Source of the DNA: an uncultured Oscillospiraceae bacterium
GTDB lineage: Bacteria > Bacillota > Clostridia > Oscillospirales > Oscillospiraceae
Assembly (NCBI GenBank): GCA_934591635.1
Contig: CAKTPI010000001.1
Coordinates: 124,001 to 188,000 of the forward strand
Reading direction: 5' to 3'
Length of the DNA: 64,000 nucleotides
Position numbers and translations under genes: made by a program. Under the pieces are notes generated by a model that saw only the letters and a list, made by a program, of their open reading frames with translations, made no database searches and was not told the DNA's origin. Below, piece after piece: positions 1 to 64,000 of the stretch. Position 1 is the stretch's first letter. Every line of letters begins with the position of its first letter.

Positions 1-2
1 GC

Positions 3-86
3 AGAATTCCGGAGGAGACCCTGAATGCAGCAGTGCGGCATGTGCTGCTCTGGAAGGAAGAGATGGGCCTCCTGGCGACTGGGTGA
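3..86 (+). CDS. C-terminal end of a GH3-like glycoside hydrolase (partial)
   Basis: An open frame enters from the left edge and stops at 84-86. The 27 residues read as an amphipathic helix of the type ending the GH3 TIM-barrel domain (pattern xIxExxLxxAVRxxLxxKxxxGL), like the last helix of NagZ and of barrel-last GH3 enzymes. It would be the partner of the GH3 enzyme that follows. With so little sequence the family call is tentative, and no catalytic residues are visible. Confidence 0.45.
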   Translation, partial: RIPEETLNAAVRHVLLWKEEMGLLATG

Positions 87-102
87 GCATTTGAAAAGAG
101 AT

Positions 103-131
103 CGGGACGGGTGCGCTGGCACCCGCCCTTT
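103..131 (+). terminator. Probable intrinsic terminator after the first gene
   Basis: A GC-rich hairpin (arms GGGTGC/GCACCC extended by further G-C pairs, loop GCTG) is followed by a short weak T stretch. It lies 17 bases past the stop codon and separates the left-edge gene from the promoter of the next gene. Confidence 0.6.
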
Positions 132-134
132 CAT

Positions 135-207
135 ATATTGACATGTTTTCTGCCAATATTGACATTCTCTTTGTGCATATTGACATTTCATCCCTATCTG
201 TTATAAT
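135..207 (+). promoter_or_regulatory. Sigma-A promoter with three 21-bp-spaced direct repeats
   Basis: TTGACA (180-185), a 16-bp spacer and TATAAT (202-207) form a near-consensus promoter. The decamer ATATTGACAT occurs exactly at 135-144, 156-165 and 177-186, each 21 bp apart (two helical turns). The third copy contains the -35 box. This geometry is typical of tandem sites for a dimeric regulator touching one face of the helix, as in AraC-family activators. The regulator is not identified, but a sugar-responsive one would fit the GH3 gene. Confidence 0.75.
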
Positions 208-258
208 CAGACCGAAAGACCTGCAGCGTATGCTGTGCAAAAATAAGGAGGAAACGAG

Positions 259-2682
259 ATGAAGTGGCTCAGACATTTTTATCAGCCCTGTAAGGGTATG
301 GGCTTAAACGGCGCAATGGTATCCGGCAGTGCGGAACACATTGAGTTGTCCCGTCAGGCGGCGGGCGAGGGCATCGTCCTGCTGAAAAACAAAGACCAAG
401 TGCTTCCTCTGCATGCCGGACAAAAGGTGGTATTGCTGGGCAAGGCCGGAGAAGAGTACATTCGGGGCGGCGGCGGCAGCGGTGAAGTGTCCACTGCTTA
501 TACCCGTACCCTGTTCGAGGGCTTGAAGATCAAGCAGAAGGAGGGAAAGCTCACCCTCTATGACGGGCTGCATGACTTCTATGCTGCTGATTTGGCAGAG
601 CAGTTTGCCTCCGGTCGGGAACCGGGCATGACCAAGGAGCCTGCCCTCAGCGGGGGGCAGTTGGAAAAGGCCGCAGCGTTCTCAGATACCGCCGTTGTAG
701 CGATTTGCCGCTTCTCCGGTGAGGGTTGGGATCGCTCCTGTGAAATGGGTAACAGCAAAGAGGCCGATGTCAAGAGCTTTTGGGAATCAGAGGATAACCG
801 CCGGGAGGCGGGGAAGCAGATTTTCCAGCACGGCGACTTCTACCTGTCCGACGAGGAGAAGGAATTGGTGCACCAGGCCAAAGCGCATTTTGCCCATGTG
901 ATTGTGACCCTGAATGTGGGCGGTATGGTGGATACCTGCTGGTTCCACGACGATGACAGGATCGAGGCTGCTGTGATGATTGGGCAGGGTGGTATGGAAG
1001 GCGCGTTGGCTGCTGCTGATGTACTGGTCGGGGATGTAAACCCCAGCGGCAAGCTGGTGGATACCTATGCAAAAGACCTGACCGATTATCCCTTCACTGA
1101 GTCCTTCCACGATTCTGCCGACTATGTGAAGTATTACGAAGATATCTATGTAGGCTATCGGTACTTTGAGACCATGGAAAAGGCCCGGAATAGAGTCAAT
1201 TATCCTTTTGGCTTTGGTTTGTCTTACACCACCTTTGACTGGAGTGCCCCGAATTGCGCTGTGGCGGACGATATGGTGTACTGCAACGTCACCGTGTGCA
1301 ACACCGGTTCCCGCCCCGGCAAGCAGGTAATTCAGCTTTACTTCTCTGCCCCTCAGGGAAAGCTGGGGAAGCCCGCTCTGGAGCTTGGCGCCTATGCGAA
1401 AACAAAGCTGCTGGCTCCCGGTGAGCAGACGGTGCTGACGCTGGCAATGCCCATCGGCGATATGGCCTCCTATGATGATCTGGGCAAGGTGCAGAAGTCT
1501 GCTTGGGTGCTGGAGCAGGGCGACTACCACATTTATATTGGTACGGATGTTCGTACGGTGCAGGAGGTGCTGTCCTACGGCCTGGAGCGGGACGTGGTGG
1601 TAGAGCAGCTCAGCGAGCACCTGAAGCCACGGAAGCTGGAAAAGAGAATGCTGGCGGATGGCTCCTTCGAGGAATTGGAGCAGGGCGAGTACGAGGAGAT
1701 TACCCGCCCCTTCACCGAGGCCCAGTATGAGGATCTGGAGGGGGTTACCCCGGAGGTTCGCCCGGAGAAGCGCACCAGGCTCTGGGGCGTGGACAAGGGC
1801 ATTCAGCTGGCAGATGTGGCAAACGGCAAGGTGACATTGGATGCCTTCCTGGATGCGCTGAGCCTGGAGGAGCAGGTGTGGCTCTTGGGCGGCCAGCCCA
1901 ATACCGGCGTTGCCAATACCTTTGGCATCGGCAACAACCGGGATCGCGGGATTCCCAATGTGATGACAGCCGATGGCCCTGCCGGTGTGCGCATTCAGCC
2001 GGAGCTGGAGGTTTATACCACGGCCTGGCCTACTGCAACGATGCTGGCCAGCACCTGGAACCGGGAGTTGGTGGAGCAAATTGGCGAGGCCGGTGCCAAG
2101 GAGCTGAAGGAAAACAACCTGGGCAGCTGGCTGACCCCTGCTATGAATATTCACCGCAGCCCTCTGTGCGGCCGGAACTTTGAGTATTATTCCGAGGATC
2201 CGCTGATTGCCGGTACCATGGCAGCCTCCATGATTTCCGGCATCCAGTCCCAGCATGTGGCGGCGACCCCCAAGCACTTTGCGTTCAATAACAAAGAGAC
2301 CAACCGTAAGAGCAGCGATTCCCGTGTTTCCGAGCGGGCGGCCCGGGAGATCTACCTCAAGGGCTTTGAAATCGCCGTGAAGGAAGCAGATCCCTGGATG
2401 ATCATGTCCAGCTATAATAAGGTCAATGGACACCAGACCTCCGAGTGCAAGGAACTGCTGACAGATATCCTCCGCGGTGAGTGGGGCTTCAACGGCATCG
2501 TTACCACCGACTGGTGGACCCGCGGCGAGCACTGGCGGGAAGTAAATGCCGGCAATGATCTGAAGATGGGCTGCGGTTATCCGGAGACTGTCCTGGAAGC
2601 GGTGGCGGACGGCCGGGTTTCCAAGGAGCAGGTAAGAGCCTGCGCCAAGAGAATCCTGGAACTGATCCTTAAGATGGATTAA
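259..2682 (+). CDS. GH3 family beta-glycosidase, reversed domain order
   Basis: Predicted cytoplasmic exo-acting beta-glycosidase of 807 aa (beta-glucosidase-like; substrate not provable). The alpha/beta-sandwich domain, normally C-terminal, comes first (SRQAAGEGIVLLKN at about residues 31-44). A fibronectin III-like part follows FGFGLSYTTF (about 317-326), and the TIM barrel with DGPAGVR (about 574-580) is last. The nucleophile should be Asp751 in GIVTTDWW. This reversed order is known from ruminococcal and butyrivibrial beta-glucosidases. No signal peptide is visible. AAGGAGG lies 8 bases before the ATG. It follows another GH3-like end, suggesting a small glycan-degradation locus. Confidence 0.93.
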   Translation: MKWLRHFYQPCKGMGLNGAMVSGSAEHIELSRQAAGEGIVLLKNKDQVLPLHAGQKVVLLGKAGEEYIRGGGGSGEVSTAYTRTLFEGLKIKQKEGKLTLYDGLHDFYAADLAEQFASGREPGMTKEPALSGGQLEKAAAFSDTAVVAICRFSGEGWDRSCEMGNSKEADVKSFWESEDNRREAGKQIFQHGDFYLSDEEKELVHQAKAHFAHVIVTLNVGGMVDTCWFHDDDRIEAAVMIGQGGMEGALAAADVLVGDVNPSGKLVDTYAKDLTDYPFTESFHDSADYVKYYEDIYVGYRYFETMEKARNRVNYPFGFGLSYTTFDWSAPNCAVADDMVYCNVTVCNTGSRPGKQVIQLYFSAPQGKLGKPALELGAYAKTKLLAPGEQTVLTLAMPIGDMASYDDLGKVQKSAWVLEQGDYHIYIGTDVRTVQEVLSYGLERDVVVEQLSEHLKPRKLEKRMLADGSFEELEQGEYEEITRPFTEAQYEDLEGVTPEVRPEKRTRLWGVDKGIQLADVANGKVTLDAFLDALSLEEQVWLLGGQPNTGVANTFGIGNNRDRGIPNVMTADGPAGVRIQPELEVYTTAWPTATMLASTWNRELVEQIGEAGAKELKENNLGSWLTPAMNIHRSPLCGRNFEYYSEDPLIAGTMAASMISGIQSQHVAATPKHFAFNNKETNRKSSDSRVSERAAREIYLKGFEIAVKEADPWMIMSSYNKVNGHQTSECKELLTDILRGEWGFNGIVTTDWWTRGEHWREVNAGNDLKMGCGYPETVLEAVADGRVSKEQVRACAKRILELILKMD

Positions 2683-2690
2683 TACGATAA

Positions 2691-2732
2691 AAAATAGGAG
2701 GAATCGCCGTAACAAGTGATTCCTCCTATTTT
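2691..2732. terminator. Bidirectional terminator between GH3 gene and ribU
   Basis: A perfect inverted repeat (AAAATAGGAGGAATC pairing with GATTCCTCCTATTTT) has A/T tails on both sides. It sits between the convergent GH3 (plus) and ribU (minus) genes and can end transcripts from either side. Confidence 0.85.
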
Positions 2733-2744
2733 CTGGGGCAGTTT

Positions 2745-3464
2745 TTACTTTTTAACGTTAAACAAAGGTGCGGCTACGTGCTTGTACAGCAGCATGGTCA
2801 GCAGGGAGACTAGCAATCCCTTCACAACATTCAGCGGGGCCACGCAGAAGAACACAAAGGTGCTGACACTGTTTACGCCCGGGAAGATGCTTGTGCCCAT
2901 GGCGATGATGCTGTCCAGGCTCATGTGGAATAGTTCAGAGAATTTGGGCAGCAGGTACACTGCGTTGAACGCACTGCCAAAGATGGCCATGCATACGGTA
3001 CCAACAGCCAGACCCACAATGGCGCTCTTTTTTGATTTGTGCATGTGGTAAATGACGGTGGCGGGCAATACAAAGAAACAGCCTACCACAAAGTTTGCGA
3101 AATCTCCGACAAAGGCGGTGGAGGTGCCCTTGAGCAGCAGCTTCAGAAGAATCTTGATTCCCTCACAGGCGACCGTGGCGCTTGGTCCTAGGAAGAAGCC
3201 AGCCAGCAGCACGGGAACCTCAGAGAAATCCAGCTTATAGAACGTGGGAGCCAGGAAGGGCAGGGGAAAGTCCAGAATATGCAGCACGGTGGCCAGCGCC
3301 GCACAGATGCCGATGATGCTCACCCGCCGGGCGGGGGTGACCTGCCGGATCTGGGGCAGCAGCCGTTCTGTCAGCCGGGCGGCAACGCCAATGGCGACAA
3401 TGATGGCGGCGCAGATGAGCACAAAGCTCAGATTGTTGGAAACATCTTGCAAAAACGAGTTCAT
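2745..3464 (-). CDS. ribU: Riboflavin ECF transporter substrate-binding protein RibU
   Basis: Membrane S-component of an energy-coupling-factor transporter for riboflavin uptake, 239 aa. About six hydrophobic segments are visible. The central part FLAPTFYKLDFSEVPVLLAG matches the RibU signature preceding the membrane core. About 40 extra residues with one extra hydrophobic stretch come before the usual start. The ECF ATPases and T-component are not nearby, as expected for a group II ECF system with a shared module. An FMN riboswitch and terminator directly upstream independently support the substrate. AAGGAG precedes the ATG. Confidence 0.95.
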   Translation of the reverse strand: MNSFLQDVSNNLSFVLICAAIIVAIGVAARLTERLLPQIRQVTPARRVSIIGICAALATVLHILDFPLPFLAPTFYKLDFSEVPVLLAGFFLGPSATVACEGIKILLKLLLKGTSTAFVGDFANFVVGCFFVLPATVIYHMHKSKKSAIVGLAVGTVCMAIFGSAFNAVYLLPKFSELFHMSLDSIIAMGTSIFPGVNSVSTFVFFCVAPLNVVKGLLVSLLTMLLYKHVAAPLFNVKK

Positions 3465-3483
3465 ATCTATCTACTCCTTGAAC

Positions 3484-3514
3484 AAAAATACCCTCTGAGC
3501 TTACACTCAGAGGG
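3484..3514 (-). terminator. Expression-platform terminator of the FMN riboswitch
   Basis: On the minus strand the arms CCCTCTGAG/CTCAGAGGG with a 6-base loop are followed by TATTTTT. It lies between the FMN aptamer and ribU, so FMN-bound RNA would be expected to terminate here. Confidence 0.85.
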
Positions 3515-3543
3515 CGAAAATAAACGCAAAGCATCCTTGCGCA

Positions 3544-3660
3544 TCTTCTTCCATCCAGACTATACTGTCGGTATCGGAGTTTCACCGATTCGGCGCCGAA
3601 GCGTTCGCGGACTGTAACCGCCGGTGGGGAATTTCACCCCGCCCTGAAGATTGCTATTCA
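3544..3660 (-). ncRNA. FMN riboswitch (RFN element)
   Basis: Read on the minus strand, all conserved RFN blocks are present in order: GGGGTGAAATTCCCCACCGG, CAGTCCGCGA, GGTGAAACTCCGATACCGAC and AGTCTGGATGGAAGAAG. The position between a promoter and a terminator upstream of ribU is the standard arrangement for FMN-repressed riboflavin uptake. Confidence 0.97.
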
Positions 3661-3670
3661 GTTCACGCTC

Positions 3671-3699
3671 AAAATAGCACAGCTTGCCATGCTTGTCAA
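3671..3699 (-). promoter_or_regulatory. Promoter of the FMN riboswitch-ribU transcript
   Basis: On the minus strand TTGACA (3699-3694), a 17-bp spacer and TATTTT (3676-3671) lie just upstream of the aptamer. Confidence 0.75.
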
Positions 3700-3732
3700 G
3701 AGCAAATTTTTGTGATAAACTTTTGCTGTAGT

Positions 3733-4239
3733 TCAGTCCTGAACAGGCTGGGTGGCCTGGGGAACGGTGGGGGACGGTACGGCAGGGGGCATCTGAAAGC
3801 CTCGGATTTTTCCTTTTGCAGAGGTGTCGGTTACATCACCGCCAATGACCTTATTTTTGTAAACCAACAGCGTGGCATACACCGGTGCTTCCGCTCCGGG
3901 ATAGTTGGTGATCTCATACACATACCGCATAACCTTCCGCCCGGAGAACTTACTCAGGTCGTAGCCCTGTCCCTTTTGCAGGGCATTGTACCGGCGGAAC
4001 ATTTCGCCGCTTTCTTCCGGAATGCGCACAGGGCCGGATTCTTTGGGGGCAGGGGTGACTTCCCAGCCGAATTCCTTGAGAAATTCTACCCGGTCGTCAT
4101 TGGCCGGTACGGCGGAGGTTTGGGCGGCTTGCTCCTTTTTCCCGCCGAAAAGCAGAATAATCGCCAGCAGCACGGCGGCAGCGGCCAGCAAAATGACCAT
4201 TATTTTTTTGAAATCGACCTTTGCGGTCAGAATCATCAT
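3733..4239 (-). CDS. Membrane-anchored DUF4830-like protein
   Basis: A 168-aa protein of unknown function. One N-terminal transmembrane segment (about residues 9-27, IMVILLAAAAVLLAIILLF) anchors an extracytoplasmic domain. The domain contains a pattern I associate with DUF4830 (FLKEFGWEV near residue 50, then a YDLSxFxGxxVxRYVYEI stretch). The C-terminus is Pro/Thr-rich. I chose the ATG at 4239 because GGAGGG lies correctly before it; an upstream in-frame start would put that site inside the gene. It is divergent from the pseudouridine synthase gene. Confidence 0.7.
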   Translation of the reverse strand: MMILTAKVDFKKIMVILLAAAAVLLAIILLFGGKKEQAAQTSAVPANDDRVEFLKEFGWEVTPAPKESGPVRIPEESGEMFRRYNALQKGQGYDLSKFSGRKVMRYVYEITNYPGAEAPVYATLLVYKNKVIGGDVTDTSAKGKIRGFQMPPAVPSPTVPQATQPVQD

Positions 4240-4310
4240 TTTCGTTCCCTCCTGCAAGTTTGGTTACCTCAGCTTATGATCTTGCGGCAGGGGATAGAAC
4301 GGAGTGCATA

Positions 4311-5015
4311 GTGGAAAGATTGGACAAATTCTTATGTGACAGCGGCGCCGGAACCCGCAGTCAGGTCAAGCAGATTCTGAAGTCCGGCAGGGTAACGGTA
4401 GATGGTAAGACGGAAAAGGACGGCAGCCGGAAAATCGACCCGGAGACGCAGACGGTCCTGCTGGATGGTGCGGTCACCCGGGGGCAGTACCGCGCGGTGT
4501 TCCTCATGAACAAACCGGCTGGCTTCGTCACTGCCACGGAGGACCCCGTGGAGAAAACAGTGATGGAGCTGCTGCCTCCGGAAATCCGTCACCTGGACTT
4601 GAAGCCGGTGGGACGTCTGGATAAGGCAACCGAGGGCTTGCTGCTTTTTACCAACGATGGGGAACTCCTCCACCGGTTGATTTCCCCCAAAAAGGAGGTG
4701 CCCAAGCTCTATTATGCCCGGCATGAGGGAATCGCAGGGGAGGCGGATATTGCTGCCTTCCGGGATGGCCTGACGCTGGCTGACGGCACAAAATGCCGCA
4801 GTGCGCTGCTGGAGCCTCTAGGGCCCGGCGAGAGCCTGGTGACCGTGTGTGAGGGAAAGTACCACCAGGTGCGCCGAATGATGGCTGCCCGGGCAATGCC
4901 GGTCACTTACCTGGAGCGCCGCCGGGAGGGTACGCTTGACCTGGGAGACCTCCCGCGGGGCAAGGTGCGCGAACTGACAGGCCAGGAGATCCGGGCGTTG
5001 GAGGAGAATTCATAG
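4311..5015 (+). CDS. RsuA/RluB-family pseudouridine synthase
   Basis: Isomerises a specific uridine in rRNA to pseudouridine; 234 aa. The N-terminal S4 RNA-binding domain starts at once (ERLDKFLCDSGAGTRSQVKQ). The catalytic domain carries GRLDKATEGLLLFTNDG, whose Asp is the conserved catalytic residue. KYHQVRRMMAA near residue 185 is also family-typical. The GTG at 4311 is chosen because GGAG lies 7 bases upstream and the S4 motif begins immediately after it. RsuA-like versus RluB-like specificity cannot be decided from sequence alone. Confidence 0.92.
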   Translation: MERLDKFLCDSGAGTRSQVKQILKSGRVTVDGKTEKDGSRKIDPETQTVLLDGAVTRGQYRAVFLMNKPAGFVTATEDPVEKTVMELLPPEIRHLDLKPVGRLDKATEGLLLFTNDGELLHRLISPKKEVPKLYYARHEGIAGEADIAAFRDGLTLADGTKCRSALLEPLGPGESLVTVCEGKYHQVRRMMAARAMPVTYLERRREGTLDLGDLPRGKVRELTGQEIRALEENS

Positions 5016-5181
5016 TCGCCTTTGAAAAAATAGCCAAATACAGAATAAAATTTCGATATTTTTCCGTTTCCTCCGGCATTTTGCTGTATAGAAAAGTCCC
5101 CTTTTCGGCATGATGTTTTGTTGCACTTGGAATAATACCTAAAAAGAGGGTAAGTTTTTGCAATAAAACGTCAAAAGGGTC

Positions 5182-5210
5182 TTGCAAAATGTGCAAAAGA
5201 TGTGTATACT
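5182..5210 (+). promoter_or_regulatory. Promoter of the CdaR/PucR-type regulator
   Basis: TTGCAA (5182-5187), a 17-bp spacer and TATACT (5205-5210) lie 56 bases upstream of the regulator's start codon. Confidence 0.6.
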
Positions 5211-5265
5211 AGTCGTAACGTTTTATGTATTATGCATTTATGCGAGATACAAAGGAGGCAGCGTT

Positions 5266-6354
5266 ATGTCCAACAGTGTTTTCCAGAGTGTAATTATTCA
5301 GTTGAAAGAAATTCCCGGCCATACCTTCGGTGTTATTGATACCGAGGGTACTGTCGTTTCCAGTACGGATGCCGCTCTTTTGGGTGAGCGGTGGGGAGAT
5401 GCCGCCCTCAAGGTTGCTTCTGCGGGGGAGAGCTTGGTTACCTTTGGCCAGAAGTGCTTCAAGGCCATTGTCGGCAGCTCTAATTTCTTTGAGTATGCTG
5501 TGTTCTGCACCGGTGATGATGAGCTCTCCAAGAATTTCTGCTCCATGGCCTATATTGCTTTGAGTGATGCCAAGGACTTCTATGAGGAAAAGCATGACCG
5601 GGGCACCTTTGTGAAGAATATCATCATGGATAACATCCTGCCCGGTGATATCTATATCCGTGCCAAGGAGCTTCACTTCTCCACCGATGCGCCCCGGGCC
5701 GTCTTCCTGGTTCGCCAGGTGGGCCATAACGATGTGGCGACCGTCGATGTGCTGGCCGGCTTGTTCCCCGATAAGATGCAGGACTTTGTCATCAGCGTCA
5801 ATGAAGCGGATGTGGCCATCGTCAAACAGATCACCGCTGCCACCACAAGCGAGGACCTGGAAAAAATTGCTGTCAATCTGGAAAACACGCTGAAAACCGA
5901 GCTCCATATCAAAACCGTTATCGGCATTGGTACCGTGGCTGAACATTTGCGGGAGCTGGCTGATTCCTACAAGGAGGCCCAGACTGCCATTGAGGTCGGT
6001 AAGGTATTTGATACCGAGAAGACCATTATGCATTATGAGAACCTGGGCATCGGCCGCTTGATTTATCAGCTGCCTACCACTCTGTGCGAAATTTTCCTGT
6101 GTGAAGTCTTTAAGAAGAACTCCATTGATTCTCTGGATCAGGAGACCCTGTTTACCATCAATAAGTTCTTCGAAAACAACCTGAACGTTTCCGAGACCTC
6201 CCGGAAGCTCTTTGTTCACCGCAACACGTTGGTGTACCGGCTGGAGAAGATCAAGAAGCTTACCGGTCTGGATCTACGCCAGTTCGATCATGCCATTGTC
6301 TTCAAGGTGGCGCTGATGGTGCGCAAGTATCTGTCTTCCAGAGAAACCCGATAA
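5266..6354 (+). CDS. PucR/CdaR-family transcriptional regulator
   Basis: DNA-binding regulator of 362 aa. The C-terminal helix-turn-helix is the PucR type (FFENNLNVSETSRKLFVHRN followed by TLVYRLEKIKKLTG). The middle (about 110-280) resembles the GGDEF-like CdaR/PucR sensor domain. The N-terminus (GHTFGVIDTEGTVVSS) looks like a small-molecule sensing domain of the sugar-diacid recognition class. AAAGGAGG precedes the ATG at 5266. It is a single-gene unit with its own promoter and terminator, so the targets cannot be inferred from neighbours. Confidence 0.88.
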   Translation: MSNSVFQSVIIQLKEIPGHTFGVIDTEGTVVSSTDAALLGERWGDAALKVASAGESLVTFGQKCFKAIVGSSNFFEYAVFCTGDDELSKNFCSMAYIALSDAKDFYEEKHDRGTFVKNIIMDNILPGDIYIRAKELHFSTDAPRAVFLVRQVGHNDVATVDVLAGLFPDKMQDFVISVNEADVAIVKQITAATTSEDLEKIAVNLENTLKTELHIKTVIGIGTVAEHLRELADSYKEAQTAIEVGKVFDTEKTIMHYENLGIGRLIYQLPTTLCEIFLCEVFKKNSIDSLDQETLFTINKFFENNLNVSETSRKLFVHRNTLVYRLEKIKKLTGLDLRQFDHAIVFKVALMVRKYLSSRETR

Positions 6355-6365
6355 AAAATCCAAAA

Positions 6366-6396
6366 GGCCGCCTGGTTCCCACAGGCGGTTTTTTTA
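6366..6396 (+). terminator. Terminator of the PucR/CdaR-type gene
   Basis: CCGCCTG/CAGGCGG hairpin followed by eight T residues, 12 bases after the stop codon. Confidence 0.92.
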
Positions 6397-6489
6397 ATGA
6401 CGCTACGAACATTGTATGAATACGGTACTGCACTAACCCGCCCCGGTGACGATGGATGGAGTAAACCGTGGGATTTTTACTGTAACCGA

Positions 6490-6557
6490 TTGAATGAGCA
6501 CGCCAACTGTAGGGGCGGCTGATAGTCGCCCCCTACAGTGGTGCGCACCATTCATTA
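6490..6557. repeat. Long imperfect inverted repeat, REP/MITE-like
   Basis: A nested palindrome spans about 65 bp. The inner arms ACTGTAGGGGCG and CGCCCCCTACAGT have a 9-base loop. The outer arms TTGAATGAGCACGCC and GGTGCGCACCATTCATT extend it with mismatches. It ends right at the ribosome binding site of the next gene. No Ts follow it, so it is not a normal terminator. The CTGTAGGGGCGG core resembles dispersed intergenic palindromes of gut Clostridia, but only this copy is seen here. Confidence 0.6.
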
Positions 6558-6570
6558 GGAGGGAAAGAAT

Positions 6571-7089
6571 ATGGATATTCCAGAAAAATTAATGGTCAAC
6601 GGAAAAGAATTTACCATTAAAAAGCTGCTGGGAAAAGGCAAGGGCGGCTATTCTTATCTGGCCGCGGACGATGCCGGAAATGAATTTGTCCTCAAGCAGC
6701 TCCACCATGAGCCCTGCGACTATTATCAGTTTGGCGATAAATTCCAGTCCGAACTGCGGGACTATGCCCGCCTGAAGAAAATCGGCATTCCCATGCCGGA
6801 GCTGCTGGATGCCGACCGGGAGCAGGAGCGGATCCTGAAAACCTACATCCGCGGCGAGACTGTGGCAAGCCTGGTGGCCGAAAATCGAATGGAGCCGGAT
6901 TACTACCGTCAGATCGAGGCTATGTGCGCCAGACTCTATCCTGCGAACACCAACATTGACTATTACCCCACCAATTTCGTGGTGCAGGACGGAACGCTCT
7001 ACTACATCGATTTTGAATGCAACGACTATATGCAGCAGTGGGATTACGAGCACTGGGGCAGGCAGTATTGGTATTCCAAAATGGAATAA
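6571..7089 (+). CDS. Small protein kinase-like fold protein
   Basis: A 172-aa soluble protein with a reduced kinase-like fold. A glycine-rich loop is visible (LLGKGKGGYSYLA, residues 16-28), followed by a candidate ATP-binding Lys in FVLKQL. The C-terminal part has NIDYYPTNFVV and LYYIDFECN, which look like the catalytic-loop Asn and the metal-binding Asp. The HRD histidine/aspartate pattern is not canonical and the protein is much shorter than a Ser/Thr kinase, closer to Bud32/RIO-like minimal kinases. AGGAGG precedes the ATG. Substrate unknown. Confidence 0.7.
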   Translation: MDIPEKLMVNGKEFTIKKLLGKGKGGYSYLAADDAGNEFVLKQLHHEPCDYYQFGDKFQSELRDYARLKKIGIPMPELLDADREQERILKTYIRGETVASLVAENRMEPDYYRQIEAMCARLYPANTNIDYYPTNFVVQDGTLYYIDFECNDYMQQWDYEHWGRQYWYSKME

Positions 7090-7128
7090 AAAATTGCCGC
7101 CAGGGACTTGAAAGAGAGTGTGAAGAAA

Positions 7129-7557
7129 ATGAGGTTGGAAGACGTAAACGAAGAGAATTGGCGCATTCCGCTGTCCATTTCTGAAGCGCAGAGGGCTTAT
7201 GTTGCCGACCGGGTGAACATACTTGCCCGTGCGTATGCCTATCGCGATGCACGAAGCAGAGCGTATATCATATTCCACGAGGATATTCCCGTAGGCATGG
7301 GACTTTATTACGACTGCCCCACACTTGATGCGTATATTTTCAGCGAATTTTTCATTGATGAACGCAACCAGGGGCGCGGCCTCGGGGAAGAGGCGAGCAG
7401 ACTGGTCTTGAACCGAATGCGTGAGGACGGCAAATATCGTAAGGTGGTTTTGTGCTGTATTGATGGCAACAATGCGGCCAAAAGGCTATACCGGAAGCTC
7501 GGATTCGTGGAAACGGGCCGGGATGAGGATGAAGTGACCATGGAGCTGAGTTTTTAG
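7129..7557 (+). CDS. GNAT family N-acetyltransferase
   Basis: A 142-aa acetyl-CoA-dependent acyltransferase. The GNAT core is clear: EFFIDERNQGRGLGEEASRL gives the acetyl-CoA pyrophosphate loop (Q/R-x-x-G-x-G/A). A later strand ends in NNAAKRLYRKLGFVETG, the usual motif B. The ATG at 7129 is preferred over an upstream in-frame TTG at 7108, although the Shine-Dalgarno (GAGAG) is weak. It follows the kinase-like gene by 39 bases and may be cotranscribed. Substrate unknown. Confidence 0.88.
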   Translation: MRLEDVNEENWRIPLSISEAQRAYVADRVNILARAYAYRDARSRAYIIFHEDIPVGMGLYYDCPTLDAYIFSEFFIDERNQGRGLGEEASRLVLNRMREDGKYRKVVLCCIDGNNAAKRLYRKLGFVETGRDEDEVTMELSF

Positions 7558-7620
7558 TGCTGTCGGCAATCTTTTTACTGCCGCCTTCCTGAAAAAGGCA
7601 TGATTCGGCGGAAAAGAGAC

Positions 7621-7649
7621 TTGAAAAATGTTGCTCTTTTGTTTATAAT
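7621..7649 (+). promoter_or_regulatory. Promoter of the ktrBA operon
   Basis: TTGAAA (7621-7626), a 17-bp spacer and a perfect TATAAT (7644-7649) lie 52 bases upstream of the ktrB start. Confidence 0.75.
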
Positions 7650-7700
7650 ATAGTGCACTGTGCAAATTGCAATATTGTATCCCGAGGGAGGGAAAAAATT

Positions 7701-9080
7701 TTGTACGTTTTTCAGCGGAATTCTTCCGGGAGGCCAAAGCACCGTAAAAGGCCCATGAGTGCCACCCGGCTGATTGCCCTGTGTTTTCTGGGGATTATCC
7801 TGGCGGGTACGGCGCTGCTGATGCTGCCGGTTTCTTCCCGCAACGGATGTTCCTGTCCTTTTTTGCCTGCTCTGTTTACAGCTACCTCGGCCACCTGTGT
7901 CACGGGCTTGACACCCTTTGACACCTGGACCCAGTGGAGCGGCTTTGGTCAGGCAGTGCTGCTTTGTCTGATTGAAGTCGGAGGCCTGGGCTTTATGTCC
8001 GCGGCTACTTTGGTGATTTTTTTATTCCGCCGCAAGGTTGGCCTGCGGCAGCGTATGATTATGGCACAGGCCCTTTCCCTCAATGAAATGGATGGCGTGG
8101 TGCGCTTACAGCGGACGGTGCTGGTGGGCAGCCTGAGCTTTCAGGCGGCGGGAGCGCTGATCCTCACCGGCTGGTTTTGGCCTCAGTATGGCTTTGCCCG
8201 CGCACTGCGGTGGGGCGTATTTCATTCTGTTTCCGCTTTTTGCAATGCCGGGTTTGATATCTTCGGCGTGTTAGAGCCCGGCACCAGTCTTCAGCTGTTT
8301 CAGAATGACCCGGTGGTGCTACTGACGCTGGGGGCACTGGTCACTATCGGCGGCTTGGGCTTTCTGGTTTGGCAGGATGTGGCGGAAAAACGCCGCTTTA
8401 AGGATTTGTCAGTGTATTCCCGCCTGGTGCTGTCGGCAACCGGCATTCTGATTGTGGTGGGGTGGCTGCTGATTTGCCTGCTGGAATGGGACAATCCTGA
8501 AACACTGGGGAATCTCGGTGTGGGCAGTAAACTTTTGGGCGGCCTGTTCCAATCCCTGACATTGCGCACGGCGGGGTTTGATGCCATCAACCAGGTCGGT
8601 CTTACCCAGGGGGGCAAGGCGGTTTCCATGGTGCTGATGCTTATTGGCGGCTCTTCCGGCTCCACGGCAGGCGGCCTGAAAACGGTTACATTCCTGGTGA
8701 TGCTGCTCTTTATCTGGACCCGGGCCCGGGGCAGAAGCAATGTTACCGTGTTCCAACGCACCATCCCTCAGGAGCAGGTACTTAACGCCATGACCATTAC
8801 CCTTATCATGGTGGTGCTTGCCATGGCGGGGAGTGTCTTTATTTGCGCCACATCGCCGGTGGGATTCACCGATGCGCTGTATGAGTCGGTTTCGGCCCTG
8901 GCAACGGTTGGGCTGACGGCGGGGGCAACTACTCTGCTGAGTGTTCCGGCAAAAATTATGATCATTATCTTTATGTATTTTGGACGGGTAGGTGTGCTCA
9001 CCATCAGTCTGGGCTTCCTTATGGGCAACCAGGCGGTGGAGCGGTTCCGTTATGCGGAGACTAGCCTGCTCATTGGGTAG
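7701..9080 (+). CDS. ktrB: Potassium uptake protein KtrB/TrkH
   Basis: K+-translocating membrane subunit, 459 aa. The fourfold M1-P-M2 architecture is visible, with selectivity-filter glycines in ATCVTGLTPF, FCNAGFDIFG, RTAGFDAINQ and LATVGLTAGA. The best start is the TTG at 7701, with GGGAGGG just upstream; no ATG fits. It is followed 9 bases later by the regulatory subunit ktrA, so the pair forms a complete Ktr-type system. Confidence 0.93.
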   Translation: MYVFQRNSSGRPKHRKRPMSATRLIALCFLGIILAGTALLMLPVSSRNGCSCPFLPALFTATSATCVTGLTPFDTWTQWSGFGQAVLLCLIEVGGLGFMSAATLVIFLFRRKVGLRQRMIMAQALSLNEMDGVVRLQRTVLVGSLSFQAAGALILTGWFWPQYGFARALRWGVFHSVSAFCNAGFDIFGVLEPGTSLQLFQNDPVVLLTLGALVTIGGLGFLVWQDVAEKRRFKDLSVYSRLVLSATGILIVVGWLLICLLEWDNPETLGNLGVGSKLLGGLFQSLTLRTAGFDAINQVGLTQGGKAVSMVLMLIGGSSGSTAGGLKTVTFLVMLLFIWTRARGRSNVTVFQRTIPQEQVLNAMTITLIMVVLAMAGSVFICATSPVGFTDALYESVSALATVGLTAGATTLLSVPAKIMIIIFMYFGRVGVLTISLGFLMGNQAVERFRYAETSLLIG

Positions 9081-9089
9081 GAGGATGCA

Positions 9090-9737
9090 ATGAAATCCTA
9101 TATGGTGATTGGCCTGGGCCGGTTTGGTTCCGGTCTGGCAAAAAATTTGTGCCAATTGGGTGCGGAGGTGCTGGCAATGGACGTCCGTGCCGATTTGGTG
9201 CAGCAGCTGTCTGCGGATGTGACCCACGCGGTGGTGGGAGACGGTCAGGATAAGGAGGTGCTGCGGGCACTGGGGGCCAGAAACTTTGACTGCGCCATTG
9301 TTGCCATCGGCGATAACCTAGCGGCCTCTGTACTGACGGTGATGAACCTGAAGGAACTGGGGGTTCCGTACCTGGTATGCAAGGCACATGATGAGACCCA
9401 CGGCCGGGTGATGGAAAAGCTGGGAGTAGATCAGGTGGTGATCCCGGAGCGGGAGCAGGCCCAGCGGCTTGCCCGGATTCTCCATAGCCACAATGTGCTG
9501 GATTACATTGAGCTTTCCCGTGATTACGGCATTCTGGAGGTACCGGCCCCCAAGGCCTGGGCCCATAAGACATTGCGGGAGCTGAATGTCCGCGCCAAGA
9601 TGGACATCAATATCATTGCGGTGAAAAACGGCGAAAAGACTACGGTATCCCCCTCGGCAGACTATAAAATCAATCCGGATGATGTGCTGGCTGTACTGGG
9701 GGATATGGCTGCACTGGAGGCAATGCAGAAGCTGTGA
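9090..9737 (+). CDS. ktrA: Potassium channel regulatory subunit KtrA/TrkA
   Basis: Cytoplasmic RCK protein of 215 aa that gates KtrB. It begins with a Rossmann nucleotide-binding motif (VIGLGRFGSGLA, residues 6-17). The C-terminal third is the RCK_C type (LRELNVRAKMDINIIAVK through ADYKINPDDVLAVLGD). Family members bind ATP/ADP and, through RCK_C, often c-di-AMP. Its stop overlaps the GTG start of the next gene. Confidence 0.94.
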   Translation: MKSYMVIGLGRFGSGLAKNLCQLGAEVLAMDVRADLVQQLSADVTHAVVGDGQDKEVLRALGARNFDCAIVAIGDNLAASVLTVMNLKELGVPYLVCKAHDETHGRVMEKLGVDQVVIPEREQAQRLARILHSHNVLDYIELSRDYGILEVPAPKAWAHKTLRELNVRAKMDINIIAVKNGEKTTVSPSADYKINPDDVLAVLGDMAALEAMQKL

Positions 9738-10486
9738 CGGAAGAACGAATCACCTCCCGGAAAAATCCCCTCCTTCAGCAGGTAAAGCGGCTTTTCTCCT
9801 CTAAGAAGGAGCGGGAGAGCAGCGGCCTTTTTGCTGCCGATGGGACAAAGCTCTTGGAGGAAGCGGTGCGCTATGAGCGAGGGCTGGAGACGGTCATCCT
9901 TTCCGATGGGATAGAAGTCCCCTTGCTTCCTGATTCGGTTCGCTTGGTGCGGGTCCCCGGGGATGTGATGGAGTCCATTTCCCCCATGGCCTCCCCCCAG
10001 GGGGCGGTGTTCCTGTGTCGGCTGCCTGCGTCGGCGCCCTTTGAACCGAAACCCGGTATGCTCCTGCTGGATGGCATTCAGGATCCCGGCAATCTGGGCA
10101 CGATTTTACGTACGGCGGATGCACTGGATGTACCTGTGGCCCTGCTGGAGGGGTGCGCTGATGCATATAGCCATAAGGTGGTACGTGCCGGCATGGGGGC
10201 AGTGTTCCGCACCCGGGTGATTACCGCAACCTGGGAGACGGCACGGCAGCGCTTTGTTTCCGCAGGCATTCCGGTTGCCGTTACGGCACTGGATGAGCGG
10301 GCGGTGGACATCCGCCGGGCAAGGCTCTCCGCAATGGCTGTGGTCATTGGCAGCGAAGGCCAGGGAGTCCGCCGGGAAATCCTGGAGGCAGCGGATCAAA
10401 AGCTGATTATCCCCATGAATTCTCATTGTGAATCCCTGAACGCCGCTGTTGCTGCGGCTATTGCCATGTGGCAGATGAAACTATAG
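9734..10486 (+). CDS. TrmH/SpoU-family RNA 2'-O-methyltransferase
   Basis: S-adenosylmethionine-dependent rRNA or tRNA ribose methylase, 250 aa. All three SPOUT knot motifs are present: LLDGIQDPGNLGTILRTADA (about 115-134), VVIGSEGQGVRREI (about 204-217) and IIPMNSHCESLNAAVAAAIA. An N-terminal substrate-binding domain precedes them. It starts at a GTG that overlaps the ktrA stop, showing translational coupling. The exact RNA target is unknown. Confidence 0.92.
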   Translation: MTEERITSRKNPLLQQVKRLFSSKKERESSGLFAADGTKLLEEAVRYERGLETVILSDGIEVPLLPDSVRLVRVPGDVMESISPMASPQGAVFLCRLPASAPFEPKPGMLLLDGIQDPGNLGTILRTADALDVPVALLEGCADAYSHKVVRAGMGAVFRTRVITATWETARQRFVSAGIPVAVTALDERAVDIRRARLSAMAVVIGSEGQGVRREILEAADQKLIIPMNSHCESLNAAVAAAIAMWQMKL

Positions 10487-10500
10487 AAAGAGGGAAAATC

Positions 10501-11706
10501 ATGCTGGAATACTGGCTGTGGCTGGCGCATCGGCCTAATCTCAACGAACATCAGAAGATGCAGCTGCTGCAGTCCTTCCAGACCCCGGAGGGAGTCTATC
10601 AGGCAGAGCCGGCGGAGTTTGGCTATTTTTCCGGCCTCACCGCTCAAGGACGGCTGGCCCTGACCCAAAAGGATCTGGCCCCGTATCAGGCGGTACTGGA
10701 ATACTGCCAGCGGGAAAATATTCATATTCTCACGGTTTCGGATGCAGAATACCCCCGTAGGCTCCGGAATATCTATGATCCGCCCCTTGTGCTCTACTAT
10801 AAGGGTACCTTCCCTCAGTTTGACGGAGCACCGGCCATCAGCATTGTGGGAACCCGGAAGAGCACGGCCTATGGGCAATCCGTAGCCGGACGCATGGGGG
10901 CAGAGATCAGCGCCTGCGGCGGTATAGTGGTGTCCGGCCTTGCGGTGGGAATCGATGCGGCCGCAATGACCGGTGCCCTGCAAACGGGGCGGCCCACGGT
11001 GGGTGTTTTGGGAACCGGCGTAGATGTGGTTTACCCCAGGGAAAACAGAGAATTATTCCGCCGGGTGGAGCAGTGCGGCTGTATCCTTTCGGAATTCCTG
11101 CCCAAGACCACGGGCTTTAAGTGGAATTTTCCCAAACGCAACCGCATCATCAGCGGTTTGAGTGTTGCTACGGTAGTGATAGAGGCACCGGAGCGCAGCG
11201 GTGCGCTGAATACAGCCCGACAAGCGCTGAATCAGGGCCGGGATGTGTATGCCGTGCCCGGTAATATTGACCTGCCCAGCTTTGCCGGGAGCAATCAGCT
11301 GATTTGCGAGGGCGCCGGAGCGGTGACCAGCGGATGGCAGGTCATCAGCGAATACAGCGCCCTGTTCCCGGATAAGATTCACCGTGCAGAGGCATCCTAC
11401 CGGGAAAGTCCTGCGGTGCAGAGAGCCAGAACACAGCCTTTGGAAAAAACGAACCCACCAGCACTGAAAAAAGACGTTGACAATAGCGCTTCTACGCTTT
11501 ATATTGACAGAAAACAGACACTTCCTGCGCTGACGGCAGAGGAAAAACAAATTGTGGATGCACTTCACGGTACCGAAAACAGGGTGGATGACATCATCGC
11601 CGAAACCGGCATACCTTCCGGCGCACTTCTGCGCAGCCTGACCATGCTGGAGCTGAAGAAGGTAATTGTCCGCCTGCCCGGGAATCGGATCGCACTCAGA
11701 AAGTAA
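10501..11706 (+). CDS. dprA: DNA processing protein DprA
   Basis: Single-stranded DNA-binding RecA loader, 401 aa, central to natural transformation and found widely even in species not known to be competent. It has an N-terminal SAM/HhH-like region, the Rossmann core with GTRKSTAYGQ and GGIVVSGLAVGIDAAA, and KWNFPKRNRIISGLS. The C-terminal winged helix (about 340-400) is typical. AGAGGG precedes the ATG at 10501. The gene order dprA-topA-trmFO is common in Firmicutes. Confidence 0.95.
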   Translation: MLEYWLWLAHRPNLNEHQKMQLLQSFQTPEGVYQAEPAEFGYFSGLTAQGRLALTQKDLAPYQAVLEYCQRENIHILTVSDAEYPRRLRNIYDPPLVLYYKGTFPQFDGAPAISIVGTRKSTAYGQSVAGRMGAEISACGGIVVSGLAVGIDAAAMTGALQTGRPTVGVLGTGVDVVYPRENRELFRRVEQCGCILSEFLPKTTGFKWNFPKRNRIISGLSVATVVIEAPERSGALNTARQALNQGRDVYAVPGNIDLPSFAGSNQLICEGAGAVTSGWQVISEYSALFPDKIHRAEASYRESPAVQRARTQPLEKTNPPALKKDVDNSASTLYIDRKQTLPALTAEEKQIVDALHGTENRVDDIIAETGIPSGALLRSLTMLELKKVIVRLPGNRIALRK

Positions 11707-11732
11707 GTAAAACAAGGAAAAGGAAGTTATTC

Positions 11733-14057
11733 ATGGCAAAACCAACCAATCTTGTGATTGTGGAGTCGCCCTCTAAGGCGAAGACCATTGGAAAATATCT
11801 TGGCCCTGACTATCTGGTTAAGGCCAGCATGGGCCACCTGCGAGACCTGCCCAAGAGTAAAATGGGTGTGGATTTGGAGCATGATTTTAAGCCCGACTAT
11901 ATTCCGGTACGGGGGAAGGAAGAGCTGATTCGCGAGTTGCGGACAGCTGCCGGAGAAGTGCAGACCGTTTATCTGGCAACTGACCCGGACCGGGAGGGCG
12001 AGGCCATCTCCTGGCACTTGAAGGAACTGCTGAATCTCTCCGACGAAAAGGCTCATCGGGTTACGTTCAATGAAATTACCCAGCGGGTGGTGCGGGAGTC
12101 CATCCAGCATCCCCGGGAAATTGACTATGACCTGGTGGACGCCCAACAGGCCCGCCGAATTCTGGACCGCATTGTGGGCTATAAGCTCTCTCCGCTGTTG
12201 TGGAAAAAGGTGCGCCGGGGCCTGTCCGCTGGCCGTGTCCAGTCCGTGGCGACCCGCATGGTGGTGGACCGGGAAAATGAGATCCGTGCCTTCCAGCCCA
12301 AGGAGTATTGGTCTCTGGATGTGACACTGAATCGCCAGGGGAAGCCGGGCAGCTTTGTCGCCCGGTATTACGGCGAGGAGAAAAAGCGGGAGCTGGAAAA
12401 CGAGGAACAGACCCAGGCTATTATTGATGATGTAAAGGATGGCCCTTTTACAATCACCAACGTGAAAAAGGCAGAGAAGAAACGTTCGGCGGCGCCTCCT
12501 TTTACGACCTCTACGCTGCAGCAGGAGGCATCCCGAAAGCTGAACATGACGCCTAAGCGCACCATGATGCTGGCCCAGCAGCTCTATGAAGGCGTGGACG
12601 TGGAGGGAGAAGGTACCCTGGGACTGATTACCTATATGCGTACCGATTCTCTGCGGCTTTCGGATGAAGCCATGGCGGCGGCTGCCGACTTTATCCGCAA
12701 TCGTTATGGAAAGGACTATTACTATGGCTCCTTCCATGTCTATAAAACCAAAGCCGGAGCCCAGGATGCCCATGAGGCCATCCGTCCTACCCATGTGGAA
12801 TTGGATCCCGAGCGGGTGCGCTCCAGTCTGACAGCGGATCAGTACCGGCTGTATAAGCTCATCTGGAGCCGTTTCCTTGCAAGTCAGATGGCAAATGCTG
12901 TCTATGACACGGTGGCGATTGATGCGGCCTGTGCCGGTCATACCTTCCGCGCTACCAACCAGAGCCTCCGTTTCCCCGGCTTTATTGCCGTGTATGAGGA
13001 GGGCCGGGACGAGGAAGCAGAGGCAAACGGGTCACCTCTGCCGGATCTGCAGGTGGGAGAAGATACCCTGCCTGCTAAGTTTGATAAGCAGCAGCATTTT
13101 ACCCAGCCGCCTGCCCGCTTTACCGAGGCCAGTCTCGTCAAGGCCATGGAGGAGAAGGGCGTTGGCCGTCCCTCCACTTATGCGGCCACCATCTCTACCA
13201 TTGAGGATCGGGAGTATGTGGTAAAGGAGGATAAGCACCTGGTGCCCACCGGTTTGGGTGAGGTAGTCACCGGACTGATGGTGGAGCGCTTCCGGGATAT
13301 CATTGATGTGGAATTCACGGCCAACATGGAAAGCCGCCTGGATGCGGTGGAGGAAGGCAAGCAGAATTGGGTGAGCCTTCTTTCGGATTTCTATCGGGAC
13401 TTTGAAAAGGAACTGGAGGACGCGGAGACCGCTCTGGAGGGGGTGCACCTGAAGGTGCCGGAAGAGGAGACGGACGAAGTCTGTGAGCTGTGCGGCCGGA
13501 AAATGGTGATTAAGATGGGCCGCTTCGGCAAGTTCCTGGCTTGTCCCGGTTTCCCTGAGTGCAAAAACGCCAAGCCTCTGGTGGAGCGCATGCCCGGCCG
13601 CTGCCCCAGGTGCGGCAGTGCTATTCTCAAGCGGAAGAGCAAACGCGGTTTTGCCTATTATGCCTGTGAGCGGGGGGCAGACTGCGGCTTTATGACCTGG
13701 GATGTCCCCACGGCGGAGGATTGTCCGGAGTGCGGTCAGACCCTGTTTAAGAAGTCTGGCCGGGGCAGAATGAAGCCTTTCTGCATCAACGAGAAATGTC
13801 CCCGTTTCCTCCCGGAGGATCAGCGGGGCTATTATAAGAAAAAACCGAAGGAAGAAGACGGGGAGGAAGTGCCCGCAGAGACCACGGAGTCTGCGCCTGC
13901 TGAAAAGAAGCCGCGCAAGACAGCGGCAAAGAAAACCGCGGAAGGTAAGACGGCCGTGAAAAAGACGGCAGCAAAGAAGACCACTGCCAAGAAGCCTGCG
14001 GCCAAGAAGACAGCCGCAAAGAAAGAGTCCGCTGCGAAAAAGAGGGTACCGTCATGA
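11733..14057 (+). CDS. topA: DNA topoisomerase I
   Basis: Type IA topoisomerase that relaxes negative supercoils, 774 aa. The TOPRIM domain starts at residue 5 (VIVESPSKAKTIGKYLG) and includes DPDREGEAISWHL. The active-site Tyr is Tyr301 in GLITYMRTDS. Three C-terminal Cys4 zinc ribbons follow (CELC, CPRC and CPEC at about 585-690). The last 55 residues are a Lys/Ala/Thr tail of repeated AAKKT-like units, resembling histone H1 tails and likely DNA-binding. The stop overlaps trmFO by 4 bases. Confidence 0.97.
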   Translation: MAKPTNLVIVESPSKAKTIGKYLGPDYLVKASMGHLRDLPKSKMGVDLEHDFKPDYIPVRGKEELIRELRTAAGEVQTVYLATDPDREGEAISWHLKELLNLSDEKAHRVTFNEITQRVVRESIQHPREIDYDLVDAQQARRILDRIVGYKLSPLLWKKVRRGLSAGRVQSVATRMVVDRENEIRAFQPKEYWSLDVTLNRQGKPGSFVARYYGEEKKRELENEEQTQAIIDDVKDGPFTITNVKKAEKKRSAAPPFTTSTLQQEASRKLNMTPKRTMMLAQQLYEGVDVEGEGTLGLITYMRTDSLRLSDEAMAAAADFIRNRYGKDYYYGSFHVYKTKAGAQDAHEAIRPTHVELDPERVRSSLTADQYRLYKLIWSRFLASQMANAVYDTVAIDAACAGHTFRATNQSLRFPGFIAVYEEGRDEEAEANGSPLPDLQVGEDTLPAKFDKQQHFTQPPARFTEASLVKAMEEKGVGRPSTYAATISTIEDREYVVKEDKHLVPTGLGEVVTGLMVERFRDIIDVEFTANMESRLDAVEEGKQNWVSLLSDFYRDFEKELEDAETALEGVHLKVPEEETDEVCELCGRKMVIKMGRFGKFLACPGFPECKNAKPLVERMPGRCPRCGSAILKRKSKRGFAYYACERGADCGFMTWDVPTAEDCPECGQTLFKKSGRGRMKPFCINEKCPRFLPEDQRGYYKKKPKEEDGEEVPAETTESAPAEKKPRKTAAKKTAEGKTAVKKTAAKKTTAKKPAAKKTAAKKESAAKKRVPS

Positions 14058-15355
14058 AGGTAAAGGTAATTGGTGCCGGCCTGGCCGGCTCGGAGGCCGC
14101 GTGGCAGCTGGCAAAGCGTGACATTGAGGTCGATTTGTATGAAATGAAGCCCAAGAAGATGACCCCGGCTCACCACAGTCCTGATTTTGCGGAATTGGTA
14201 TGCTCCAATTCTCTGCGGGGAGACCGGCTGGAAAATGCGGTGGGGCTCCTGAAAGAGGAGCTGCGCCGCTGCGGCAGCCTGATTATGGAGTGCGCTGAGG
14301 CAACTCGGGTGGAAGCTGGAGGGTGTCTGGCCGTGGATCGGGCTGGCTTTGCATCCCTGGTGACGGAGAAAATCAAAAGCAATCCCATGATCCATGTGAT
14401 TGCCGATGAGGTGACCCGCGTCCCGGAGGAACCCGTCATCGTTGCAACAGGGCCGCTGACCTCGGATTCCCTGTCCCGGGCAATTGGGGAATATTTTGGG
14501 ACGGACTATCTGCACTTTTATGATGCGGCTGCACCGCTGGTTACGGCAGAGTCGGTGGATATGGACCTTGCCTGGTGGCAGTCCCGCTATGACCGGGGTA
14601 CCCCGGACTACATCAACTGTGCCTTGGATAAGGAGCAGTACGAGACCTTTGTGCGGGAACTGATTTTTGCCGAAGAGGCAGAGGTTCACGGCTTTGAGGA
14701 TCGTAACGTATTTGAGGGCTGCATGCCGGTTGAGGTCATGGCCCGCCGTGGCCTGGAGACCCTGCGCTACGGCCCCATGAAGCCGGTTGGCCTGACGGAT
14801 CCCGGAACCGGGCGGGAACCCTATGCCGTACTTCAGCTGCGGCAGGACAATGCGGCAAAAAGTGTGTTTAATCTGGTGGGCTTCCAGACCCACCTGAAAT
14901 TTGGAGAACAGAAGCGGGTGTTCTCCATGATCCCTGCGCTCCACGATGCGGAGTTTGTCCGCTACGGTGTGATGCATCAGAATACCTTCCTGCAAAGTCC
15001 AAAGCTGCTGGACTGCAATTATGCCGACCGCCGCAACCCGCTGGTGGCTTTTGCCGGACAGATGACTGGCGTGGAAGGGTATGTGGAATCCACAGCCTCC
15101 GGTTTCCTGGCTGCTGTGGCCATGGCAGCTAAGGTGCAGGGCAGGGAGGTGCCGGTTTTCCCCAAGACTACTGCCATCGGGGCCCTGGGGCGATACATCA
15201 GCGATGAAAGCATTGAAAATTTCCAGCCCATGAATATCAATTTCAGCATCATTTCCCCGCTGGAGCAGCGGATTCGGAAAAAGAGCGAAAAGAATCTGGC
15301 AATTTCCAGCCGTGCGCTGGAAGTAATCGACGCGCTTGTTGCCAGCGGCATATAA
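14054..15355 (+). CDS. trmFO: Methylenetetrahydrofolate-tRNA (uracil-5-)-methyltransferase TrmFO
   Basis: Folate- and FAD-dependent enzyme that makes m5U54 in the tRNA T loop; 433 aa. The FAD-binding Rossmann motif GAGLAGSEAAWQLA opens the protein. The family signatures MTPAHHSPDFAELVCSNSLR and GCMPVEVMARRGLETLRYGP are intact. ATGA overlap with topA shows coupling. Confidence 0.97.
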   Translation: MKVKVIGAGLAGSEAAWQLAKRDIEVDLYEMKPKKMTPAHHSPDFAELVCSNSLRGDRLENAVGLLKEELRRCGSLIMECAEATRVEAGGCLAVDRAGFASLVTEKIKSNPMIHVIADEVTRVPEEPVIVATGPLTSDSLSRAIGEYFGTDYLHFYDAAAPLVTAESVDMDLAWWQSRYDRGTPDYINCALDKEQYETFVRELIFAEEAEVHGFEDRNVFEGCMPVEVMARRGLETLRYGPMKPVGLTDPGTGREPYAVLQLRQDNAAKSVFNLVGFQTHLKFGEQKRVFSMIPALHDAEFVRYGVMHQNTFLQSPKLLDCNYADRRNPLVAFAGQMTGVEGYVESTASGFLAAVAMAAKVQGREVPVFPKTTAIGALGRYISDESIENFQPMNINFSIISPLEQRIRKKSEKNLAISSRALEVIDALVASGI

Positions 15356-15369
15356 AGAGGTGAAGGGAA

Positions 15370-16407
15370 ATGAAAATCATTCTGGATGCCATGGGAGGCG
15401 ATAATGCCCCTGAGGCAGCGGTTCTGGGTGCCATTGAGGCTGCCCGGGAGGACAAAACGGAAATTATCCTGGTTGGCCGTGGAGAGGCCATTTTAGAGGT
15501 AATGGGCCGCCATGGCATTGCTGATCTGCCGGAGGGCGTGGAGATCATGGGCGCGGACGATGTGGTAGACATGCATGATGACCCGGCCTCTGTGATTCAC
15601 AAGCGGAAAAATTCCTCCATGGTGGTGGGCCTCAAGCTTTTGGCGGATGGCATGGGAGACGCTTTTGTCTCCGCCGGTTCTACCGGTGCACTTCTGACCG
15701 GCGCAACGCTGCTTGTCAAGCGAGTGAAGGGAATCCGTCGGGCGGCAATGGCCCCGGCCATGCCCAATAAAAAGGGCGGCAAGACCGTCATCTGCGACTG
15801 TGGTGCCAATGCGGAGTGTACCCCGGAGTTTTTGCTGCAATTCGGTCTGGTTGGTTCGGCCTATGCCAAAAAACAGCTGGGTATTGAAAATCCCAAAGTA
15901 GGTCTGCTGAATATCGGCACTGAGGACAGCAAGGGCACTCAGCTGCAAAAGGATGCCTATGCCCTGCTGAAGGATGCAGATGCCAGAGGGCTTATTCATT
16001 TTGTCGGAAATGTTGAGGGCCGCGATGTGCCCTTGGGTGAGGTAGACGTAGTGGTATGCGATGGCTTCTCCGGCAATGTGCTGCTGAAGTCCATTGAAGG
16101 AACTGCCATGTTTATGGGCAGCCTGATGAAAAGAATGTTCAAGAAGAATCTGCTGAGCAAGCTCGGCTACCTGCTGTGTGCCTCCGGTGTGAAGGACATG
16201 ATGAAGCTGATGGATTACCGGGAGATTGGCGGTACCCAGTTCCTGGGCATCAAAAAGCCGGTAATCAAGGCACATGGTGCTTCGGATGCGGTGGCCTTCC
16301 GCAATGCGGTGAAGCAGGCGGTTCAGGCTGCGGGAAATGATATGACGCCGGAGCTGGAGCAGGCACTTCGCCTCTTGGCAGAAACAAAGGAGCAGCACAA
16401 TGATTAA
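15370..16407 (+). CDS. plsX: Phosphate acyltransferase PlsX
   Basis: Converts acyl-ACP to acyl-phosphate, the first step of phosphatidic acid synthesis with PlsY; 345 aa. The diagnostic start ILDAMGGDNAPEAAVLGA, the ISTGAL-like motif SAGSTGALLTGATLLVKR and VVCDGFSGNVLLKSIEG are intact. AAGAGGTGAAGGG lies before the ATG. It overlaps rnc by 8 bases; the usual fab genes and acpP that often sit between plsX and rnc are absent. Confidence 0.96.
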   Translation: MKIILDAMGGDNAPEAAVLGAIEAAREDKTEIILVGRGEAILEVMGRHGIADLPEGVEIMGADDVVDMHDDPASVIHKRKNSSMVVGLKLLADGMGDAFVSAGSTGALLTGATLLVKRVKGIRRAAMAPAMPNKKGGKTVICDCGANAECTPEFLLQFGLVGSAYAKKQLGIENPKVGLLNIGTEDSKGTQLQKDAYALLKDADARGLIHFVGNVEGRDVPLGEVDVVVCDGFSGNVLLKSIEGTAMFMGSLMKRMFKKNLLSKLGYLLCASGVKDMMKLMDYREIGGTQFLGIKKPVIKAHGASDAVAFRNAVKQAVQAAGNDMTPELEQALRLLAETKEQHND

Positions 16408-17086
16408 AGATCTGGAAGATGCCATTGGGTATCGGTTTCATAATATTTCCCTGCTGCAAAATGCACTGACCCATTCCTCCTATGCCAATGAACGCTGGCA
16501 CAACAGCCTGCTCAGCAATGAACGGCTGGAATTTTTGGGTGACAGTATCCTGGGCATGCTGGTGGCGGAATATCTCTACCGCAATTTCCCAGACCGCCCG
16601 GAGGGAGAGCTGACCCGGATGCGGGCCGATATGGTGTGCGAAAAGACCTTGGCAGTGGTGGCAAACACCATTCACCTGGGCGACCATCTGCTTCTCGGCC
16701 ACGGTGAGGAGCAGGGGGGCGGCAGAACCCGGGATTCCATCCTGGCGGATGCAGTGGAGTCTGTTATTGCGGCATCCTTCTTAGATGGCGGCATGGATGC
16801 GGCACTGGGCTTTATCCGCCGGTTTATCCTGGTGCAGGTTCCTGTTACCAAGCTCCACAATGCCGACTATAAAACTCAGCTTCAGGAGCTGGTGCAGCAG
16901 AAGCGCAATCAGGTGCTCAGCTATATTCTCACCGGCCAGTCCGGCCCGGATCACGACAAGCAGTTTGATGTGGAGGTTACCCTCAATGGCGCTGTTGTAG
17001 GCCGGGGGCGGGGTTCCAGCAAGAAACGGGCAGAGCAGGACGCGGCGAAAAACGCCATAGCGTCTTTGTTCCCCGGTCAAATATAA
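16400..17086 (+). CDS. rnc: Ribonuclease III
   Basis: Double-stranded-RNA endonuclease for rRNA and mRNA processing, 228 aa. The catalytic signature NERLEFLGDSILGMLVAEYL is complete, and the second acidic motif is in DSILADAVESVIAA. A C-terminal double-stranded RNA-binding domain (about 155-225) ends in GSSKKRAEQDAAKNAI. It overlaps plsX. Confidence 0.97.
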   Translation: MIKDLEDAIGYRFHNISLLQNALTHSSYANERWHNSLLSNERLEFLGDSILGMLVAEYLYRNFPDRPEGELTRMRADMVCEKTLAVVANTIHLGDHLLLGHGEEQGGGRTRDSILADAVESVIAASFLDGGMDAALGFIRRFILVQVPVTKLHNADYKTQLQELVQQKRNQVLSYILTGQSGPDHDKQFDVEVTLNGAVVGRGRGSSKKRAEQDAAKNAIASLFPGQI

Positions 17087-17105
17087 AGGAAAAGGGAGAA
17101 AAGTC

Positions 17106-18188
17106 ATGGATGAAAAGCTGAAAAGAGTGAGCGCTGCATTCTGCCTTCCCGGAACTTACCTGAGATACGAAGCAATCCAGGTCGGTATTGTAAACCGTAC
17201 ATACAGGGTGTATGTCAGATTGGATGACGGCACGGAGAAATCCTTCCTGGTGCAGAATGTTAATACTTATGCTTTCCGCAATCCCATCGGCCTGATGAAC
17301 AACATTGATCTGGTCACTGAGCATATCCGCCATAAGTGCCCTGAAAAGCTTAGTCTTCACTTCCACCATACCCAGGATCGGAAGACCTACTTGCTGGACG
17401 GCGACGACTTCTGGCGGGTCATGAATTATATTCCTTCCGCCACCTATAGCGCTACGACGGACCCACTGATTCTGCGTAACGCGGGCCGTGCCTTTGGTGA
17501 GTTCCAGACCCAGCTGATGGATTTTGATATTAATTTATTGGTGGAGACGATTCCTAATTTCCACAATACCCGCAAGCGCTATGAAAGCCTGGATGAGGCA
17601 ATCGCGGCGGACGCCGCCGGGCGAGTTGCTTCTGCGCAAGAGGAGATTGCCTACATTCAGTCCATTCGGGATGTAGCCTGCACCCTGACGGATATGGGCC
17701 GGGATGGCCGCCTGCCCCTGCGGGTGACCCACAACGATACAAAGATCAATAATGTCCTTTTTGACGAAAAAACCAATGATTCCCTGGTGGTCATTGACCT
17801 GGATACCGTTATGCCCGGCCTCATGGGGCATGACTTTGGCGATGCTATCCGGTTTGCTGCGAATTTTGTGGCCGAGGATTCTCCGGAGTATGACAAGGTA
17901 GGCGTTGACTTGGATGTTTTCACTGCCTTTGCTCAGGGCTTCCTGGAAAAGACGGGCGCAAGTATGACCCAAAGTGAGTTGGATACACTGGCGTTGAGCT
18001 GTGTCTGCCTGACGGCTGAGCTTGTGGTGCGCTTCCTTGATGACTATCTGCGGGGGGATCTGTACTTCAAAACCAACTATCCGGAGCATAATCTGGTGCG
18101 TACCCGCAATCAGATTGCCTTGTGCAAGGATATGATGAAGCACCTGGACGAAATGGATGCGATCGTCCATAACTGTGTTCAGGCGTAA
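17106..18188 (+). CDS. APH-fold sugar kinase, N-acetylhexosamine 1-kinase-like
   Basis: A 360-aa phosphotransferase of the aminoglycoside phosphotransferase/choline kinase fold. The catalytic loop VTHNDTKINNVLF (near residue 205) and the metal-binding IDLDTVMPGLMGHDFGDAIR are clear. These motifs resemble NahK (N-acetylhexosamine 1-kinase) more than antibiotic kinases. An anomeric sugar kinase acting on N-acetylhexosamine is my best inference, not proven. It follows rnc by 19 bases and ends the operon at a strong terminator. Confidence 0.8.
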   Translation: MDEKLKRVSAAFCLPGTYLRYEAIQVGIVNRTYRVYVRLDDGTEKSFLVQNVNTYAFRNPIGLMNNIDLVTEHIRHKCPEKLSLHFHHTQDRKTYLLDGDDFWRVMNYIPSATYSATTDPLILRNAGRAFGEFQTQLMDFDINLLVETIPNFHNTRKRYESLDEAIAADAAGRVASAQEEIAYIQSIRDVACTLTDMGRDGRLPLRVTHNDTKINNVLFDEKTNDSLVVIDLDTVMPGLMGHDFGDAIRFAANFVAEDSPEYDKVGVDLDVFTAFAQGFLEKTGASMTQSELDTLALSCVCLTAELVVRFLDDYLRGDLYFKTNYPEHNLVRTRNQIALCKDMMKHLDEMDAIVHNCVQA

Positions 18189-18199
18189 AAAAGAATTGG

Positions 18200-18238
18200 T
18201 ATTTCCCTGCCTCTGTTTGGGGCAGGGAAATATTTCTT
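18200..18238 (+). terminator. Terminator ending the ktrB-to-sugar-kinase run
   Basis: TATTTCCCTGCC/GGCAGGGAAATA, a 12-bp perfect stem with a 9-base loop, followed by TTTCTT. The -35 box of the next promoter overlaps its tail. Confidence 0.88.
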
Positions 18239-18265
18239 GCCGTCCCTCCTCCAATATGGTAGAAT
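18237..18265 (+). promoter_or_regulatory. Promoter of the glycosyltransferase operon
   Basis: TTGCCG (18237-18242), a 17-bp spacer and TAGAAT (18260-18265), 32 bases upstream of the first glycosyltransferase start. Confidence 0.6.
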
Positions 18266-18296
18266 GAACCTGAATTAGATTTGCAGGAGGCGAAAG

Positions 18297-19553
18297 ATGA
18301 TGAAGATAGTCTGGCTGTGCAACATGCTTCCCGGTGCTGTGGCGCAGTGCCTTGGCAGAAGAGGGAACGGCGTGTGGCTCGACTATGCGTTGGAGCAGCT
18401 GCGGACGCAGACGGATATCACCCTGCATCTGTTTTGCCCCGGTGGGGAGAAAAGCGGCAGGCTGGATGCGCAAACATCGTTCGCTCTGTTTTCGGAGGGG
18501 GCACCGCACAAGTACCTTCCGGCCCTGGAAGCGCAGTTTTATGAGGCCCTTCTTGAAATACGACCGGATGTGATTCACATTTGGGGGACGGAGTTTGCCC
18601 ACACCCTTGCAATGGTCAATGCCGCCGGGCGGGCACATATGGATGCCCGGGTGGTGATCAGCATCCAGGGCCTGTGTAGCATCTGTGCCCGCCATTATTG
18701 TGAAGGCCTGCCGGAGTGGGTTTGCAGGCGGTACACCCTGCGGGATTTTGTCAAACAACGAAATATCTGTCAGCAGCAGAAGCGGTACCGCAGGCGCGGC
18801 AGGTTGGAGGTGCATGCGCTGCAAAAGGCAGAGCATGTGATTGGCCGGACGGATTGGGATCGGGCCATTACCGGACAGATTCAGAAAAACCGACAGTACC
18901 ATTTTTGCAACGAAACGCTGCGCCCGGTTTTTTATCAGGATACCTGGCAATACGAAGCGTGCAGCAGGCACCGCGTTTTTGCATCCAGCTGCGCCTATCC
19001 GGTAAAGGGCTTCCATTATCTGCTGGAGGCAATGCCGCTGATTTTAGACCGTTATCCGGATGCCACGGTTAGTGTGACCGGCTCCAGCTTTTTTCGGGAT
19101 AGCTTTGCTGGAAAGCTTCGCCAGGAGTATTACCAGCGCTATTTGGCAGACCTGGCGAAAAAGTATGGTTTGCGGGATAAAATCCACTTTTTGGGCAATC
19201 TGGATGCGGCGCACATGAAGCGGGCCTATCTGGATGCCAACGTGTTTGCACTGCCTTCCACCATTGAAAATTCTCCCAATTCCCTGGGGGAGGCTATGCT
19301 GCTGGGGGTGCCCTGTGTGGCAGCAGACGTGGGCGGTGTCCGGAATCTGATGTGCCCCGGCGAAGGGTACGTGTATCAGTCTACAGCGCCCTATATGCTG
19401 GCGGATGCCATCATGCAGGTATTTGAGCAGCAGGAGCAGGCGGCGGAGATGGGCCGCCGGGCTCGGGCGCATGCATTGCAAACCCATGATCCGGATAAAA
19501 ACTTGCAGGATTTGCTGGCAGCCTATCAGAAGGTTGCCGGAGAGGCGGAATAA
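18297..19553 (+). CDS. GT4-type glycosyltransferase
   Basis: A 418-aa GT-B-fold glycosyltransferase, probably transferring a sugar from a nucleotide donor during surface-glycan synthesis. The C-terminal half has the retaining GT4 E-x7-E pattern in STIENSPNSLGEAMLLGVPCV (near residues 320-340). The N-terminal acceptor domain is less conserved. AGGAGG precedes the double ATG at 18297/18300; either could be used. It is the first gene of a three-gene operon with a GT2 enzyme and a flippase. Confidence 0.88.
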   Translation: MMKIVWLCNMLPGAVAQCLGRRGNGVWLDYALEQLRTQTDITLHLFCPGGEKSGRLDAQTSFALFSEGAPHKYLPALEAQFYEALLEIRPDVIHIWGTEFAHTLAMVNAAGRAHMDARVVISIQGLCSICARHYCEGLPEWVCRRYTLRDFVKQRNICQQQKRYRRRGRLEVHALQKAEHVIGRTDWDRAITGQIQKNRQYHFCNETLRPVFYQDTWQYEACSRHRVFASSCAYPVKGFHYLLEAMPLILDRYPDATVSVTGSSFFRDSFAGKLRQEYYQRYLADLAKKYGLRDKIHFLGNLDAAHMKRAYLDANVFALPSTIENSPNSLGEAMLLGVPCVAADVGGVRNLMCPGEGYVYQSTAPYMLADAIMQVFEQQEQAAEMGRRARAHALQTHDPDKNLQDLLAAYQKVAGEAE

Positions 19554-20549
19554 ATGGAACAGACGGCGTTGATCAGTGTCATTGTCCCGGTATATAAGGT
19601 GGAGGATTATCTCCCCAAATGCGTGGACTCCATTTTGAATCAGACCTATTCCAATTTGGAGGTTATCCTGGTGGATGACGGTTCTCCGGATGGCTGCGGT
19701 AAGCTCTGTGATGCCTATGCGGAAAGGGACGGCCGCATACGGGTTATTCACAAGCCTAATGGCGGCCTCAGTGACGCCCGGAATGCAGGAATCGAAATTG
19801 CAGCAGGGGAGTACCTGGCTTTTGTGGACAGCGACGACTGGCTGGAGCCGGACGCCTATGAAACAATGCTGAATGCGGCTGTAAAGCACGGTGCAGCGCT
19901 GGTGTGCGCAGGGCGGTATGATGAAAACGAGCTGACCGGTACACAGTCGGTGGGCCTGTGCCCGGAACGGGAGGAAATGGTGCCCGGTACGGAGCTGGTG
20001 CGCCGCATCTTCCACTGGGATCATCTGGATTCAGCTGCCTGGGATAAGCTCTACGCCCGGGATTTGTTCCGGGAGATTCGTTACCCTGTGGGACGGATCG
20101 TGGAGGATGTGCCTACCACCTATCGCCTGGTGCTGCTGGCAGGGGGCGGCGTTCTGCTGCCAAAACCCATTTATCATTATCGCCGCCGGGCAGGCAGCAT
20201 CACCACTTCCCGGGTGTCGGATAAAAGCAGCCATGCCATGGAGCATGCGTCCTTGGTCTATGCGGATATCCAAAAGAATTATCCGGAGCTGGAGGCGGAT
20301 GCCCGCTACCTGCTGATGACCCAGCAGTGGGATTATGTCAGGCGAGTGGATTTGTCCGACCGGGCAACGAGAAAGAAATACGCAGAGAAGTGCCGTCATG
20401 CACGCCGTGCCCTGCGGGGGGATATCTCTTTTGCGTGCCACAGCTTACCGGCACAGGATAAACGGTTCTTTCTCCTGTGCGCCTTTGGCCTTTATGGGCC
20501 GGTTCTCAATGTCCATCATTTTTTACAAGGTTCAAAAAGAAAAGTATGA
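19554..20549 (+). CDS. GT2 family glycosyltransferase
   Basis: A 331-aa enzyme with an N-terminal GT-A domain: ISVIVPVYKVEDYLPKCVDS, the VDDGSPDG donor motif, GGLSDARNAGIE, and the DXD-like VDSDDWLEP. It lies immediately after the GT4 gene and overlaps the flippase start (ATGA), so the three are probably cotranslated for assembly and export of a surface polysaccharide. The C-terminal third has no motif I can name. Confidence 0.92.
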   Translation: MEQTALISVIVPVYKVEDYLPKCVDSILNQTYSNLEVILVDDGSPDGCGKLCDAYAERDGRIRVIHKPNGGLSDARNAGIEIAAGEYLAFVDSDDWLEPDAYETMLNAAVKHGAALVCAGRYDENELTGTQSVGLCPEREEMVPGTELVRRIFHWDHLDSAAWDKLYARDLFREIRYPVGRIVEDVPTTYRLVLLAGGGVLLPKPIYHYRRRAGSITTSRVSDKSSHAMEHASLVYADIQKNYPELEADARYLLMTQQWDYVRRVDLSDRATRKKYAEKCRHARRALRGDISFACHSLPAQDKRFFLLCAFGLYGPVLNVHHFLQGSKRKV

Positions 20550-21937
20550 AAAAAAGCATCAATCGCATCGCGTTCTTCAATTTTCTCAGCGTTTTAATTC
20601 TGCAGGGCATTTCACTGATTTCATCCCCGCTGTTCAGCCGTTTGCTGGGTACATCGGGTTATGGTAACCTGGCTTCCTTTATGGTCTGGACCAATCTGGC
20701 CACCACCATTCTGTCCCTACAGTCCAACATGACCCTTGTAAACGCCCGCCAGGAGTTCCCGGAGGAGGAGCAGCTGCCTTATCAGTCCAGTGCCATGGCG
20801 ATGACCTGCCTGAGTTTCCTGATTGGCAGCGGACTGATCTTCCTTTTTGCAGAGCCGATTTCCCAGGCCCTGCAAATGGACCGGCTGCTGCTTGTCATGA
20901 TGGTGGTGCAGGCTTTCGGCGGCTTCTGCGTGAATTTCCTCAGCAGCAAATTTACCTATGAATTCAAGGCAGAGCAGCATATGCTCCTCAGCGTCCTTAT
21001 GGCAATTGCGAGGCTGGGGGTGTCGCTGCTGCTGGTACTGAGTCTGCCGGTTCAGCAGCGCTTTTTCGGCCGGGTATTGGGCAATGTGCTGGTGTTTGGC
21101 GCTGTAGGACTGGTAAGCTGCATCCATATCCTTCGAAAGGGTGGTGTGCTCTATTCCAGGCGGTATTGGAAATTTTGCTTTGCCCTGGGTCTTCCGCTGG
21201 TATTCCAGTCTCTGGCCTATACCATTCTGGAGTACAGCGATGTGCTGATGCTCAAGCAAATGGCAGGGGATTCCCAGTCCGGCGTTTACAGCTTGGCATT
21301 CACCCTGTCCGGCATCCTCTTTACTTTGTTTAATGCCCTCAATACCAGCTGGACTCCGTTTTTCTTTGATGACATGAAGAATGGGAAGCGGGAAAATGTG
21401 GTTCGCCAGAGCCGGAATTTTACCGAGCTCTTTGCGGTTTTGTGCATGGGCTTTATCCTGCTGGTGCGGGAGGTTTACAAGGTTTACGCGGACGAAAGCT
21501 TTTGGCCGGGGGTAGAAATGATTGCGCTATTTGCTGCCAATTATTTTGTGACCATGCTGTGTACGTTCCCGGTAAATTATGAAATTCTCCACAAGAAGAC
21601 GAAAACGGTGGCGGCGGCAACGGTCGCTTCTGCGGTCGCCAACCTGGTGCTGAATTACATATTTATTCGCCTGTTTGGCATGATGGGTGCTGCCGTGGCA
21701 ACACTGCTCGCCCGTATCCTTCAGCTGGTGATCCACGAGTGCTACTCTCGTTTGTCCCTTGGAAAGGAAGACTATCCGTTCCCTATGGCGGATGGCCTCA
21801 AGGGCTGTGCTGCCGTGACTGTCGCTGTGATCTTGTTCTATGTGACCCCGAATGCCTGGTATATCCGCTGGCCTCTGGGGGCCGCCCTGGGCCTGTGGGA
21901 GCTACTGCGTATGTGGAAACGGAAAAGCCTGCTCTGA
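20546..21937 (+). CDS. Polysaccharide flippase (Wzx/MATE-like)
   Basis: A 463-aa membrane protein with about 12-14 hydrophobic segments. It is of the oligosaccharide-flippase family that moves lipid-linked glycan units across the membrane. The start at 20546 (KKSINRIAFFNFLSVLILQG) gives the usual N-terminus and overlaps the GT2 stop. The last gene of the glycan operon. A second, damaged flippase gene of the same kind lies near 45.4-46.4 kb. Confidence 0.88.
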   Translation: MKKSINRIAFFNFLSVLILQGISLISSPLFSRLLGTSGYGNLASFMVWTNLATTILSLQSNMTLVNARQEFPEEEQLPYQSSAMAMTCLSFLIGSGLIFLFAEPISQALQMDRLLLVMMVVQAFGGFCVNFLSSKFTYEFKAEQHMLLSVLMAIARLGVSLLLVLSLPVQQRFFGRVLGNVLVFGAVGLVSCIHILRKGGVLYSRRYWKFCFALGLPLVFQSLAYTILEYSDVLMLKQMAGDSQSGVYSLAFTLSGILFTLFNALNTSWTPFFFDDMKNGKRENVVRQSRNFTELFAVLCMGFILLVREVYKVYADESFWPGVEMIALFAANYFVTMLCTFPVNYEILHKKTKTVAAATVASAVANLVLNYIFIRLFGMMGAAVATLLARILQLVIHECYSRLSLGKEDYPFPMADGLKGCAAVTVAVILFYVTPNAWYIRWPLGAALGLWELLRMWKRKSLL

Positions 21938-21960
21938 TCCGGCTTTTTCCGGAAAAAGTA

Positions 21961-21989
21961 TTGACAAACCATTGTTAAGCGGTTATAAT
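21961..21989 (+). promoter_or_regulatory. Consensus promoter of tRNA-Leu
   Basis: Perfect TTGACA (21961-21966), 17-bp spacer and perfect TATAAT (21984-21989), 12 bases before the mature tRNA. Confidence 0.9.
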
Positions 21990-22001
21990 ACTCTGGCAAC
22001 T

Positions 22002-22084
22002 GCGAGAGTGTTGGAATGGTAGACAAGCACGTTTGAGGTGCGTGTGGTTACGCCGTGGGGGTTCGAGTCCCCTCTCTCGCACCA
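22002..22084 (+). tRNA. tRNA-Leu (anticodon GAG)
   Basis: The acceptor arms GCGAGAG and CTCTCGC pair perfectly. The anticodon stem CACGT/GCGTG holds the loop TTGAGGT, giving GAG. A long class II variable arm and the TTCGAGTCC T loop are present, and the CCA end is encoded. It reads CUC/CUU leucine codons. Confidence 0.97.
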
Positions 22085-22119
22085 AAATCAGGTCATCCCC
22101 TGTGGGATGACCTGATTTT
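22085..22119 (+). terminator. Terminator of tRNA-Leu
   Basis: AAATCAGGTCATCCC/GGGATGACCTGATTTT hairpin immediately after the tRNA CCA end. Confidence 0.92.
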
Positions 22120-22306
22120 GCTATGCCAGAGAAAGTTTGAAAGAGAATGATAAAACTTTTTCCCCACAAATTTGCGTTTTAAAACAATATATTGAAAATA
22201 GGACTTTTTCCACTATAACAAGCTTTTATAGCTTTCCTTATTTTTGACATGTGACGGTTTATGCTGCTTGAAGGTTATTCCAACGGGGAAGTGGAGAAAC
22301 AGATAG

Positions 22307-22678
22307 ATGAATTACGATGAGTTTTTGAAGAAAGAGGATATTGCCCAGATCCTGCTGACGGACCGAGGGGCTAAGGTTACGCTGGTGAGAGATGGAAAGC
22401 AGGCCCTGGATCGGTTTGCACAGCTTGTACCGGGCACCTTTGATGCGATCCTGATGGATGTGATGATGCCGGTAATGGACGGCCTGACGGCCACAAGGGC
22501 AATCCGGGCCCTGCATCGCCCTGATGCCCAAACGATTCCGATTATTGCAATGACGGCCAATGCTTATGCGGAGGATGCAAAGGCGTGCCTGGAGGCGGGA
22601 ATGAACGCCCATATCGGCAAGCCGCTGGATATCGATAAAGTGACTGAAACAGTTGCAGAATGCTGCGCAAAGAAATAA
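22307..22678 (+). CDS. N-terminally shortened response-regulator receiver protein
   Basis: A 123-aa protein that is nearly all receiver domain. The phospho-acceptor Asp51 (AILMDVMMPVMDG), the switch Thr82 (IIAMT) and Lys104 (HIGKP) are intact. The first beta strand and the paired acidic residues that bind Mg2+ appear missing or reduced, since the protein begins where the DDN motif normally sits. The closest look-alikes are receiver domains at the ends of hybrid histidine kinases. It is probably a remnant; a functional phosphorylation sink is the alternative. No output domain, no strong RBS. Confidence 0.65.
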   Translation: MNYDEFLKKEDIAQILLTDRGAKVTLVRDGKQALDRFAQLVPGTFDAILMDVMMPVMDGLTATRAIRALHRPDAQTIPIIAMTANAYAEDAKACLEAGMNAHIGKPLDIDKVTETVAECCAKK

Positions 22679-22681
22679 AAT

Positions 22682-22712
22682 GCCGGGACAGACGCGATCT
22701 GTCCCGGTTTTG
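22682..22712. terminator. Terminator between the receiver gene and the spore genes
   Basis: CCGGGACAGA/TCTGTCCCGG hairpin followed by TTTT on the plus strand. It can also form on the minus strand, where it follows the Asn/Gln-rich micropeptide gene. Confidence 0.88.
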
Positions 22713-22728
22713 TGCTAGATGGTGAAGT

Positions 22729-22827
22729 TCAGCGGCACTGCTGCTGGTTCTGATTCTGCTGGTTCTGCTGATTCTGGTTCTGGCCTTGATTCTGGTTCTG
22801 CTGCTGATTCTTATTCTGGTTATTCAT
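22729..22827 (-). CDS. Asn/Gln-rich 32-aa micropeptide, putative spore protein
   Basis: A short reading frame of 33 codons with a strong AGGAGG 8 bases before its ATG (22827). After MNNQNK the peptide is almost only N and Q, with one Gly, and ends in Q-Q-Q-C-R. It lies 57 bases after spoVAE on the same strand and before a terminator, so it is likely the last gene of the spoVAD-spoVAE unit. N/Q-rich composition recalls gamma-type small acid-soluble and some coat proteins, but I recognise no named family. The good RBS and placement are the main evidence. Confidence 0.65.
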   Translation of the reverse strand: MNNQNKNQQQNQNQGQNQNQQNQQNQNQQQCR

Positions 22828-22884
22828 ATTGGTATCCTCCTAAATTTGGTTGCGGCTTCCCGCTCTGATAGGATGTCCCCCAAT

Positions 22885-23241
22885 TCAGGATTTATCCTTG
22901 GGCTTGAAGAAAATTCCTGCAAGCAGGCCGAAAATAATTGCAGCCGTAATGCCTCCGGCTGTGGCCCGCAGGCCGCCAGTCAGGATCCCAAGGGCCCCCT
23001 TCTCCTGAACAGCATCCTTCACTCCCTTGGCCAGAGTGGCCCCAAAGCCTGTCAGCGGCACAGATGCTCCGGCCCCTGCAAAATCGATCAAGGGCTGATA
23101 CAGGCCAATTGCCCCCAGGATTACGCCAGTTACCACGTAGCCAACCAGAATTCGGGCAGGAGTCAGATTGGTTTTGTCGATGAGAACCTGCCCAACGAGG
23201 CAGAACAGTCCGCCTACAAGAAAAGCTTTCAGATAATCCAT
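22885..23241 (-). CDS. spoVAE: Stage V sporulation protein AE
   Basis: Small inner-membrane component of the SpoVA dipicolinic-acid channel of spores, 118 aa. Three hydrophobic segments are visible, with the family-typical ARILVGYVVTGVILGAIGLY and PLTGFGATLAKGVKDAV. It is one base downstream of spoVAD, so the two are coupled. SpoVA proteins load dipicolinate into the forespore and release it during germination. Confidence 0.95.
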   Translation of the reverse strand: MDYLKAFLVGGLFCLVGQVLIDKTNLTPARILVGYVVTGVILGAIGLYQPLIDFAGAGASVPLTGFGATLAKGVKDAVQEKGALGILTGGLRATAGGITAAIIFGLLAGIFFKPKDKS

Positions 23242-24261
23242 TTAGTTTGTGCCTCCTTCAATCGCCACAGCATGGCATACCCCGGGAATGGGCAGCCCCT
23301 GCTGGGTGGAGGTGGGGGAGAGCAGCGCGCCGGTTCCGCAGAATAGAATCTTTTTTAGCTTCCCAGAGGAAAGCTGGCCAAGCAGATGACCACACAGGGT
23401 GATGGCGCTGCATCCGCAGCCAGAGCCGCCGGAATGCACATCCTGCCTGGTGTTGTCAAATACCATGGTACCGCAGTCGGTAAGCCTGCCGCCCAGATTC
23501 AGCCCATCCCGGCTGGCCAGCTCCAGCAGCAGCTCCTTCCCAAGCTGCCCCAGGTCGCCGGTGACGATCAGGTCGTAGTCTTCCGGGCCCAACTGTATGT
23601 CTTCCAGGTGGGCCCGGATGGTGGAATAGGCAGCCGGGGCCATGGCGGCGCCCATGTTGCCCGCATCCTTGATACCCAAGTCCCGTACGGTGCCAACCGT
23701 CCCGCAGGTGAGCCGCGGCCCCTTGCCCTCGCTGCAAACCAGAGCAGAGCCGGAACCGGTGACGGTCCACTGGGCGGTGGGGGTTCGCTGTCCACCGTAG
23801 CCCAGGGGGAAACGGTACTGCCGTTCCGAGGATGCAAAGTGGGAGGAGGTCATGGCAGCCACACGGTCAGCGTAGCCTCCGTCCACCGTCAGCCCGGCCA
23901 GCAGCAGACTTTCGGCCATGGTCGAGCAGGCCCCGTACAGCCCTAGGTGAGGAATGTTCATATTCCGCAGTGAGAAGGAAGAGCCAATGCACTGGTTAAG
24001 AAGATCTCCGGAGTAAACCAGATCAATTTCCCAGGTATGAAGCTTTGCCTTCTCTGCCAATGTTTTCAGGCAAAGCTCCTGCATTTTCTTCTCTGCCTGT
24101 TCCCAGGTTTTCTGCCCCAGGAGGGTATCGGTAAAGGTCTTGTCGAAGGTGCCGGAGAGCGGCCCCTGGGCTTCCTTTTTCCCCGCAATGCTGGCCCAGG
24201 CGGCAATTACCGGCCGGGTGCTGAATAAGAAGCTGGATTTGCCGCGCTTGAATTTTGCCAT
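23242..24261 (-). CDS. spoVAD: Stage V sporulation protein AD
   Basis: Soluble, dipicolinate-binding SpoVA subunit with a thiolase fold, 339 aa. The HSGGSGCGCSAITLCGHLL and GTGALLSPTSTQQGLPIPGV stretches near the C-terminus and the N-terminal GTFDKTFTD region match SpoVAD. GGGAGG precedes the ATG. It is normally preceded by spoVAC; here the upstream neighbour is an NlpC/P60 gene, so spoVAC must be elsewhere if present. Confidence 0.95.
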   Translation of the reverse strand: MAKFKRGKSSFLFSTRPVIAAWASIAGKKEAQGPLSGTFDKTFTDTLLGQKTWEQAEKKMQELCLKTLAEKAKLHTWEIDLVYSGDLLNQCIGSSFSLRNMNIPHLGLYGACSTMAESLLLAGLTVDGGYADRVAAMTSSHFASSERQYRFPLGYGGQRTPTAQWTVTGSGSALVCSEGKGPRLTCGTVGTVRDLGIKDAGNMGAAMAPAAYSTIRAHLEDIQLGPEDYDLIVTGDLGQLGKELLLELASRDGLNLGGRLTDCGTMVFDNTRQDVHSGGSGCGCSAITLCGHLLGQLSSGKLKKILFCGTGALLSPTSTQQGLPIPGVCHAVAIEGGTN

Positions 24262-24315
24262 CGGAAATGCCTCCCGCGTTGTTTGCTTTGATTACTCATT
24301 CTCCCCACAACACGC

Positions 24316-24347
24316 AAAAAAATACCCGACTGCATTGCAGTCGGGTA
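24316..24347 (-). terminator. Terminator of the SH3-NlpC/P60 gene
   Basis: On the minus strand TACCCGACTGCA/TGCAGTCGGGTA is followed by TTTTTTT, right after the hydrolase stop. It isolates spoVAD from upstream transcription. Confidence 0.92.
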
Positions 24348-24355
24348 AAAATTTT

Positions 24356-25345
24356 TTAAACAACGCGGATGCCGCAATAGAAATGCTCACTCCAATAACC
24401 GCTGGTCAGGTCGGAATAGGACACGGTGCTGCGGGAGTTGGGAGAGTGGATGAATTGCCCGTTGCCGGCATAAATGCCGGCATGGGTGATGCCGCTTCCA
24501 CCGGTGCCGGAGAAGAGTACAATGTCGCCCACTTGCAAGGAACCCTTGTCCACCTTCGAGCCTGCGCTATATTGCGCTGCGGGAGTACGGCCAACGGAGA
24601 TTCCGAAGGTGCCGTATACGTAGTACACAAATCCGGAGCAGTCAAAGCCGCTGGGGGAGGCACCACCGTAAACATAAGGGGTGCCCAGGTAGCTTGTTGC
24701 CTTTGCCAGAATCTGCGTCCCGGTGGCACTGCCGGTGGAAGCAGAATTGACAGCTCCGCCTGTGCTTGCCGTACCGGAGGGCAGGGAGCCAATAGCCTTG
24801 CCGTGGCGGAAATATTGGGGGGTATTGCCGGAAGCCTGATTTTCGTAGGGGATTTCTGTCAGGCTGAGGAAATCACTGCGGATATAGCAGGTTTTGGAAT
24901 TATAAAGAACCTTATACCAGCCCTGATTCAGGCCGATTATGTAGCACTTTTCACCGTAAGCGGCAGTGGCAATCCGATTGTAGCCGGTGCCGGGGCCGCT
25001 GCGCAGATTGACGCCGGAACCGGTGACGGTGCCGTAGCCCAGCTCTGCATTTTCTGCAGTGGCTGCGCTGACATAGTCAGCGCTCATGTAGCCCTCCTGC
25101 AGATTATAGTTGACATGATACCAGCCATTTTCATGGCTGAGCACCACCACACACTCACCGGAGTTTGCGGTGGCAAGGATGGGAGCGCCGGTGTCGGGGG
25201 ATTGCCGCAGATTCAGTCCGGAGGCATTCACAAAGCCAATGCCGTATACCAGATTGCTGTCATCTGCAAACGCAGTGATGGAAAAACTGCCGAACAAAAT
25301 AATCAGAGCCGCTACAATTGCAGCGGCTCGCGTGGAAAACTTCAT
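24356..25345 (-). CDS. Secreted SH3-NlpC/P60 peptidoglycan endopeptidase
   Basis: A 329-aa exported cell-wall hydrolase that should cut peptide stems. A signal peptide covers about residues 1-27 (hydrophobic core AAAIVAALIILFGSF, cleavage near AFA). Two bacterial SH3 domains follow (VNASGLNLRQSPDTG and VTGSGVNLRSGPGTG). The C-terminal NlpC/P60 domain has the catalytic Cys in FDCSGFVYYVYG, His in ITHAGIYAGNG and a second His in QFIHSPN. Single-gene unit; a role in growth, separation or spore processes cannot be distinguished. Confidence 0.94.
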   Translation of the reverse strand: MKFSTRAAAIVAALIILFGSFSITAFADDSNLVYGIGFVNASGLNLRQSPDTGAPILATANSGECVVVLSHENGWYHVNYNLQEGYMSADYVSAATAENAELGYGTVTGSGVNLRSGPGTGYNRIATAAYGEKCYIIGLNQGWYKVLYNSKTCYIRSDFLSLTEIPYENQASGNTPQYFRHGKAIGSLPSGTASTGGAVNSASTGSATGTQILAKATSYLGTPYVYGGASPSGFDCSGFVYYVYGTFGISVGRTPAAQYSAGSKVDKGSLQVGDIVLFSGTGGSGITHAGIYAGNGQFIHSPNSRSTVSYSDLTSGYWSEHFYCGIRVV

Positions 25346-25444
25346 ACGTTACCTCCGTCGCTGGGAATCAGGGAATTTTTTCTTAGAAAATGCTCCTTTA
25401 GCGGTCAGGTGCAGCCTGCGTTCGTGACACGCCGAGGGGACAGC

Positions 25445-25735
25445 TTATTTACCGGCGAGCGCACGCTCCAGCCAGACGCTGCCCACATCCAGGGCAGTGT
25501 AAAAGCCGTCCTTTTCGCTCTTTTTGACAATACGGTCCCGGCTTCTGGCGGTGGGATCGGTCAGCTGCAGTTGGACGGAGACCCGGGTGGCGATATCGGT
25601 ATCGTTTACCTTTTTGGTTTCCAGAACCTGCATCATCACGATGTGGCTATCTGCCATGGAGCCATAGTACACCAGATTGTCCTTGCGCATCAGCGGACGA
25701 CCCTTGTACATCAGAACCTTTTTTTCATCAGCCAT
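25445..25735 (-). CDS. Conserved small protein of unknown function
   Basis: A 96-aa soluble protein I do not recognise. It has charged ends, an N-terminal VLMYKGRPLMRKDNLVYYGS stretch, and a central beta-rich part (HIVMMQVLETKKV). No signal peptide, membrane segment or metal motif is visible. TCAGGAGG before the ATG and a good promoter support that it is real. Confidence 0.75.
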   Translation of the reverse strand: MADEKKVLMYKGRPLMRKDNLVYYGSMADSHIVMMQVLETKKVNDTDIATRVSVQLQLTDPTARSRDRIVKKSEKDGFYTALDVGSVWLERALAGK

Positions 25736-25763
25736 GATTGTAACCTCCTGAAAATGTAGTAGA

Positions 25764-25792
25764 ATTGTAACACATTGTAATCAATATGTCAA
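25764..25792 (-). promoter_or_regulatory. Promoter of the 96-aa unknown protein
   Basis: On the minus strand TTGACA (25792-25787), a 17-bp spacer and TACAAT (25769-25764). Confidence 0.75.
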
Positions 25793-25884
25793 TCCCTAAT
25801 CAGCCGGATTAGGCCGAAATGGAAAGAATTTCCAAATTAGATGCGGGGTTTATGCTGAAAAGACGGAGAAAGTATGAAGTTTTC

Positions 25885-25939
25885 AAGTTACATAACAAGT
25901 TACATAACAAGAGGCTTTTGCCGTGGCAAAAGCCTCTTG
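25885..25939. repeat. 12-bp tandem repeat next to a perfect hairpin
   Basis: AAGTTACATAAC occurs twice in tandem (25885-25896, 25897-25908) with a third copy just begun. A perfect 14-bp stem AAGAGGCTTTTGCC/GGCAAAAGCCTCTT with a 2-base centre follows (25910-25939). The hairpin lies 22 bases beyond the ireB stop and may end that transcript, although no U-run follows on the minus strand. Confidence 0.6.
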
Positions 25940-25960
25940 GCGGGGAATATGACAGAACTG

Positions 25961-26209
25961 TTACTCTTTGAAAAGGTATTCCCGCACCAGAACCTGCATC
26001 AGCTCGTCCCGGTCGATCTTGCAAATCATGCTTCGGGCGCTGCCGTAGTTCGTGATGTAGGTGGGATCTTCGGTGAGAAGATACCCAACGATCTGATTGA
26101 TGGGATTGTAGCCTTTTTCATTCAGGGCATCGAACACACTCCGGAGTATATGCCGCATGGTTTCCTTGTCATCAGGAACCGTAAAGGTTTGTGTCTCCAT
26201 TCCCGTCAT
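25961..26209 (-). CDS. ireB: IreB family regulatory phosphoprotein
   Basis: An 82-aa member of the UPF0297/DUF965 family. The signature EKGYNPINQIVGYLLTEDPTYI and the downstream RDELMQVLVREYL are clear. Enterococcal IreB is a substrate of the PASTA kinase IreK and affects antimicrobial tolerance; that role is known for the family and only inferred here. It usually sits with alaS and ruvX, but here it is alone with its own promoter. AAGGAGG precedes the ATG. Confidence 0.93.
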   Translation of the reverse strand: MTGMETQTFTVPDDKETMRHILRSVFDALNEKGYNPINQIVGYLLTEDPTYITNYGSARSMICKIDRDELMQVLVREYLFKE

Positions 26210-26241
26210 GGTCTCAGCCTCCTTTGATAGATTGATATCTT

Positions 26242-26270
26242 ATTATATCCCAAACAAAGAATTCTGTAAA
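26242..26270 (-). promoter_or_regulatory. Promoter of ireB
   Basis: On the minus strand TTTACA (26270-26265), a 17-bp spacer and TATAAT (26247-26242), 32 bases before the ireB start. Confidence 0.78.
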
Positions 26271-26327
26271 GTCCTGCAAGTAAACATTTTGTAAACGCCC
26301 GGGAAAAACAGGACTTTTATTGTGATT

Positions 26328-28715
26328 TTACCGCAGCGTTGCACCCAACTTTTCCTTCAGGGCAGCCAGTACGGCGCTGACCACCTGCTCGGAGTCACTG
26401 TCGGTCAGGGTGCGGTCGTCTGCCCGCAGCTCCAGGGAGAAGGCCATGCTCTTCTTGCCCTCGGGCACGCCGACGCCGCGGTAGATATCGAACAGCTGAA
26501 TCTTCCGCAGCAGTTTTCCGGCGGATGCGGTAATGGTGTCCTCCACCTGAGCAACAGTGAGGGCCTCGTCACAGATCAGGGCCAGGTCACGACTGACGGT
26601 GGGGTACTTGGGCAGGGGGGAGAAGGTGGGATCCGGCAGCCGGAGGTTCAGCATCTTGGTGAAATTCAGCTCAGCGCAGTAAACCTCGGAATCGATGCCG
26701 TAATTCTTGGCAACCAGCGGATGCACCTGGCCCATAACGCCGATTTCCACACCGTCAATGGTGATGGCAGCGCAGCGGCCGGGGTGATAGCTGGGATTGT
26801 CCTTCACGGCCGTGTAGCTGGCCTTCTTCATCCGCAGGCCGGTGAATACTGCTTCCAGTTCACCCTTGAGTTTGAAGAAGGTCTCCTTCTCGCCGTAGGA
26901 GCCGAACACCAGCATCTTGGGCTCCTGGGGCAGGGGCTGCCCCTCTACCGGCAGGTAGATCTTGGCAATCTCGTAGAGCTTGGCTGCCTTATTGTGGTAG
27001 GCGTTATTCCGACCCAGAATTTCCAGCATGGAGGGCAGGGCAATGGTGCGCATGATGGAGGTGTCCTCGCCCAGAGGATTCTGGATCCGCAAGGCGTTTC
27101 TCAAGGGAGAGTCAGTGGGAATCCGGATCTGATCGAACACCGTGGGAGAGGTGAAGGAGTAGGTGATGATCTCGCTGTAGCCCATGGCGCGGCACAGGGT
27201 GCCGGCCTTTACCTCCAGCTTCATCTCCTGGGAGTAGCCGCCGTGGGTGGCAGTGCGGAACTGGGTCACGGGAATCTCGTTATAGCCGAAGGAGCGGCCA
27301 ACCTCTTCAGCGATATCTACCATCCGCACCAGATCGGGCCGGAAGGAGGGAACCAGGATGGTGTCGCCCTCCACGGGAATCTCCAGCCGGTTCAGGTACA
27401 TCACCATGTCTTCCTTGGAAATATTGGTGCCCAGCAGATGATTGATTTTTTCCGGCTCCAGGGGGAGCTTCCGCTGGGAGGGAACATAGTTGATGATATC
27501 AATGGTGCCGTCCAGCACGTCGCCGCATTCCAGCAGCTCCACCAGTTCGCACGCCCGCTGCACGGCGGGAATGGTCATCATGGGGTCGAGATTCTTCTCA
27601 AACTTGCCGGATGCCTCGGTGCGCATACCCAGGGCCAGAGCGGTCTGGCGGATGGAGGTGCCGTTGAAGTTAGCGGACTCGAAAACCACCATGGTGGTGT
27701 CGTCCTTGATTTCGGAGTTCTCACCGCCCATAATACCGGCAAGGCCGATGGGCTTTGCGTCATCGGCAATCACCAGCATACCGGCTTTCAGGTTCCGCAC
27801 GTTGCCGTCCAAAGTGGTCAGGGTTTCACCGGCTTCGGCTTCCCGCACCACAATCTTGCCGGAAGAAACATAACGGTAGTCAAAGGCGTGCATGGGCTGG
27901 CCATATTCCAGCATCACATAGTTGGTGATGTCTACAATGTTATTGATGGGCCGCACGCCGTTGGCCCGCAGGCGCTGCCGCAGCCACTTGGGGGAGGGGC
28001 CAATCTTCACATTGGCGACCATCCGGGAGGAATAGCGGTTACACAGCTCTGTTGCGGGTACCTCCACATCCAGATGCTCGAAAATCGAACCGGCATTGCT
28101 GCCCTTTACCACAGGCTCATGGTGCTTCATGGGCTTACCGAAGGCTGCTGCTGCTTCCCGGGCCAGGCCAATGATGGAGTAGCAGTCCGGGCGGTTATTG
28201 GTGATTTCGAAATCCACCACGGTGTCGTCATTGCCGATAATGGGATTGATGTCGTCACCGGGCTTGCCGGCATCCGGCTCCAGAATCCAAATGCCGTCGG
28301 CAAATACGCCGGGCAAGTCGTTTTGGGTCAGTCCCAGCTCGGCGAAGGAGCACAGCATACCGTTGGATACCTCGCCGCGGAGCTTGCCTTTGGTGATATG
28401 GACGCCGCCGGGCAGCCAGGAATTATGCAGCGCGGCAGGAACCAGATCGCCCTCGTGGACATTCTGGGCACCGGTGACGATCTGCACGGGCTCATCCTGG
28501 CCCACGTCCACCTGGCAGATGAACATGTGGTCAGAGTTGGGGTGACGTACCATGGACAGAACCTTGCCTACTACAACGTTCTTAATTTCAGCATCCATCC
28601 GCTCCCAGGTTTCCACTTTCTGACCGAAGACGGTCAGGGTTTCCACGAAATCCTTGTCGGATACGTTGCTCAGGTCAACAAAATCTTCATTAATCCATTT
28701 TCTGTTCAGCTTCAT
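26328..28715 (-). CDS. pheT: Phenylalanyl-tRNA synthetase beta subunit
   Basis: The 795-aa beta chain of the alpha2-beta2 enzyme. In order it has the tRNA-binding EMAP/OB domain (about 40-150), the B3/B4 editing domain, B5 (RKLPLEPEKINHLLG), the catalytic-like core, and the C-terminal FDX-ACB domain (YPTVSRDLALICDEALTVAQ) that binds the tRNA anticodon region. Length is standard. It follows pheS by 13 bases and shares its T-box leader. Confidence 0.97.
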   Translation of the reverse strand: MKLNRKWINEDFVDLSNVSDKDFVETLTVFGQKVETWERMDAEIKNVVVGKVLSMVRHPNSDHMFICQVDVGQDEPVQIVTGAQNVHEGDLVPAALHNSWLPGGVHITKGKLRGEVSNGMLCSFAELGLTQNDLPGVFADGIWILEPDAGKPGDDINPIIGNDDTVVDFEITNNRPDCYSIIGLAREAAAAFGKPMKHHEPVVKGSNAGSIFEHLDVEVPATELCNRYSSRMVANVKIGPSPKWLRQRLRANGVRPINNIVDITNYVMLEYGQPMHAFDYRYVSSGKIVVREAEAGETLTTLDGNVRNLKAGMLVIADDAKPIGLAGIMGGENSEIKDDTTMVVFESANFNGTSIRQTALALGMRTEASGKFEKNLDPMMTIPAVQRACELVELLECGDVLDGTIDIINYVPSQRKLPLEPEKINHLLGTNISKEDMVMYLNRLEIPVEGDTILVPSFRPDLVRMVDIAEEVGRSFGYNEIPVTQFRTATHGGYSQEMKLEVKAGTLCRAMGYSEIITYSFTSPTVFDQIRIPTDSPLRNALRIQNPLGEDTSIMRTIALPSMLEILGRNNAYHNKAAKLYEIAKIYLPVEGQPLPQEPKMLVFGSYGEKETFFKLKGELEAVFTGLRMKKASYTAVKDNPSYHPGRCAAITIDGVEIGVMGQVHPLVAKNYGIDSEVYCAELNFTKMLNLRLPDPTFSPLPKYPTVSRDLALICDEALTVAQVEDTITASAGKLLRKIQLFDIYRGVGVPEGKKSMAFSLELRADDRTLTDSDSEQVVSAVLAALKEKLGATLR

Positions 28716-28728
28716 TTGGAAACCCTCC

Positions 28729-29772
28729 TTAGAACTGGTTCAGGAACCGCACGTCATTGTCGAAAATCAGACGCAGGTCGTTGATCTTCAGCTGGCCCAT
28801 GGCCATCCGCTCCAGGCCCATGCCGAAGGCAAAGCCGGTGTACTTTTCCGGGTCAATGCCGCAGTTTTCCAGCACCTTGGGATGCACCATGCCCGCACCC
28901 AGCACTTCGATCCAGCCTTCGCCGTGGCAGGTGGAGCACACCTGGCCGTCCAGCTCGCCGGAGCCGTGGCACTTGTGGCACTGCATGTCCATCTCGCAGC
29001 TGGGCTCTGTGAAGGGGAAGTGGTGGGGACGGAACCGGGTGGCGGCGCTCTCACCGTACACCTTTTGCAGGATGCCAATCAGTGCACCCTTCAGGTCACC
29101 CATGGTGATGTCCTCGGCTACCACCAGACCTTCAATCTGGTGGAACATGGGGGAGTGGGTGGCATCGGCTTCGTCCTTGCGGAATACCCGGCCGGGGGCC
29201 AGCATGCAGATAGGAGGCTTGTGAGTCTCCATGTAGCGGATCTGCATGGGGCTGGTCTGGGTGCGCAGCAGCACACTGTCGTCATCGGTGAAATAGAATG
29301 TGTCGCTGCGATCCCGGGAGGGGTGGCCCTCCTCGATATTCAGCCGGGTGAAATTGTAGTCTGCCAGCTCTACCTCGGGGGCTTCGTATACTTCATATCC
29401 CATGCCCACAAAGGTGTCTTTGATCTGCTGGAGCACCTGGTTCATGGGATGCTGGTGGCCAATTTCAATCTCATCGCCGGGGATGGTCACATCGATGGCC
29501 TCAGCGGCCAGCTTGGCTTCCATGGCAGCGGCATGGACAGCGGCCTTGCGCTGCTCCAGAGTTTCCTCAATGGCGGCGCGGACGCTGTTGGCCAGCTGAC
29601 CCATTACAGGCCGCTCCTCCGCGGAGAGCTTACCCATCTGCTTCAGCACGGCAGTGAGTTCGCCCTTTTTACCTAGCAGTCTTACCCGCAGTTCTTCCAG
29701 CTCTGCGGGGGTGTTGGCTTCGTCCAGTGCGGCAATCGCCTTCTGACGAATGGATTCCAGTTGTTGTTTCAT
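28729..29772 (-). CDS. pheS: Phenylalanyl-tRNA synthetase alpha subunit
   Basis: The 347-aa catalytic alpha chain. It has an N-terminal coiled coil, motif 2-like residues (RFRPHHFPFTEPSCEMD), a Cys-x2-Cys pair set within GWIEVLGAGMVHP, and motif 3 FGMGLERMAMGQLKINDLR. The ATG at 29772 is chosen because AGGAGG lies just upstream; longer frames would run into the T-box terminator. First gene of the pheST operon. Confidence 0.97.
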   Translation of the reverse strand: MKQQLESIRQKAIAALDEANTPAELEELRVRLLGKKGELTAVLKQMGKLSAEERPVMGQLANSVRAAIEETLEQRKAAVHAAAMEAKLAAEAIDVTIPGDEIEIGHQHPMNQVLQQIKDTFVGMGYEVYEAPEVELADYNFTRLNIEEGHPSRDRSDTFYFTDDDSVLLRTQTSPMQIRYMETHKPPICMLAPGRVFRKDEADATHSPMFHQIEGLVVAEDITMGDLKGALIGILQKVYGESAATRFRPHHFPFTEPSCEMDMQCHKCHGSGELDGQVCSTCHGEGWIEVLGAGMVHPKVLENCGIDPEKYTGFAFGMGLERMAMGQLKINDLRLIFDNDVRFLNQF

Positions 29773-29823
29773 TTTTTTTCCTCCTAAAAGGTTTACATAT
29801 GAACTTGGCGGCAAAATGGAAAT

Positions 29824-30098
29824 AAAAAAACCCTCCGCCCGACAAAATCGGGACGAAAGGCAAATCCTTCCGCGGTACCACCCGCAATTCGCCGCTCTTT
29901 TTGCGGCGCAGCTTTCAGGCGCATCCACGCCCATGATGGATAACGGCATCACCCGTCCGGCCCTACTGATTTCTTTTCAGGCGGCAGCTCCTGGGAGAAA
30001 GCCCGGCATTGCACGCAAGCGGATCCCACCATCCCGCTCTCTCTGTTGCCGCAAACCAATGACAGGCAGCCCAATCGCAGCGTTTTCTTATACATCAC
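29824..30098 (-). ncRNA. T-box leader (tRNA-Phe sensing) of pheST
   Basis: Read on the minus strand, the conserved T-box GCGGGTGGTACCGCGG is at 29891-29868 and is followed by a terminator (29860-29824): arms CCTTTCG-CCCGA and TCGGG-CGGAGGG, then seven Ts. A stem I with an AGAGAG motif lies near 30020-30050. A TTC triplet at 29999-29997 is a candidate Phe specifier codon. Uncharged tRNA-Phe should favour antitermination and raise pheST expression. Confidence 0.92.
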
Positions 30099-30099
30099 T

Positions 30100-30128
30100 A
30101 TACTAGCACATTCCGTGAAAAGATGCAA
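30100..30128 (-). promoter_or_regulatory. Promoter of the T-box-pheST transcript
   Basis: On the minus strand TTGCAT (30128-30123), a 17-bp spacer and TAGTAT (30105-30100). Between this and the next promoter (30130-30326) I see AT-rich sequence with no gene. Confidence 0.6.
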
Positions 30129-30326
30129 GCCTTTTTTATGGAAAGCGATGTTGTCCTCATAAATCGTTTCATACAGATATAGACAATGTGAGGAGAAAAA
30201 CAGAATAAGCAGAGTTACGAAAACCTTTTCGCTAATAAAAGGAAAAATCATAGCTGAAAAACTATTTTTGTAGGAAGTGCAAAAAATCAGCGTTCAATTT
30301 TTGTTAACTTTTGCGTCAAAACCTGT

Positions 30327-30355
30327 TTGATTTTCCTGGAAGGACACGATATAAT
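30327..30355 (+). promoter_or_regulatory. Promoter of the pilus operon
   Basis: TTGATT (30327-30332), a 17-bp spacer and perfect TATAAT (30350-30355), placing the start of transcription about 30 bases before the c-di-GMP aptamer. Confidence 0.8.
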
Positions 30356-30393
30356 ACAGACACAAGAGAAATGCTTCAATTACATAGGAATGG

Positions 30394-30496
30394 TGCAATC
30401 GGCACGGTACCCGGCCGGGAAGCTCCTTAGCAAACCCTTCGCGAGGAGGGGACGCAAAACTGTAGGGGGTCACTGACCCAGCCAGCTGCCGATGCA
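30394..30496 (+). ncRNA. c-di-GMP-I (GEMM-I) riboswitch
   Basis: The aptamer core GCAAA-[CCCTTC]-GCGA-[GGAGGG]-GACGCAAA (30430-30458) matches the class I c-di-GMP core: a GNRA-capped stem flanked by the GCAAA/GACGCAAA internal loop. A second hairpin GGGTCActGACCC (30468-30480) is followed by the conserved AGCCAGCTGCCG. The closing helix can form between TGCCGATGCA (30487-30496) and the upstream TGCAATCGGCA (30394-30404). The segment between the closing helix and the core is longer than usual. It controls the pilus operon downstream. Confidence 0.88.
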
Positions 30497-30524
30497 CGCC
30501 GCTGCGTGCGTGGGCTCTTTTTTT
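30488..30524 (+). terminator. Riboswitch-controlled intrinsic terminator
   Basis: GCC-GAT-GCACGC, loop CGCT, GCGTGC-GTG-GGC, then TC and seven Ts. The 5' arm reuses bases 30488-30496 of the aptamer's closing helix, so ligand-bound aptamer and terminator cannot both form. This predicts that c-di-GMP allows read-through. Confidence 0.85.
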
Positions 30525-30563
30525 ACTCTTTTTGCGATTCAGGTCTTGATGGGAGAGGGGAAC

Positions 30564-31004
30564 ATGACGGATAAAGAGGTTCGAAAACTGAATCGCACGG
30601 ATCTGCTGAAGCTCCTGATCGAGCAGACCGAGGAAAATGAGCGCCTTTCCGCCCGCAACCGGGAGCTGGAAGAGAAGCTTGCCCAGCGTACCGCGATTCT
30701 GGAAAAATCCGGCTCTATTGCGGAGGCGGCGCTGGGGCTGAGCGGAGTGTTTACCCAGGCCCAGGACGCGGCGGATCGTTATCTTGCCAGCATTCGGAAG
30801 CTGCAGGCGGACACAGAGGCAAAGTGTGCCCAGCAAGAGGAGCAGACCAAAAGAAGATGCCAGCAGATGGAGGAACGCACCCGCGCCCTGTGTGCTAAGC
30901 TCCTGGAGCAGACCAGGCAGCCGGCGTCTCCTCCGCCGGAGCCGCTGCCGCCCCAGCCGGAGCAGCCCGAGGCCAGGGCCTCCCGCTTCTGGAAGAGAAG
31001 GTAG
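30564..31004 (+). CDS. Coiled-coil protein, first gene of the pilus operon
   Basis: A 146-aa soluble protein, mostly predicted coiled coil. It has leucine/charged heptads at about residues 10-50 (LLKLLIEQTEENERL onward) and 70-120 (QAQDAADRYLASI, then Gln/Glu/Arg-rich repeats). A Pro-rich linker (PPPEPLPPQPEQP) and a basic tail RFWKRR end it. No signal peptide or membrane segment. I do not recognise a family. Being first behind the riboswitch suggests an intracellular scaffold or assembly role. GAGAGGGG precedes the ATG at 30564; upstream frame lies in the riboswitch terminator. Confidence 0.8.
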   Translation: MTDKEVRKLNRTDLLKLLIEQTEENERLSARNRELEEKLAQRTAILEKSGSIAEAALGLSGVFTQAQDAADRYLASIRKLQADTEAKCAQQEEQTKRRCQQMEERTRALCAKLLEQTRQPASPPPEPLPPQPEQPEARASRFWKRR

Positions 31005-31010
31005 GCGGCC

Positions 31011-31589
31011 ATGAAGAAACATCTGGAAAATCCCGGCGCGGAAAGCCTGCGCAAGGAGCTGAACCGGGTGCAGTATAACCGGCGTTACCGCGGTGTCATC
31101 CGCAGCACGGTCTATGTGCTGCTTACCGTGGCGGCGGTGGCGGTGTTGATTGCGACATTGCTGCTGCCGGTGCTTCGCATTTATGGCACCTCCATGACCC
31201 CCTGTTTGCAGGAGGGAGATATTGTTGTCTCCGTCAAGGGTATGGACTTTGAACGGGGCGATGTGATCAGCTTCTATTATAATAACAAGATCCTTGTCAA
31301 GCGTGTGATCGCCTTTGAAGGAGAGTGGGTCAACATTGATGAGGACGGCAACCTTTTTGTGAACGGCACGCTGCTGGAGGAACCCTATATTTCCGAGAAG
31401 GCACTGGGCGAATGTGATATTCAGCTGCCCTATCAGGTGCCGGATGGGCGCGTTTTTGTAGTGGGCGACCACCGCGCAACCTCGGTGGACAGCCGCAGCA
31501 CCACGGTCGGCTGTGTGTTCGAGGAGCAGGTCGTGGGTAAAATTGTCTACCGCGTTTGGCCGTTGGAAGGTTTTGGGCCAGTGAAATAA
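31011..31589 (+). CDS. Type I signal peptidase
   Basis: A 192-aa membrane-bound signal peptidase. After one transmembrane segment (about 32-52) come the catalytic Ser61 in YGTSMTP and Lys97 in ILVKRVIA, plus the family box VVGDHRATSVDSR. Its place between the coiled-coil gene and the pilins suggests a dedicated peptidase for pilin export; such peptidases occur in Gram-positive pilus loci. Confidence 0.93.
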   Translation: MKKHLENPGAESLRKELNRVQYNRRYRGVIRSTVYVLLTVAAVAVLIATLLLPVLRIYGTSMTPCLQEGDIVVSVKGMDFERGDVISFYYNNKILVKRVIAFEGEWVNIDEDGNLFVNGTLLEEPYISEKALGECDIQLPYQVPDGRVFVVGDHRATSVDSRSTTVGCVFEEQVVGKIVYRVWPLEGFGPVK

Positions 31590-31620
31590 GGAAAGAATCA
31601 TTGTGAAAGGGAGGATTGCA

Positions 31621-34600
31621 ATGCGTAATCTTCAGCGGGCAAACGAGTTTGCGGCGCAAAAGAGAAAGCGCAGTGTTTGGCGCAATGTAGTCACGTGCAT
31701 TGCCGCAGTGGTGGTGTTCTGCACTACCTATGCCCTCATTTTGCCTGCAATTACCATGGAGAAGGAGAATTTTACCTGCGGCCTGCAGGCCCACACCCAC
31801 ACAAGCGAGTGCTATCAGCTGGTGTGCGGTAAACAGGAAAACTTCTCTCATACCCATACAAAGCCGGATTGCTATGATGCGGCGGGCAAGCTCACCTGTA
31901 CATACAAAGAGCAGACCCTGCACCATCATACGCCGGACTGCTATTCGAAGCCCCAGCCCGCCTGCGGCCAGATGGAGCATCTCGCCCACGCCCATGAGGA
32001 TGGCTGCTATACCGAGGGCACGCTGACCTGCACCCAGGCAGAGACCCCGGGCCACACCCACACTGCGGAATGCTATCCCGCCGATTTCCAGGCAGCACTG
32101 ATTTGCGGCCAGCAGGACATCCCGGAGCATCGCCATACATCGGATTGCTACCGCCGTACCTGTGAGCTGGAGGAACACACCCATACCGAGTCCTGCATCT
32201 CCTCCCACCAGGCATTTTTGAATAGTATCCAGGAAGCCACCCAGGAGGCTACCCAGCCTGAGGACGTAACCCAGCCCGAGGACGTTACCCTTCCCGAGGA
32301 AGCTACCCAGCCCCAGGAAGTAACCGAACCCCAGGAAGTTACCGAACCCCAGGAAGTTACCGAACCCCAAGAAGTTACCGAACCCCAGGAACCCACCCAG
32401 GAAGAGGAGCCCACCCTCCCAGGGGCAGCCCAGACGCCGGTTCTTCTGGCCCCCGCCGCTGTCGCAGAGAACGCCGAGAACACCGGGCCTGTGAAGCTGG
32501 TGGACGTGGCAACATCGTTGACGGTCAGCTCTGACAAAGCAGAATACGTCTCAGGCGCAACCATAAACGGCCAGTGGGTAGACGGCGCTTATAAGATGAC
32601 CTTCAATCTGGCATTTGACGTGAAGACGGACGGAGACCCAGGTGACCGCCATATCGTTGACAGAAATGGCAAATCCGTTTCCGGTACTGTCTTTACATAT
32701 AACCTGGGCATAGCAGAGCATGGGGATCATGTTGATTATGATGTCAAGTACAAATTCAACCCGGCGCTGGGAAATAGTACCTATCATTTTGTAGACAATC
32801 CGGACGGAACAATTACCGTGGTTATTGACCTGGACGATGCCTACGTTAAGGCCAGCAATGTGGGAGACATCAAAGGTTATATCAGCCTTGCCGCCATTGT
32901 TGGCAAAGAGGACGGCAAAGAAGACGGCTCCGTTGAGCATGATACCGAGGGCAATATTAAAATCAAAGTGGATGCCGACAAAGTGACCTATCCCGATAAC
33001 GAAACCAACAAGGGCAAGGTGGAGGTCAGCAAAACCGGCAGCTTCACCTTTGAGGGGGACAAACTGCTCTATACCGTGGTGGTATCCTCCGGCGGAAAAG
33101 GCACCCCTGGCCCGGTGACAATCCTGGATACCTTCAATTTCGACGGAGCTGCCCTGGACAGCATGGGCATTACCGGCCCCAAGGAAGTGAAGCTGGACGG
33201 CGCAGACTATACGGGCTTTACAGCCATCCCTAATGGCACCGGTAAAACGGACATTTCCATGACGCTGCCGAAGCTGGACGGCTCGGAAACGCATACCATC
33301 ACCTATGTTTTTGAAATGGCCAATCGCCCGGAAACAGATACCCCGGTGAAGAACAAGGTGCACGTGGAATCTACACCCGAAGGGGGCGGCAAGCCGGTCA
33401 AGGCAGAGAAGGAGATTACGGTAACCGTCCCGGATAAAGACACAAAGCCGCAAATCAGCCTGTCCAAAAGTAGACCGTGGATTCAAGATGATACAATGGT
33501 GATTCCCTGGACAATCAAGTTCAACGATACGAGGATGGATATCACCGGAAAAGTGCTGGAAGACTCTTATACAGTGAGCAAGTCCAATGGCGAAACAGAA
33601 ACCTTCACGTGGAGTTTTAATGATGCCATAAGCAATACGGACAAACCCATGACCGTCAAGGTGAACGGAGTGGAAATTCCCAGCACTGAGTTTGCTCAAC
33701 ATTTCACAGTCCAAGAGAATGGCTCCCTGAAATTCACAGGCACCGAGGAAGCGCCGAACACCAATGCCTACGAAATCACCTACTATATGCCCACCAAGGA
33801 CTTCAATAGCCAGTGGGGCGTAACTTCCGTAAAGAACAAGGCCAAGGTAGGCGAGTTGGAGGCAACAGCCGAAGATTGGAAGTCAAACCAAAACTCCGTT
33901 AAGAAATCCTCCCAGGGAGTGGAGGCGGCAGAGAATGGCCAAGTCCGCATGAAGTGGAAGACGGATATCAACGTAACCAATGTGGGCTTTAAGACGGGCG
34001 ACGTTATCTACGATAATACCAATCCCGGTAACAGCACCGAAAACCTCCATTATTTTGACCGGGATTCCATCCGGATTTCCTACAATGGCACTACCTGGAC
34101 AAAGGATGTTGACTACCGCCTGGAATTCTACGACCGCAAGGACGGAGCGGCAACAGACGGAAACGCCACCTATATGCAGGTTGTCCTGCTGAAAGACATT
34201 CCCGCCAAGGGCGGATACCAGCAGGATTTGCTGACCATGGAATACACCACCTTTGCCAATTCCCACGAAGCAAAGACCTATAAAAACACCGCCACCTTCT
34301 ATAATACGGAGAGCGGTGCCCAGCAGGAAGTTGTGCCCGATTCCATCGTAAAAGCCGACGGAAACGGAATCACAGGGACAACCAAGGTGGAGAATTTTAA
34401 CGGTGAGCTGACCTGGAAGATTACCGCAAAGATTGGCGACATTACCAAGACCAAGACCGTCACCGTGACGGATGCCCTTCCCTCGAACGTGGAGGTCAGA
34501 AAGCTGAGCGTGGTTTCCAAGCTCGCCAACGGTGCCGACCAGAACGCAGACCTTACCATTGCCCAGGATGGCACAATCTTCGGCAACAATGCGGATTTCA

Positions 34601-37455
34601 CATTCTCCGGTACCTGCCAGAAGAATGAACAGGGTCAGAATGTGGTCACCCTGATTGCCACCCGGAAAGATGGGAAGGACATCGAGGCCAATTCCACCAT
34701 CACGCTGAATCTGGATTGCTGCCTGGCCCAGGATTTTGTGGCGGGAAATGACAAGGCAACCCTTGCCAACACCGCAGAGGGAACAACAGACCAGGGAGCC
34801 ATCGGAAATGCCACCCATACCCAGGAATGGACGAAGAAGAAGGAAAACGTATTCGAGAATGCCCTGAGTAAAAAACGTATAACCACCCCGGACGGCCACA
34901 ACTATCTGGAATATCAGGTTCAGATTAACCCCGAGGGGAAGGACCTCCAGCCCGACAGTGCCGAGGTGTATCTGGTAGATGACTTCTCCTACAATCCCAA
35001 AAAGGGCGATTATGACCTGGTGTTCGAGCTGGTGCGGGATTCTGTCAAGCTCTACAAGGCGACGCCCCAGGCAGACGGCACCCTGGTCAAAGAGGGAGAG
35101 GCGCTTACCGCAGGCTGGCGAATGGTTCTCAGCGAAAGCGACCCCACCGGGGACTTCCCCGGTGCAAAAATCACCAAGACCATGCGCCTGGCGGTTCCGG
35201 ACGGAACGCCCCTGATTCTGGAATACAGATACGAATTGACCGGCTATAAAGAGGGCTTGAAGGATATCTGGCTGGAAGCAACCAACAGGGCGTATTTCCT
35301 CACAGATCCTAGCCAAGGCTCAGGCGACAATACCATAAGCGAGAGCTGGTCAATCAGCGGCACCTCCGGCGGCCTCCATACCAACCGCCATATCCAAATC
35401 GTCAAGGTGGACGAAAGCAACTCCAAGGTTGTCATCCCCGGCACAAAGTTTACTCTACAGGAGTGGAAAGACGGCAGTACCTGGAGCGACGTAACAACTG
35501 TTACGCAGCCCCTGACAACAGGCGCTGACGGCTCCCTGACAGTGGATGGCTTCGGCGATAATCTGCAATACAATGTCCTCTATCGCCTGATTGAGACAGA
35601 ACCGGCCCCCGGCTACCTTCTGGACACAGCCAACCCGCCCACGGTGGAATTCTATTATCACAATGATAGTCAGGATGTACCGGAGGGATACCCGGCTTGG
35701 GATGATGTGCCGAAGGACAGTGCAGTGGACTTGTCCCAGAACAGCGCAACCCAGTACATTACCAACAAGGCAGAGTCCGCCCAGTTCTCCGTTAAGAAGC
35801 TCTGGAAGTACGAAGGCGGCGCACCGGTGCCCAATCCCCCGGAGGCAACCTTCCAGCTCATGCGGGTTGCCACCGAGAAAAAGCAGGACGTTGTGGTGAA
35901 TGACCCATTGGCCGGTAAGGTTACCATCACTGTTGCCGCTGCCCAGTATAACTATGGTGATAGCGGTTCTGGTACTCCGTATGAGGTGCCCAAAGGAACG
36001 GTTCTGACTGTGAGAGTAAGGCATGCCGGTTGGTCGGGCGAAAATCCGAGCGTTTACTTGTCTGTGCCGAATAACAATGACGTTAAGATTAACCCCACAA
36101 TTAGAAGACCAGCAGACGACCCGAATGCTATTGAGTTCGACTATGAGGCAAAATATAGCGTTGTACTGTGGGTCAGAACAGGATATTGGGACGGTTATCC
36201 CACCTTCACCTGCACCTACCCCGGCCAATCCACCGGGGGAACTACCGGCGGCTCCACCGGCGGCACAACGCCTACGGAATTTGCACCGGAACCAGTTGGC
36301 ACCATCACCCTGAACGCCGCCAACAACTGGACATGGAACAGCAAGGATTACCGGACAGAGGATGGGGAGAAACTCCTCGTCCATGGAACAAAGGATGGCA
36401 AGGAGGTCTGGTACAGCTACTACGTCCGTGAGATTCCCAATGCTTCCTATCCCTACGCAGTTTCCTATTCCAATAAGTCTGGCAATGATTACACCGCCAT
36501 CACCTCCGGTACCATTACGGTTACCAACACCCTGCCGCCTCCACCGGCGGATGTCAGTGTCACGGTGAACAAAACCTGGGCGGGCCTGGAAAACTGGAAA
36601 AATCTGGAAACGGTGAATTGTGAACTCTTCCAGAAAACCTGGGCTTCCGAGGCGGAATTCCAGGCGGCCCAAGAAAACGCCCCCCTGGACTATAATGTGA
36701 CCTATGGCATGACGGATGCAGACATTGCCGCCCTTGCCGGTGGCACTTTGAAGCGGATGGAAGCATTCACCCTGAATTCCGGTGATAACTGGACATGGAC
36801 TAAGTCCAATCTCCCTGCAGGGTCGGCGGATGGGAAATACTACACCTACTTCGTAGTAGAGCAGCCCGGTGACTATACCGTCACCTATAGCCCCCAGGTG
36901 CATGATGGCACCATCACCGTCACCAATACCATCACCCAGCGGCCTACGGATATTGGGGTAGATAAGAAGTGGTTCAGCTTCTGGGGGGATGATATGACTG
37001 CTTCCCGCACCGGCGGTGTTTCCTTTGACCTGTACCGGGTGGCCACGCCGGAGGGCGGAGCGGCACAGGCGGCGGAAAAAATCGGCACCTTCTCGGTCAG
37101 CCAGACCGGCAACTGGACATGGAGCAGCAAAAACGAGCCGCTTCTGCCCGATGGCCTGCTGAAAGAGGAGTACAAGGCCCTTGCTGAGGGCGAACCGAAG
37201 GTGAAGGTGACCTACACCTATTACATTCAGGAGCTTGTGGACGAGAATGCCACAGAAAAATACACGGTTGATTACGAAAACAACGATGGCATCTCCCAGG
37301 GCACCATTACGATGAAAAATACCCTGGAATCCCCTAAGTTCGAGCTTCCCCAAACCGGCGGCCCCGGCACCCGGACTTACGCACTGGCAGGCGTTGTGCT
37401 CTGCCTGCTGGCAGTCACGGGCCTGGCCTGCAAACGCAGAAGGGGGGCCAAGTAA
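31621..37455 (+). CDS. Giant LPQTG-anchored adhesin/tip pilin
   Basis: A 1944-aa surface protein. A signal-anchor helix (about 21-45, ending CTTYALILPAITM, a sequence common at the start of clostridial adhesins) is followed by a Cys/His-rich region (about 55-198) of HTHTxxCY-type repeats. A Thr/Glu/Pro hexapeptide repeat (about 213-260) comes next, then many beta-rich isopeptide-type domains, a SpaA-like domain (about 1257-1350) and three Cna_B domains (about 1390-1600, 1640-1770, 1775-1905). It ends in LPQTG (1909-1913), a hydrophobic helix and KRRRGAK. GGGAGG supports the ATG at 31621. Size and position suggest the pilus tip adhesin; the ligand is unknown. Confidence 0.92.
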   Translation: MRNLQRANEFAAQKRKRSVWRNVVTCIAAVVVFCTTYALILPAITMEKENFTCGLQAHTHTSECYQLVCGKQENFSHTHTKPDCYDAAGKLTCTYKEQTLHHHTPDCYSKPQPACGQMEHLAHAHEDGCYTEGTLTCTQAETPGHTHTAECYPADFQAALICGQQDIPEHRHTSDCYRRTCELEEHTHTESCISSHQAFLNSIQEATQEATQPEDVTQPEDVTLPEEATQPQEVTEPQEVTEPQEVTEPQEVTEPQEPTQEEEPTLPGAAQTPVLLAPAAVAENAENTGPVKLVDVATSLTVSSDKAEYVSGATINGQWVDGAYKMTFNLAFDVKTDGDPGDRHIVDRNGKSVSGTVFTYNLGIAEHGDHVDYDVKYKFNPALGNSTYHFVDNPDGTITVVIDLDDAYVKASNVGDIKGYISLAAIVGKEDGKEDGSVEHDTEGNIKIKVDADKVTYPDNETNKGKVEVSKTGSFTFEGDKLLYTVVVSSGGKGTPGPVTILDTFNFDGAALDSMGITGPKEVKLDGADYTGFTAIPNGTGKTDISMTLPKLDGSETHTITYVFEMANRPETDTPVKNKVHVESTPEGGGKPVKAEKEITVTVPDKDTKPQISLSKSRPWIQDDTMVIPWTIKFNDTRMDITGKVLEDSYTVSKSNGETETFTWSFNDAISNTDKPMTVKVNGVEIPSTEFAQHFTVQENGSLKFTGTEEAPNTNAYEITYYMPTKDFNSQWGVTSVKNKAKVGELEATAEDWKSNQNSVKKSSQGVEAAENGQVRMKWKTDINVTNVGFKTGDVIYDNTNPGNSTENLHYFDRDSIRISYNGTTWTKDVDYRLEFYDRKDGAATDGNATYMQVVLLKDIPAKGGYQQDLLTMEYTTFANSHEAKTYKNTATFYNTESGAQQEVVPDSIVKADGNGITGTTKVENFNGELTWKITAKIGDITKTKTVTVTDALPSNVEVRKLSVVSKLANGADQNADLTIAQDGTIFGNNADFTFSGTCQKNEQGQNVVTLIATRKDGKDIEANSTITLNLDCCLAQDFVAGNDKATLANTAEGTTDQGAIGNATHTQEWTKKKENVFENALSKKRITTPDGHNYLEYQVQINPEGKDLQPDSAEVYLVDDFSYNPKKGDYDLVFELVRDSVKLYKATPQADGTLVKEGEALTAGWRMVLSESDPTGDFPGAKITKTMRLAVPDGTPLILEYRYELTGYKEGLKDIWLEATNRAYFLTDPSQGSGDNTISESWSISGTSGGLHTNRHIQIVKVDESNSKVVIPGTKFTLQEWKDGSTWSDVTTVTQPLTTGADGSLTVDGFGDNLQYNVLYRLIETEPAPGYLLDTANPPTVEFYYHNDSQDVPEGYPAWDDVPKDSAVDLSQNSATQYITNKAESAQFSVKKLWKYEGGAPVPNPPEATFQLMRVATEKKQDVVVNDPLAGKVTITVAAAQYNYGDSGSGTPYEVPKGTVLTVRVRHAGWSGENPSVYLSVPNNNDVKINPTIRRPADDPNAIEFDYEAKYSVVLWVRTGYWDGYPTFTCTYPGQSTGGTTGGSTGGTTPTEFAPEPVGTITLNAANNWTWNSKDYRTEDGEKLLVHGTKDGKEVWYSYYVREIPNASYPYAVSYSNKSGNDYTAITSGTITVTNTLPPPPADVSVTVNKTWAGLENWKNLETVNCELFQKTWASEAEFQAAQENAPLDYNVTYGMTDADIAALAGGTLKRMEAFTLNSGDNWTWTKSNLPAGSADGKYYTYFVVEQPGDYTVTYSPQVHDGTITVTNTITQRPTDIGVDKKWFSFWGDDMTASRTGGVSFDLYRVATPEGGAAQAAEKIGTFSVSQTGNWTWSSKNEPLLPDGLLKEEYKALAEGEPKVKVTYTYYIQELVDENATEKYTVDYENNDGISQGTITMKNTLESPKFELPQTGGPGTRTYALAGVVLCLLAVTGLACKRRRGAK
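32257..32400 (+). repeat. 18-bp tandem repeats encoding PQEVTE-like hexapeptides
   Basis: Eight degenerate 18-bp units inside the adhesin gene. The four at 32311-32382 are nearly identical (CCCCAGGAAGTTACCGAA). They encode P-E-D-V-T-Q/L, P-E-E-A-T-Q and then P-Q-E-V-T-E repeats. All are in frame, so copy number could change without a frameshift. Confidence 0.92.
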
Positions 37456-37523
37456 CCCCGAATGTCCCTTTTCCCCGGCATTAAAAGAGCATCAAAATCG
37501 AGAAACGAAAGGAAATGACACAA

Positions 37524-39056
37524 ATGAAAGCAACCAAAAAACTGCTGGCAATCCTGCTGGCGGCCGTCATGCTCATGGCAGTCCTCCCCGGCGCATTTGC
37601 AGATGACCTGACCTACAGCCTGACCATTACAAACACAACAGCAGGCCATACGTATTACCTATATCAGATTTTTACCGGTACGCTTACCAATGAAGGCGGC
37701 AAGAAGATTCTGACGGATGTGAAATACGGTAATGGCTGGAAGGATCAAACTGCTGGCACGCTTGTGCCTCAGAATGTGCTGAATGAATTCCAAACAGCTA
37801 GCGGAGAAACCAACATTGAGAAGTATTTGCCCAGTATGCCCACTGTTGGTAATGGCGCCTTTGCTACTGTTCCCTCTGCAGACGGCGCAACAGTGTTTAC
37901 GGGTCTTCCTGCCGGTTATTACCTGGTGATTGAGGCAGACGCGGAAAACCTTCCCGATGGAGAAACCATGACAAAACATATCCTTCAGGTGGTTGGCGAT
38001 ACCAGTGTGCCCCTGAAGGCCAGCACAGTTTCCTCTGAGAAAAAGGTTAAGGATATCAACGATTCTGAGGGGACTTATTCCGCATGGCAGGATTCTGCCG
38101 ACTATGACATTGGAGATGACGTTCCCTTCCAGCTGAGTGCAACTGTTTCTGACCGGCTGAACGACTATAAGGGTCCCTACGCCATGACGTTCCATGACCA
38201 CCAGAGCGAAGGCCTGACATTTAATCAGGATTCCGTGGAAGTTTTTGTGAAAACCAGTTCCGGTTCCGCAGAAACCAAGATTGACAGTACAAATTATACA
38301 GTCAGAAGCGGCTCGGAGAGTTCCAATTCCTGCACTTTTGAGGTTCACTTTGATAATCTGAAGGATATATCTGCGGTGACGCCTGGCAGTACAATTATTG
38401 TGCGGTATACCTCTAGGCTGAATGCGAGGGCAAAGACGGGTTATCCTGGTAACCCCAATGAAATGCACATCACATTCTCCAATAATCCCAATACTGATAA
38501 GCCCCATGAGGAGGGCAAGACTCCTGATGATAAGGTCACGGTGTTCACTTTCAAGCTAGTGGTGAATAAAGTTCAGCCCGTTGACGGTACGCAGGAAACC
38601 AAGCCCTTGAAGGGTGCTGCATTTAAGCTGAGCAAGAAAAACGGCGGCACTTATGTGGAAGTGAAAACGCTGGGTACTGATAAAGATAATCCCATTGATG
38701 AGTTCGAGTTTACTGGTTTGGATGACGGCGAGTACATGTTGGAAGAGGTTATCACACCTGATGGCTTCAATACCATTGCCCCAATTGAGTTCACCATTAC
38801 AGCCGATCATGAGGTACAATCGAATGACCCGCGTTTGACTGCGCTCACGGGCGGCAAGCTGGCTGATGGCAATGTTGACATTGCAGGTGATCTGAGCACC
38901 GGCACCATCACTACCGGTGTTGTGAACATCAAGGGCAAGACCCTCCCCTCCACCGGCGGTATGGGCACCACCGTCTTCTATATCATCGGCTCCATTCTGG
39001 TTGTCTGCGCAGGCGTGCTGCTGATTTCCAAGAAGCGGATGAACGGCGCAAAGTAA
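37524..39056 (+). CDS. LPSTG-anchored backbone (major) pilin
   Basis: A 510-aa SpaA/SpaH-type fimbrial subunit polymerised by the sortase downstream. A signal peptide (about 1-24, cleavage near AFA) is followed by Ig-like domains. A Lys-rich segment SSEKKVKD (near 170) is a candidate pilin-motif region. A Cna_B/prealbumin domain carries the E-box pattern YMLEEVITPDGFN. The sorting signal is LPSTG (474-478), then a hydrophobic helix and KKRMNGAK. I chose the ATG at 37524; the one at 37515 overlaps the AAAGGAA binding site. Confidence 0.93.
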   Translation: MKATKKLLAILLAAVMLMAVLPGAFADDLTYSLTITNTTAGHTYYLYQIFTGTLTNEGGKKILTDVKYGNGWKDQTAGTLVPQNVLNEFQTASGETNIEKYLPSMPTVGNGAFATVPSADGATVFTGLPAGYYLVIEADAENLPDGETMTKHILQVVGDTSVPLKASTVSSEKKVKDINDSEGTYSAWQDSADYDIGDDVPFQLSATVSDRLNDYKGPYAMTFHDHQSEGLTFNQDSVEVFVKTSSGSAETKIDSTNYTVRSGSESSNSCTFEVHFDNLKDISAVTPGSTIIVRYTSRLNARAKTGYPGNPNEMHITFSNNPNTDKPHEEGKTPDDKVTVFTFKLVVNKVQPVDGTQETKPLKGAAFKLSKKNGGTYVEVKTLGTDKDNPIDEFEFTGLDDGEYMLEEVITPDGFNTIAPIEFTITADHEVQSNDPRLTALTGGKLADGNVDIAGDLSTGTITTGVVNIKGKTLPSTGGMGTTVFYIIGSILVVCAGVLLISKKRMNGAK

Positions 39057-39094
39057 TTTCGCTGCCGTCAGCAAATTTTTCATGTGTCATTTTT

Positions 39095-39122
39095 CCCCGC
39101 CGCTCCTGCGGGAGCGGCGGGG
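39095..39122 (+). other. Strong hairpin between backbone pilin and sortase genes
   Basis: A perfect 12-bp GC-rich stem CCCCGCCGCTCC/GGAGCGGCGGGG with a TGCG loop lies 38 bases after the pilin stop. No U-run follows it, so it is not a standard terminator on either strand. It could protect the pilin mRNA 3' end and cause more pilin than sortase to be made. Confidence 0.75.
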
Positions 39123-39151
39123 GGAGGACACGTCAGTAAGGAGAGCCCCAA

Positions 39152-39985
39152 ATGAATTGGCTGCGTAAAAATTTATCCACTCTTTTGCTCCTCGCAGCCC
39201 TGCTTGTGGGACTTTGCTTACTGGTGTATCCAACCTTCAGCGATTGGTGGAATTCCCTCCATCAGTCCCGGGCCATTGCCACCTACACCGAGAATGTGGC
39301 GCAAATCGATAACAGCCATTATGATAAGATCCTGGAGGATGCCCACGCCTATAACGAGGCACTGGCCGCTCTGCCCAGCCGGGAATGGAACCTGACGGAA
39401 GCGCAGCTGGAGCAGTACACCGCGACAATGGACGTTACCGGCACCGGCATCATGTGCTACATTGAGATTCCCAAAATCAAATGCAATCTGCCCATCTACC
39501 ACGGGGTGGAGGATACCGTCCTCCAAATTGCCATTGGCCATATCCCCGGTTCCTCTCTGCCCATCGGCGGCGAGAGTTCCCATGCTGTGCTGTCCGGCCA
39601 CCGTGGCCTGCCCTCGGCAAGGCTCTTTACCGATTTGGATAAACTGGTGGTGGGGGATGTGTTCCTGCTCCATGTGCTGGATGAAACGCTGACCTATGAG
39701 GTCGATCAAATCCTGATCGTGGAGCCCTATGACCTGTCTTCCTTGGAAATCATTCCCGGCGAGGACTTGGTTACGCTGGTCACCTGCACGCCCTATGGCA
39801 TCAATACCCACCGGCTGCTGGTGCGGGGCCACCGCATTGAAACCGCTGCCGAGGCCCATACTGTCCGCGTCAGCGCGGATGCGGTGCAGATCGATCCAAC
39901 TCTGGTGGCACCGGTGGTGGCGGCCCCTATGCTGCTGATTCTGTTTATTCTCCTTCTGATTCCTAAGAGAAGACCCAAATCTTGA
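39152..39985 (+). CDS. Class C (pilin-polymerising) sortase
   Basis: A 277-aa membrane transpeptidase. It has an N-terminal helix (about 9-28), catalytic His150 (SGHRGLPSA), Cys212 and Arg221 in VTCTPYGINTHRLLVRGHR, and a C-terminal transmembrane helix, the two-helix plan of class C. It should join backbone pilins via Lys isopeptide bonds after cutting LPSTG. No clear DPW/DPF lid motif is seen. Confidence 0.94.
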   Translation: MNWLRKNLSTLLLLAALLVGLCLLVYPTFSDWWNSLHQSRAIATYTENVAQIDNSHYDKILEDAHAYNEALAALPSREWNLTEAQLEQYTATMDVTGTGIMCYIEIPKIKCNLPIYHGVEDTVLQIAIGHIPGSSLPIGGESSHAVLSGHRGLPSARLFTDLDKLVVGDVFLLHVLDETLTYEVDQILIVEPYDLSSLEIIPGEDLVTLVTCTPYGINTHRLLVRGHRIETAAEAHTVRVSADAVQIDPTLVAPVVAAPMLLILFILLLIPKRRPKS

Positions 39986-40002
39986 AAAAGGGAGTGTGCC
40001 CA

Positions 40003-40842
40003 TTGAAAAAGAAGCTCCTGTCCCGCCTGCTGGCCGCGGTGCTTTCAGCTGCCGCGCTGATATGTCTGGCTGGGATGGCTTTTGCCGCCGGTGAAACCGG
40101 CACCCTGAGCATTTCCTATCCGGTGGAGGGAACATTTTATCACATCTATCGGGTGGGCAGCCTGAAAAACGGCGGCATCGTAATGGATGACGATTTTGCC
40201 GGGGTGGACACCTCGGATATGGCCGCAGCTGCTGGGAAAATAGCGGAGATGATTGCAAAAACCGGCATCCGCCAGGCCCTTGCCAGCGCTGCTGTTACCG
40301 ATGGCAATGCCGTCTTCCGGGACTTGCCCATGGCAGTATATCTGCTCACCGGTGACCCGGGGCAGCTGGACGGGGTCAATTACACCCCTACGCCGTTCCT
40401 GGTTTCCATCCCCCAGACCGATGAAGAAGGCCGGTTTGTGTGGGACGTCCAGGTGGTGGGCAAAAAGGAAATGGATATGGAGATTTCCGTGGTCAAGCAT
40501 TGGGTGGGGGACACTGTCACGACCCGCCCCGCCAGCATTACGGTTCACTTGGTGCTGGACGGCGAGGATTACGGCGAGCCGGTGAAGCTGAACTACGCAA
40601 ACCGGTGGAGCTACACTTGGGAAAATCTCCCCCCCAAGAATTGGTCCGTCCGGGAGGAACCCAACCGCCGCTATACCACCACTGTGGTAAAGAACGGCAA
40701 TACCTTCATCATCACCAACACCTGGAAGCGGCTGCCCCAAACCGGCCAACTCTGGTGGCCGGTCTCTGTGCTGACAATCAGCGGCCTGGGGCTACTGGGC
40801 CTGGGCATGCTGCGCCGGAGAAAGCAGGACGAGGATGCATAA
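40003..40842 (+). CDS. LPQTG-anchored minor/basal pilin
   Basis: A 279-aa secreted protein with a signal peptide (about 1-27, AFA), an N-terminal FctA/SpaA-like domain (about 30-150), and a Cna_B domain (about 155-243, beginning MEISVVKHWVGD). The sorting signal is LPQTG (244-248), then a hydrophobic helix and RRRKQDEDA. The TTG at 40003 is chosen because GGGAG lies 8 bases upstream. Small size and position suggest the pilus base or minor subunit. Confidence 0.9.
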   Translation: MKKKLLSRLLAAVLSAAALICLAGMAFAAGETGTLSISYPVEGTFYHIYRVGSLKNGGIVMDDDFAGVDTSDMAAAAGKIAEMIAKTGIRQALASAAVTDGNAVFRDLPMAVYLLTGDPGQLDGVNYTPTPFLVSIPQTDEEGRFVWDVQVVGKKEMDMEISVVKHWVGDTVTTRPASITVHLVLDGEDYGEPVKLNYANRWSYTWENLPPKNWSVREEPNRRYTTTVVKNGNTFIITNTWKRLPQTGQLWWPVSVLTISGLGLLGLGMLRRRKQDEDA

Positions 40843-41506
40843 AAAAGGATCGATTTTGATCGCAATGGGACTGCTGCTGCTGGCAGCAGCCCTTTTGCTT
40901 ACCGCCTATAATATCTGGGACGGCAAGCGGGCCGATGCGGCTGCCCAATCCGCCGTGCAGGAGCTGCGCACCCTGATTCCCGGGGTAATCCTACCGGAAA
41001 CGGAATTACCTGCTGAAACAGAATCCACAGTGGAAACAGGGGAGACTGCACCCGCGGAGATGGAAGAAGCGGAAGAACCCACCGCCCCGGAAACGCTGGG
41101 CCATCGGGATATGCCCACGGTGGAGCTGAACGGCTACCAATATATCGGCATGCTGGAGGTGCCCTCCCTGGAGCTGACGCTGCCGGTGATGGAGGAGTGG
41201 GATTATGACCGGCTGAATATCTCCCCGTGCCGGTTTTCCGGCAATGTCTATGATGACGATATGGTCATCTGCGGCCACAACTACCCCCATCACTTTCAGC
41301 CGCTGAAATACGTTCCCATCGGCACCCAGATCAAGTTCACCGATGCAGATGGAAATGATTTTTACTATGCCGTTACCTCGATCGAAACCATCGGCCCTAA
41401 TGATGTGCAGGCAATGACCACCGGCGACTGGGATCTGACCCTTTTCACCTGCAATACCAGCGGCCAGACCCGCTGCACCATCCGCTGCGCCCGCCTGGGG
41501 GAATAA
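40835..41506 (+). CDS. Second sortase of the pilus operon
   Basis: A 223-aa sortase with one N-terminal transmembrane helix (about 7-26), a Glu/Thr/Pro-rich linker (about 48-88) and the catalytic core. His148 (VICGHNYPHHF), Cys206 (LTLFTCNTSGQ) and Arg211 or Arg215 are the expected active-site residues. No C-terminal helix, unlike the class C enzyme upstream. The class is unclear. It overlaps the minor pilin by 8 bases and may attach the finished pilus to the wall. Confidence 0.88.
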   Translation: MHKKGSILIAMGLLLLAAALLLTAYNIWDGKRADAAAQSAVQELRTLIPGVILPETELPAETESTVETGETAPAEMEEAEEPTAPETLGHRDMPTVELNGYQYIGMLEVPSLELTLPVMEEWDYDRLNISPCRFSGNVYDDDMVICGHNYPHHFQPLKYVPIGTQIKFTDADGNDFYYAVTSIETIGPNDVQAMTTGDWDLTLFTCNTSGQTRCTIRCARLGE

Positions 41507-41525
41507 GGCGGCCAAAAACTTCTTG

Positions 41526-41555
41526 TTTACAGAAGTGCCGCCTATGTGGTATGAT
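41526..41555 (+). promoter_or_regulatory. Promoter of the exonuclease gene
   Basis: TTTACA (41526-41531), an 18-bp spacer and TATGAT (41550-41555), just after the pilus operon. Confidence 0.55.
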
Positions 41556-41594
41556 AGGCCCAAAGGATTTGGAAGCCTCAAAATAAAACGTTTG

Positions 41595-41632
41595 GCTGGG
41601 GGCGGATCTTTTCGCCCCCGGTTGTTTGTTTT
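41595..41632 (+). terminator. Hairpin with T-rich tail before the exonuclease gene
   Basis: GGGGGCG/CGCCCCC with an 8-base loop followed by GGTTGTTTGTTTTG. It probably ends the pilus transcript. If the promoter at 41526 is used it lies in that leader, where it would act as an attenuator. Confidence 0.65.
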
Positions 41633-41664
41633 GTCAGCGCTTCCTTAGAAACAGAGGTTTTGCA

Positions 41665-42657
41665 ATGAATTACATTGTCCTGGATATGGAATGGAATCAG
41701 CCCTGGCCCGGTTCTCCTTCTTCAAAGAAGGTGCTGCCGGTGGCAATTCGGGGGGAGATCATCCAAATCGGCGCTGTCCGCCTGACACCGGAGGGGGCCC
41801 CGGCGGATGAATTCCAGATTATGATTGCCCCTAAGGTTTACCGGCATCTGAATCGCCGGGTCAGCAAGCTCACCGGTATCAAGGAAAACCGCCTGCGTGC
41901 TGAGGGGATCAGCTTCCCGGATGCCATGGAGGCCTTCCGTGACTGGTGCGGGGAAGAGCCGGTGTTTCTGATTTGGGGGTTTGACGATATCGGCATTCTC
42001 CGGGAGAATTTGCAGCTGTATTCGCTGGAAACCGGCTGGACGGATCACTGGTATAATGCTCAGATGATTTTCAATGCCCAAACAGATGGCTCCACTTCCC
42101 AGAAGGCGCTGAAAACGGCCCTGGAGACCTTCCAGATTGAGCCAAGCCGCCCGGCCCATGATGCGCTGGGGGACGCCTATCACACGGCGCTGATCTGCCA
42201 AAGGCTGAATCTGGAGCGGGGAATTGCGGAATATGACCAGGCCTTGCGCAGCCATGAAGAGGGATTTCATGGGGCGGAGCTGCCTGGCTGCCTGGAGCGC
42301 AAGGTTTTTCGGGACTATGCCGACAAGCGGGAGGCGCTGACGGCAATGTCCGGCAGCGAGAATATCTGCCCCCTTTGCGGCAGGCAGATGCTGGGGTCCC
42401 GCTGGTTTGCGCAGCCCGGCCACCGGTATATGGACTTGGCAACCTGCCCGGAGCACGGCAAGTTCCTGATTCGGGTGCGGCTTTCCGCACAGCCGGACGG
42501 CACCATCCGGGTCAGCCGCCTGACCTATGAGGCAAGCTCCGAGGCAGCGGAGGTCTACGCAAGACGGGCTCAGAAGGCAGAGCCGGAGACGGCTACCTCC
42601 CGTCCCCGCCGTCGCCGCCGTAGAAGCGGGGCAAAGCCCAAAGCCCCCCAGGATTAA
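41665..42657 (+). CDS. DEDD-family 3'-5' exonuclease with zinc-ribbon-like domain
   Basis: A 330-aa soluble nuclease of the RNase T/DnaQ superfamily. Exo I is YIVLDMEWNQ (residues 3-12), Exo II lies in FLIWGFDDIGILREN, and Exo III in ARPAHDALGDAYHTALI with the His and Asp. A later C-x2-C...C-x2-H pattern (ICPLCGRQM ... LATCPEHGKF, about 232-265) looks like a zinc ribbon. The tail is strongly basic (RPRRRRRRSGAK). It may act on RNA or DNA. Confidence 0.88.
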   Translation: MNYIVLDMEWNQPWPGSPSSKKVLPVAIRGEIIQIGAVRLTPEGAPADEFQIMIAPKVYRHLNRRVSKLTGIKENRLRAEGISFPDAMEAFRDWCGEEPVFLIWGFDDIGILRENLQLYSLETGWTDHWYNAQMIFNAQTDGSTSQKALKTALETFQIEPSRPAHDALGDAYHTALICQRLNLERGIAEYDQALRSHEEGFHGAELPGCLERKVFRDYADKREALTAMSGSENICPLCGRQMLGSRWFAQPGHRYMDLATCPEHGKFLIRVRLSAQPDGTIRVSRLTYEASSEAAEVYARRAQKAEPETATSRPRRRRRRSGAKPKAPQD

Positions 42658-42738
42658 AAAGAGGAGACTGCGCAACAAAAAACAACTCACGGCACGATTC
42701 CGGCGCCTTTGCCGGAAAAGCAGAAAGGATGGTTCCGA

Positions 42739-44103
42739 ATGAAACCGAAAATGAAAGTATCGCTTGCTGCTGTGCTGTGCACCTGTATGCTGCTTGCCCC
42801 CCAGCGTGCCCGCGCCGTGGAAATTGACCCGGCGGTTCAGGCTGAGTTTGACCGATTGATTTCCATCGGTGCGGGGGATATTCTCGATGCCTACCTGAGC
42901 ACCCTCCCCGAGGAGGTACGGGATGCATTGATTGCGGCTGAGGAAGCGAAATACGCTGCACCTACCACCCCCGGAGAGGAGGAAACGCCGGATACAGGCA
43001 GCTGCGGCATTGACCTCAATTGGGAACTTCAGGAAGACGGTACTCTTACCGTCACCGGCACCGGCGAGATGTTTGACTTCCGGGAGAGTCGCCCCGCCCC
43101 CTGGTATGGCAGCCGGGAGAAGATTACGGCTGTGGTACTGGATGAGAATGTGACGGCAATTGGCAGCCGTGCGTTTTCCGGCTGTACCAATCTGAAAACA
43201 CTGACGTTCCCACAGGCGCTTGCCTCCATTGGGGATTCCGCCTTCGAAAATTGTGCTGCCCTGACCCAGGTGCAGCTTCCCGGCAGTGTGGAGCGTATTG
43301 GATGGTCAGCCTTTGCTGGGTGTGAGGGCCTGAACTGGATTCAGATTCCCGGTACAGTGAAAACCCTGGGCGGGTACGCCTTTGCTGGCTGCACCCAACT
43401 GGCTACTGTTTCTGTGCCGGAGGGTGTGACTGCCATCGAGATGGGGACTTTCCAGAACTGTGCCGCCCTGGTGGATGTCCAACTGCCGGAAAGACTGACC
43501 GAGATCGGGCCGGAAGCCTTTTCCGGCTGCACGCAGCTTCGGCTGCTTACCCTCTCGGAATCCACGACCCGCATTGGAACCCGCGCGTTTTATGGCTGCA
43601 CGGGCCTGAAATCCGCTGACCTGTCCATTCATTTGGAGGAGATTGGAGCGCAGGCCTTCTCCGGCTGTGAAAAGCTTGCCTCACTGACCCTGCCCGGCAG
43701 CTTGAAAGAAATTGGTGACGGTGCGTTCCAGAATTGCGCGGCCCTGACCAACGTGGTGCTCCCGGCGGGGTTGACAGAAATCGGCAGCTATCTGTTCCGG
43801 GGCTGCACGGAGCTGCAGGCGGTTACCGTCCCCGAGACGGTGGAACGCATTGGACGCTATGCGTTCAGCTATTGCGGCAAGCTTGGCAGCGTTATTCTGC
43901 CTGAGAAAATTACCGAAGTCGGCACTGAGGCCTTCTCCTATACTGGTCTGTGGAGCATCACCTTCCTTGGCAACGCCCCCGCTATTGCGGCCGATGCTTT
44001 CCGCGGTGTTCAGAGCCAGGCATTTTATGCCGCCTCTGCCCAGGGCTGGAATCGAAAGTCAGCCGTGTCCTACGGTGGAACCCTGACGTGGGAAGCAATC
44101 TAA
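42739..44103 (+). CDS. Secreted BspA-type leucine-rich repeat protein
   Basis: A 454-aa exported protein. A signal peptide (about 1-24, ending ARA) precedes a short N-terminal region and about a dozen LRR_5/BspA-like repeats (IGSRAFSGCTNLKTLTFP type) from about residue 135 to the end. No sorting signal or membrane anchor is seen, so it is secreted or bound non-covalently. Such proteins often bind host or microbial partners. AAAGGA supports the ATG at 42739. Confidence 0.9.
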   Translation: MKPKMKVSLAAVLCTCMLLAPQRARAVEIDPAVQAEFDRLISIGAGDILDAYLSTLPEEVRDALIAAEEAKYAAPTTPGEEETPDTGSCGIDLNWELQEDGTLTVTGTGEMFDFRESRPAPWYGSREKITAVVLDENVTAIGSRAFSGCTNLKTLTFPQALASIGDSAFENCAALTQVQLPGSVERIGWSAFAGCEGLNWIQIPGTVKTLGGYAFAGCTQLATVSVPEGVTAIEMGTFQNCAALVDVQLPERLTEIGPEAFSGCTQLRLLTLSESTTRIGTRAFYGCTGLKSADLSIHLEEIGAQAFSGCEKLASLTLPGSLKEIGDGAFQNCAALTNVVLPAGLTEIGSYLFRGCTELQAVTVPETVERIGRYAFSYCGKLGSVILPEKITEVGTEAFSYTGLWSITFLGNAPAIAADAFRGVQSQAFYAASAQGWNRKSAVSYGGTLTWEAI

Positions 44104-44110
44104 AAACATA

Positions 44111-44150
44111 CCCCGCCATCTGAATCTGGGCGGCGGGGTTAAGTTATATT
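44111..44150. terminator. Weak hairpin between convergent genes
   Basis: CCCCGCC/GGCGGGG with an internal 14-base loop between the LRR gene (plus) and spmB (minus). The T-tract is poor, so termination is only probable. Confidence 0.5.
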
Positions 44151-44661
44151 ATGAAAAGAGAAAACGCACGCTCCAGGATGCGGCGAAAAAACCGATGAAG
44201 TCCGCAAACAGGGCAGCAGGTAATGTGTACCGGGTTTTGGAGATGCCGGCAGCACCAAAATAGACGCTGAGGGTATAGAAAGTGGTTTCAGTTGAGCCGA
44301 GCATCACAGCAACGGTTCGCCCAATCTGGGAATCTACTCCGTAATGGGCCATCAGCTCTCCGCCCACAGCCAGCGCGGCGCTGCCGCTGATGGGCCGCAC
44401 CAAAACCAACATGGCGCACTCCGGTGGAATGCCAAATTGAGAAAACAGCGGGGCCAGCAGTCTGCTCAGCAGCTCTGAGGCACCGGAGGCCCGGAACATG
44501 CTCACCGCAGTCAGCAGCAGAATCAGCGAGGGGAGAATGGTTTTCATCAGGGCCAGTCCTTGACCTGCCCCGTCCAGCAGCCAGTCGTAGTAGCTTGCCC
44601 GCTTACCCAGGGCAAAAACCGAGAGTCCCAGCAGCAGAAGGGGAATCAGATAGTCCGTCAT
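44149..44661 (-). CDS. spmB: Spore maturation protein SpmB
   Basis: A 170-aa membrane protein with the nucleoside-recognition (Gate) domain: SGSAALAVGGELMAHYGVDS and LGSTETTFYTLSVYFGAAG are family-typical. With SpmA it is needed for normal spore core dehydration in Bacillus. The ATG at 44661 overlaps the spmA stop (ATGA). Confidence 0.95.
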   Translation of the reverse strand: MTDYLIPLLLLGLSVFALGKRASYYDWLLDGAGQGLALMKTILPSLILLLTAVSMFRASGASELLSRLLAPLFSQFGIPPECAMLVLVRPISGSAALAVGGELMAHYGVDSQIGRTVAVMLGSTETTFYTLSVYFGAAGISKTRYTLPAALFADFIGFFAASWSVRFLFS

Positions 44662-45233
44662 TTGGAGATTTTCCCCAGCAGACATGCGGCGGTGACGCCC
44701 AACCCGGCGGAAAACATACTGGTAATCCACACTGCGGGAAGAATGTCAAAAGGCGTGGCACATCCCAGTCCACTGCGCACAGCGGCCACATTGGATGGAA
44801 TCAACTGAATGGAAGCGGTGTTCAGTACGATCAGGCGGCACAGCTCGTCCGATGCCCGTCCGGGACTGCGCTGTGCCAGCCGTTTGGCGGCATCAATTCC
44901 AGGCGGTGTGGCCGCATTGCCCAGACCGAGAAAATTGGCGCAGATATTGGCGCTGAGGGAGGCGGAAAGCTTTTCGTCCTCCCGGGTGGTGGGAAACAGC
45001 AGGTTCATACCCGGCTTCAGCAGCTTTGCCAGCGCCGCGGTGAGCCCCAGCTTTCCCATCACATTTCCAATTCCGGACCAGAGACACAGGGATCCGGCAA
45101 TGGAAATCGCCAGGGTGACCCCTGCCTGCGCTCCCTGCATCACCGCCGCGGACAGCGCCTGTACGTTACCGGTCACAGCGGCGCAGATGACAGATGCGCC
45201 AATCAAAAGGGCCCATGCCCAGCTCATTACCAT
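44658..45233 (-). CDS. spmA: Spore maturation protein SpmA
   Basis: A 191-aa membrane protein, partner of SpmB. LGLGNAATPPGIDAAKRLAQ and ELCRLIVLNTASIQLIPSNV are strong matches to the family. The ATG at 45233 has GGGGGG 6 bases upstream, but this site lies inside the 3' arm of a hairpin, which could limit translation when upstream transcription reads through. Confidence 0.95.
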   Translation of the reverse strand: MVMSWAWALLIGASVICAAVTGNVQALSAAVMQGAQAGVTLAISIAGSLCLWSGIGNVMGKLGLTAALAKLLKPGMNLLFPTTREDEKLSASLSANICANFLGLGNAATPPGIDAAKRLAQRSPGRASDELCRLIVLNTASIQLIPSNVAAVRSGLGCATPFDILPAVWITSMFSAGLGVTAACLLGKISK

Positions 45234-45271
45234 AAAAATCCCCCCGCACAAGGCTATGCGGAGGGATTTTT
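45234..45271. terminator. Hairpin abutting the spmA start codon
   Basis: AAAAATCCCCCCGCA pairs with TGCGGAGGGATTTTT (one mismatch, 8-base loop). On the minus strand it follows the response-regulator remnant and runs into T5-ATG of spmA, so it both resembles that gene's terminator and covers the spmA Shine-Dalgarno. Confidence 0.75.
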
Positions 45272-45292
45272 GATTATGTGCACTGCACCAAT

Positions 45293-45412
45293 TCAACCCC
45301 GGAAGCGGTAACCCGCCCCCCAGACGATTTCGATATAGCAGGGCTTTGCGGGATTTTCCTCGATTTTTTCCCGAAGTCGGTTGATGTGTACTGCCACAGC
45401 CTGAGTGCCCAA
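45293..45412 (-). pseudogene. C-terminal remnant of an OmpR-type response regulator
   Basis: Minus-strand translation gives about 38 residues of a winged-helix effector domain: QAVAVHINRLREKIEENP then CYIEIVWGAGYRFRG and stop. This is the conserved end of OmpR/VanR-family regulators. Upstream of about 45412 the homology stops abruptly at the head-to-head junction with a flippase remnant. Receiver domain and most of the DNA-binding domain are absent. Confidence 0.85.
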
Positions 45413-46432
45413 TACATCCGGGCGGAGGGAAAAACAGTGCTGTTTGCCGTTCAGGGAATGATGAATACGGCGCTGGTGATTGGGTTTAATCTGATTTTGC
45501 TGCTGGCTGTAAATATGGGGGTTACCGGCTATGTGCTGTCTGTGGTATTGGCGGACAGTGCGTGTGCAGTGTATCTGTTCTTCAAGGAGAGACTGTGGCG
45601 GCTGGTGATTCCAAAACCGGATAAGAACATTTTCCGGCAGATGCTTCGCTACAGCATACCGTTGATCCCGACCACCGTCTTCTGGTGGATCACCAGTGTA
45701 TCTGACCGCTATATGGTTGCCTTGCAGCTGGGGACAGAAGCAAGCGGACTGTATGCCGTTGCCTGTAAGATTCCGATGGTTTTGACCCTGCTTTCCACGA
45801 TTTTTATGGAGGCGTGGCAGTATTCCGCGGTTTCGGAAGCGGGAGAGCAGTCACACACCCGGTTTTACACACAGGTGTGGCGTGCGTTTGCTGCGGTGAT
45901 GCTGCTGTCCGGCAGCATGATGATTGCCCTGTGCCGGGTAGAAATCCGGGTGCTGTCGGCACCGCGTTACTATATTGCCTGGCAGTATGTCCCAACGTTG
46001 ACCATTGCAATGGCATTTTCTGCCTTTGCTTCCTTTATGGGAAGCGTATTTGTTGTAACAAAACAAAGTGTACGTTCCTTTTGGACGGCGCTGTGGGGCG
46101 CCTGTGCGAATATTGCGCTGAACCTGCTGCTGATTCCCCGGATGGAAATCCAGGGGGCTGCAATCGCAACGGCGCTCAGCTATCTGCTCTGCTTTGCGGT
46201 TCGGGCTGCCAGTGCCCGGAGGCTGATTCCCTTTGACCTGTATGTCGGGCGGCTGCTGCTTGGCAGCACATTGCTGACGGTGCAGGCTGTACTCGCCTTC
46301 TGTACTCACCCGCTTCAGCCGGTGGGGCAGACAACCTGCCTCTTGCTTCTGCTGGTGCTGAATTGGCAGCCACTTGCAGAGGTTTACCAAAAGATCCGTG
46401 GCTTCAGAAAAAAAGGAGTGATTCAGTCATGA
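45405..46432 (+). pseudogene. N-terminally truncated polysaccharide flippase
   Basis: From AQYIRAEGKTVLFAVQG onward the frame reads as the C-terminal two thirds of a Wzx/MATE-like flippase (about 340 aa, 8-9 hydrophobic segments, WWITSVSDRYMVALQLG). The open frame continues back to an ATG at 45278, but that part is the antisense of the response-regulator tail, so the true N-terminus is lost. A shorter product from an internal ATG is possible but unlikely to function. Confidence 0.8.
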
Positions 46433-47311
46433 TAACCACGATGCTGCATGGTGCCTCCATGGCGCTGGCAGACAGTGTGCCCGGTGTATCCGGGGGAACA
46501 GTTGCATTTATTTTGGGATTTTACGAACGACTGCTGGGAGCCATCCACGATTTTATCGGCGGAAGCCGGGAAGAGCGGAAGCAAGCACTGCGCTATCTGG
46601 TCAAATTTGCCATCGGTTGGGCCTTGGGCATGGGCGGCTCAGTGGTACTGTTGAGCCGTTTTTTTTGATAGCAATATTTATTTTCTTTGCTCTATGTTTC
46701 TGGGGCTGACGCTAGGAGCAATCCCGTTTATTCTGTACCAGGAGTGGGGTTGCCTGCAAAATCGCTGGCAGAACGGTGCGTTTACCCTGCTGGGAATTGT
46801 CCTGGTTGTGGCAATGAGCTTTTTCCGCAGCTTTTCCGGCGGCGTGGGGGCGGTGTGGTTTCAAAGTCTGAACCTGCTGCAAGGGGGATATCTGATTTTG
46901 TGCGGCGCACTTGCCATTTCTGCTATGCTGCTGCCCGGCATTTCCGGCTCAACGCTGCTGTTGATTTTCGGTGTATACGTTCCGGCGGTGAATGCGGTGA
47001 AAGAAGTGCTGCATCTGCACCTGGAATACCTGTCCGGTGTTCTGGCACTGGCGGCAGGGGTGCTTCTTGGGGTGGTGTTTGCCGCAAATCTGATCCGCAA
47101 GGCCCTGCGGGTTTGCCGCAGTCAGATGGTTTACCTGATTCTGGGCCTGATGTTGGGTTCCCTGTATGCCATTGCGCTGGGCCCTACGACCTTGGATGTC
47201 CCGCAGGCCAGCTTAAGCCCCGCCAACTTCCAGCCCCTTGGGTTCCTGCTGGGCGTTCTGGTACTCACAGGCCTGGAGTGGATGAAGAAGATAGGAACGC
47301 AGATTGCCTAA
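46429..47311 (+). pseudogene. DUF368 / PopT-type polyprenyl-phosphate transporter, frameshifted
   Basis: The first frame (46429-46668) gives the family start: MALADSVPGVSGGTVAFILG and FYERLLGAI. It then stops in a run of eight Ts (46659-46666). The +1 frame continues the same family with FDSNIYFLCSMFLGLTLGAI, PGISGSTLLLIFGVY and further membrane segments to 47311. Removing one T restores one continuous frame of about 293 aa. Family members recycle undecaprenyl phosphate. True mutation, sequencing error or transcriptional slippage are all possible. AAAGGAG precedes the ATG, which overlaps the flippase stop. Confidence 0.85.
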
Positions 47312-47341
47312 AGAAGACGGCGAGGGATATCTGCTAAAATG

Positions 47342-47386
47342 AAAAGGACGAGCTCTGCCAATCGTGGTGTGAGTTCGTCCTTTTTG
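47342..47386. terminator. Bidirectional terminator between popT remnant and rsmI
   Basis: AAAAGGACGA...CTC pairs with GAG...TCGTCCTTTTT around a 13-base loop, between convergent genes, with A and T tails on both sides. Confidence 0.85.
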
Positions 47387-47390
47387 ATGC

Positions 47391-48233
47391 TTAATCCGAT
47401 GCTTCTTCGCCTAACGCGGCGGCATACACTGCGTTTTTGGGGAGATCCAGTTCTTTGGCCGTTTGTTTGATGGCGTCCTTCCGGCTCAGCCCCTGCTCCA
47501 TCAGTTCATTTACCCGGGCGGCAGCATCCACAGAGGTGGGGGCCTCTTTCACTTCCTCCGGTGCACCGGCTACGACCAGCACAAATTCGCCCTTGGGAGG
47601 CGTTTCAGTGAAATGGACGATTGCTTGCCCCAAAGTAGTGCGGATGACCTCCTCGTGAAGCTTGGTCAGCTCCCGGCAGAAGCTGATGGTCCGATCCTGA
47701 CCGAATACCTCGGTCATATCCTCCAGGGTGTTCATCAGCTTGTGGGGGGCTTCATAAAATATCATGGTGCGCTTTTCGGCCCGCAGGGAATCCAAGTGTT
47801 CCCGGCGGCTTTTTTTGCTCATGGATAAAAAGCCCTCAAAGCAAAACCGCCCGGTGGGTTGCCCGGAAATGCTCAACGCTGTGATCGCGGCACAGGGGCC
47901 GGGAATCGCGCAGACGGTGATGCCGGCCTGGGCACACTCCCGCACCAGATCCTCCCCGGGGTCGGAGATGGCAGGACTTCCCGCATCGGAAACCAGGGCA
48001 CAGGTCTCACCGGCCAGAATCCGCTCCACAATGCGGCTTCCTTTGAAGTTCTTGTTATGCTCATAGTAGCTGACAAGATTCTTCTTGATTTCCAGATGGT
48101 TGAGCAGCTTCAGCGTTACTCGAGTGTCCTCTGCTGCAATAAAATCTGCTGCCTCCAGTGTCTGTCTGGCGCGCAGAGAGATATCTCCCAGGTTGCCGAT
48201 TGGGGTAGGAACCAGATAGAGCATTCCGGCCAT
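47391..48233 (-). CDS. rsmI: 16S rRNA (cytidine-1402 2'-O)-methyltransferase RsmI
   Basis: A 280-aa tetrapyrrole-methylase-fold enzyme. The start LYLVPTPIGNLGDISLRA, AAEDTRVTLKLLNHLEI, LVSDAGSPAISDPGEDLVRE and FYEAPHKLMNTLEDM are diagnostic. It modifies C1402 in the decoding centre. Its GGAGG sits inside the end of the preceding methyltransferase gene, so the two are coupled. Confidence 0.96.
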   Translation of the reverse strand: MAGMLYLVPTPIGNLGDISLRARQTLEAADFIAAEDTRVTLKLLNHLEIKKNLVSYYEHNKNFKGSRIVERILAGETCALVSDAGSPAISDPGEDLVRECAQAGITVCAIPGPCAAITALSISGQPTGRFCFEGFLSMSKKSRREHLDSLRAEKRTMIFYEAPHKLMNTLEDMTEVFGQDRTISFCRELTKLHEEVIRTTLGQAIVHFTETPPKGEFVLVVAGAPEEVKEAPTSVDAAARVNELMEQGLSRKDAIKQTAKELDLPKNAVYAAALGEEASD

Positions 48234-48235
48234 GG

Positions 48236-48931
48236 TTATTCCTCCATTATATGATAAATCTCCCGATAGGCGGCGGTTTCACTGCCATCGGGGTGATGCA
48301 ATGTCAGCTCTGTGATGGATAGTCCCGGCTTTCCACCCTTGCGCAGCTGCAGGAGCACCAGGGCGAAGGGGGCGTCCGCCCGGTGCCGCAGCAGACACAG
48401 GCGCTTTGCCTCCAGCTGATGCCGGGCACCCAGGGCAATGACCTCTGCAAGACGCTCTGGACGATTTACCAGGAAAAAGTCACCCCCGTATTTCACGGCC
48501 CAAGCGGCATTCTCCATCAGCTGTGCCAGTGAACAGCGGTCCTCCCGGCGGGCGGCAGAGAGCCTTGCCTCGGGACCGCCGGAAAAATAGGGGGGATTGG
48601 AGATGCAGCAGTCAAATTGACCGGAGGCAAAAAGCGTGGGAACCCGCGTGATATCCGCGCATATACTTTCCATGCGAGCCTCCAGACGGTTCCGCCCAAT
48701 ATTTTCAAGAGCGGCTTTGTGGGCGACCGGATTCAGTTCAACCCCGGTGACGCGGCAGCCGGGGCAATTGGAGCATAGCAGCAGCCCCAGGGTGCCGCAG
48801 CCGGAACCAAGATCCAGCACCTTCCGAGCCCCTGTGATTCCGGCAAAGTGAGCCAGTACCATGGAGTCCGTTGTCAGGGGAAAGCAGCCTGCGGGAATTT
48901 CCAGCTGGATTCCGCCGGGAAGATACTCCAT
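48236..48931 (-). CDS. tRNA1(Val) A37 N6-methyltransferase-like (TrmN6/YfiC family)
   Basis: A 231-aa class I SAM methyltransferase. The SAM loop is VLDLGSGCGTLGLLL (near residue 37) and the catalytic N-P-P-Y motif is CCISNPPYFSGG, as in N6-adenine methylases. The pairing with rsmI is common in Firmicutes. The ATG at 48931 is chosen because GGGAG lies 5 bases before it; a longer start at 48952 would bury that site. Confidence 0.9.
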   Translation of the reverse strand: MEYLPGGIQLEIPAGCFPLTTDSMVLAHFAGITGARKVLDLGSGCGTLGLLLCSNCPGCRVTGVELNPVAHKAALENIGRNRLEARMESICADITRVPTLFASGQFDCCISNPPYFSGGPEARLSAARREDRCSLAQLMENAAWAVKYGGDFFLVNRPERLAEVIALGARHQLEAKRLCLLRHRADAPFALVLLQLRKGGKPGLSITELTLHHPDGSETAAYREIYHIMEE

Positions 48932-48954
48932 AATTTCTCCCTTTCGTCTCATCT

Positions 48955-48999
48955 GTTAAAAAATCGGCCTGCGCTGCGGTAAGGCAGGCAGACCGACCT
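48955..48999 (-). terminator. Probable terminator after the ferredoxin gene
   Basis: On the minus strand TCGGTCTGC pairs with GCAGGCCGA around a loop and is followed by TTTTTT. It lies 14 bases after the ferredoxin stop and before the methyltransferase. Confidence 0.7.
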
Positions 49000-49012
49000 G
49001 AATTCGGAAGAA

Positions 49013-49183
49013 TTAGGCTTCCTCGATTGCTTCGGCGGGGCACTGATCAGCGCAGGAGCCACAGCTGACGCAGACATCGGGATCGATGACATACTTGTCT
49101 TCGCCCTCGGAGATAGCTTCAACAGGGCACTGGTCAGCGCAGGAACCACACTTGACGCAGGAATCGGTGATGTGAAAAGCCAT
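49013..49183 (-). CDS. 2x[4Fe-4S] ferredoxin
   Basis: A 56-aa clostridial-type ferredoxin for low-potential electron transfer. Two C-x2-C-x2-C-x3-C-P motifs are intact (CVKCGSCADQCP from Cys9 and CVSCGSCADQCP from Cys38), each followed by x-E-A-I. Internal symmetry reflects the ancient duplication. AAGGAGG precedes the ATG. It points to anaerobic metabolism. Confidence 0.96.
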   Translation of the reverse strand: MAFHITDSCVKCGSCADQCPVEAISEGEDKYVIDPDVCVSCGSCADQCPAEAIEEA

Positions 49184-49337
49184 GATATGTAACCTCCTTG
49201 TGGAATGTATTTTTTTGCGCCCAAAGGAGGACGCACTCTCATTCTAGCATGGATTTTGAAAAATGCAATTCCTTTTTCAAAAAATTCGTATATTTCCGGA
49301 ACCCCATGGCAAGAATTTTTTGGAAAAGGAGGCGGCT

Positions 49338-51665
49338 ATGCGCTACCACACATCTACTAATGAACTCATCTGTGCCTCCGGCGGGAAGGCCCGGCTATTC
49401 GGACATAGCTATGTCGGCACCGTTCATCTGCTGCTGGCACTTTTGGAACAGCCGGGAGAGACAGGGCTGCTGCTGCGTACCATGGGCGCCGAGCCGGCAT
49501 TGGCAGACACTCTGGCTCAGCTGATATATGGCAGCGGTACCCCAAATTTGCCCCTGCCCCAGGGATTGACTGCAAAGGCAAGGGAACTTCTGCGGCTGTC
49601 AGCACGGGAGGCAAGACAGCGTATGTCCAGGGAAATTCTGCCCATTCATGTGCTGCTGGCTCTGGCCCGGGAGGAGCATACCGGGGCAGAGAGCCTGCTC
49701 CAGATGTTTGGAATCAGCCGGGATGCCCTGTTTACGCAGACGGTTGAATGGTTGCGGCGGGAGGAAAACGCCCCCGCCAAGGGGAAAAAGGAGGCGGTCA
49801 CAACGAAGCTGTTGGAACAGTTCAGTGAGGACTTGATTGTAAAGGCATCGGCTATGGAACCGGTGATTGGCCGGGATAAGGAGATAGACACGGTGATTGG
49901 CATCCTCTGCCGTAAGAACAAGAATAATCCCGCTCTGGTAGGAGAGCCGGGGGTGGGCAAGACGGCCATTGCCGAGGGCCTGGCCCAGCGGATGGCGGTT
50001 GGAAATGTTCCGCCGCAGCTCAAAGACAAGCGCTTGGTCAGCCTGAATATGGCAAGCCTGGTGGCGGGCACCAAATACCGGGGCGAATTTGAGGAGCGGC
50101 TGCGGGATGTGCTGGCGGAGATCCACCGCAGCGGGGACGTGATCCTTTTCGTGGATGAAATGCACACCATCATCGGGGCGGGCGCGGCGGAGGGGGCCAT
50201 TGATGCGGCCAACATTCTGAAACCCGCCTTGGGCCGGGGAGAGCTGCAAATGCTGGGAGCCACCACTTTGGAGGAATACCGTAAATATATTGAAAAGGAT
50301 GCAGCATTGGAGCGGCGTTTTCGCCCGGTGACGGTGGAGGAACCCAGCGGTGAGACAACGCTTGCCATCCTGCGGGCACTGAAGCCGGGGCTGGAACGGC
50401 ACCACCGTCTGCGGATTTCGGAGGAGGCGCTGAAGGAGGCTGTGCGCCTGTCCGTGCGGTATTTGCCGGATTTATTCCTCCCGGATAAGGCAATTGACCT
50501 GCTGGATGAGGGGGCTTCCCGGGCCAGAATGGAGGAATTGCGTCTGAGCCGGGGCGGCACAGCACGCAGAGAGCTGGAGGAAGAGCTCCATGAGGCTGTG
50601 CGGGAGCGACGTTTTGAAAAGGCAGCAGAGCTACGGGATAAAATGCAGACCATGATGGCAAAACCCGGCGATAACCGACGGGTGCGCACGGTGACGGCGG
50701 CGGACATCGCTTGGGTGGTCTCTGCCAGAACCGGAATCCCTGTGGGGCGGCTGACCGCTACAGAGCGGGAGCGGCTGCTGCGTCTGGAGGAACTGCTGGG
50801 CTGCCATGTGATGGGCCAGCAGGAAGCGGTCAAAACTGCTGCGGATGCCGTGCGCCGGGGGTTTGCCGGGCTGCGGGATGAGGAACGGCCCATTGCCTGT
50901 ATGCTCTTTACCGGCCCCACCGGCGTGGGCAAAACCGAGCTGTGCCGCGCCTTGGCAGAGGAGGTTTATGGCAGCCGCGGTGCCATGATCCGGCTGGATA
51001 TGACCGAGTATATGGAAAAACATGCCGTTTCCCGCTTGATTGGCGCACCTCCCGGCTATGTCGGATATGAGGAAGGCGGCAAGCTTACCGAGGCAGTGCG
51101 GCGGCGTCCCTACAGCCTGGTGCTGCTGGACGAGGTGGAAAAGGCACACCCGGAGGTGCTGGGTATCTTGCTGCAAATCATGGAGGAAGGAGTACTGACG
51201 GATTCCACCGGGCGAAAAGTCAGCTTTCGCAATGCCATTGTGGTTATGACCTCAAATGTGGGCAGCCAGGTGCGGGGCGATGGCCTGGGCTTCTGCGCCG
51301 AGAACCAGGGCAGTCAGGTGGAAGAGGCAGTGCGTCAGGCCTTTACACCGGAATTCCTGGGACGCTTGGATGCGACCGTGCGCTTCCGAAACCTGGACGG
51401 GGGCACGATGAATGCCATTGCGGAAAAGTACCTCCGGCTGCTGCAGGAACGGGCATCCGCTGCCGGCATTCAGCTCAGTCTTCCTGTAGAACTGGCCTCC
51501 AGCCTCTGTGCACGCTGCCGCGGAAAGGACGGTGCGCGGCAGCTGCGGCGACTGGTTCAGACCGAGGTGGAAGGCACGCTTTCCGGCTTCCTGCTGTCCT
51601 GCAGCCGCCGTCCCAGCCGGGTTCGGGGATGTCTGGAGCAGGGGAAGCTCTGCTTTCAGACGTAA
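49338..51665 (+). CDS. clpC: ClpC-type AAA+ unfoldase
   Basis: A 775-aa Clp/Hsp100 ATPase. A Clp_N repeat domain (about 1-140) is followed by AAA+ module 1 (Walker [14 protein letters not shown], Walker [16 protein letters not shown]), a UVR-like middle segment ([20 protein letters not shown]), AAA+ module 2 ([14 protein letters not shown]) and the C-terminal D2-small domain. It feeds ClpP in related bacteria. ctsR, mcsA and mcsB, its usual operon partners, are absent. AAAGGAGG supports the ATG at 49338. Confidence 0.92.
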
Positions 51666-51723
51666 TTTCATAGAACAAATATTCGAAATATTCGAATTTT
51701 AGGGAAAAATGACGTTCAATTAT

Positions 51724-51757
51724 GAAAAATCCAATCAAAAAAGATTGATTTTTTTCT
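51724..51757 (+). terminator. Terminator of clpC
   Basis: AAAAATC-CAATC pairs with GATTG-ATTTTTT around AAAAAA, about 60 bases past the stop. The -35 box of the mraZ promoter lies in its 3' arm. Confidence 0.7.
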
Positions 51758-51773
51758 CTGGGGAGGTTATAAT
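51745..51773 (+). promoter_or_regulatory. Promoter of the dcw (mra) cluster
   Basis: TTGATT (51745-51750), a 17-bp spacer and perfect TATAAT (51768-51773). Confidence 0.8.
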
Positions 51774-51777
51774 GGCG

Positions 51778-51817
51778 AAAGTGGAGCGAAAGGGATGCAA
51801 AGTGGAGTAAAAGGGAA
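51778..51817 (+). promoter_or_regulatory. MraZ-binding repeat array
   Basis: Four G-rich boxes, GTGGAG (51781), AGGGA (51791), GTGGAG (51802) and AGGGA (51812), spaced 10-11 bp and each preceded by an A tract, lie between promoter and mraZ. MraZ from other bacteria binds such helically phased G-rich repeats and represses its own operon. Confidence 0.7.
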
Positions 51818-51828
51818 GGAGGAGGCAC

Positions 51829-52257
51829 ATGATCGGCAAGTACGGCGCCAAGCTGGATGATAAAAACCGGCTGATTGTTCCGGCCAAGCTGCGGCAGGAG
51901 TTGGGCGAGGCGTTTTATGTGACGCTGGGTGTCAACTGTGGTCACCGGTGCCTCACCGTCTATACAGCCCAGGAGTGGCAGAGGCTCAGCGAGAATTTTA
52001 ATTCCCTGAGTATCTCCCAGCGGGCAGGCGCTACCAGCCTGATTTTTATGAATGCGGCGGAGTGTACGCCCGATAAGCAGTTTCGCTTCAGCCTTACCCC
52101 GTTTCTGATGCAGTATGCCGGTATTGATCGGGAAGTTATGATGGTTGGCCGGGCCGGTCAGGCGGAAATTTGGGATGCGGCGGAGTTTGCCAGCTTTGAG
52201 CAGGAGAACCTCACGCCTGAGAAGCTGCTGGCATCCCTGGAGGCGATTGGACTATGA
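51829..52257 (+). CDS. mraZ: Transcriptional regulator MraZ
   Basis: A 142-aa ring-forming DNA-binding protein of the AbrB/SpoVT fold. The D-x-K-x-R-x-x-x-P signature is in LDDKNRLIVPAKLRQ (residues 9-23) and the second repeat is degenerate. First gene of the division/cell-wall cluster, overlapping rsmH by 4 bases. AGGAGGAGG precedes the ATG. Confidence 0.96.
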   Translation: MIGKYGAKLDDKNRLIVPAKLRQELGEAFYVTLGVNCGHRCLTVYTAQEWQRLSENFNSLSISQRAGATSLIFMNAAECTPDKQFRFSLTPFLMQYAGIDREVMMVGRAGQAEIWDAAEFASFEQENLTPEKLLASLEAIGL

Positions 52258-53189
52258 GCGAATTTCATCATGTTTCCGTGCTGCTGGAGGAGTGCATCCA
52301 GGGCCTGGCGATTAAGCCGGAGGGTATTTATGTGGATGGCACCCTGGGCGGCGCGGGACATTCCAGTCGAATCGCCGCAAAGCTAACCACGGGTAGACTG
52401 ATCGGCATCGACCGGGATGAGGTTGCCCTGGCGGCAGCTGCCCAGCGCCTGGAACCCTACAAAGACCGGGTTACCTTGGTTCATTCAAATTTTTGCGAAA
52501 TTGCTTCGGTGCTGGAACGCTTGGGCATTGCGGGGGTGGATGGCATTCTGCTGGATCTGGGGGTTTCTTCCCCTCAGCTGGATGACGGGGCTCGCGGTTT
52601 TTCTTATATGGCAGATGCCCCGCTGGATATGCGGATGGATGCCGGCGAAAGCCTCAGTGCGCATACGGTGGTAAATGCCTGGTCCTACGAAGAATTAAAG
52701 CGGATTTTATATGATTACGGTGAGGAGCGCTACGCACCGCAGATTGCCTCTGCTATCTGCAAGCGGCGGGAACAAAAGCCGATTGAAACGACACTGGAGT
52801 TGGTAGATGTGATCCGCAGCGCCATGCCGGCAGCTGCACTGCGGGAAAAGCAGCATCCGGCCAAGCGGAGTTTCCAGGCCATCCGCATTGCGGTAAACGA
52901 TGAACTGGGTGCGGTCTCCAAGGTGATGGAGGATGCAATTCCCTGTCTGAATTCCGGCGGGCGGCTGGCGGTTATCACGTTCCATTCCTTGGAGGATCGC
53001 ATTGTAAAAAATGCAATGGCAGCGGCAGCCAAGGGCTGTACATGCCCACCGAATTTTCCGGTATGTGTCTGCGGGAAAAAGCCGAAGGTGAAGATCATAA
53101 CCCGGAAGCCCATTACCTCCGGGGAAGAGGAATTGGAGCGCAATCCCAGAGCCAGAAGCGCAAAGCTTCGCATTTGCGAAAAAATATAA
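52254..53189 (+). CDS. rsmH: 16S rRNA (cytosine-1402 N4)-methyltransferase RsmH
   Basis: A 311-aa SAM methyltransferase (MraW). HHVSVLLEECIQGLAI, VDGTLGGAGHSSRIA, LDLGVSSPQLDDGARGFSY and FHSLEDRIVKN are diagnostic. It works with RsmI on the same nucleotide; rsmI is 4 kb away. The start overlaps mraZ (ATGA). Confidence 0.98.
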   Translation: MSEFHHVSVLLEECIQGLAIKPEGIYVDGTLGGAGHSSRIAAKLTTGRLIGIDRDEVALAAAAQRLEPYKDRVTLVHSNFCEIASVLERLGIAGVDGILLDLGVSSPQLDDGARGFSYMADAPLDMRMDAGESLSAHTVVNAWSYEELKRILYDYGEERYAPQIASAICKRREQKPIETTLELVDVIRSAMPAAALREKQHPAKRSFQAIRIAVNDELGAVSKVMEDAIPCLNSGGRLAVITFHSLEDRIVKNAMAAAAKGCTCPPNFPVCVCGKKPKVKIITRKPITSGEEELERNPRARSAKLRICEKI

Positions 53190-53205
53190 GGAGGGGTGAT
53201 ATGCC

Positions 53206-53706
53206 ATGGCGCAGAAGACGGAAATTCAATATGTGAACCAATTCTATGTGTTTGGCAGCGAAGCCCCCAAGACTGCCGCAAAGGCGGCAAAGCCCAAGCG
53301 GGCCAAGGCTCCTGCGGCACATCTTGCTCCTATCCAGACAATTTACATTGACCCGGTGGCCCTGTGCGGCGTGGTGGCGGCGGTCGTGATGCTGTGCCTT
53401 TTGATTGCGGGGGCTTATCGTCTGCGGGATACCCGCGTGGCGTATGATCAGGCAAAGACGCAGCTGGTGGAACTGAAACGGGAAAATGCCCAGCTCAGTC
53501 ATACTTACCATACAAGCTTTGACCTTGAGGAGATTCGCACCCAGGCGGAGGCCGCCGGAATGGTGCCAAAGGAGGACGCTGCGGGCTTTACCGTGTTTTT
53601 CTCTGTCCCCGAAAAGCAGGAGAAGCAGACGGTGTGGGATGATTTTGTTTGGGCCCTGTCCTGGCTCTTCTCTAAGTCCGAAGATTACGTGCTGGCGGAG
53701 GAATAA
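53206..53706 (+). CDS. ftsL: FtsL-like cell division protein
   Basis: A 166-aa bitopic membrane protein. A basic cytoplasmic N-terminus (Ala/Lys/Pro-rich, about 20-45) precedes one transmembrane helix (about 52-72, CGVVAAVVMLCLLIAGAY) and an extracellular coiled coil (VAYDQAKTQLVELKRENAQL). Sequence conservation is low, as for all FtsL. The call rests mainly on position after rsmH and topology. GGAGG precedes the ATG at 53206. Confidence 0.82.
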   Translation: MAQKTEIQYVNQFYVFGSEAPKTAAKAAKPKRAKAPAAHLAPIQTIYIDPVALCGVVAAVVMLCLLIAGAYRLRDTRVAYDQAKTQLVELKRENAQLSHTYHTSFDLEEIRTQAEAAGMVPKEDAAGFTVFFSVPEKQEKQTVWDDFVWALSWLFSKSEDYVLAEE

Positions 53707-53805
53707 ACCCTTCGCCCTTCCATAGAGTGTACTAGCAGCTGCAATGGGCGGCGAGGGGTTCCCTTGCTGCCCATTCCTGACATTATCCGGAAGGAACGGT
53801 GCACC

Positions 53806-56085
53806 ATGGCGAAGGGAAAGGAATTTGGCAGGCTCCGCATGGACAGCGGACAGCACAGACGGGTGATGCTGACGGCGGCGCTGCTGGGCATTGCCGCCTT
53901 TGTCCCGATGCTGCTGCGGCTGTATGCCCTGATGGTGCGGGATTATGATTATTATTCCGGGCTGGCATTGCGCAATCAGACCCGTTCTACCTCCGTTACC
54001 GCTGATCGCGGGACGATTTATGACCGCAATCTCAATGTGCTGGCTGTTTCGGAGAACCGGGAGCATGTATACTTAGACCCCCATGAGCTGAAGCAGTCCC
54101 GGGTGGATATTCCGGCACTCAGCGACTTTTTGGCGGAGGTGCTGGAAAAGGATGCTCAGTGGATCACCGACCAGGCGGGCGACCTGAAAAAGCGGTACAA
54201 GCAGGTGGGCAGCAATATCCCGGAGGAGAAGGCCGGTCAGATTCGGGCCTATATTGTGGAGCATCAGATTTCCGGCGTCCACCTGGAGCCGTCCTCTGTG
54301 CGGGTTTATCCGGGGGGAACCCTGGCAGCCCAGGTGATTGGATTTACAAATGCCTCCAACGATGGTACGGAGGGAATCGAGGCTTCCTATAATCGCTATC
54401 TCTCCGGCACCTCCGGCAGAGTCGTTACGACCAAGGGCAATAACGAAATGGATATGCCCTTTTCCTATGAGCACTTTCAGTCCTCCGGACGGGGGGCGGA
54501 TGTGATCCTTACCTTGGACAGCACCGTCCAGCAAATTCTGGAAAAACAGCTGGATGCGGCGGTACAGCGGTATGATGTTCAGAACGGGGCCTTTGGCTTG
54601 GTCATGAACTGCAAGACCGGGGAAATTCTGGCAATGGCAACCCTGGGCAGCTATGACCCTAATCGGTATCTGGAAATTGCAGATTCCCGCACGCTGGAGG
54701 CGCTGCAAAAAATGCTTGCAGACGGCACAGATGCGGATGCCTATGCCAAAGCCATTTCGGAGGCTCGCTGGAAGCAGTGGCGAAATCGAGTGCTCTCCGA
54801 TGGGTATGAGCCAGGCTCCACCTTTAAGGTGCTGACCATGGCTGCGGCACTGGACTGCGGTGCCATTACCCTGAATACCCCCTTTTACTGTCGGGGGGCG
54901 GAGCAAATTCCCGGGCGCTCCCAGCTGCTGCACTGCTGGCGCTCCGCCGGACATGGCGCAGAGCAGACACCCCAGGCCTTGCAAAACTCCTGCAACATCG
55001 CCTTTGCGCACATTGCTCTTAAACTGGGTGGGGAGCGGTTCTATGACTATATCACCCGCTTCGGAATTCTGGAAAAAACAGGCATCGATCTTTCCGGCGA
55101 GAGTAAGGGTGTGTTCTTTGATAAAAAGCTGATTACGAACACGGAAAAATGGGGCACGGCTTCTCTGACCTCCGGCTCCTTTGGGCAGACCTTCAAAATT
55201 ACTCCCTTGCAGCTGGTGCGGGCCATTGCTTCGGTGGTCAACGGGGGTAATCTGCTGGAGCCCTACATGGTCTCTGAAGTTGTGGATGCCAACGGTGTGA
55301 CCCTCCTGCGGCAGGAGCCAACAGTAGTGCGCACGACCATATCCCCGGAGACTTCAGCCACCATGCGGGAACTGATCCGATCCGTTGTCACGGAAGGAAC
55401 AGCCAAAAATGCGGCGGTTGCCGGATTCTCTATCGGCGGGAAGACCGGAACAAGTGAAAAAATTGATGTTTTTGACGAAAATGGTCAGCGTGTTCAGGAT
55501 AAAATCGTTTCATTTGTTGGGATTGCGCCTATGGAAGATCCGGAGTATATTGTATTGGCTGCTTTGGATACACCCTCCCGTTCCACGGGCATCTATATTT
55601 CCGGCGGTGTGATGGCTGCCCCTACCGTGGGGGCAATCATGGCGGACGTGCTCCCTTACCTGGGCGTGCAGCAGCAGACGGAGGGAGAACCGGTGTTGCT
55701 GGAAGACTTTACAGGAAAAACAATGAAGGAAGTCAAAGCTCTCTTAAAGGATAAAAAGGTGACGGTAAAAGCCATTGGGGTGGAGGAGACTGTTACCGGC
55801 CAACTTCCGGCGGCGGGGCAGATCGTGCAGCCTGGCGGTGAGATCCTGCTCTATCTTGGAGAGCCTTCTCCTCAACGATCGGTACAGGTTCCGGATTTCC
55901 GGGGGATGAATCGCCAGCAGGCCAGTGACGCGGCAGGGCAATTGGGCCTTTTTATCAAGCCAATTGGCTGTGAGGATATTTCTCCCCAGGTGACGGTGTG
56001 CAGCCAGAGTGAAAAACCGGGAACAGAAATGTCAGCAGGAGATACCGTTACGCTGCAATTTGCAGATGGGACGGCCAGAGATTAA
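53806..56085 (+). CDS. Class B penicillin-binding protein (FtsI/SpoVD type) with two PASTA domains
   Basis: A 759-aa septal or spore cortex transpeptidase. After an N-terminal transmembrane helix (about 25-45) comes the PBP dimer domain. Catalytic Ser338 is in GSTFKVL (S-x-x-K), S395-C-N is the second motif and K546-T-G the third (GGKTGTSEK). Two C-terminal PASTA domains follow (about 628-685 and 692-755), as in SpoVD and PBP2b-like proteins. Division versus sporulation role is undecided. AAGGAA supports the ATG at 53806. Confidence 0.93.
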   Translation: MAKGKEFGRLRMDSGQHRRVMLTAALLGIAAFVPMLLRLYALMVRDYDYYSGLALRNQTRSTSVTADRGTIYDRNLNVLAVSENREHVYLDPHELKQSRVDIPALSDFLAEVLEKDAQWITDQAGDLKKRYKQVGSNIPEEKAGQIRAYIVEHQISGVHLEPSSVRVYPGGTLAAQVIGFTNASNDGTEGIEASYNRYLSGTSGRVVTTKGNNEMDMPFSYEHFQSSGRGADVILTLDSTVQQILEKQLDAAVQRYDVQNGAFGLVMNCKTGEILAMATLGSYDPNRYLEIADSRTLEALQKMLADGTDADAYAKAISEARWKQWRNRVLSDGYEPGSTFKVLTMAAALDCGAITLNTPFYCRGAEQIPGRSQLLHCWRSAGHGAEQTPQALQNSCNIAFAHIALKLGGERFYDYITRFGILEKTGIDLSGESKGVFFDKKLITNTEKWGTASLTSGSFGQTFKITPLQLVRAIASVVNGGNLLEPYMVSEVVDANGVTLLRQEPTVVRTTISPETSATMRELIRSVVTEGTAKNAAVAGFSIGGKTGTSEKIDVFDENGQRVQDKIVSFVGIAPMEDPEYIVLAALDTPSRSTGIYISGGVMAAPTVGAIMADVLPYLGVQQQTEGEPVLLEDFTGKTMKEVKALLKDKKVTVKAIGVEETVTGQLPAAGQIVQPGGEILLYLGEPSPQRSVQVPDFRGMNRQQASDAAGQLGLFIKPIGCEDISPQVTVCSQSEKPGTEMSAGDTVTLQFADGTARD

Positions 56086-56122
56086 AATCCTTTCGCTTTG
56101 CGCGGATTCAGGAGGATACAAC

Positions 56123-57583
56123 ATGAAATTAGAGAAACTTTTGGAAGCAGTTCCCGTGCTGGAGCTCCATGCGGATCCGGAAATGGAGATTTCCGGCCTC
56201 TGCTGTGATTCCAGAAAGGCGGAGCAGGGCAGCCTTTTCGTGGCGGTTTCTGGCTTTGCCTCGGATGGCAACCGCTTTATTCCCGCAGCCAGGGCAAGGG
56301 GGGCGGCAGCGGTAGTTACAGCCAAGCGGCCGGAAGAGGAAATCCCCTATATTTTGGTGGAGTCCGACCGGCTGGCATTGGCCCTGATTTCCGGCAATTA
56401 CTTTGGCCAGCCCTCCCGGAAAATGACGATGATCGGCATTACCGGTACCAATGGTAAGACCTCCAGCACCCTGCTGCTCAAGCAGGTGCTTACCCAATGC
56501 CTGGGGGCCAAGGTGGGGCTGATCGGCACGATGGAAAATCACATTGGCGATACAGTGATTCCCACGGAGCGCACAACGCCGGAGAGCTTTGAACTGCAAG
56601 CCCTGTTTGCCCGGATGCTGGAAGCGGGCTGCACCCATGTGGTGATGGAGGTTTCCAGCCATGCCATTTCTCTGGAGCGCATCGGCGGAATCCACTACGA
56701 TGTGGCGGCCTTCACCAATCTGACAGAGGATCATCTGGATTTCCATAAGACAATGGATGCTTACTGCGATGCGAAGGCGGAATTGTTCCGCCGGTGCGGC
56801 AGAGCGGTGGTCAACCAGGATGATGCTTATGCCCCCCGGATGCTGGCAGCGGCGGAGTGCCCGGTGCTTACCACCTCTGCCCATGAAAAGGCGGGCCTCT
56901 ATGCCCGTAATATCGCGCTTCACGCGGACAGCATCCAATTTACAGCCGTCAGCGGGGGAGAGCAGGCGGAGGTTTTCGTTCCTATTCCCGGCCGGTTTAC
57001 AGTGTACAACACCCTGACAGTATTGGGGATTGCCAAAAGCCTGGGTATTTCCCTCCAGAGTGCGGCAGATGCATTGAAGACAGTCAGCGGCGTGAAGGGG
57101 AGAATTGAGGTCGTGCCGACTCCCGGTATGCCCTATTGCGTCCTCATTGACTATGCGCACTCGCCGGATGGACTGGAAAATGTTCTCAAATCTGTGCGGG
57201 ATTTCTGCAAAGGACGGATCATTTCTGTCTTTGGCTGCGGCGGAGACCGTGACCCGATGAAACGGCCAATCATGGGCAAAATCGGCGTAGAACGGGCGGA
57301 TTTTGCCATTATCACATCGGACAATCCAAGAACCGAGGACCCAATGGCCATCATTCGGGATATCCTGGAGGGGGTCAGCCCGGAGTTGGGTGCCTATACC
57401 GTCATCGAGGACCGGCGCAAAGCAATCAGATATGCTATGGACATTGCGAAAAAAGATGATATAATTGTACTGGCAGGGAAGGGCCATGAAACCTACCAGG
57501 AGATCAATGGGGTCAAGCACCACCTGGACGAACGAGAAGAGGTTGCAGCCCACCTGAAAGAATTGAGGGAAAACAATGGGTAA
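56123..57583 (+). CDS. murE: UDP-MurNAc-tripeptide synthetase MurE
   Basis: A 486-aa Mur ligase that adds the third stem residue. The ATP loop is GITGTNGKTSSTLLL, and DNPRTEDPMAI (Asp400) carries the DNPR signature of meso-diaminopimelate-adding enzymes, so the wall is probably mDAP-type. GGAGG precedes the ATG at 56123. It overlaps murF by 8 bases. Confidence 0.97.
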   Translation: MKLEKLLEAVPVLELHADPEMEISGLCCDSRKAEQGSLFVAVSGFASDGNRFIPAARARGAAAVVTAKRPEEEIPYILVESDRLALALISGNYFGQPSRKMTMIGITGTNGKTSSTLLLKQVLTQCLGAKVGLIGTMENHIGDTVIPTERTTPESFELQALFARMLEAGCTHVVMEVSSHAISLERIGGIHYDVAAFTNLTEDHLDFHKTMDAYCDAKAELFRRCGRAVVNQDDAYAPRMLAAAECPVLTTSAHEKAGLYARNIALHADSIQFTAVSGGEQAEVFVPIPGRFTVYNTLTVLGIAKSLGISLQSAADALKTVSGVKGRIEVVPTPGMPYCVLIDYAHSPDGLENVLKSVRDFCKGRIISVFGCGGDRDPMKRPIMGKIGVERADFAIITSDNPRTEDPMAIIRDILEGVSPELGAYTVIEDRRKAIRYAMDIAKKDDIIVLAGKGHETYQEINGVKHHLDEREEVAAHLKELRENNG

Positions 57584-58946
57584 AATTACACTCCGTCAGG
57601 CCGCTGCCTGGTGCGGCGGCTCGGTGGAAGAGAAATATGCGGACGTGGTATTCGAGGGCGCGACCAACGACACCCGGAAGCTCCAACCCGGGCAGCTCTT
57701 TGTGGCGCTCCAGGGCACCCGGGACGGCCATGAATTTATTCAGAATGCCATGTCCAACGGCGCCGCGGCCGTGCTGTGCACCCGGATGATGGGGGATTAT
57801 CCCGCAATTTATGTCTCCAATACCCGATTGGCTCTGGGCGAAATTGCACGCCGGGAGCGGATGCGCATTGGCATGCAGGTGGTTGGCATCACCGGCTCTG
57901 TAGGCAAAAGCACGACGAAGGAGATGGTGGCCCAGGTGCTGGAGACCACCTTCCGTACTGCCAAGACGCCGGCCAATCACAACAACGACATCGGTATGCC
58001 AATGGCAATCCTGGGAATGCCGGAGGATACGGAGGTTGCCGTGGTGGAAATGGGCATGAACCATTTCCGGGAGATGGCCTACCTTTCCAGAATTGCCCGG
58101 CCTGATTTGGCAGTGATTCTGAACATCGGTACTATGCATATGGAACACCTGGGGTCGCAGGAGGGCATCCGAAAGGCAAAGATGGAGATCCTGGAGGGCA
58201 TGGCACCGGATGCACGGGTGATACTCAATGGTGATGACGCACTGCTGCGCAGCCTGGAGGAACAGCCGGCCCAGCCCATCCTTTACTTTGGCACCGATGA
58301 AAGCCTGAATGTCTACGCGACAGATATTGCTCAGGATGACGCCCTGCATTTTACTGCCCATGATGACGGCGGTGATTCGTTCCCTGTCCGGCTGCACGTG
58401 GAGGGTACCCATTATGTATCGGATGCGTTGGCTGCTGTAACGGTGGGCCTTGCGATGGGTGTGTCTCCGGCGAACATTCGCTCTGGCTTGGATTGTTTCC
58501 GCAATATGTCCGGCCGTCAGGAAATTCTGGAGGCAGGCGGTATTACCTTTATCAAGGATTGCTACAATGCCGGGCCGGAATCCATGGAGGCCGCACTGAA
58601 GGTACTGGGCAACAAGCCCGGCAGACGGGTTGCCGTGCTGGGGGACATGCTGGAACTGGGGGTTTGCGCTCCGGCAGAGCACTACCGGGTGGGAAGGCTG
58701 GCTGCTGCCAAGAGTGATTTGGTGTTTGCCTTTGGTCCCAATGCGGAGCGTGTGGTCAGTGGATGCATCACCGGCGGTATGGGGCAGTACCGCGCCCAGG
58801 CCTTTACCCAGAAGGAGAAGCTGATTGCTGCACTGAAGCGCACACTGACACCGGGAGATGTGGTGCTTGTAAAGGGGAGCCATGGCATGCATATGGAGCA
58901 GGTTGTGGATGCTTTCCTGACAGTTGAGAAAAAAGAGGATAAATGA
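57576..58946 (+). CDS. murF: UDP-MurNAc-pentapeptide synthetase MurF
   Basis: A 456-aa Mur ligase that adds D-Ala-D-Ala. The P-loop is GITGSVGKSTTKEMVAQVLE (near 105), and the MurF-typical TPANHNNDIGMPMAIL and FIKDCYNAGPESMEAAL follow. It overlaps murE and stops just before mraY. Confidence 0.97.
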   Translation: MGKITLRQAAAWCGGSVEEKYADVVFEGATNDTRKLQPGQLFVALQGTRDGHEFIQNAMSNGAAAVLCTRMMGDYPAIYVSNTRLALGEIARRERMRIGMQVVGITGSVGKSTTKEMVAQVLETTFRTAKTPANHNNDIGMPMAILGMPEDTEVAVVEMGMNHFREMAYLSRIARPDLAVILNIGTMHMEHLGSQEGIRKAKMEILEGMAPDARVILNGDDALLRSLEEQPAQPILYFGTDESLNVYATDIAQDDALHFTAHDDGGDSFPVRLHVEGTHYVSDALAAVTVGLAMGVSPANIRSGLDCFRNMSGRQEILEAGGITFIKDCYNAGPESMEAALKVLGNKPGRRVAVLGDMLELGVCAPAEHYRVGRLAAAKSDLVFAFGPNAERVVSGCITGGMGQYRAQAFTQKEKLIAALKRTLTPGDVVLVKGSHGMHMEQVVDAFLTVEKKEDK

Positions 58947-58947
58947 A

Positions 58948-59940
58948 ATGACTATAACACCGATGCTTCGTGTTCTTATCACCTGCGTGGCCTCCTGCAT
59001 CCTGGCTGGAATTATCATCCGCCTGCTGCTGCCGGTGCTGCATGCCCTGAAGGCCGGTCAGTCCGTCCGGGACATTGGCCCTACCTGGCACAACAACAAG
59101 GCGGGCACTCCCTTGATGGGCGGCCTGATGTTCATTTTCTCGAGCCTCCTGTGCCTGCTGGGGAACCTGCCCTGGATGACGGATTATACGCCATTTTATG
59201 TGTTCCTGCTGGCATTCTCCTTTGGTATCGTGGGTTTCCTGGATGATTTCTGCAAGGTGAAGTTTAAGCGGGATCTGGGCCTGACTGCTATTCAGAAGGC
59301 CATGCTCCAGATGGCTGTATCCGCCATCTTTGTGTATGTGCTCTACCGTACCGGCAGCCTGACCTGCGACCTGTACATTCCCTTTGCCAATGTGACGCTG
59401 TATTTGCCCCTGCCAGTTTATATCGTGTTTGCAATGTTCGTTATGGTGGGGTGCGACAATGCTGTGAATCTGACCGATGGCATTGACGGCCTGAGCAGCT
59501 CGGTGACCATCCCGGTGATGGTGTTCTTCACTGCTGCCAGTATGGCGCTGAAGCGGTATGATTTGGCGCTGATGCCCGCGGCCATGATCGGCGGTCTGCT
59601 TGCCTACCTGAGCCTCAACTGGCATCCGGCTAAGCTCTTTATGGGAGACACGGGGTCTCTTTTCATGGGCGGTGTGGTGTGCGCCATGTCCTTTGCGCTG
59701 GATATGCCTCTGGTGCTGATCCTTGTTGGCTTTGTATACATCTGCGAGACCTTGTCCGTTATTTTGCAGGTGAGCTATTTCAAGCTGACCCACGGCAAGC
59801 GACTGTTTAAGATGTCTCCCATCCACCACCATTTTGAAATGTGCGGCTGGAAGGAAGAGAAAATTGTCATTTCCTTCGCTTCGGTCAGTGCACTGATGTG
59901 CATCCTGGCTTGGTACAGCATTTCCGGACTTATTCGTTGA
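58948..59940 (+). CDS. mraY: Phospho-MurNAc-pentapeptide transferase MraY
   Basis: A 330-aa, about 10-helix membrane enzyme that makes lipid I. KAGTPLMGGLMFI, FLDDFCKVKFKRDLGL, NLTDGIDGLSS and the HHHFE-type motif in SPIHHHFEMCGWKE are intact. It begins one base after the murF stop. Confidence 0.98.
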   Translation: MTITPMLRVLITCVASCILAGIIIRLLLPVLHALKAGQSVRDIGPTWHNNKAGTPLMGGLMFIFSSLLCLLGNLPWMTDYTPFYVFLLAFSFGIVGFLDDFCKVKFKRDLGLTAIQKAMLQMAVSAIFVYVLYRTGSLTCDLYIPFANVTLYLPLPVYIVFAMFVMVGCDNAVNLTDGIDGLSSSVTIPVMVFFTAASMALKRYDLALMPAAMIGGLLAYLSLNWHPAKLFMGDTGSLFMGGVVCAMSFALDMPLVLILVGFVYICETLSVILQVSYFKLTHGKRLFKMSPIHHHFEMCGWKEEKIVISFASVSALMCILAWYSISGLIR

Positions 59941-59963
59941 TTGCGCTTTAGAAGGGAGCGGGC

Positions 59964-61130
59964 ATGGCAGCATTTACCCTGCATGCCAAAGAGAACCGCC
60001 GCCGCATTCCGGCGGAAGGACGTGTGGATTATCCCTTTTTGTTTCTGGTGCTGCTGGCGCTGGCGGTAGGACTCATCATGCTCTACTCTGCCAGCTTCGC
60101 CCAGAGCGAGTATGATACCGGCTACAGCAGCTCCACCCGGTATCTGCAAAAGCAGGCTGTGTGTGCCGGAATCGGGCTGATTGCCATGGCGATGTTCAGC
60201 CGGATTCCGGTGGATTTCTGGTTCCGGCTGGCCTGGCCGCTGTATGCGGGAAGCATTCTGCTGCTGCTCAGTGTGCTGGTGGTGGGGGAGTCGGTGAATG
60301 GAGCAAGGCGGTGGATCAACGTGGCAGGTCTCCAGTTTCAGCCTTCGGAACTTGCCAAGTTCACGATGATCCTGATTTTTGGAAGGCTGACCCGAAAATA
60401 CGGGGAGCGGGCGGAGAAGTTCCGCTATGGGGTGCTTGGCTTTGGCGTAACAATGCTGGGCATCCTGGTTCCACTGGCTCTGGAAAAGCACTTAAGCGCC
60501 ATTATGCTTATGGGCATGGTGGCGGTGGTGATGATGTTTGTGGCGGGCACCCGGATGCGTTGGCTCCTGATGGGGGCCGGGGCGGCTGCGTTGTTTGTAG
60601 TCGTCTACGTGAATCTGATGGGCTACGCCGGTGACCGGATTACGGCCTGGCTCCACCCGGAGCGAGACCCGGGAGACACGGGATATCAGATTCTCCAGTC
60701 TCTTTATGCCATAGGCTCCGGTGGAGTGTTTGGCCTTGGATTTGGAAAAAGCAGGCAGAAATATCTTTATCTGCCCTTTCAATATAACGATTATATCTTT
60801 GCGGTAATCTGCGAGGAATTGGGGCTTGTTGGTGCATCTTTGATTATCATATTGCTGGCGGCCCTGATCCTGCGGGGGTACTGGGTAGCGCTGCACGCGC
60901 AGGATCGGTTTTCCACAGTGCTTGCAGCGGGGCTTATCACGCTGATTGCGGTGCAGACGGTGCTGAATCTGGGTGTAGTAACGAATCTGCTGCCCTCCAC
61001 CGGCATTGCGCTGCCTTTCTTTTCTTACGGCGGCACTGCACTGGCAGTGAATTTGGGAGAGATGGGCATTGTACTCAGTGTTTCCCGTCATCGCGGCGAA
61101 AGAAAAATTTTGGAGGTTTCAAAACCATGA
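59964..61130 (+). CDS. ftsW: FtsW-type SEDS peptidoglycan glycosyltransferase
   Basis: A 388-aa SEDS-family polymerase with about 10 membrane helices. The signatures WINVAGLQFQPSELAKF, YQILQSLYAIGSGGVFGLGF and LPSTGIALPFFSYGGTALAV are clear. Placement between mraY and murG in the dcw cluster favours FtsW over RodA/SpoVE, but those paralogues are hard to separate. It overlaps murG by 4 bases. Confidence 0.94.
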   Translation: MAAFTLHAKENRRRIPAEGRVDYPFLFLVLLALAVGLIMLYSASFAQSEYDTGYSSSTRYLQKQAVCAGIGLIAMAMFSRIPVDFWFRLAWPLYAGSILLLLSVLVVGESVNGARRWINVAGLQFQPSELAKFTMILIFGRLTRKYGERAEKFRYGVLGFGVTMLGILVPLALEKHLSAIMLMGMVAVVMMFVAGTRMRWLLMGAGAAALFVVVYVNLMGYAGDRITAWLHPERDPGDTGYQILQSLYAIGSGGVFGLGFGKSRQKYLYLPFQYNDYIFAVICEELGLVGASLIIILLAALILRGYWVALHAQDRFSTVLAAGLITLIAVQTVLNLGVVTNLLPSTGIALPFFSYGGTALAVNLGEMGIVLSVSRHRGERKILEVSKP

Positions 61131-62251
61131 ATGTGATTTTCACCTGCGGTGGCACCGCAGGTCATATTAACCCGGCTTTGGCGGTTGCCAATTTGCTCCG
61201 GGAACGGCACCCGGATTGCCGCATTCTCTTCATCGGTGCTACCGGCCACATGGAGGAGAAATTGGTCCCCCAGGCTGGGTATGCGCTCAAGTGCCTGCCT
61301 GGCTCCGGCCTGAGCCGGAAGATGAATCCGGCTGGGATAAAGCAGAATTTCCATGCCGTGAAATGCGTGCTGGATGCCGTGAAGGAGTGCAAGCGGATTT
61401 TTCGGGAATTCCAGCCGGATGTGATTGTGGGCACCGGCGGCTATGCCAGTTTTCCGGCGCTGTATGCCGGTTCCTCTATGAAGATTCCGGTTTGCGTCCA
61501 TGAGAGCAACGCTGTCCCGGGTGTTACCACAAAGCTGGCAGCCAAAATGGCGGATCGGGTACTGGTTTGCTTTGAGGAAAGCAAGAAGATGTACCCGAAT
61601 CCTGACAAGGTGGAAGTCGTGGGTATGCCGGTGCGCCGGGAATTTATTTATGGCGATCGGGCAGCGGCCAGGCGGGAGCTGGGCATCGGTGACGAGCCGG
61701 TGGTGCTCTCTGCTTTCGGCAGTCTGGGCGCAAAGGTAATGAATCAGACCGTGGCAGAACTGTTCCGTATGGAAAAGACGGATGGCTTCCCATTTCGGCA
61801 CATTCATGCTACCGGCAGCTTCGGTTGGGAATGGATGCCGGAGCTGGTCAGGCAGAAGGGCGTTGACTTGGAAGAGGCGACCTCCATCCAGATGCAGGAA
61901 TATATCTACAACATGCCTACCCTGATGGCAGCGGCAGATGTGATGATCAGTCGTGCCGGTGCCTCCACCTGCAATGAGATTGCCGCAGCCGGGCTGCCTT
62001 GTATTCTGATCCCGTCTCCCAATGTGACCAACAACCACCAGGAGAAAAATGCCCGGGTGCTGGAGGAGCGGAAGGGTGCTGTGGTTGTGTTGGAGAAGGA
62101 CTGCACCCCGGAAAAGCTCTATGCGGAAATCAAGGCCTTGCTTGCCGATCCCCAGCGCCGTGAAGAGATGGGGAAGAGTCTTCACAGCATGGTAACGCTG
62201 GACAGTGCTGAGCGAATCTGCGATATTGTAGAGCAGCTGGCAAAACGATAA
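61127..62251 (+). CDS. murG: UDP-GlcNAc:lipid I transferase MurG
   Basis: A 374-aa GT28 enzyme that makes lipid II. The glycine-rich N-terminal loop is TCGGTAGHINPALAVA. GTGGYASFPALYA, VHESNAVPGVTTK and SRAGASTCNEIAAAGLPCILIP are diagnostic. The start overlaps ftsW. Confidence 0.98.
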   Translation: MNVIFTCGGTAGHINPALAVANLLRERHPDCRILFIGATGHMEEKLVPQAGYALKCLPGSGLSRKMNPAGIKQNFHAVKCVLDAVKECKRIFREFQPDVIVGTGGYASFPALYAGSSMKIPVCVHESNAVPGVTTKLAAKMADRVLVCFEESKKMYPNPDKVEVVGMPVRREFIYGDRAAARRELGIGDEPVVLSAFGSLGAKVMNQTVAELFRMEKTDGFPFRHIHATGSFGWEWMPELVRQKGVDLEEATSIQMQEYIYNMPTLMAAADVMISRAGASTCNEIAAAGLPCILIPSPNVTNNHQEKNARVLEERKGAVVVLEKDCTPEKLYAEIKALLADPQRREEMGKSLHSMVTLDSAERICDIVEQLAKR

Positions 62252-62298
62252 CCCGAGCGTGAGGAAAAGCCCCACACCGTTTTCCCAGGAGGATAAAT

Positions 62299-63627
62299 AT
62301 GGATACAAAAGAGAAGCAGCGAGAGACTGTACCCCGCAGGCGACCAACCAAACAGGGCAGCCAGCCGCCGGTTCGGCGTCCGCCCAGCAAGACAGCAGGG
62401 CAGACGGCATACCCGCGGAAGTCGGTGCCGGAAACGGCAGAGTCCTATGAGGTGTATGTTCCGGATGCGGAAAGTCAGCGCACGCGGCACGCATCCGGCG
62501 CAGATCGGGTGGATGCGCCTGCCCGTCCCCGTTCCAAGGCAGCCGCACCGGCGAAAAGACGCCCTGCCTCCGGCAAGGATGCGCAGTACCATCCCTATCG
62601 TCAGGCAACTCAGCGGACAAAAGCGGCCAAGAAGCAGAATTTCAAGCAAAGCATTTCACGGTTTTTCTCTGCACAGAACCCGGTTGCAAAGCTTTTTTAC
62701 AAGGAAGACCCGGCAGTATTTGGCGATGATGTCAGTACGGCCCGCAGACTGAAGCGGGAGGCGGAACTGGAGAAAAAGCGCAAGCGCGCGGAACGTCTGA
62801 ACACCCCGGCTGCGATCTATACCCAGCCCACCGCGTTCAACAGCCGCCGCCTGGCCATTCAGCTGACCACGATTCTTGCTGTGGTTCTGGCGCTGGTGCT
62901 TGGCATGTCTGTGTTCTTCAAGGTAAAGCACGTGGGCGTATCCGGTATAAATGTTTACGATGCCCAAACGGTGAAGGAAGCTTCCGGCATTAAGGAAGGG
63001 GACAACCTGTTTACCTTTGGCCGCACCAGTGCTTCCGGCAAGATCATTGCCAAGCTGCCGTATGTAAAAAGTGCCAGGATTGGAATAAAATTGCCGGATA
63101 CGGTTATTATTGAGGTAGAGGAAGCTGCCGTTGTTTATTCCATTCAGGATCAGGACGGCGTGTGGTGGCTGATAAATTCCGACGGTAAAGTGGTGGAGCA
63201 GACCAACGCCCAGAACGCCGGCAACTATACCAAGGTGCTGGGAGTGACCATCTATCAGCCCCAGTCCGGCGAATACGGTGTTGCCACCGAAGAGGCCCCA
63301 ACGGAGACCGATCCCACCACCGGAGAGGCGGTTCCTGCCTTGATTACCGGTGCCCAGCGCCTGAATGCAGCCCTGGACATCCTGCAGGAGCTGGAAAACA
63401 ACGATATCGTTGGCGATGCGGCCAGCGTGGATGTGAGTCAGCTTCAGGACATTATCCTGTGGTATGGCACACAGTATCAGGTGAACTTGGGCAGCATCGA
63501 CAGAATTGCGCTGAAAATCAGCTATATGAAGAATGCCGTTCTGCAAATGAACGATTATCAGACGGGCATTCTGGATATCAGCTTTACCACCTGGCCGGAT
63601 CAGGTCGGCTATACGCCCTTTGGCTGA
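62299..63627 (+). CDS. ftsQ: Cell division protein FtsQ/DivIB
   Basis: A 442-aa bitopic protein, long because of a basic, disordered cytoplasmic N-terminus of about 190 residues. One transmembrane helix (about 194-214, TTILAVVLALVLGMSVFF) is followed by a POTRA domain (VKHVGVSGINVYDAQTVKEA, then PDTVIIEVEEAAVVYSI) and the FtsQ beta domain. Part of the FtsQ-FtsL-FtsB divisome complex. AGGAGG precedes the ATG. Confidence 0.92.
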   Translation: MDTKEKQRETVPRRRPTKQGSQPPVRRPPSKTAGQTAYPRKSVPETAESYEVYVPDAESQRTRHASGADRVDAPARPRSKAAAPAKRRPASGKDAQYHPYRQATQRTKAAKKQNFKQSISRFFSAQNPVAKLFYKEDPAVFGDDVSTARRLKREAELEKKRKRAERLNTPAAIYTQPTAFNSRRLAIQLTTILAVVLALVLGMSVFFKVKHVGVSGINVYDAQTVKEASGIKEGDNLFTFGRTSASGKIIAKLPYVKSARIGIKLPDTVIIEVEEAAVVYSIQDQDGVWWLINSDGKVVEQTNAQNAGNYTKVLGVTIYQPQSGEYGVATEEAPTETDPTTGEAVPALITGAQRLNAALDILQELENNDIVGDAASVDVSQLQDIILWYGTQYQVNLGSIDRIALKISYMKNAVLQMNDYQTGILDISFTTWPDQVGYTPFG

Positions 63628-63660
63628 CGGGAATATTTTGACGAAAAATAAGATTTCCTA

Positions 63661-63689
63661 TTGACCAATTCGCATTTTCACGTTAGAAT
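63661..63689 (+). promoter_or_regulatory. Promoter of ftsZ
   Basis: TTGACC (63661-63666), a 17-bp spacer and TAGAAT (63684-63689), allowing ftsZ expression independent of the upstream cluster. Confidence 0.7.
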
Positions 63690-63763
63690 AGAAAAGAATA
63701 GGTGAAATTACTGCGGCAGTTCTGGCTGCGCTTGCGTATCACGATACATAGGAGGAAGAATAT

Positions 63764-64000
63764 ATGTCCGAAAGTTTACAGGAGCGTGTGGTCAAAATCA
63801 AGGTCATTGGTGTTGGCGGCGCTGGTAATAACGTTATCAACCGCATGATCGAGTCCGGCGTGGATGGCGTGGAGTTCATCGCGGTCAATACTGATAAGCA
63901 GGATCTGAATAAGTCCGTCTGCAAGAACAAAATTCAGATTGGTGAAAAGCTGACCAACGGCATGGGTGCCGGCTCTAAGCCGGAGATCGGCAAAAAGTCT
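63764..64000 (+). CDS. ftsZ: Cell division protein FtsZ (5' part, cut by window edge)
   Basis: The first 79 residues are visible. [20 protein letters not shown] is the start of the tubulin-like GTPase domain, followed by [11 protein letters not shown] and [14 protein letters not shown]. The GGGTGTGS tubulin signature would lie beyond the window. AGGAGG precedes the ATG. ftsA, usually just upstream, is missing between ftsQ and ftsZ. Confidence 0.97.

Follow-up and report, generated by a model that had tools for sequence, protein, structure and literature searches.

Does the leader of this pilus gene cluster let an RNA-sensed cyclic dinucleotide decide whether sortase-assembled pili are made, and if so with which sign and which ligand? 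We infer from the sequence elements of the leader, their conservation in relatives and the gene content that a ligand is bound, which way it acts and what it is, and on this basis we consider it likely that the seven genes of a sortase-assembled pilus operon are under transcriptional ON control by a GEMM-I riboswitch. If this is the case, c-di-GMP would be tied by RNA alone to sortase pili in little-studied gut Clostridia (relatives are named Faecousia), for which we know of no regulator of sortase pili. Positions refer to the window, i.e. the whole 64-kb stretch of DNA that was analysed, and features are listed in Table 1.

The operon comprises seven ORFs on the same strand (30564-41506, +), and the genes named in the original prediction, including two sortases, three LPXTG proteins and a signal peptidase, were all identified. 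A class C sortase is present together with an LPXTG major pilin having an isopeptide domain, the combination by which a sortase-pilus operon was recognized; the major pilin scored 68.6 bits against TIGR04226 (cut-off 30). The three C-terminal LPXTG motifs read LPQTG, LPSTG and LPQTG, and the 286-aa Cna_B protein is probably a minor pilin while the 1950-aa protein is a possible tip adhesin. The second sortase did not reach the cut-off for any NCBIfam sortase class, and among the protein family searches of the operon a match to NF033902 (87.6) was under its cut-off of 95. Homologs of gene 1 were found in all six loci compared (L001, L002, L003, L007, L008 and L023), and two relatives, L001 and L002, have homologs of all seven genes in identical order.

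Table 1 Leader elements and operon genes, with positions in the window
Feature	Position	Strand	Basis
Sigma-70-type promoter, TTGATT-17-TATAAT	30327-30355	+	Pattern scan, orthologs
Candidate 5' strand of long P1/antiterminator	30393-30404	+	11 pairs with 30487-30497, one bulged A
GEMM-I (c-di-GMP-I) aptamer match	30419-30493	+	RF01051 43.5 bits; own model R2 54.7 bits (built from 27 sequences, the window's aptamer among these)
Ligand-choice base A (Rfam position 11, base before P2)	30429	+	Rfam alignment
P2 hairpin, GCGA tetraloop	30435-30450	+	Rfam alignment, folds, comparison
J2/3 stretch GACGCAAAA, with intercalating A at 30456	30451-30459	+	Core pattern, ortholog alignment
GCC common to aptamer (J1/3, first P1 base) and 5' base of terminator	30488-30490	+	Rfam alignment, folds, comparison
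Intrinsic terminator with U tract	30488-30524	+	Folds, pattern scan, energy, covariation in L001 and L002
Gene 1, 146 aa, first after leader	30564-31004	+	No Pfam/NCBIfam family
Signal peptidase I	31011-31589	+	PF10502 106 bits; TIGR02227 117 bits
1950-aa LPQTG protein, GTG start	31603-37455	+	Cna_B 24.1 bits, LPQTG
513-aa major pilin, LPSTG	37515-39056	+	GramPos_pilinBB, SpaA, Gram_pos_anchor; TIGR04226
Class C sortase (TLVTC)	39152-39985	+	NF033745 272.5 bits, cut-off 160
286-aa Cna_B protein, LPQTG, TTG start	39982-40842	+	Cna_B 55.9 bits
Second sortase (TLFTC)	40835-41506	+	PF04203 55.1 bits
Terminator-like site, 14 bp, after operon	41593-41624	+	Pattern scan

The original prediction placed a "near-exact class I c-di-GMP aptamer" before these genes and proposed a GEMM-I covariance search as a check. 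This search (4227 Rfam families, 64-kb window) gave a significant match to RF01051 (43.5 bits, gathering cut-off 35, E = 3.3e-5), and the core, GCAAACCCTTCGCGAGGAGGGGACGCAAA, is present at 30430-30458. The GEMM-I hallmarks are there as well, i.e. a P2 with a GNRA loop, the J2/3 sequence GACGCAAA and a ligand-pairing C in J1/3; A30456 is presumably the equivalent of A47 in Vc2. "Near-exact", however, overstates the likeness: the score is modest, the upper P3 is short (5 bp with a triloop) and without the UAA internal loop that forms the tetraloop receptor, the usual adenines of J1/2 are missing, and the specificity base is an A. These deviations, and the fact that the specificity base differs among three orthologs, count against the ON switch, as does the finding that the A11T change at a conserved ligand-binding base of Bc2 abolished switching (PMC4933901); our guess is that this base is located in J1/2. 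The UAA receptor is dispensable for the curated RF01051 score, the window passing the cut-off without one. A further point against the ON switch is that the variant family c-di-GMP-I-GGC (RF03167) came out on top by E-value, with RF01051 dropped as overlapping, when the search was restricted to 30000-30700. Assignment to this variant was rejected, its score being 39.6 vs a cut-off of 59 bits and its defining J2/3 GCGAA being absent (the window has GCAAA). A new aptamer class based on the degraded J1/2 was also rejected; pyrimidines at these positions occur in further family members too. The whole-leader fold is not unusually stable (z -1.87; 7 of 200 shuffles equally good), and zero copies of the core pattern were found in the viral contigs searched.

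Both the aptamer and the terminator behind it are retained in L001 and L002, the terminator with compensatory changes. In the relative G001, which carries L001, RF01051 scored 51.9 bits; genome G002, which holds L002, gave no RF01051 match, and this also speaks against the ON switch. In L002 the AAA adjoining the pocket reads AGC. Over core plus terminator 75/86 positions are identical to the window in L001 and 69/86 in L002, and the corresponding identities at four-fold codon sites are 33/76 and 45/81 for the signal peptidase and 59/106 and 66/111 for the class C sortase; the aptamer and terminator are kept far above four-fold codon sites. The RNA 5' of the core and the spacer 3' of the terminator aligned no better than shuffles (for the spacer, 132 of 500 were equally good with L001 and 485 of 500 with L002). 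An apparent spacer likeness of 32/39 columns was discarded, as 40 bases had been aligned with 104 by way of many gaps; the shuffle test was negative.

Such a leader might also hold a decayed aptamer that no longer responds to cyclic dinucleotides, the terminator being left as a fixed attenuator. The drifting specificity base, the atypical J1/2 and the short P3 would fit this, together with the missing P1 in L001 and the negative RF01051 search in G002. Nevertheless, the J2/3 and J1/3 letters of the pocket are invariant in the window, L001 and L002, the hairpin covaries, conservation of aptamer and terminator is well above that of four-fold sites, and the pocket of Cd1 still binds without a P1 (PMC9262584), and we regard decay as improbable.

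The terminator hairpin (30488-30515) has the build GCC-G-8 bp-CGCU-8 bp-G-GGC and is followed by TCTTTTTTT; in the pattern scan this single hairpin appears twice, as overlapping versions (shuffle mean 0.5). In L001/L002 two base pairs of the stem are preserved by changes in both partners, and in the window and both relatives it starts exactly at J1/3. That it reuses closing-strand bases of the aptamer, as had been claimed, was borne out: 30488-30490 are common to both, and the ligand-pairing C is 30489, inside this GCC. The calculated hairpin energies are -19.6 (window), -15.7 (L001) and -12.4 kcal/mol (L002), and become -11.0, -7.1 and -3.8 kcal/mol, respectively, when the basal GCC/GGC is removed. 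Because of the shared bases the folds predict that aptamer and terminator exclude each other.

We therefore favour an ON switch that would work as follows. The RNA would start near 30362, as inferred from the promoter, whose TATAAT is found at a like position in L001 and L002 (with TTGACT there by eye), and P2 and P3 of the aptamer would fold first. A bound ligand, most likely c-di-GMP, would hold C30489 and make G30488-C30490 unavailable for the terminator base, such that the terminator would be blocked and RNA polymerase would proceed into gene 1 and the genes for the signal peptidase, pilins and sortases. Lacking ligand, the 28-nt hairpin would form and transcription would end at the U tract; a high signal would thus mean piliated cells. 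The predicted ON sign agrees with a layout kept in two relatives and with the published pilM ON switch, for which the terminator was described to take up the ligand-pairing C (PMC9262584). The opposite sign, with ligand promoting termination, would be in keeping with the class I switches of C. difficile, the functional ones being reported as uniformly OFF (PMC6200980), but given that aptamer and terminator share 30488-30490 and that no separate antiterminator was seen in the computed leader folds, we consider an OFF switch highly improbable.

The 11-pair P1 was rejected as proof of an antiterminator, its duplex energy being ordinary (515 of 2000 shuffles equally good). It is absent from L001 and, fully formed, would also cover C30489, and these observations too count against the ON switch. 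A P1 beside the pocket is possible in the window through a 28-nt J1/2, and has 5 pairs in L002.

Which ligand such an ON switch would sense depends in part on base 30429, which we take to be the counterpart of Vc2 G20 that contacts the second guanine of the ligand. It is A in the window, G in L001 and C in L002, and G, A and C occur 60, 28 and 2 times, respectively, among 90 distinct fetched aptamers, so the base is not family-defining; the three orthologs constitute a small natural series on its importance. Since it is an A in the window, the GEMM-Ib (cGAMP) criterion, the natural ligand might be 3',3'-cGAMP, or both dinucleotides; the structure of the cGAMP riboswitch likewise has an A, A14, before P2 (PMC6274999), and nearly a third of the fetched aptamers (28/90) share the A. 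The orthologs with G or C argue against this, as do changes of the equivalent G in Cd1 to A or C, which had no large effect (PMC9262584), and the cyclases, here the GGDEF proteins of G001 and its genus. Specifically, G001 has 14 GGDEF matches, of which nine are readable at the Hypr position (8 Asp, 1 Asn, 0 Ser), and 16 of 30 GGDEF loci of the genus are readable (15 Asp and 1 Asn, including one stretch already in the G001 count). As the nearest relative thus has many GGDEF matches and no cGAMP-synthase Ser among the readable ones, c-di-GMP is most likely the ligand of the predicted switch, and a cGAMP or dual-ligand switch appears rather unlikely. A30429 alone was rejected as a mark of cGAMP specificity, also in view of an A in the canonical-looking aptamers L197, L205, L210 and L211.

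The overlapping terminator placement was seen in 20 of the 90 distinct aptamers, a biased sample that includes the window, L001 and L002. It accompanied 11/13 non-GAAA loops vs 9/75 GAAA loops (2 others left out), but we do not claim an association because both features are built into our own model R1, with which L162-L190 were fetched; where RF01051 was the sole model used for fetching, overlapping terminators came with GAAA loops, except in L001's own leader (L083 there). More tentatively, there might be a compact GEMM-I subtype with a non-GAAA GNRA loop, a short P3 without the UAA receptor, a loose J1/2 and a terminator starting on the ligand-pairing C, its specificity base drifting among close orthologs, which would need no more than P2, P3 and J1/3 to sense whatever cyclic dinucleotide is available and to turn on surface-fibre operons in gut Clostridia. 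We hold this to be doubtful; were it true, the window's ligand could be cGAMP.

With respect to the other loci surveyed, the L008 leader gave a marginal match (18.7 bits, cut-off 35) at the right position before gene 1, and L131, with an equal score, is probably the same locus. The L145 match was judged false by eye, being the terminator of the gene upstream, and the L257 sortase was set aside as it adjoins genes that by eye resemble type IV pilus genes. Of 40 fetched regions, two contained ORFs matching our sortase profile; a motif scan covering ten of the 40 regions revealed TLSTC ORFs in L228 and L230 that the profile had not picked up, and we therefore give no sortase rate. Eight of 80 loci have <1.2 kb before the signal peptidase, and a leader could therefore be missed in these.

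The original prediction called this type of control "less familiar", and in part this stands: among the open-licence papers listed in our literature searches, none dealt with a class I switch in front of a pilus operon with a class C sortase. Related arrangements are, on the other hand, published. The pilM cGAMP riboswitch of Geobacter metallireducens is also a GEMM-I transcriptional ON switch of a pilus operon in which the terminator takes the ligand-pairing C, but it serves the conductive pili of a Gram-negative, has a P1 beside the pocket and binds cGAMP (PMC9262584). Bc2 RNA before cap/cbpA in Bacillus thuringiensis is a class I element, ON by antitermination, that regulates an LPXTG protein containing Cna_B repeats, and is described for this one adhesin rather than for a pilus operon that encodes sortases of its own (PMC4933901, PMC7423583). 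In C. difficile, a gut clostridium, Cdi-2-1, Cdi-2-3 and Cdi-2-4 put sortase substrates and type IV pili under c-di-GMP ON control, but with class II aptamers of a distinct fold (PMC6200980, PMC6366702), while Cd1 of flgB shares a class I pocket made up of P2 and P3, with no detectable P1, and a tolerant base at the G20 place, but is an OFF switch on flagella (PMC9262584). The individual parts are known and their combination, a GEMM-I sensor before a complete sortase-pilus gene set, is new to us.

Finally, L023 (a Blautia sp. MAG) has a different, canonical GEMM-I element before a related pilus operon whose genes are rearranged; gene 1, the signal peptidase and both sortases have homologs there. 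Its leader differs from that of the window in its GAAA loop, its long P3 and its separate weak terminator and in having G as the specificity base, and its operon in gene order and in a 464-aa LPQTG protein without match to the window's major pilin. This differently built leader before a related operon suggests that the link between riboswitch and pilus operon may have arisen more than once.

We report that the leader of the seven-gene sortase-pilus operon is real and under selection. The covariance search proposed in the original prediction placed GEMM-I (RF01051) above its cut-off, and the leader and operon parts had been described correctly, aptamer, terminator and all seven ORFs being recovered (see table). 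By E-value the c-di-GMP-I-GGC variant family ranked above RF01051 (search limited to 30000-30700); this identity was rejected, the score being below that family's cut-off and the defining GCGAA absent from the window. An unusually stable fold of the whole leader was not found (z -1.87).

Features of the pilus operon, its leader and the neighbouring sequence (operon ORFs in order)
Feature	Position	Details
Promoter TTGATT-17-TATAAT	end at 30355	pattern scan
GEMM-I aptamer	30419-30493	RF01051, 43.5 bits (cut-off 35)
Terminator hairpin	30488-30515	GCC-G-AUGCACGC-CGCU-GCGUGCGU-G-GGC, at aptamer 3' end, then TCTTTTTTT
Gene 1	30564-31004	146 aa, no family
Signal peptidase I		
LPQTG protein		1950 aa
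Pilin		513 aa, LPSTG
Class C sortase		272.5 bits (cut-off 160)
Cna_B protein		286 aa, LPQTG
Second sortase	end at 41506	last operon ORF
Terminator-like site	41593-41624	14 bp, 3' of operon
T-box leader match	29846-30087 (-)	82.4 bits (under cut-off 93), E 3.4e-18
FMN riboswitch	3539-3655 (-)	111.2 bits
BspA-type leucine-rich repeat protein	42709-44103	downstream of operon

A scan with the signal-peptidase alignment gave 80 loci from relatives, the closest being L001 and L002 (79% and 81% identical over that alignment), which both keep homologs of all seven operon genes in the same order as well as the TATAAT and the leader. The core plus terminator is identical to the window at 75/86 (L001) and 69/86 (L002) positions, and its alignment is better than 500/500 shuffles; at four-fold codon sites, our yardstick, 33/76 and 45/81 are identical in the signal peptidase gene and 59/106 and 66/111 in the class C sortase gene, respectively. 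Alignment of the RNA 5' of the core and of the spacer 3' of the terminator to these relatives was not above shuffles. Among the window, L001 and L002 the letters of the joining stretches J2/3 (GACGCAAAA) and J1/3 (UGCCGA) are invariant and two pairs of the terminator upper stem are preserved through two-sided changes, while one terminator pair is broken in L002. Judged from sequence, this pattern is what selection on the pocket plus terminator would leave. Gene 1 homologs adjoin the pilus signal peptidase in 6/6 loci compared (L001, L002, L003, L007, L008 and the Blautia MAG locus L023).

The opening three bases of the terminator are shared with J1/3 and the first base of aptamer stem P1, the middle one being the ligand-pairing C, and the hairpin energy of -19.6 kcal/mol drops to -11.0 without the basal GCC/GGC. 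Likewise, in the Geobacter metallireducens pilM ON switch the terminator takes up this C and the two states are mutually exclusive (PMC9262584). The window leader is thus a candidate ON switch in which, as in pilM, ligand-held aptamer and terminator would compete for the same three bases. The 5' leader also offers an 11-pair partner for 30487-30497; for RNA ending before the terminator 3' arm, the best fold contains this helix, which at full length costs 6.6 kcal/mol relative to the terminator. Since the partner is absent from L001 and equally good pairing occurred in 515/2000 shuffled leaders (no excess), we regard the helix as optional. C. difficile Cd1 binds without detectable P1 (PMC9262584).

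The original prediction named c-di-GMP as ligand, which is likely but not readable from the sequence, because the base specifying c-di-GMP versus cGAMP is A in the window (30429), G in L001 and C in L002, and G, A and C in 60, 28 and 2 of the 90 distinct aptamers fetched. In G001, the genome with L001, there are 14 GGDEF matches, with Asp (8) or Asn (1) at the Hypr position of the nine that were readable; cGAMP makers carry Ser here (PMC6456294). On the evidence of this relative's genome, c-di-GMP is the likely ligand.

RF01051 was detected in 11/136 genomes of the relative's genus and 110/400 of its family (107 exceeding the cut-off), both searches being filtered in a way that misses weak matches. 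A single site, the pilus leader, was found in G001. The terminator starts within -5 to +1 of J1/3 in 20/90 aptamers (window, L001 and L002 included), a rate biased upward since part of the set was fetched with a model containing the terminator. Among the window and the 80 pilus-type loci, searched with a model built partly from the window, L001 and L002, GEMM-I is present in these three and in L023, and is marginal in L008, where a possible degenerate copy (8234-8321; 18.7 bits, below cut-off) precedes pilus gene 1. The canonical L023 aptamer (53.6 bits) lies 98 bases 5' of a sortase ORF; after this ORF come, in order, an LPQTG protein, another sortase, the gene 1 homolog and the signal peptidase. 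No match to the window's major pilin was found in L023. From 40 other GEMM-I regions, ten were examined by ORF: four have a C-terminal [LI]P.TG protein 3' of the aptamer (L221, L222, L230, L241) and two sortase-like ORFs (L228, L230). Together with a GBS104-like tip-pilin domain in L087, this indicates that GEMM-I of this group often serves surface proteins.

In L162, L164 and L168 an overlapping-terminator GEMM-I precedes proteins that carry a WF motif and are hydrophobic over a stretch at the N terminus; by eye we take them to resemble TasA-like fibre proteins, and a Pfam search of them gave no match. L228 (genome G058) has two GEMM-I sites, each 5' of a PKTG-ending protein, and its cluster continues with a GGDEF protein, the sortase-like ORF and, by eye, apparent type IV pilus genes. 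Two to three consecutive aptamers occur in L163, L164, L202 and L211.

Bc2 is a class I switch giving ON control of an LPXTG Cna_B adhesin via antitermination (PMC4933901, PMC7423583), and in C. difficile class II ON switches serve sortase substrates and type IV pili while class I switches act as OFF (PMC6200980, PMC6366702). Our search of the open-licence literature found no report of a class C sortase pilus operon headed by a GEMM-I switch; the candidate switch is of a known kind and its target unusual.

The T-box match precedes pheS-pheT, divergent from the pilus operon; the listed pheS ORF extends into it, and the true pheS start is therefore probably further in.
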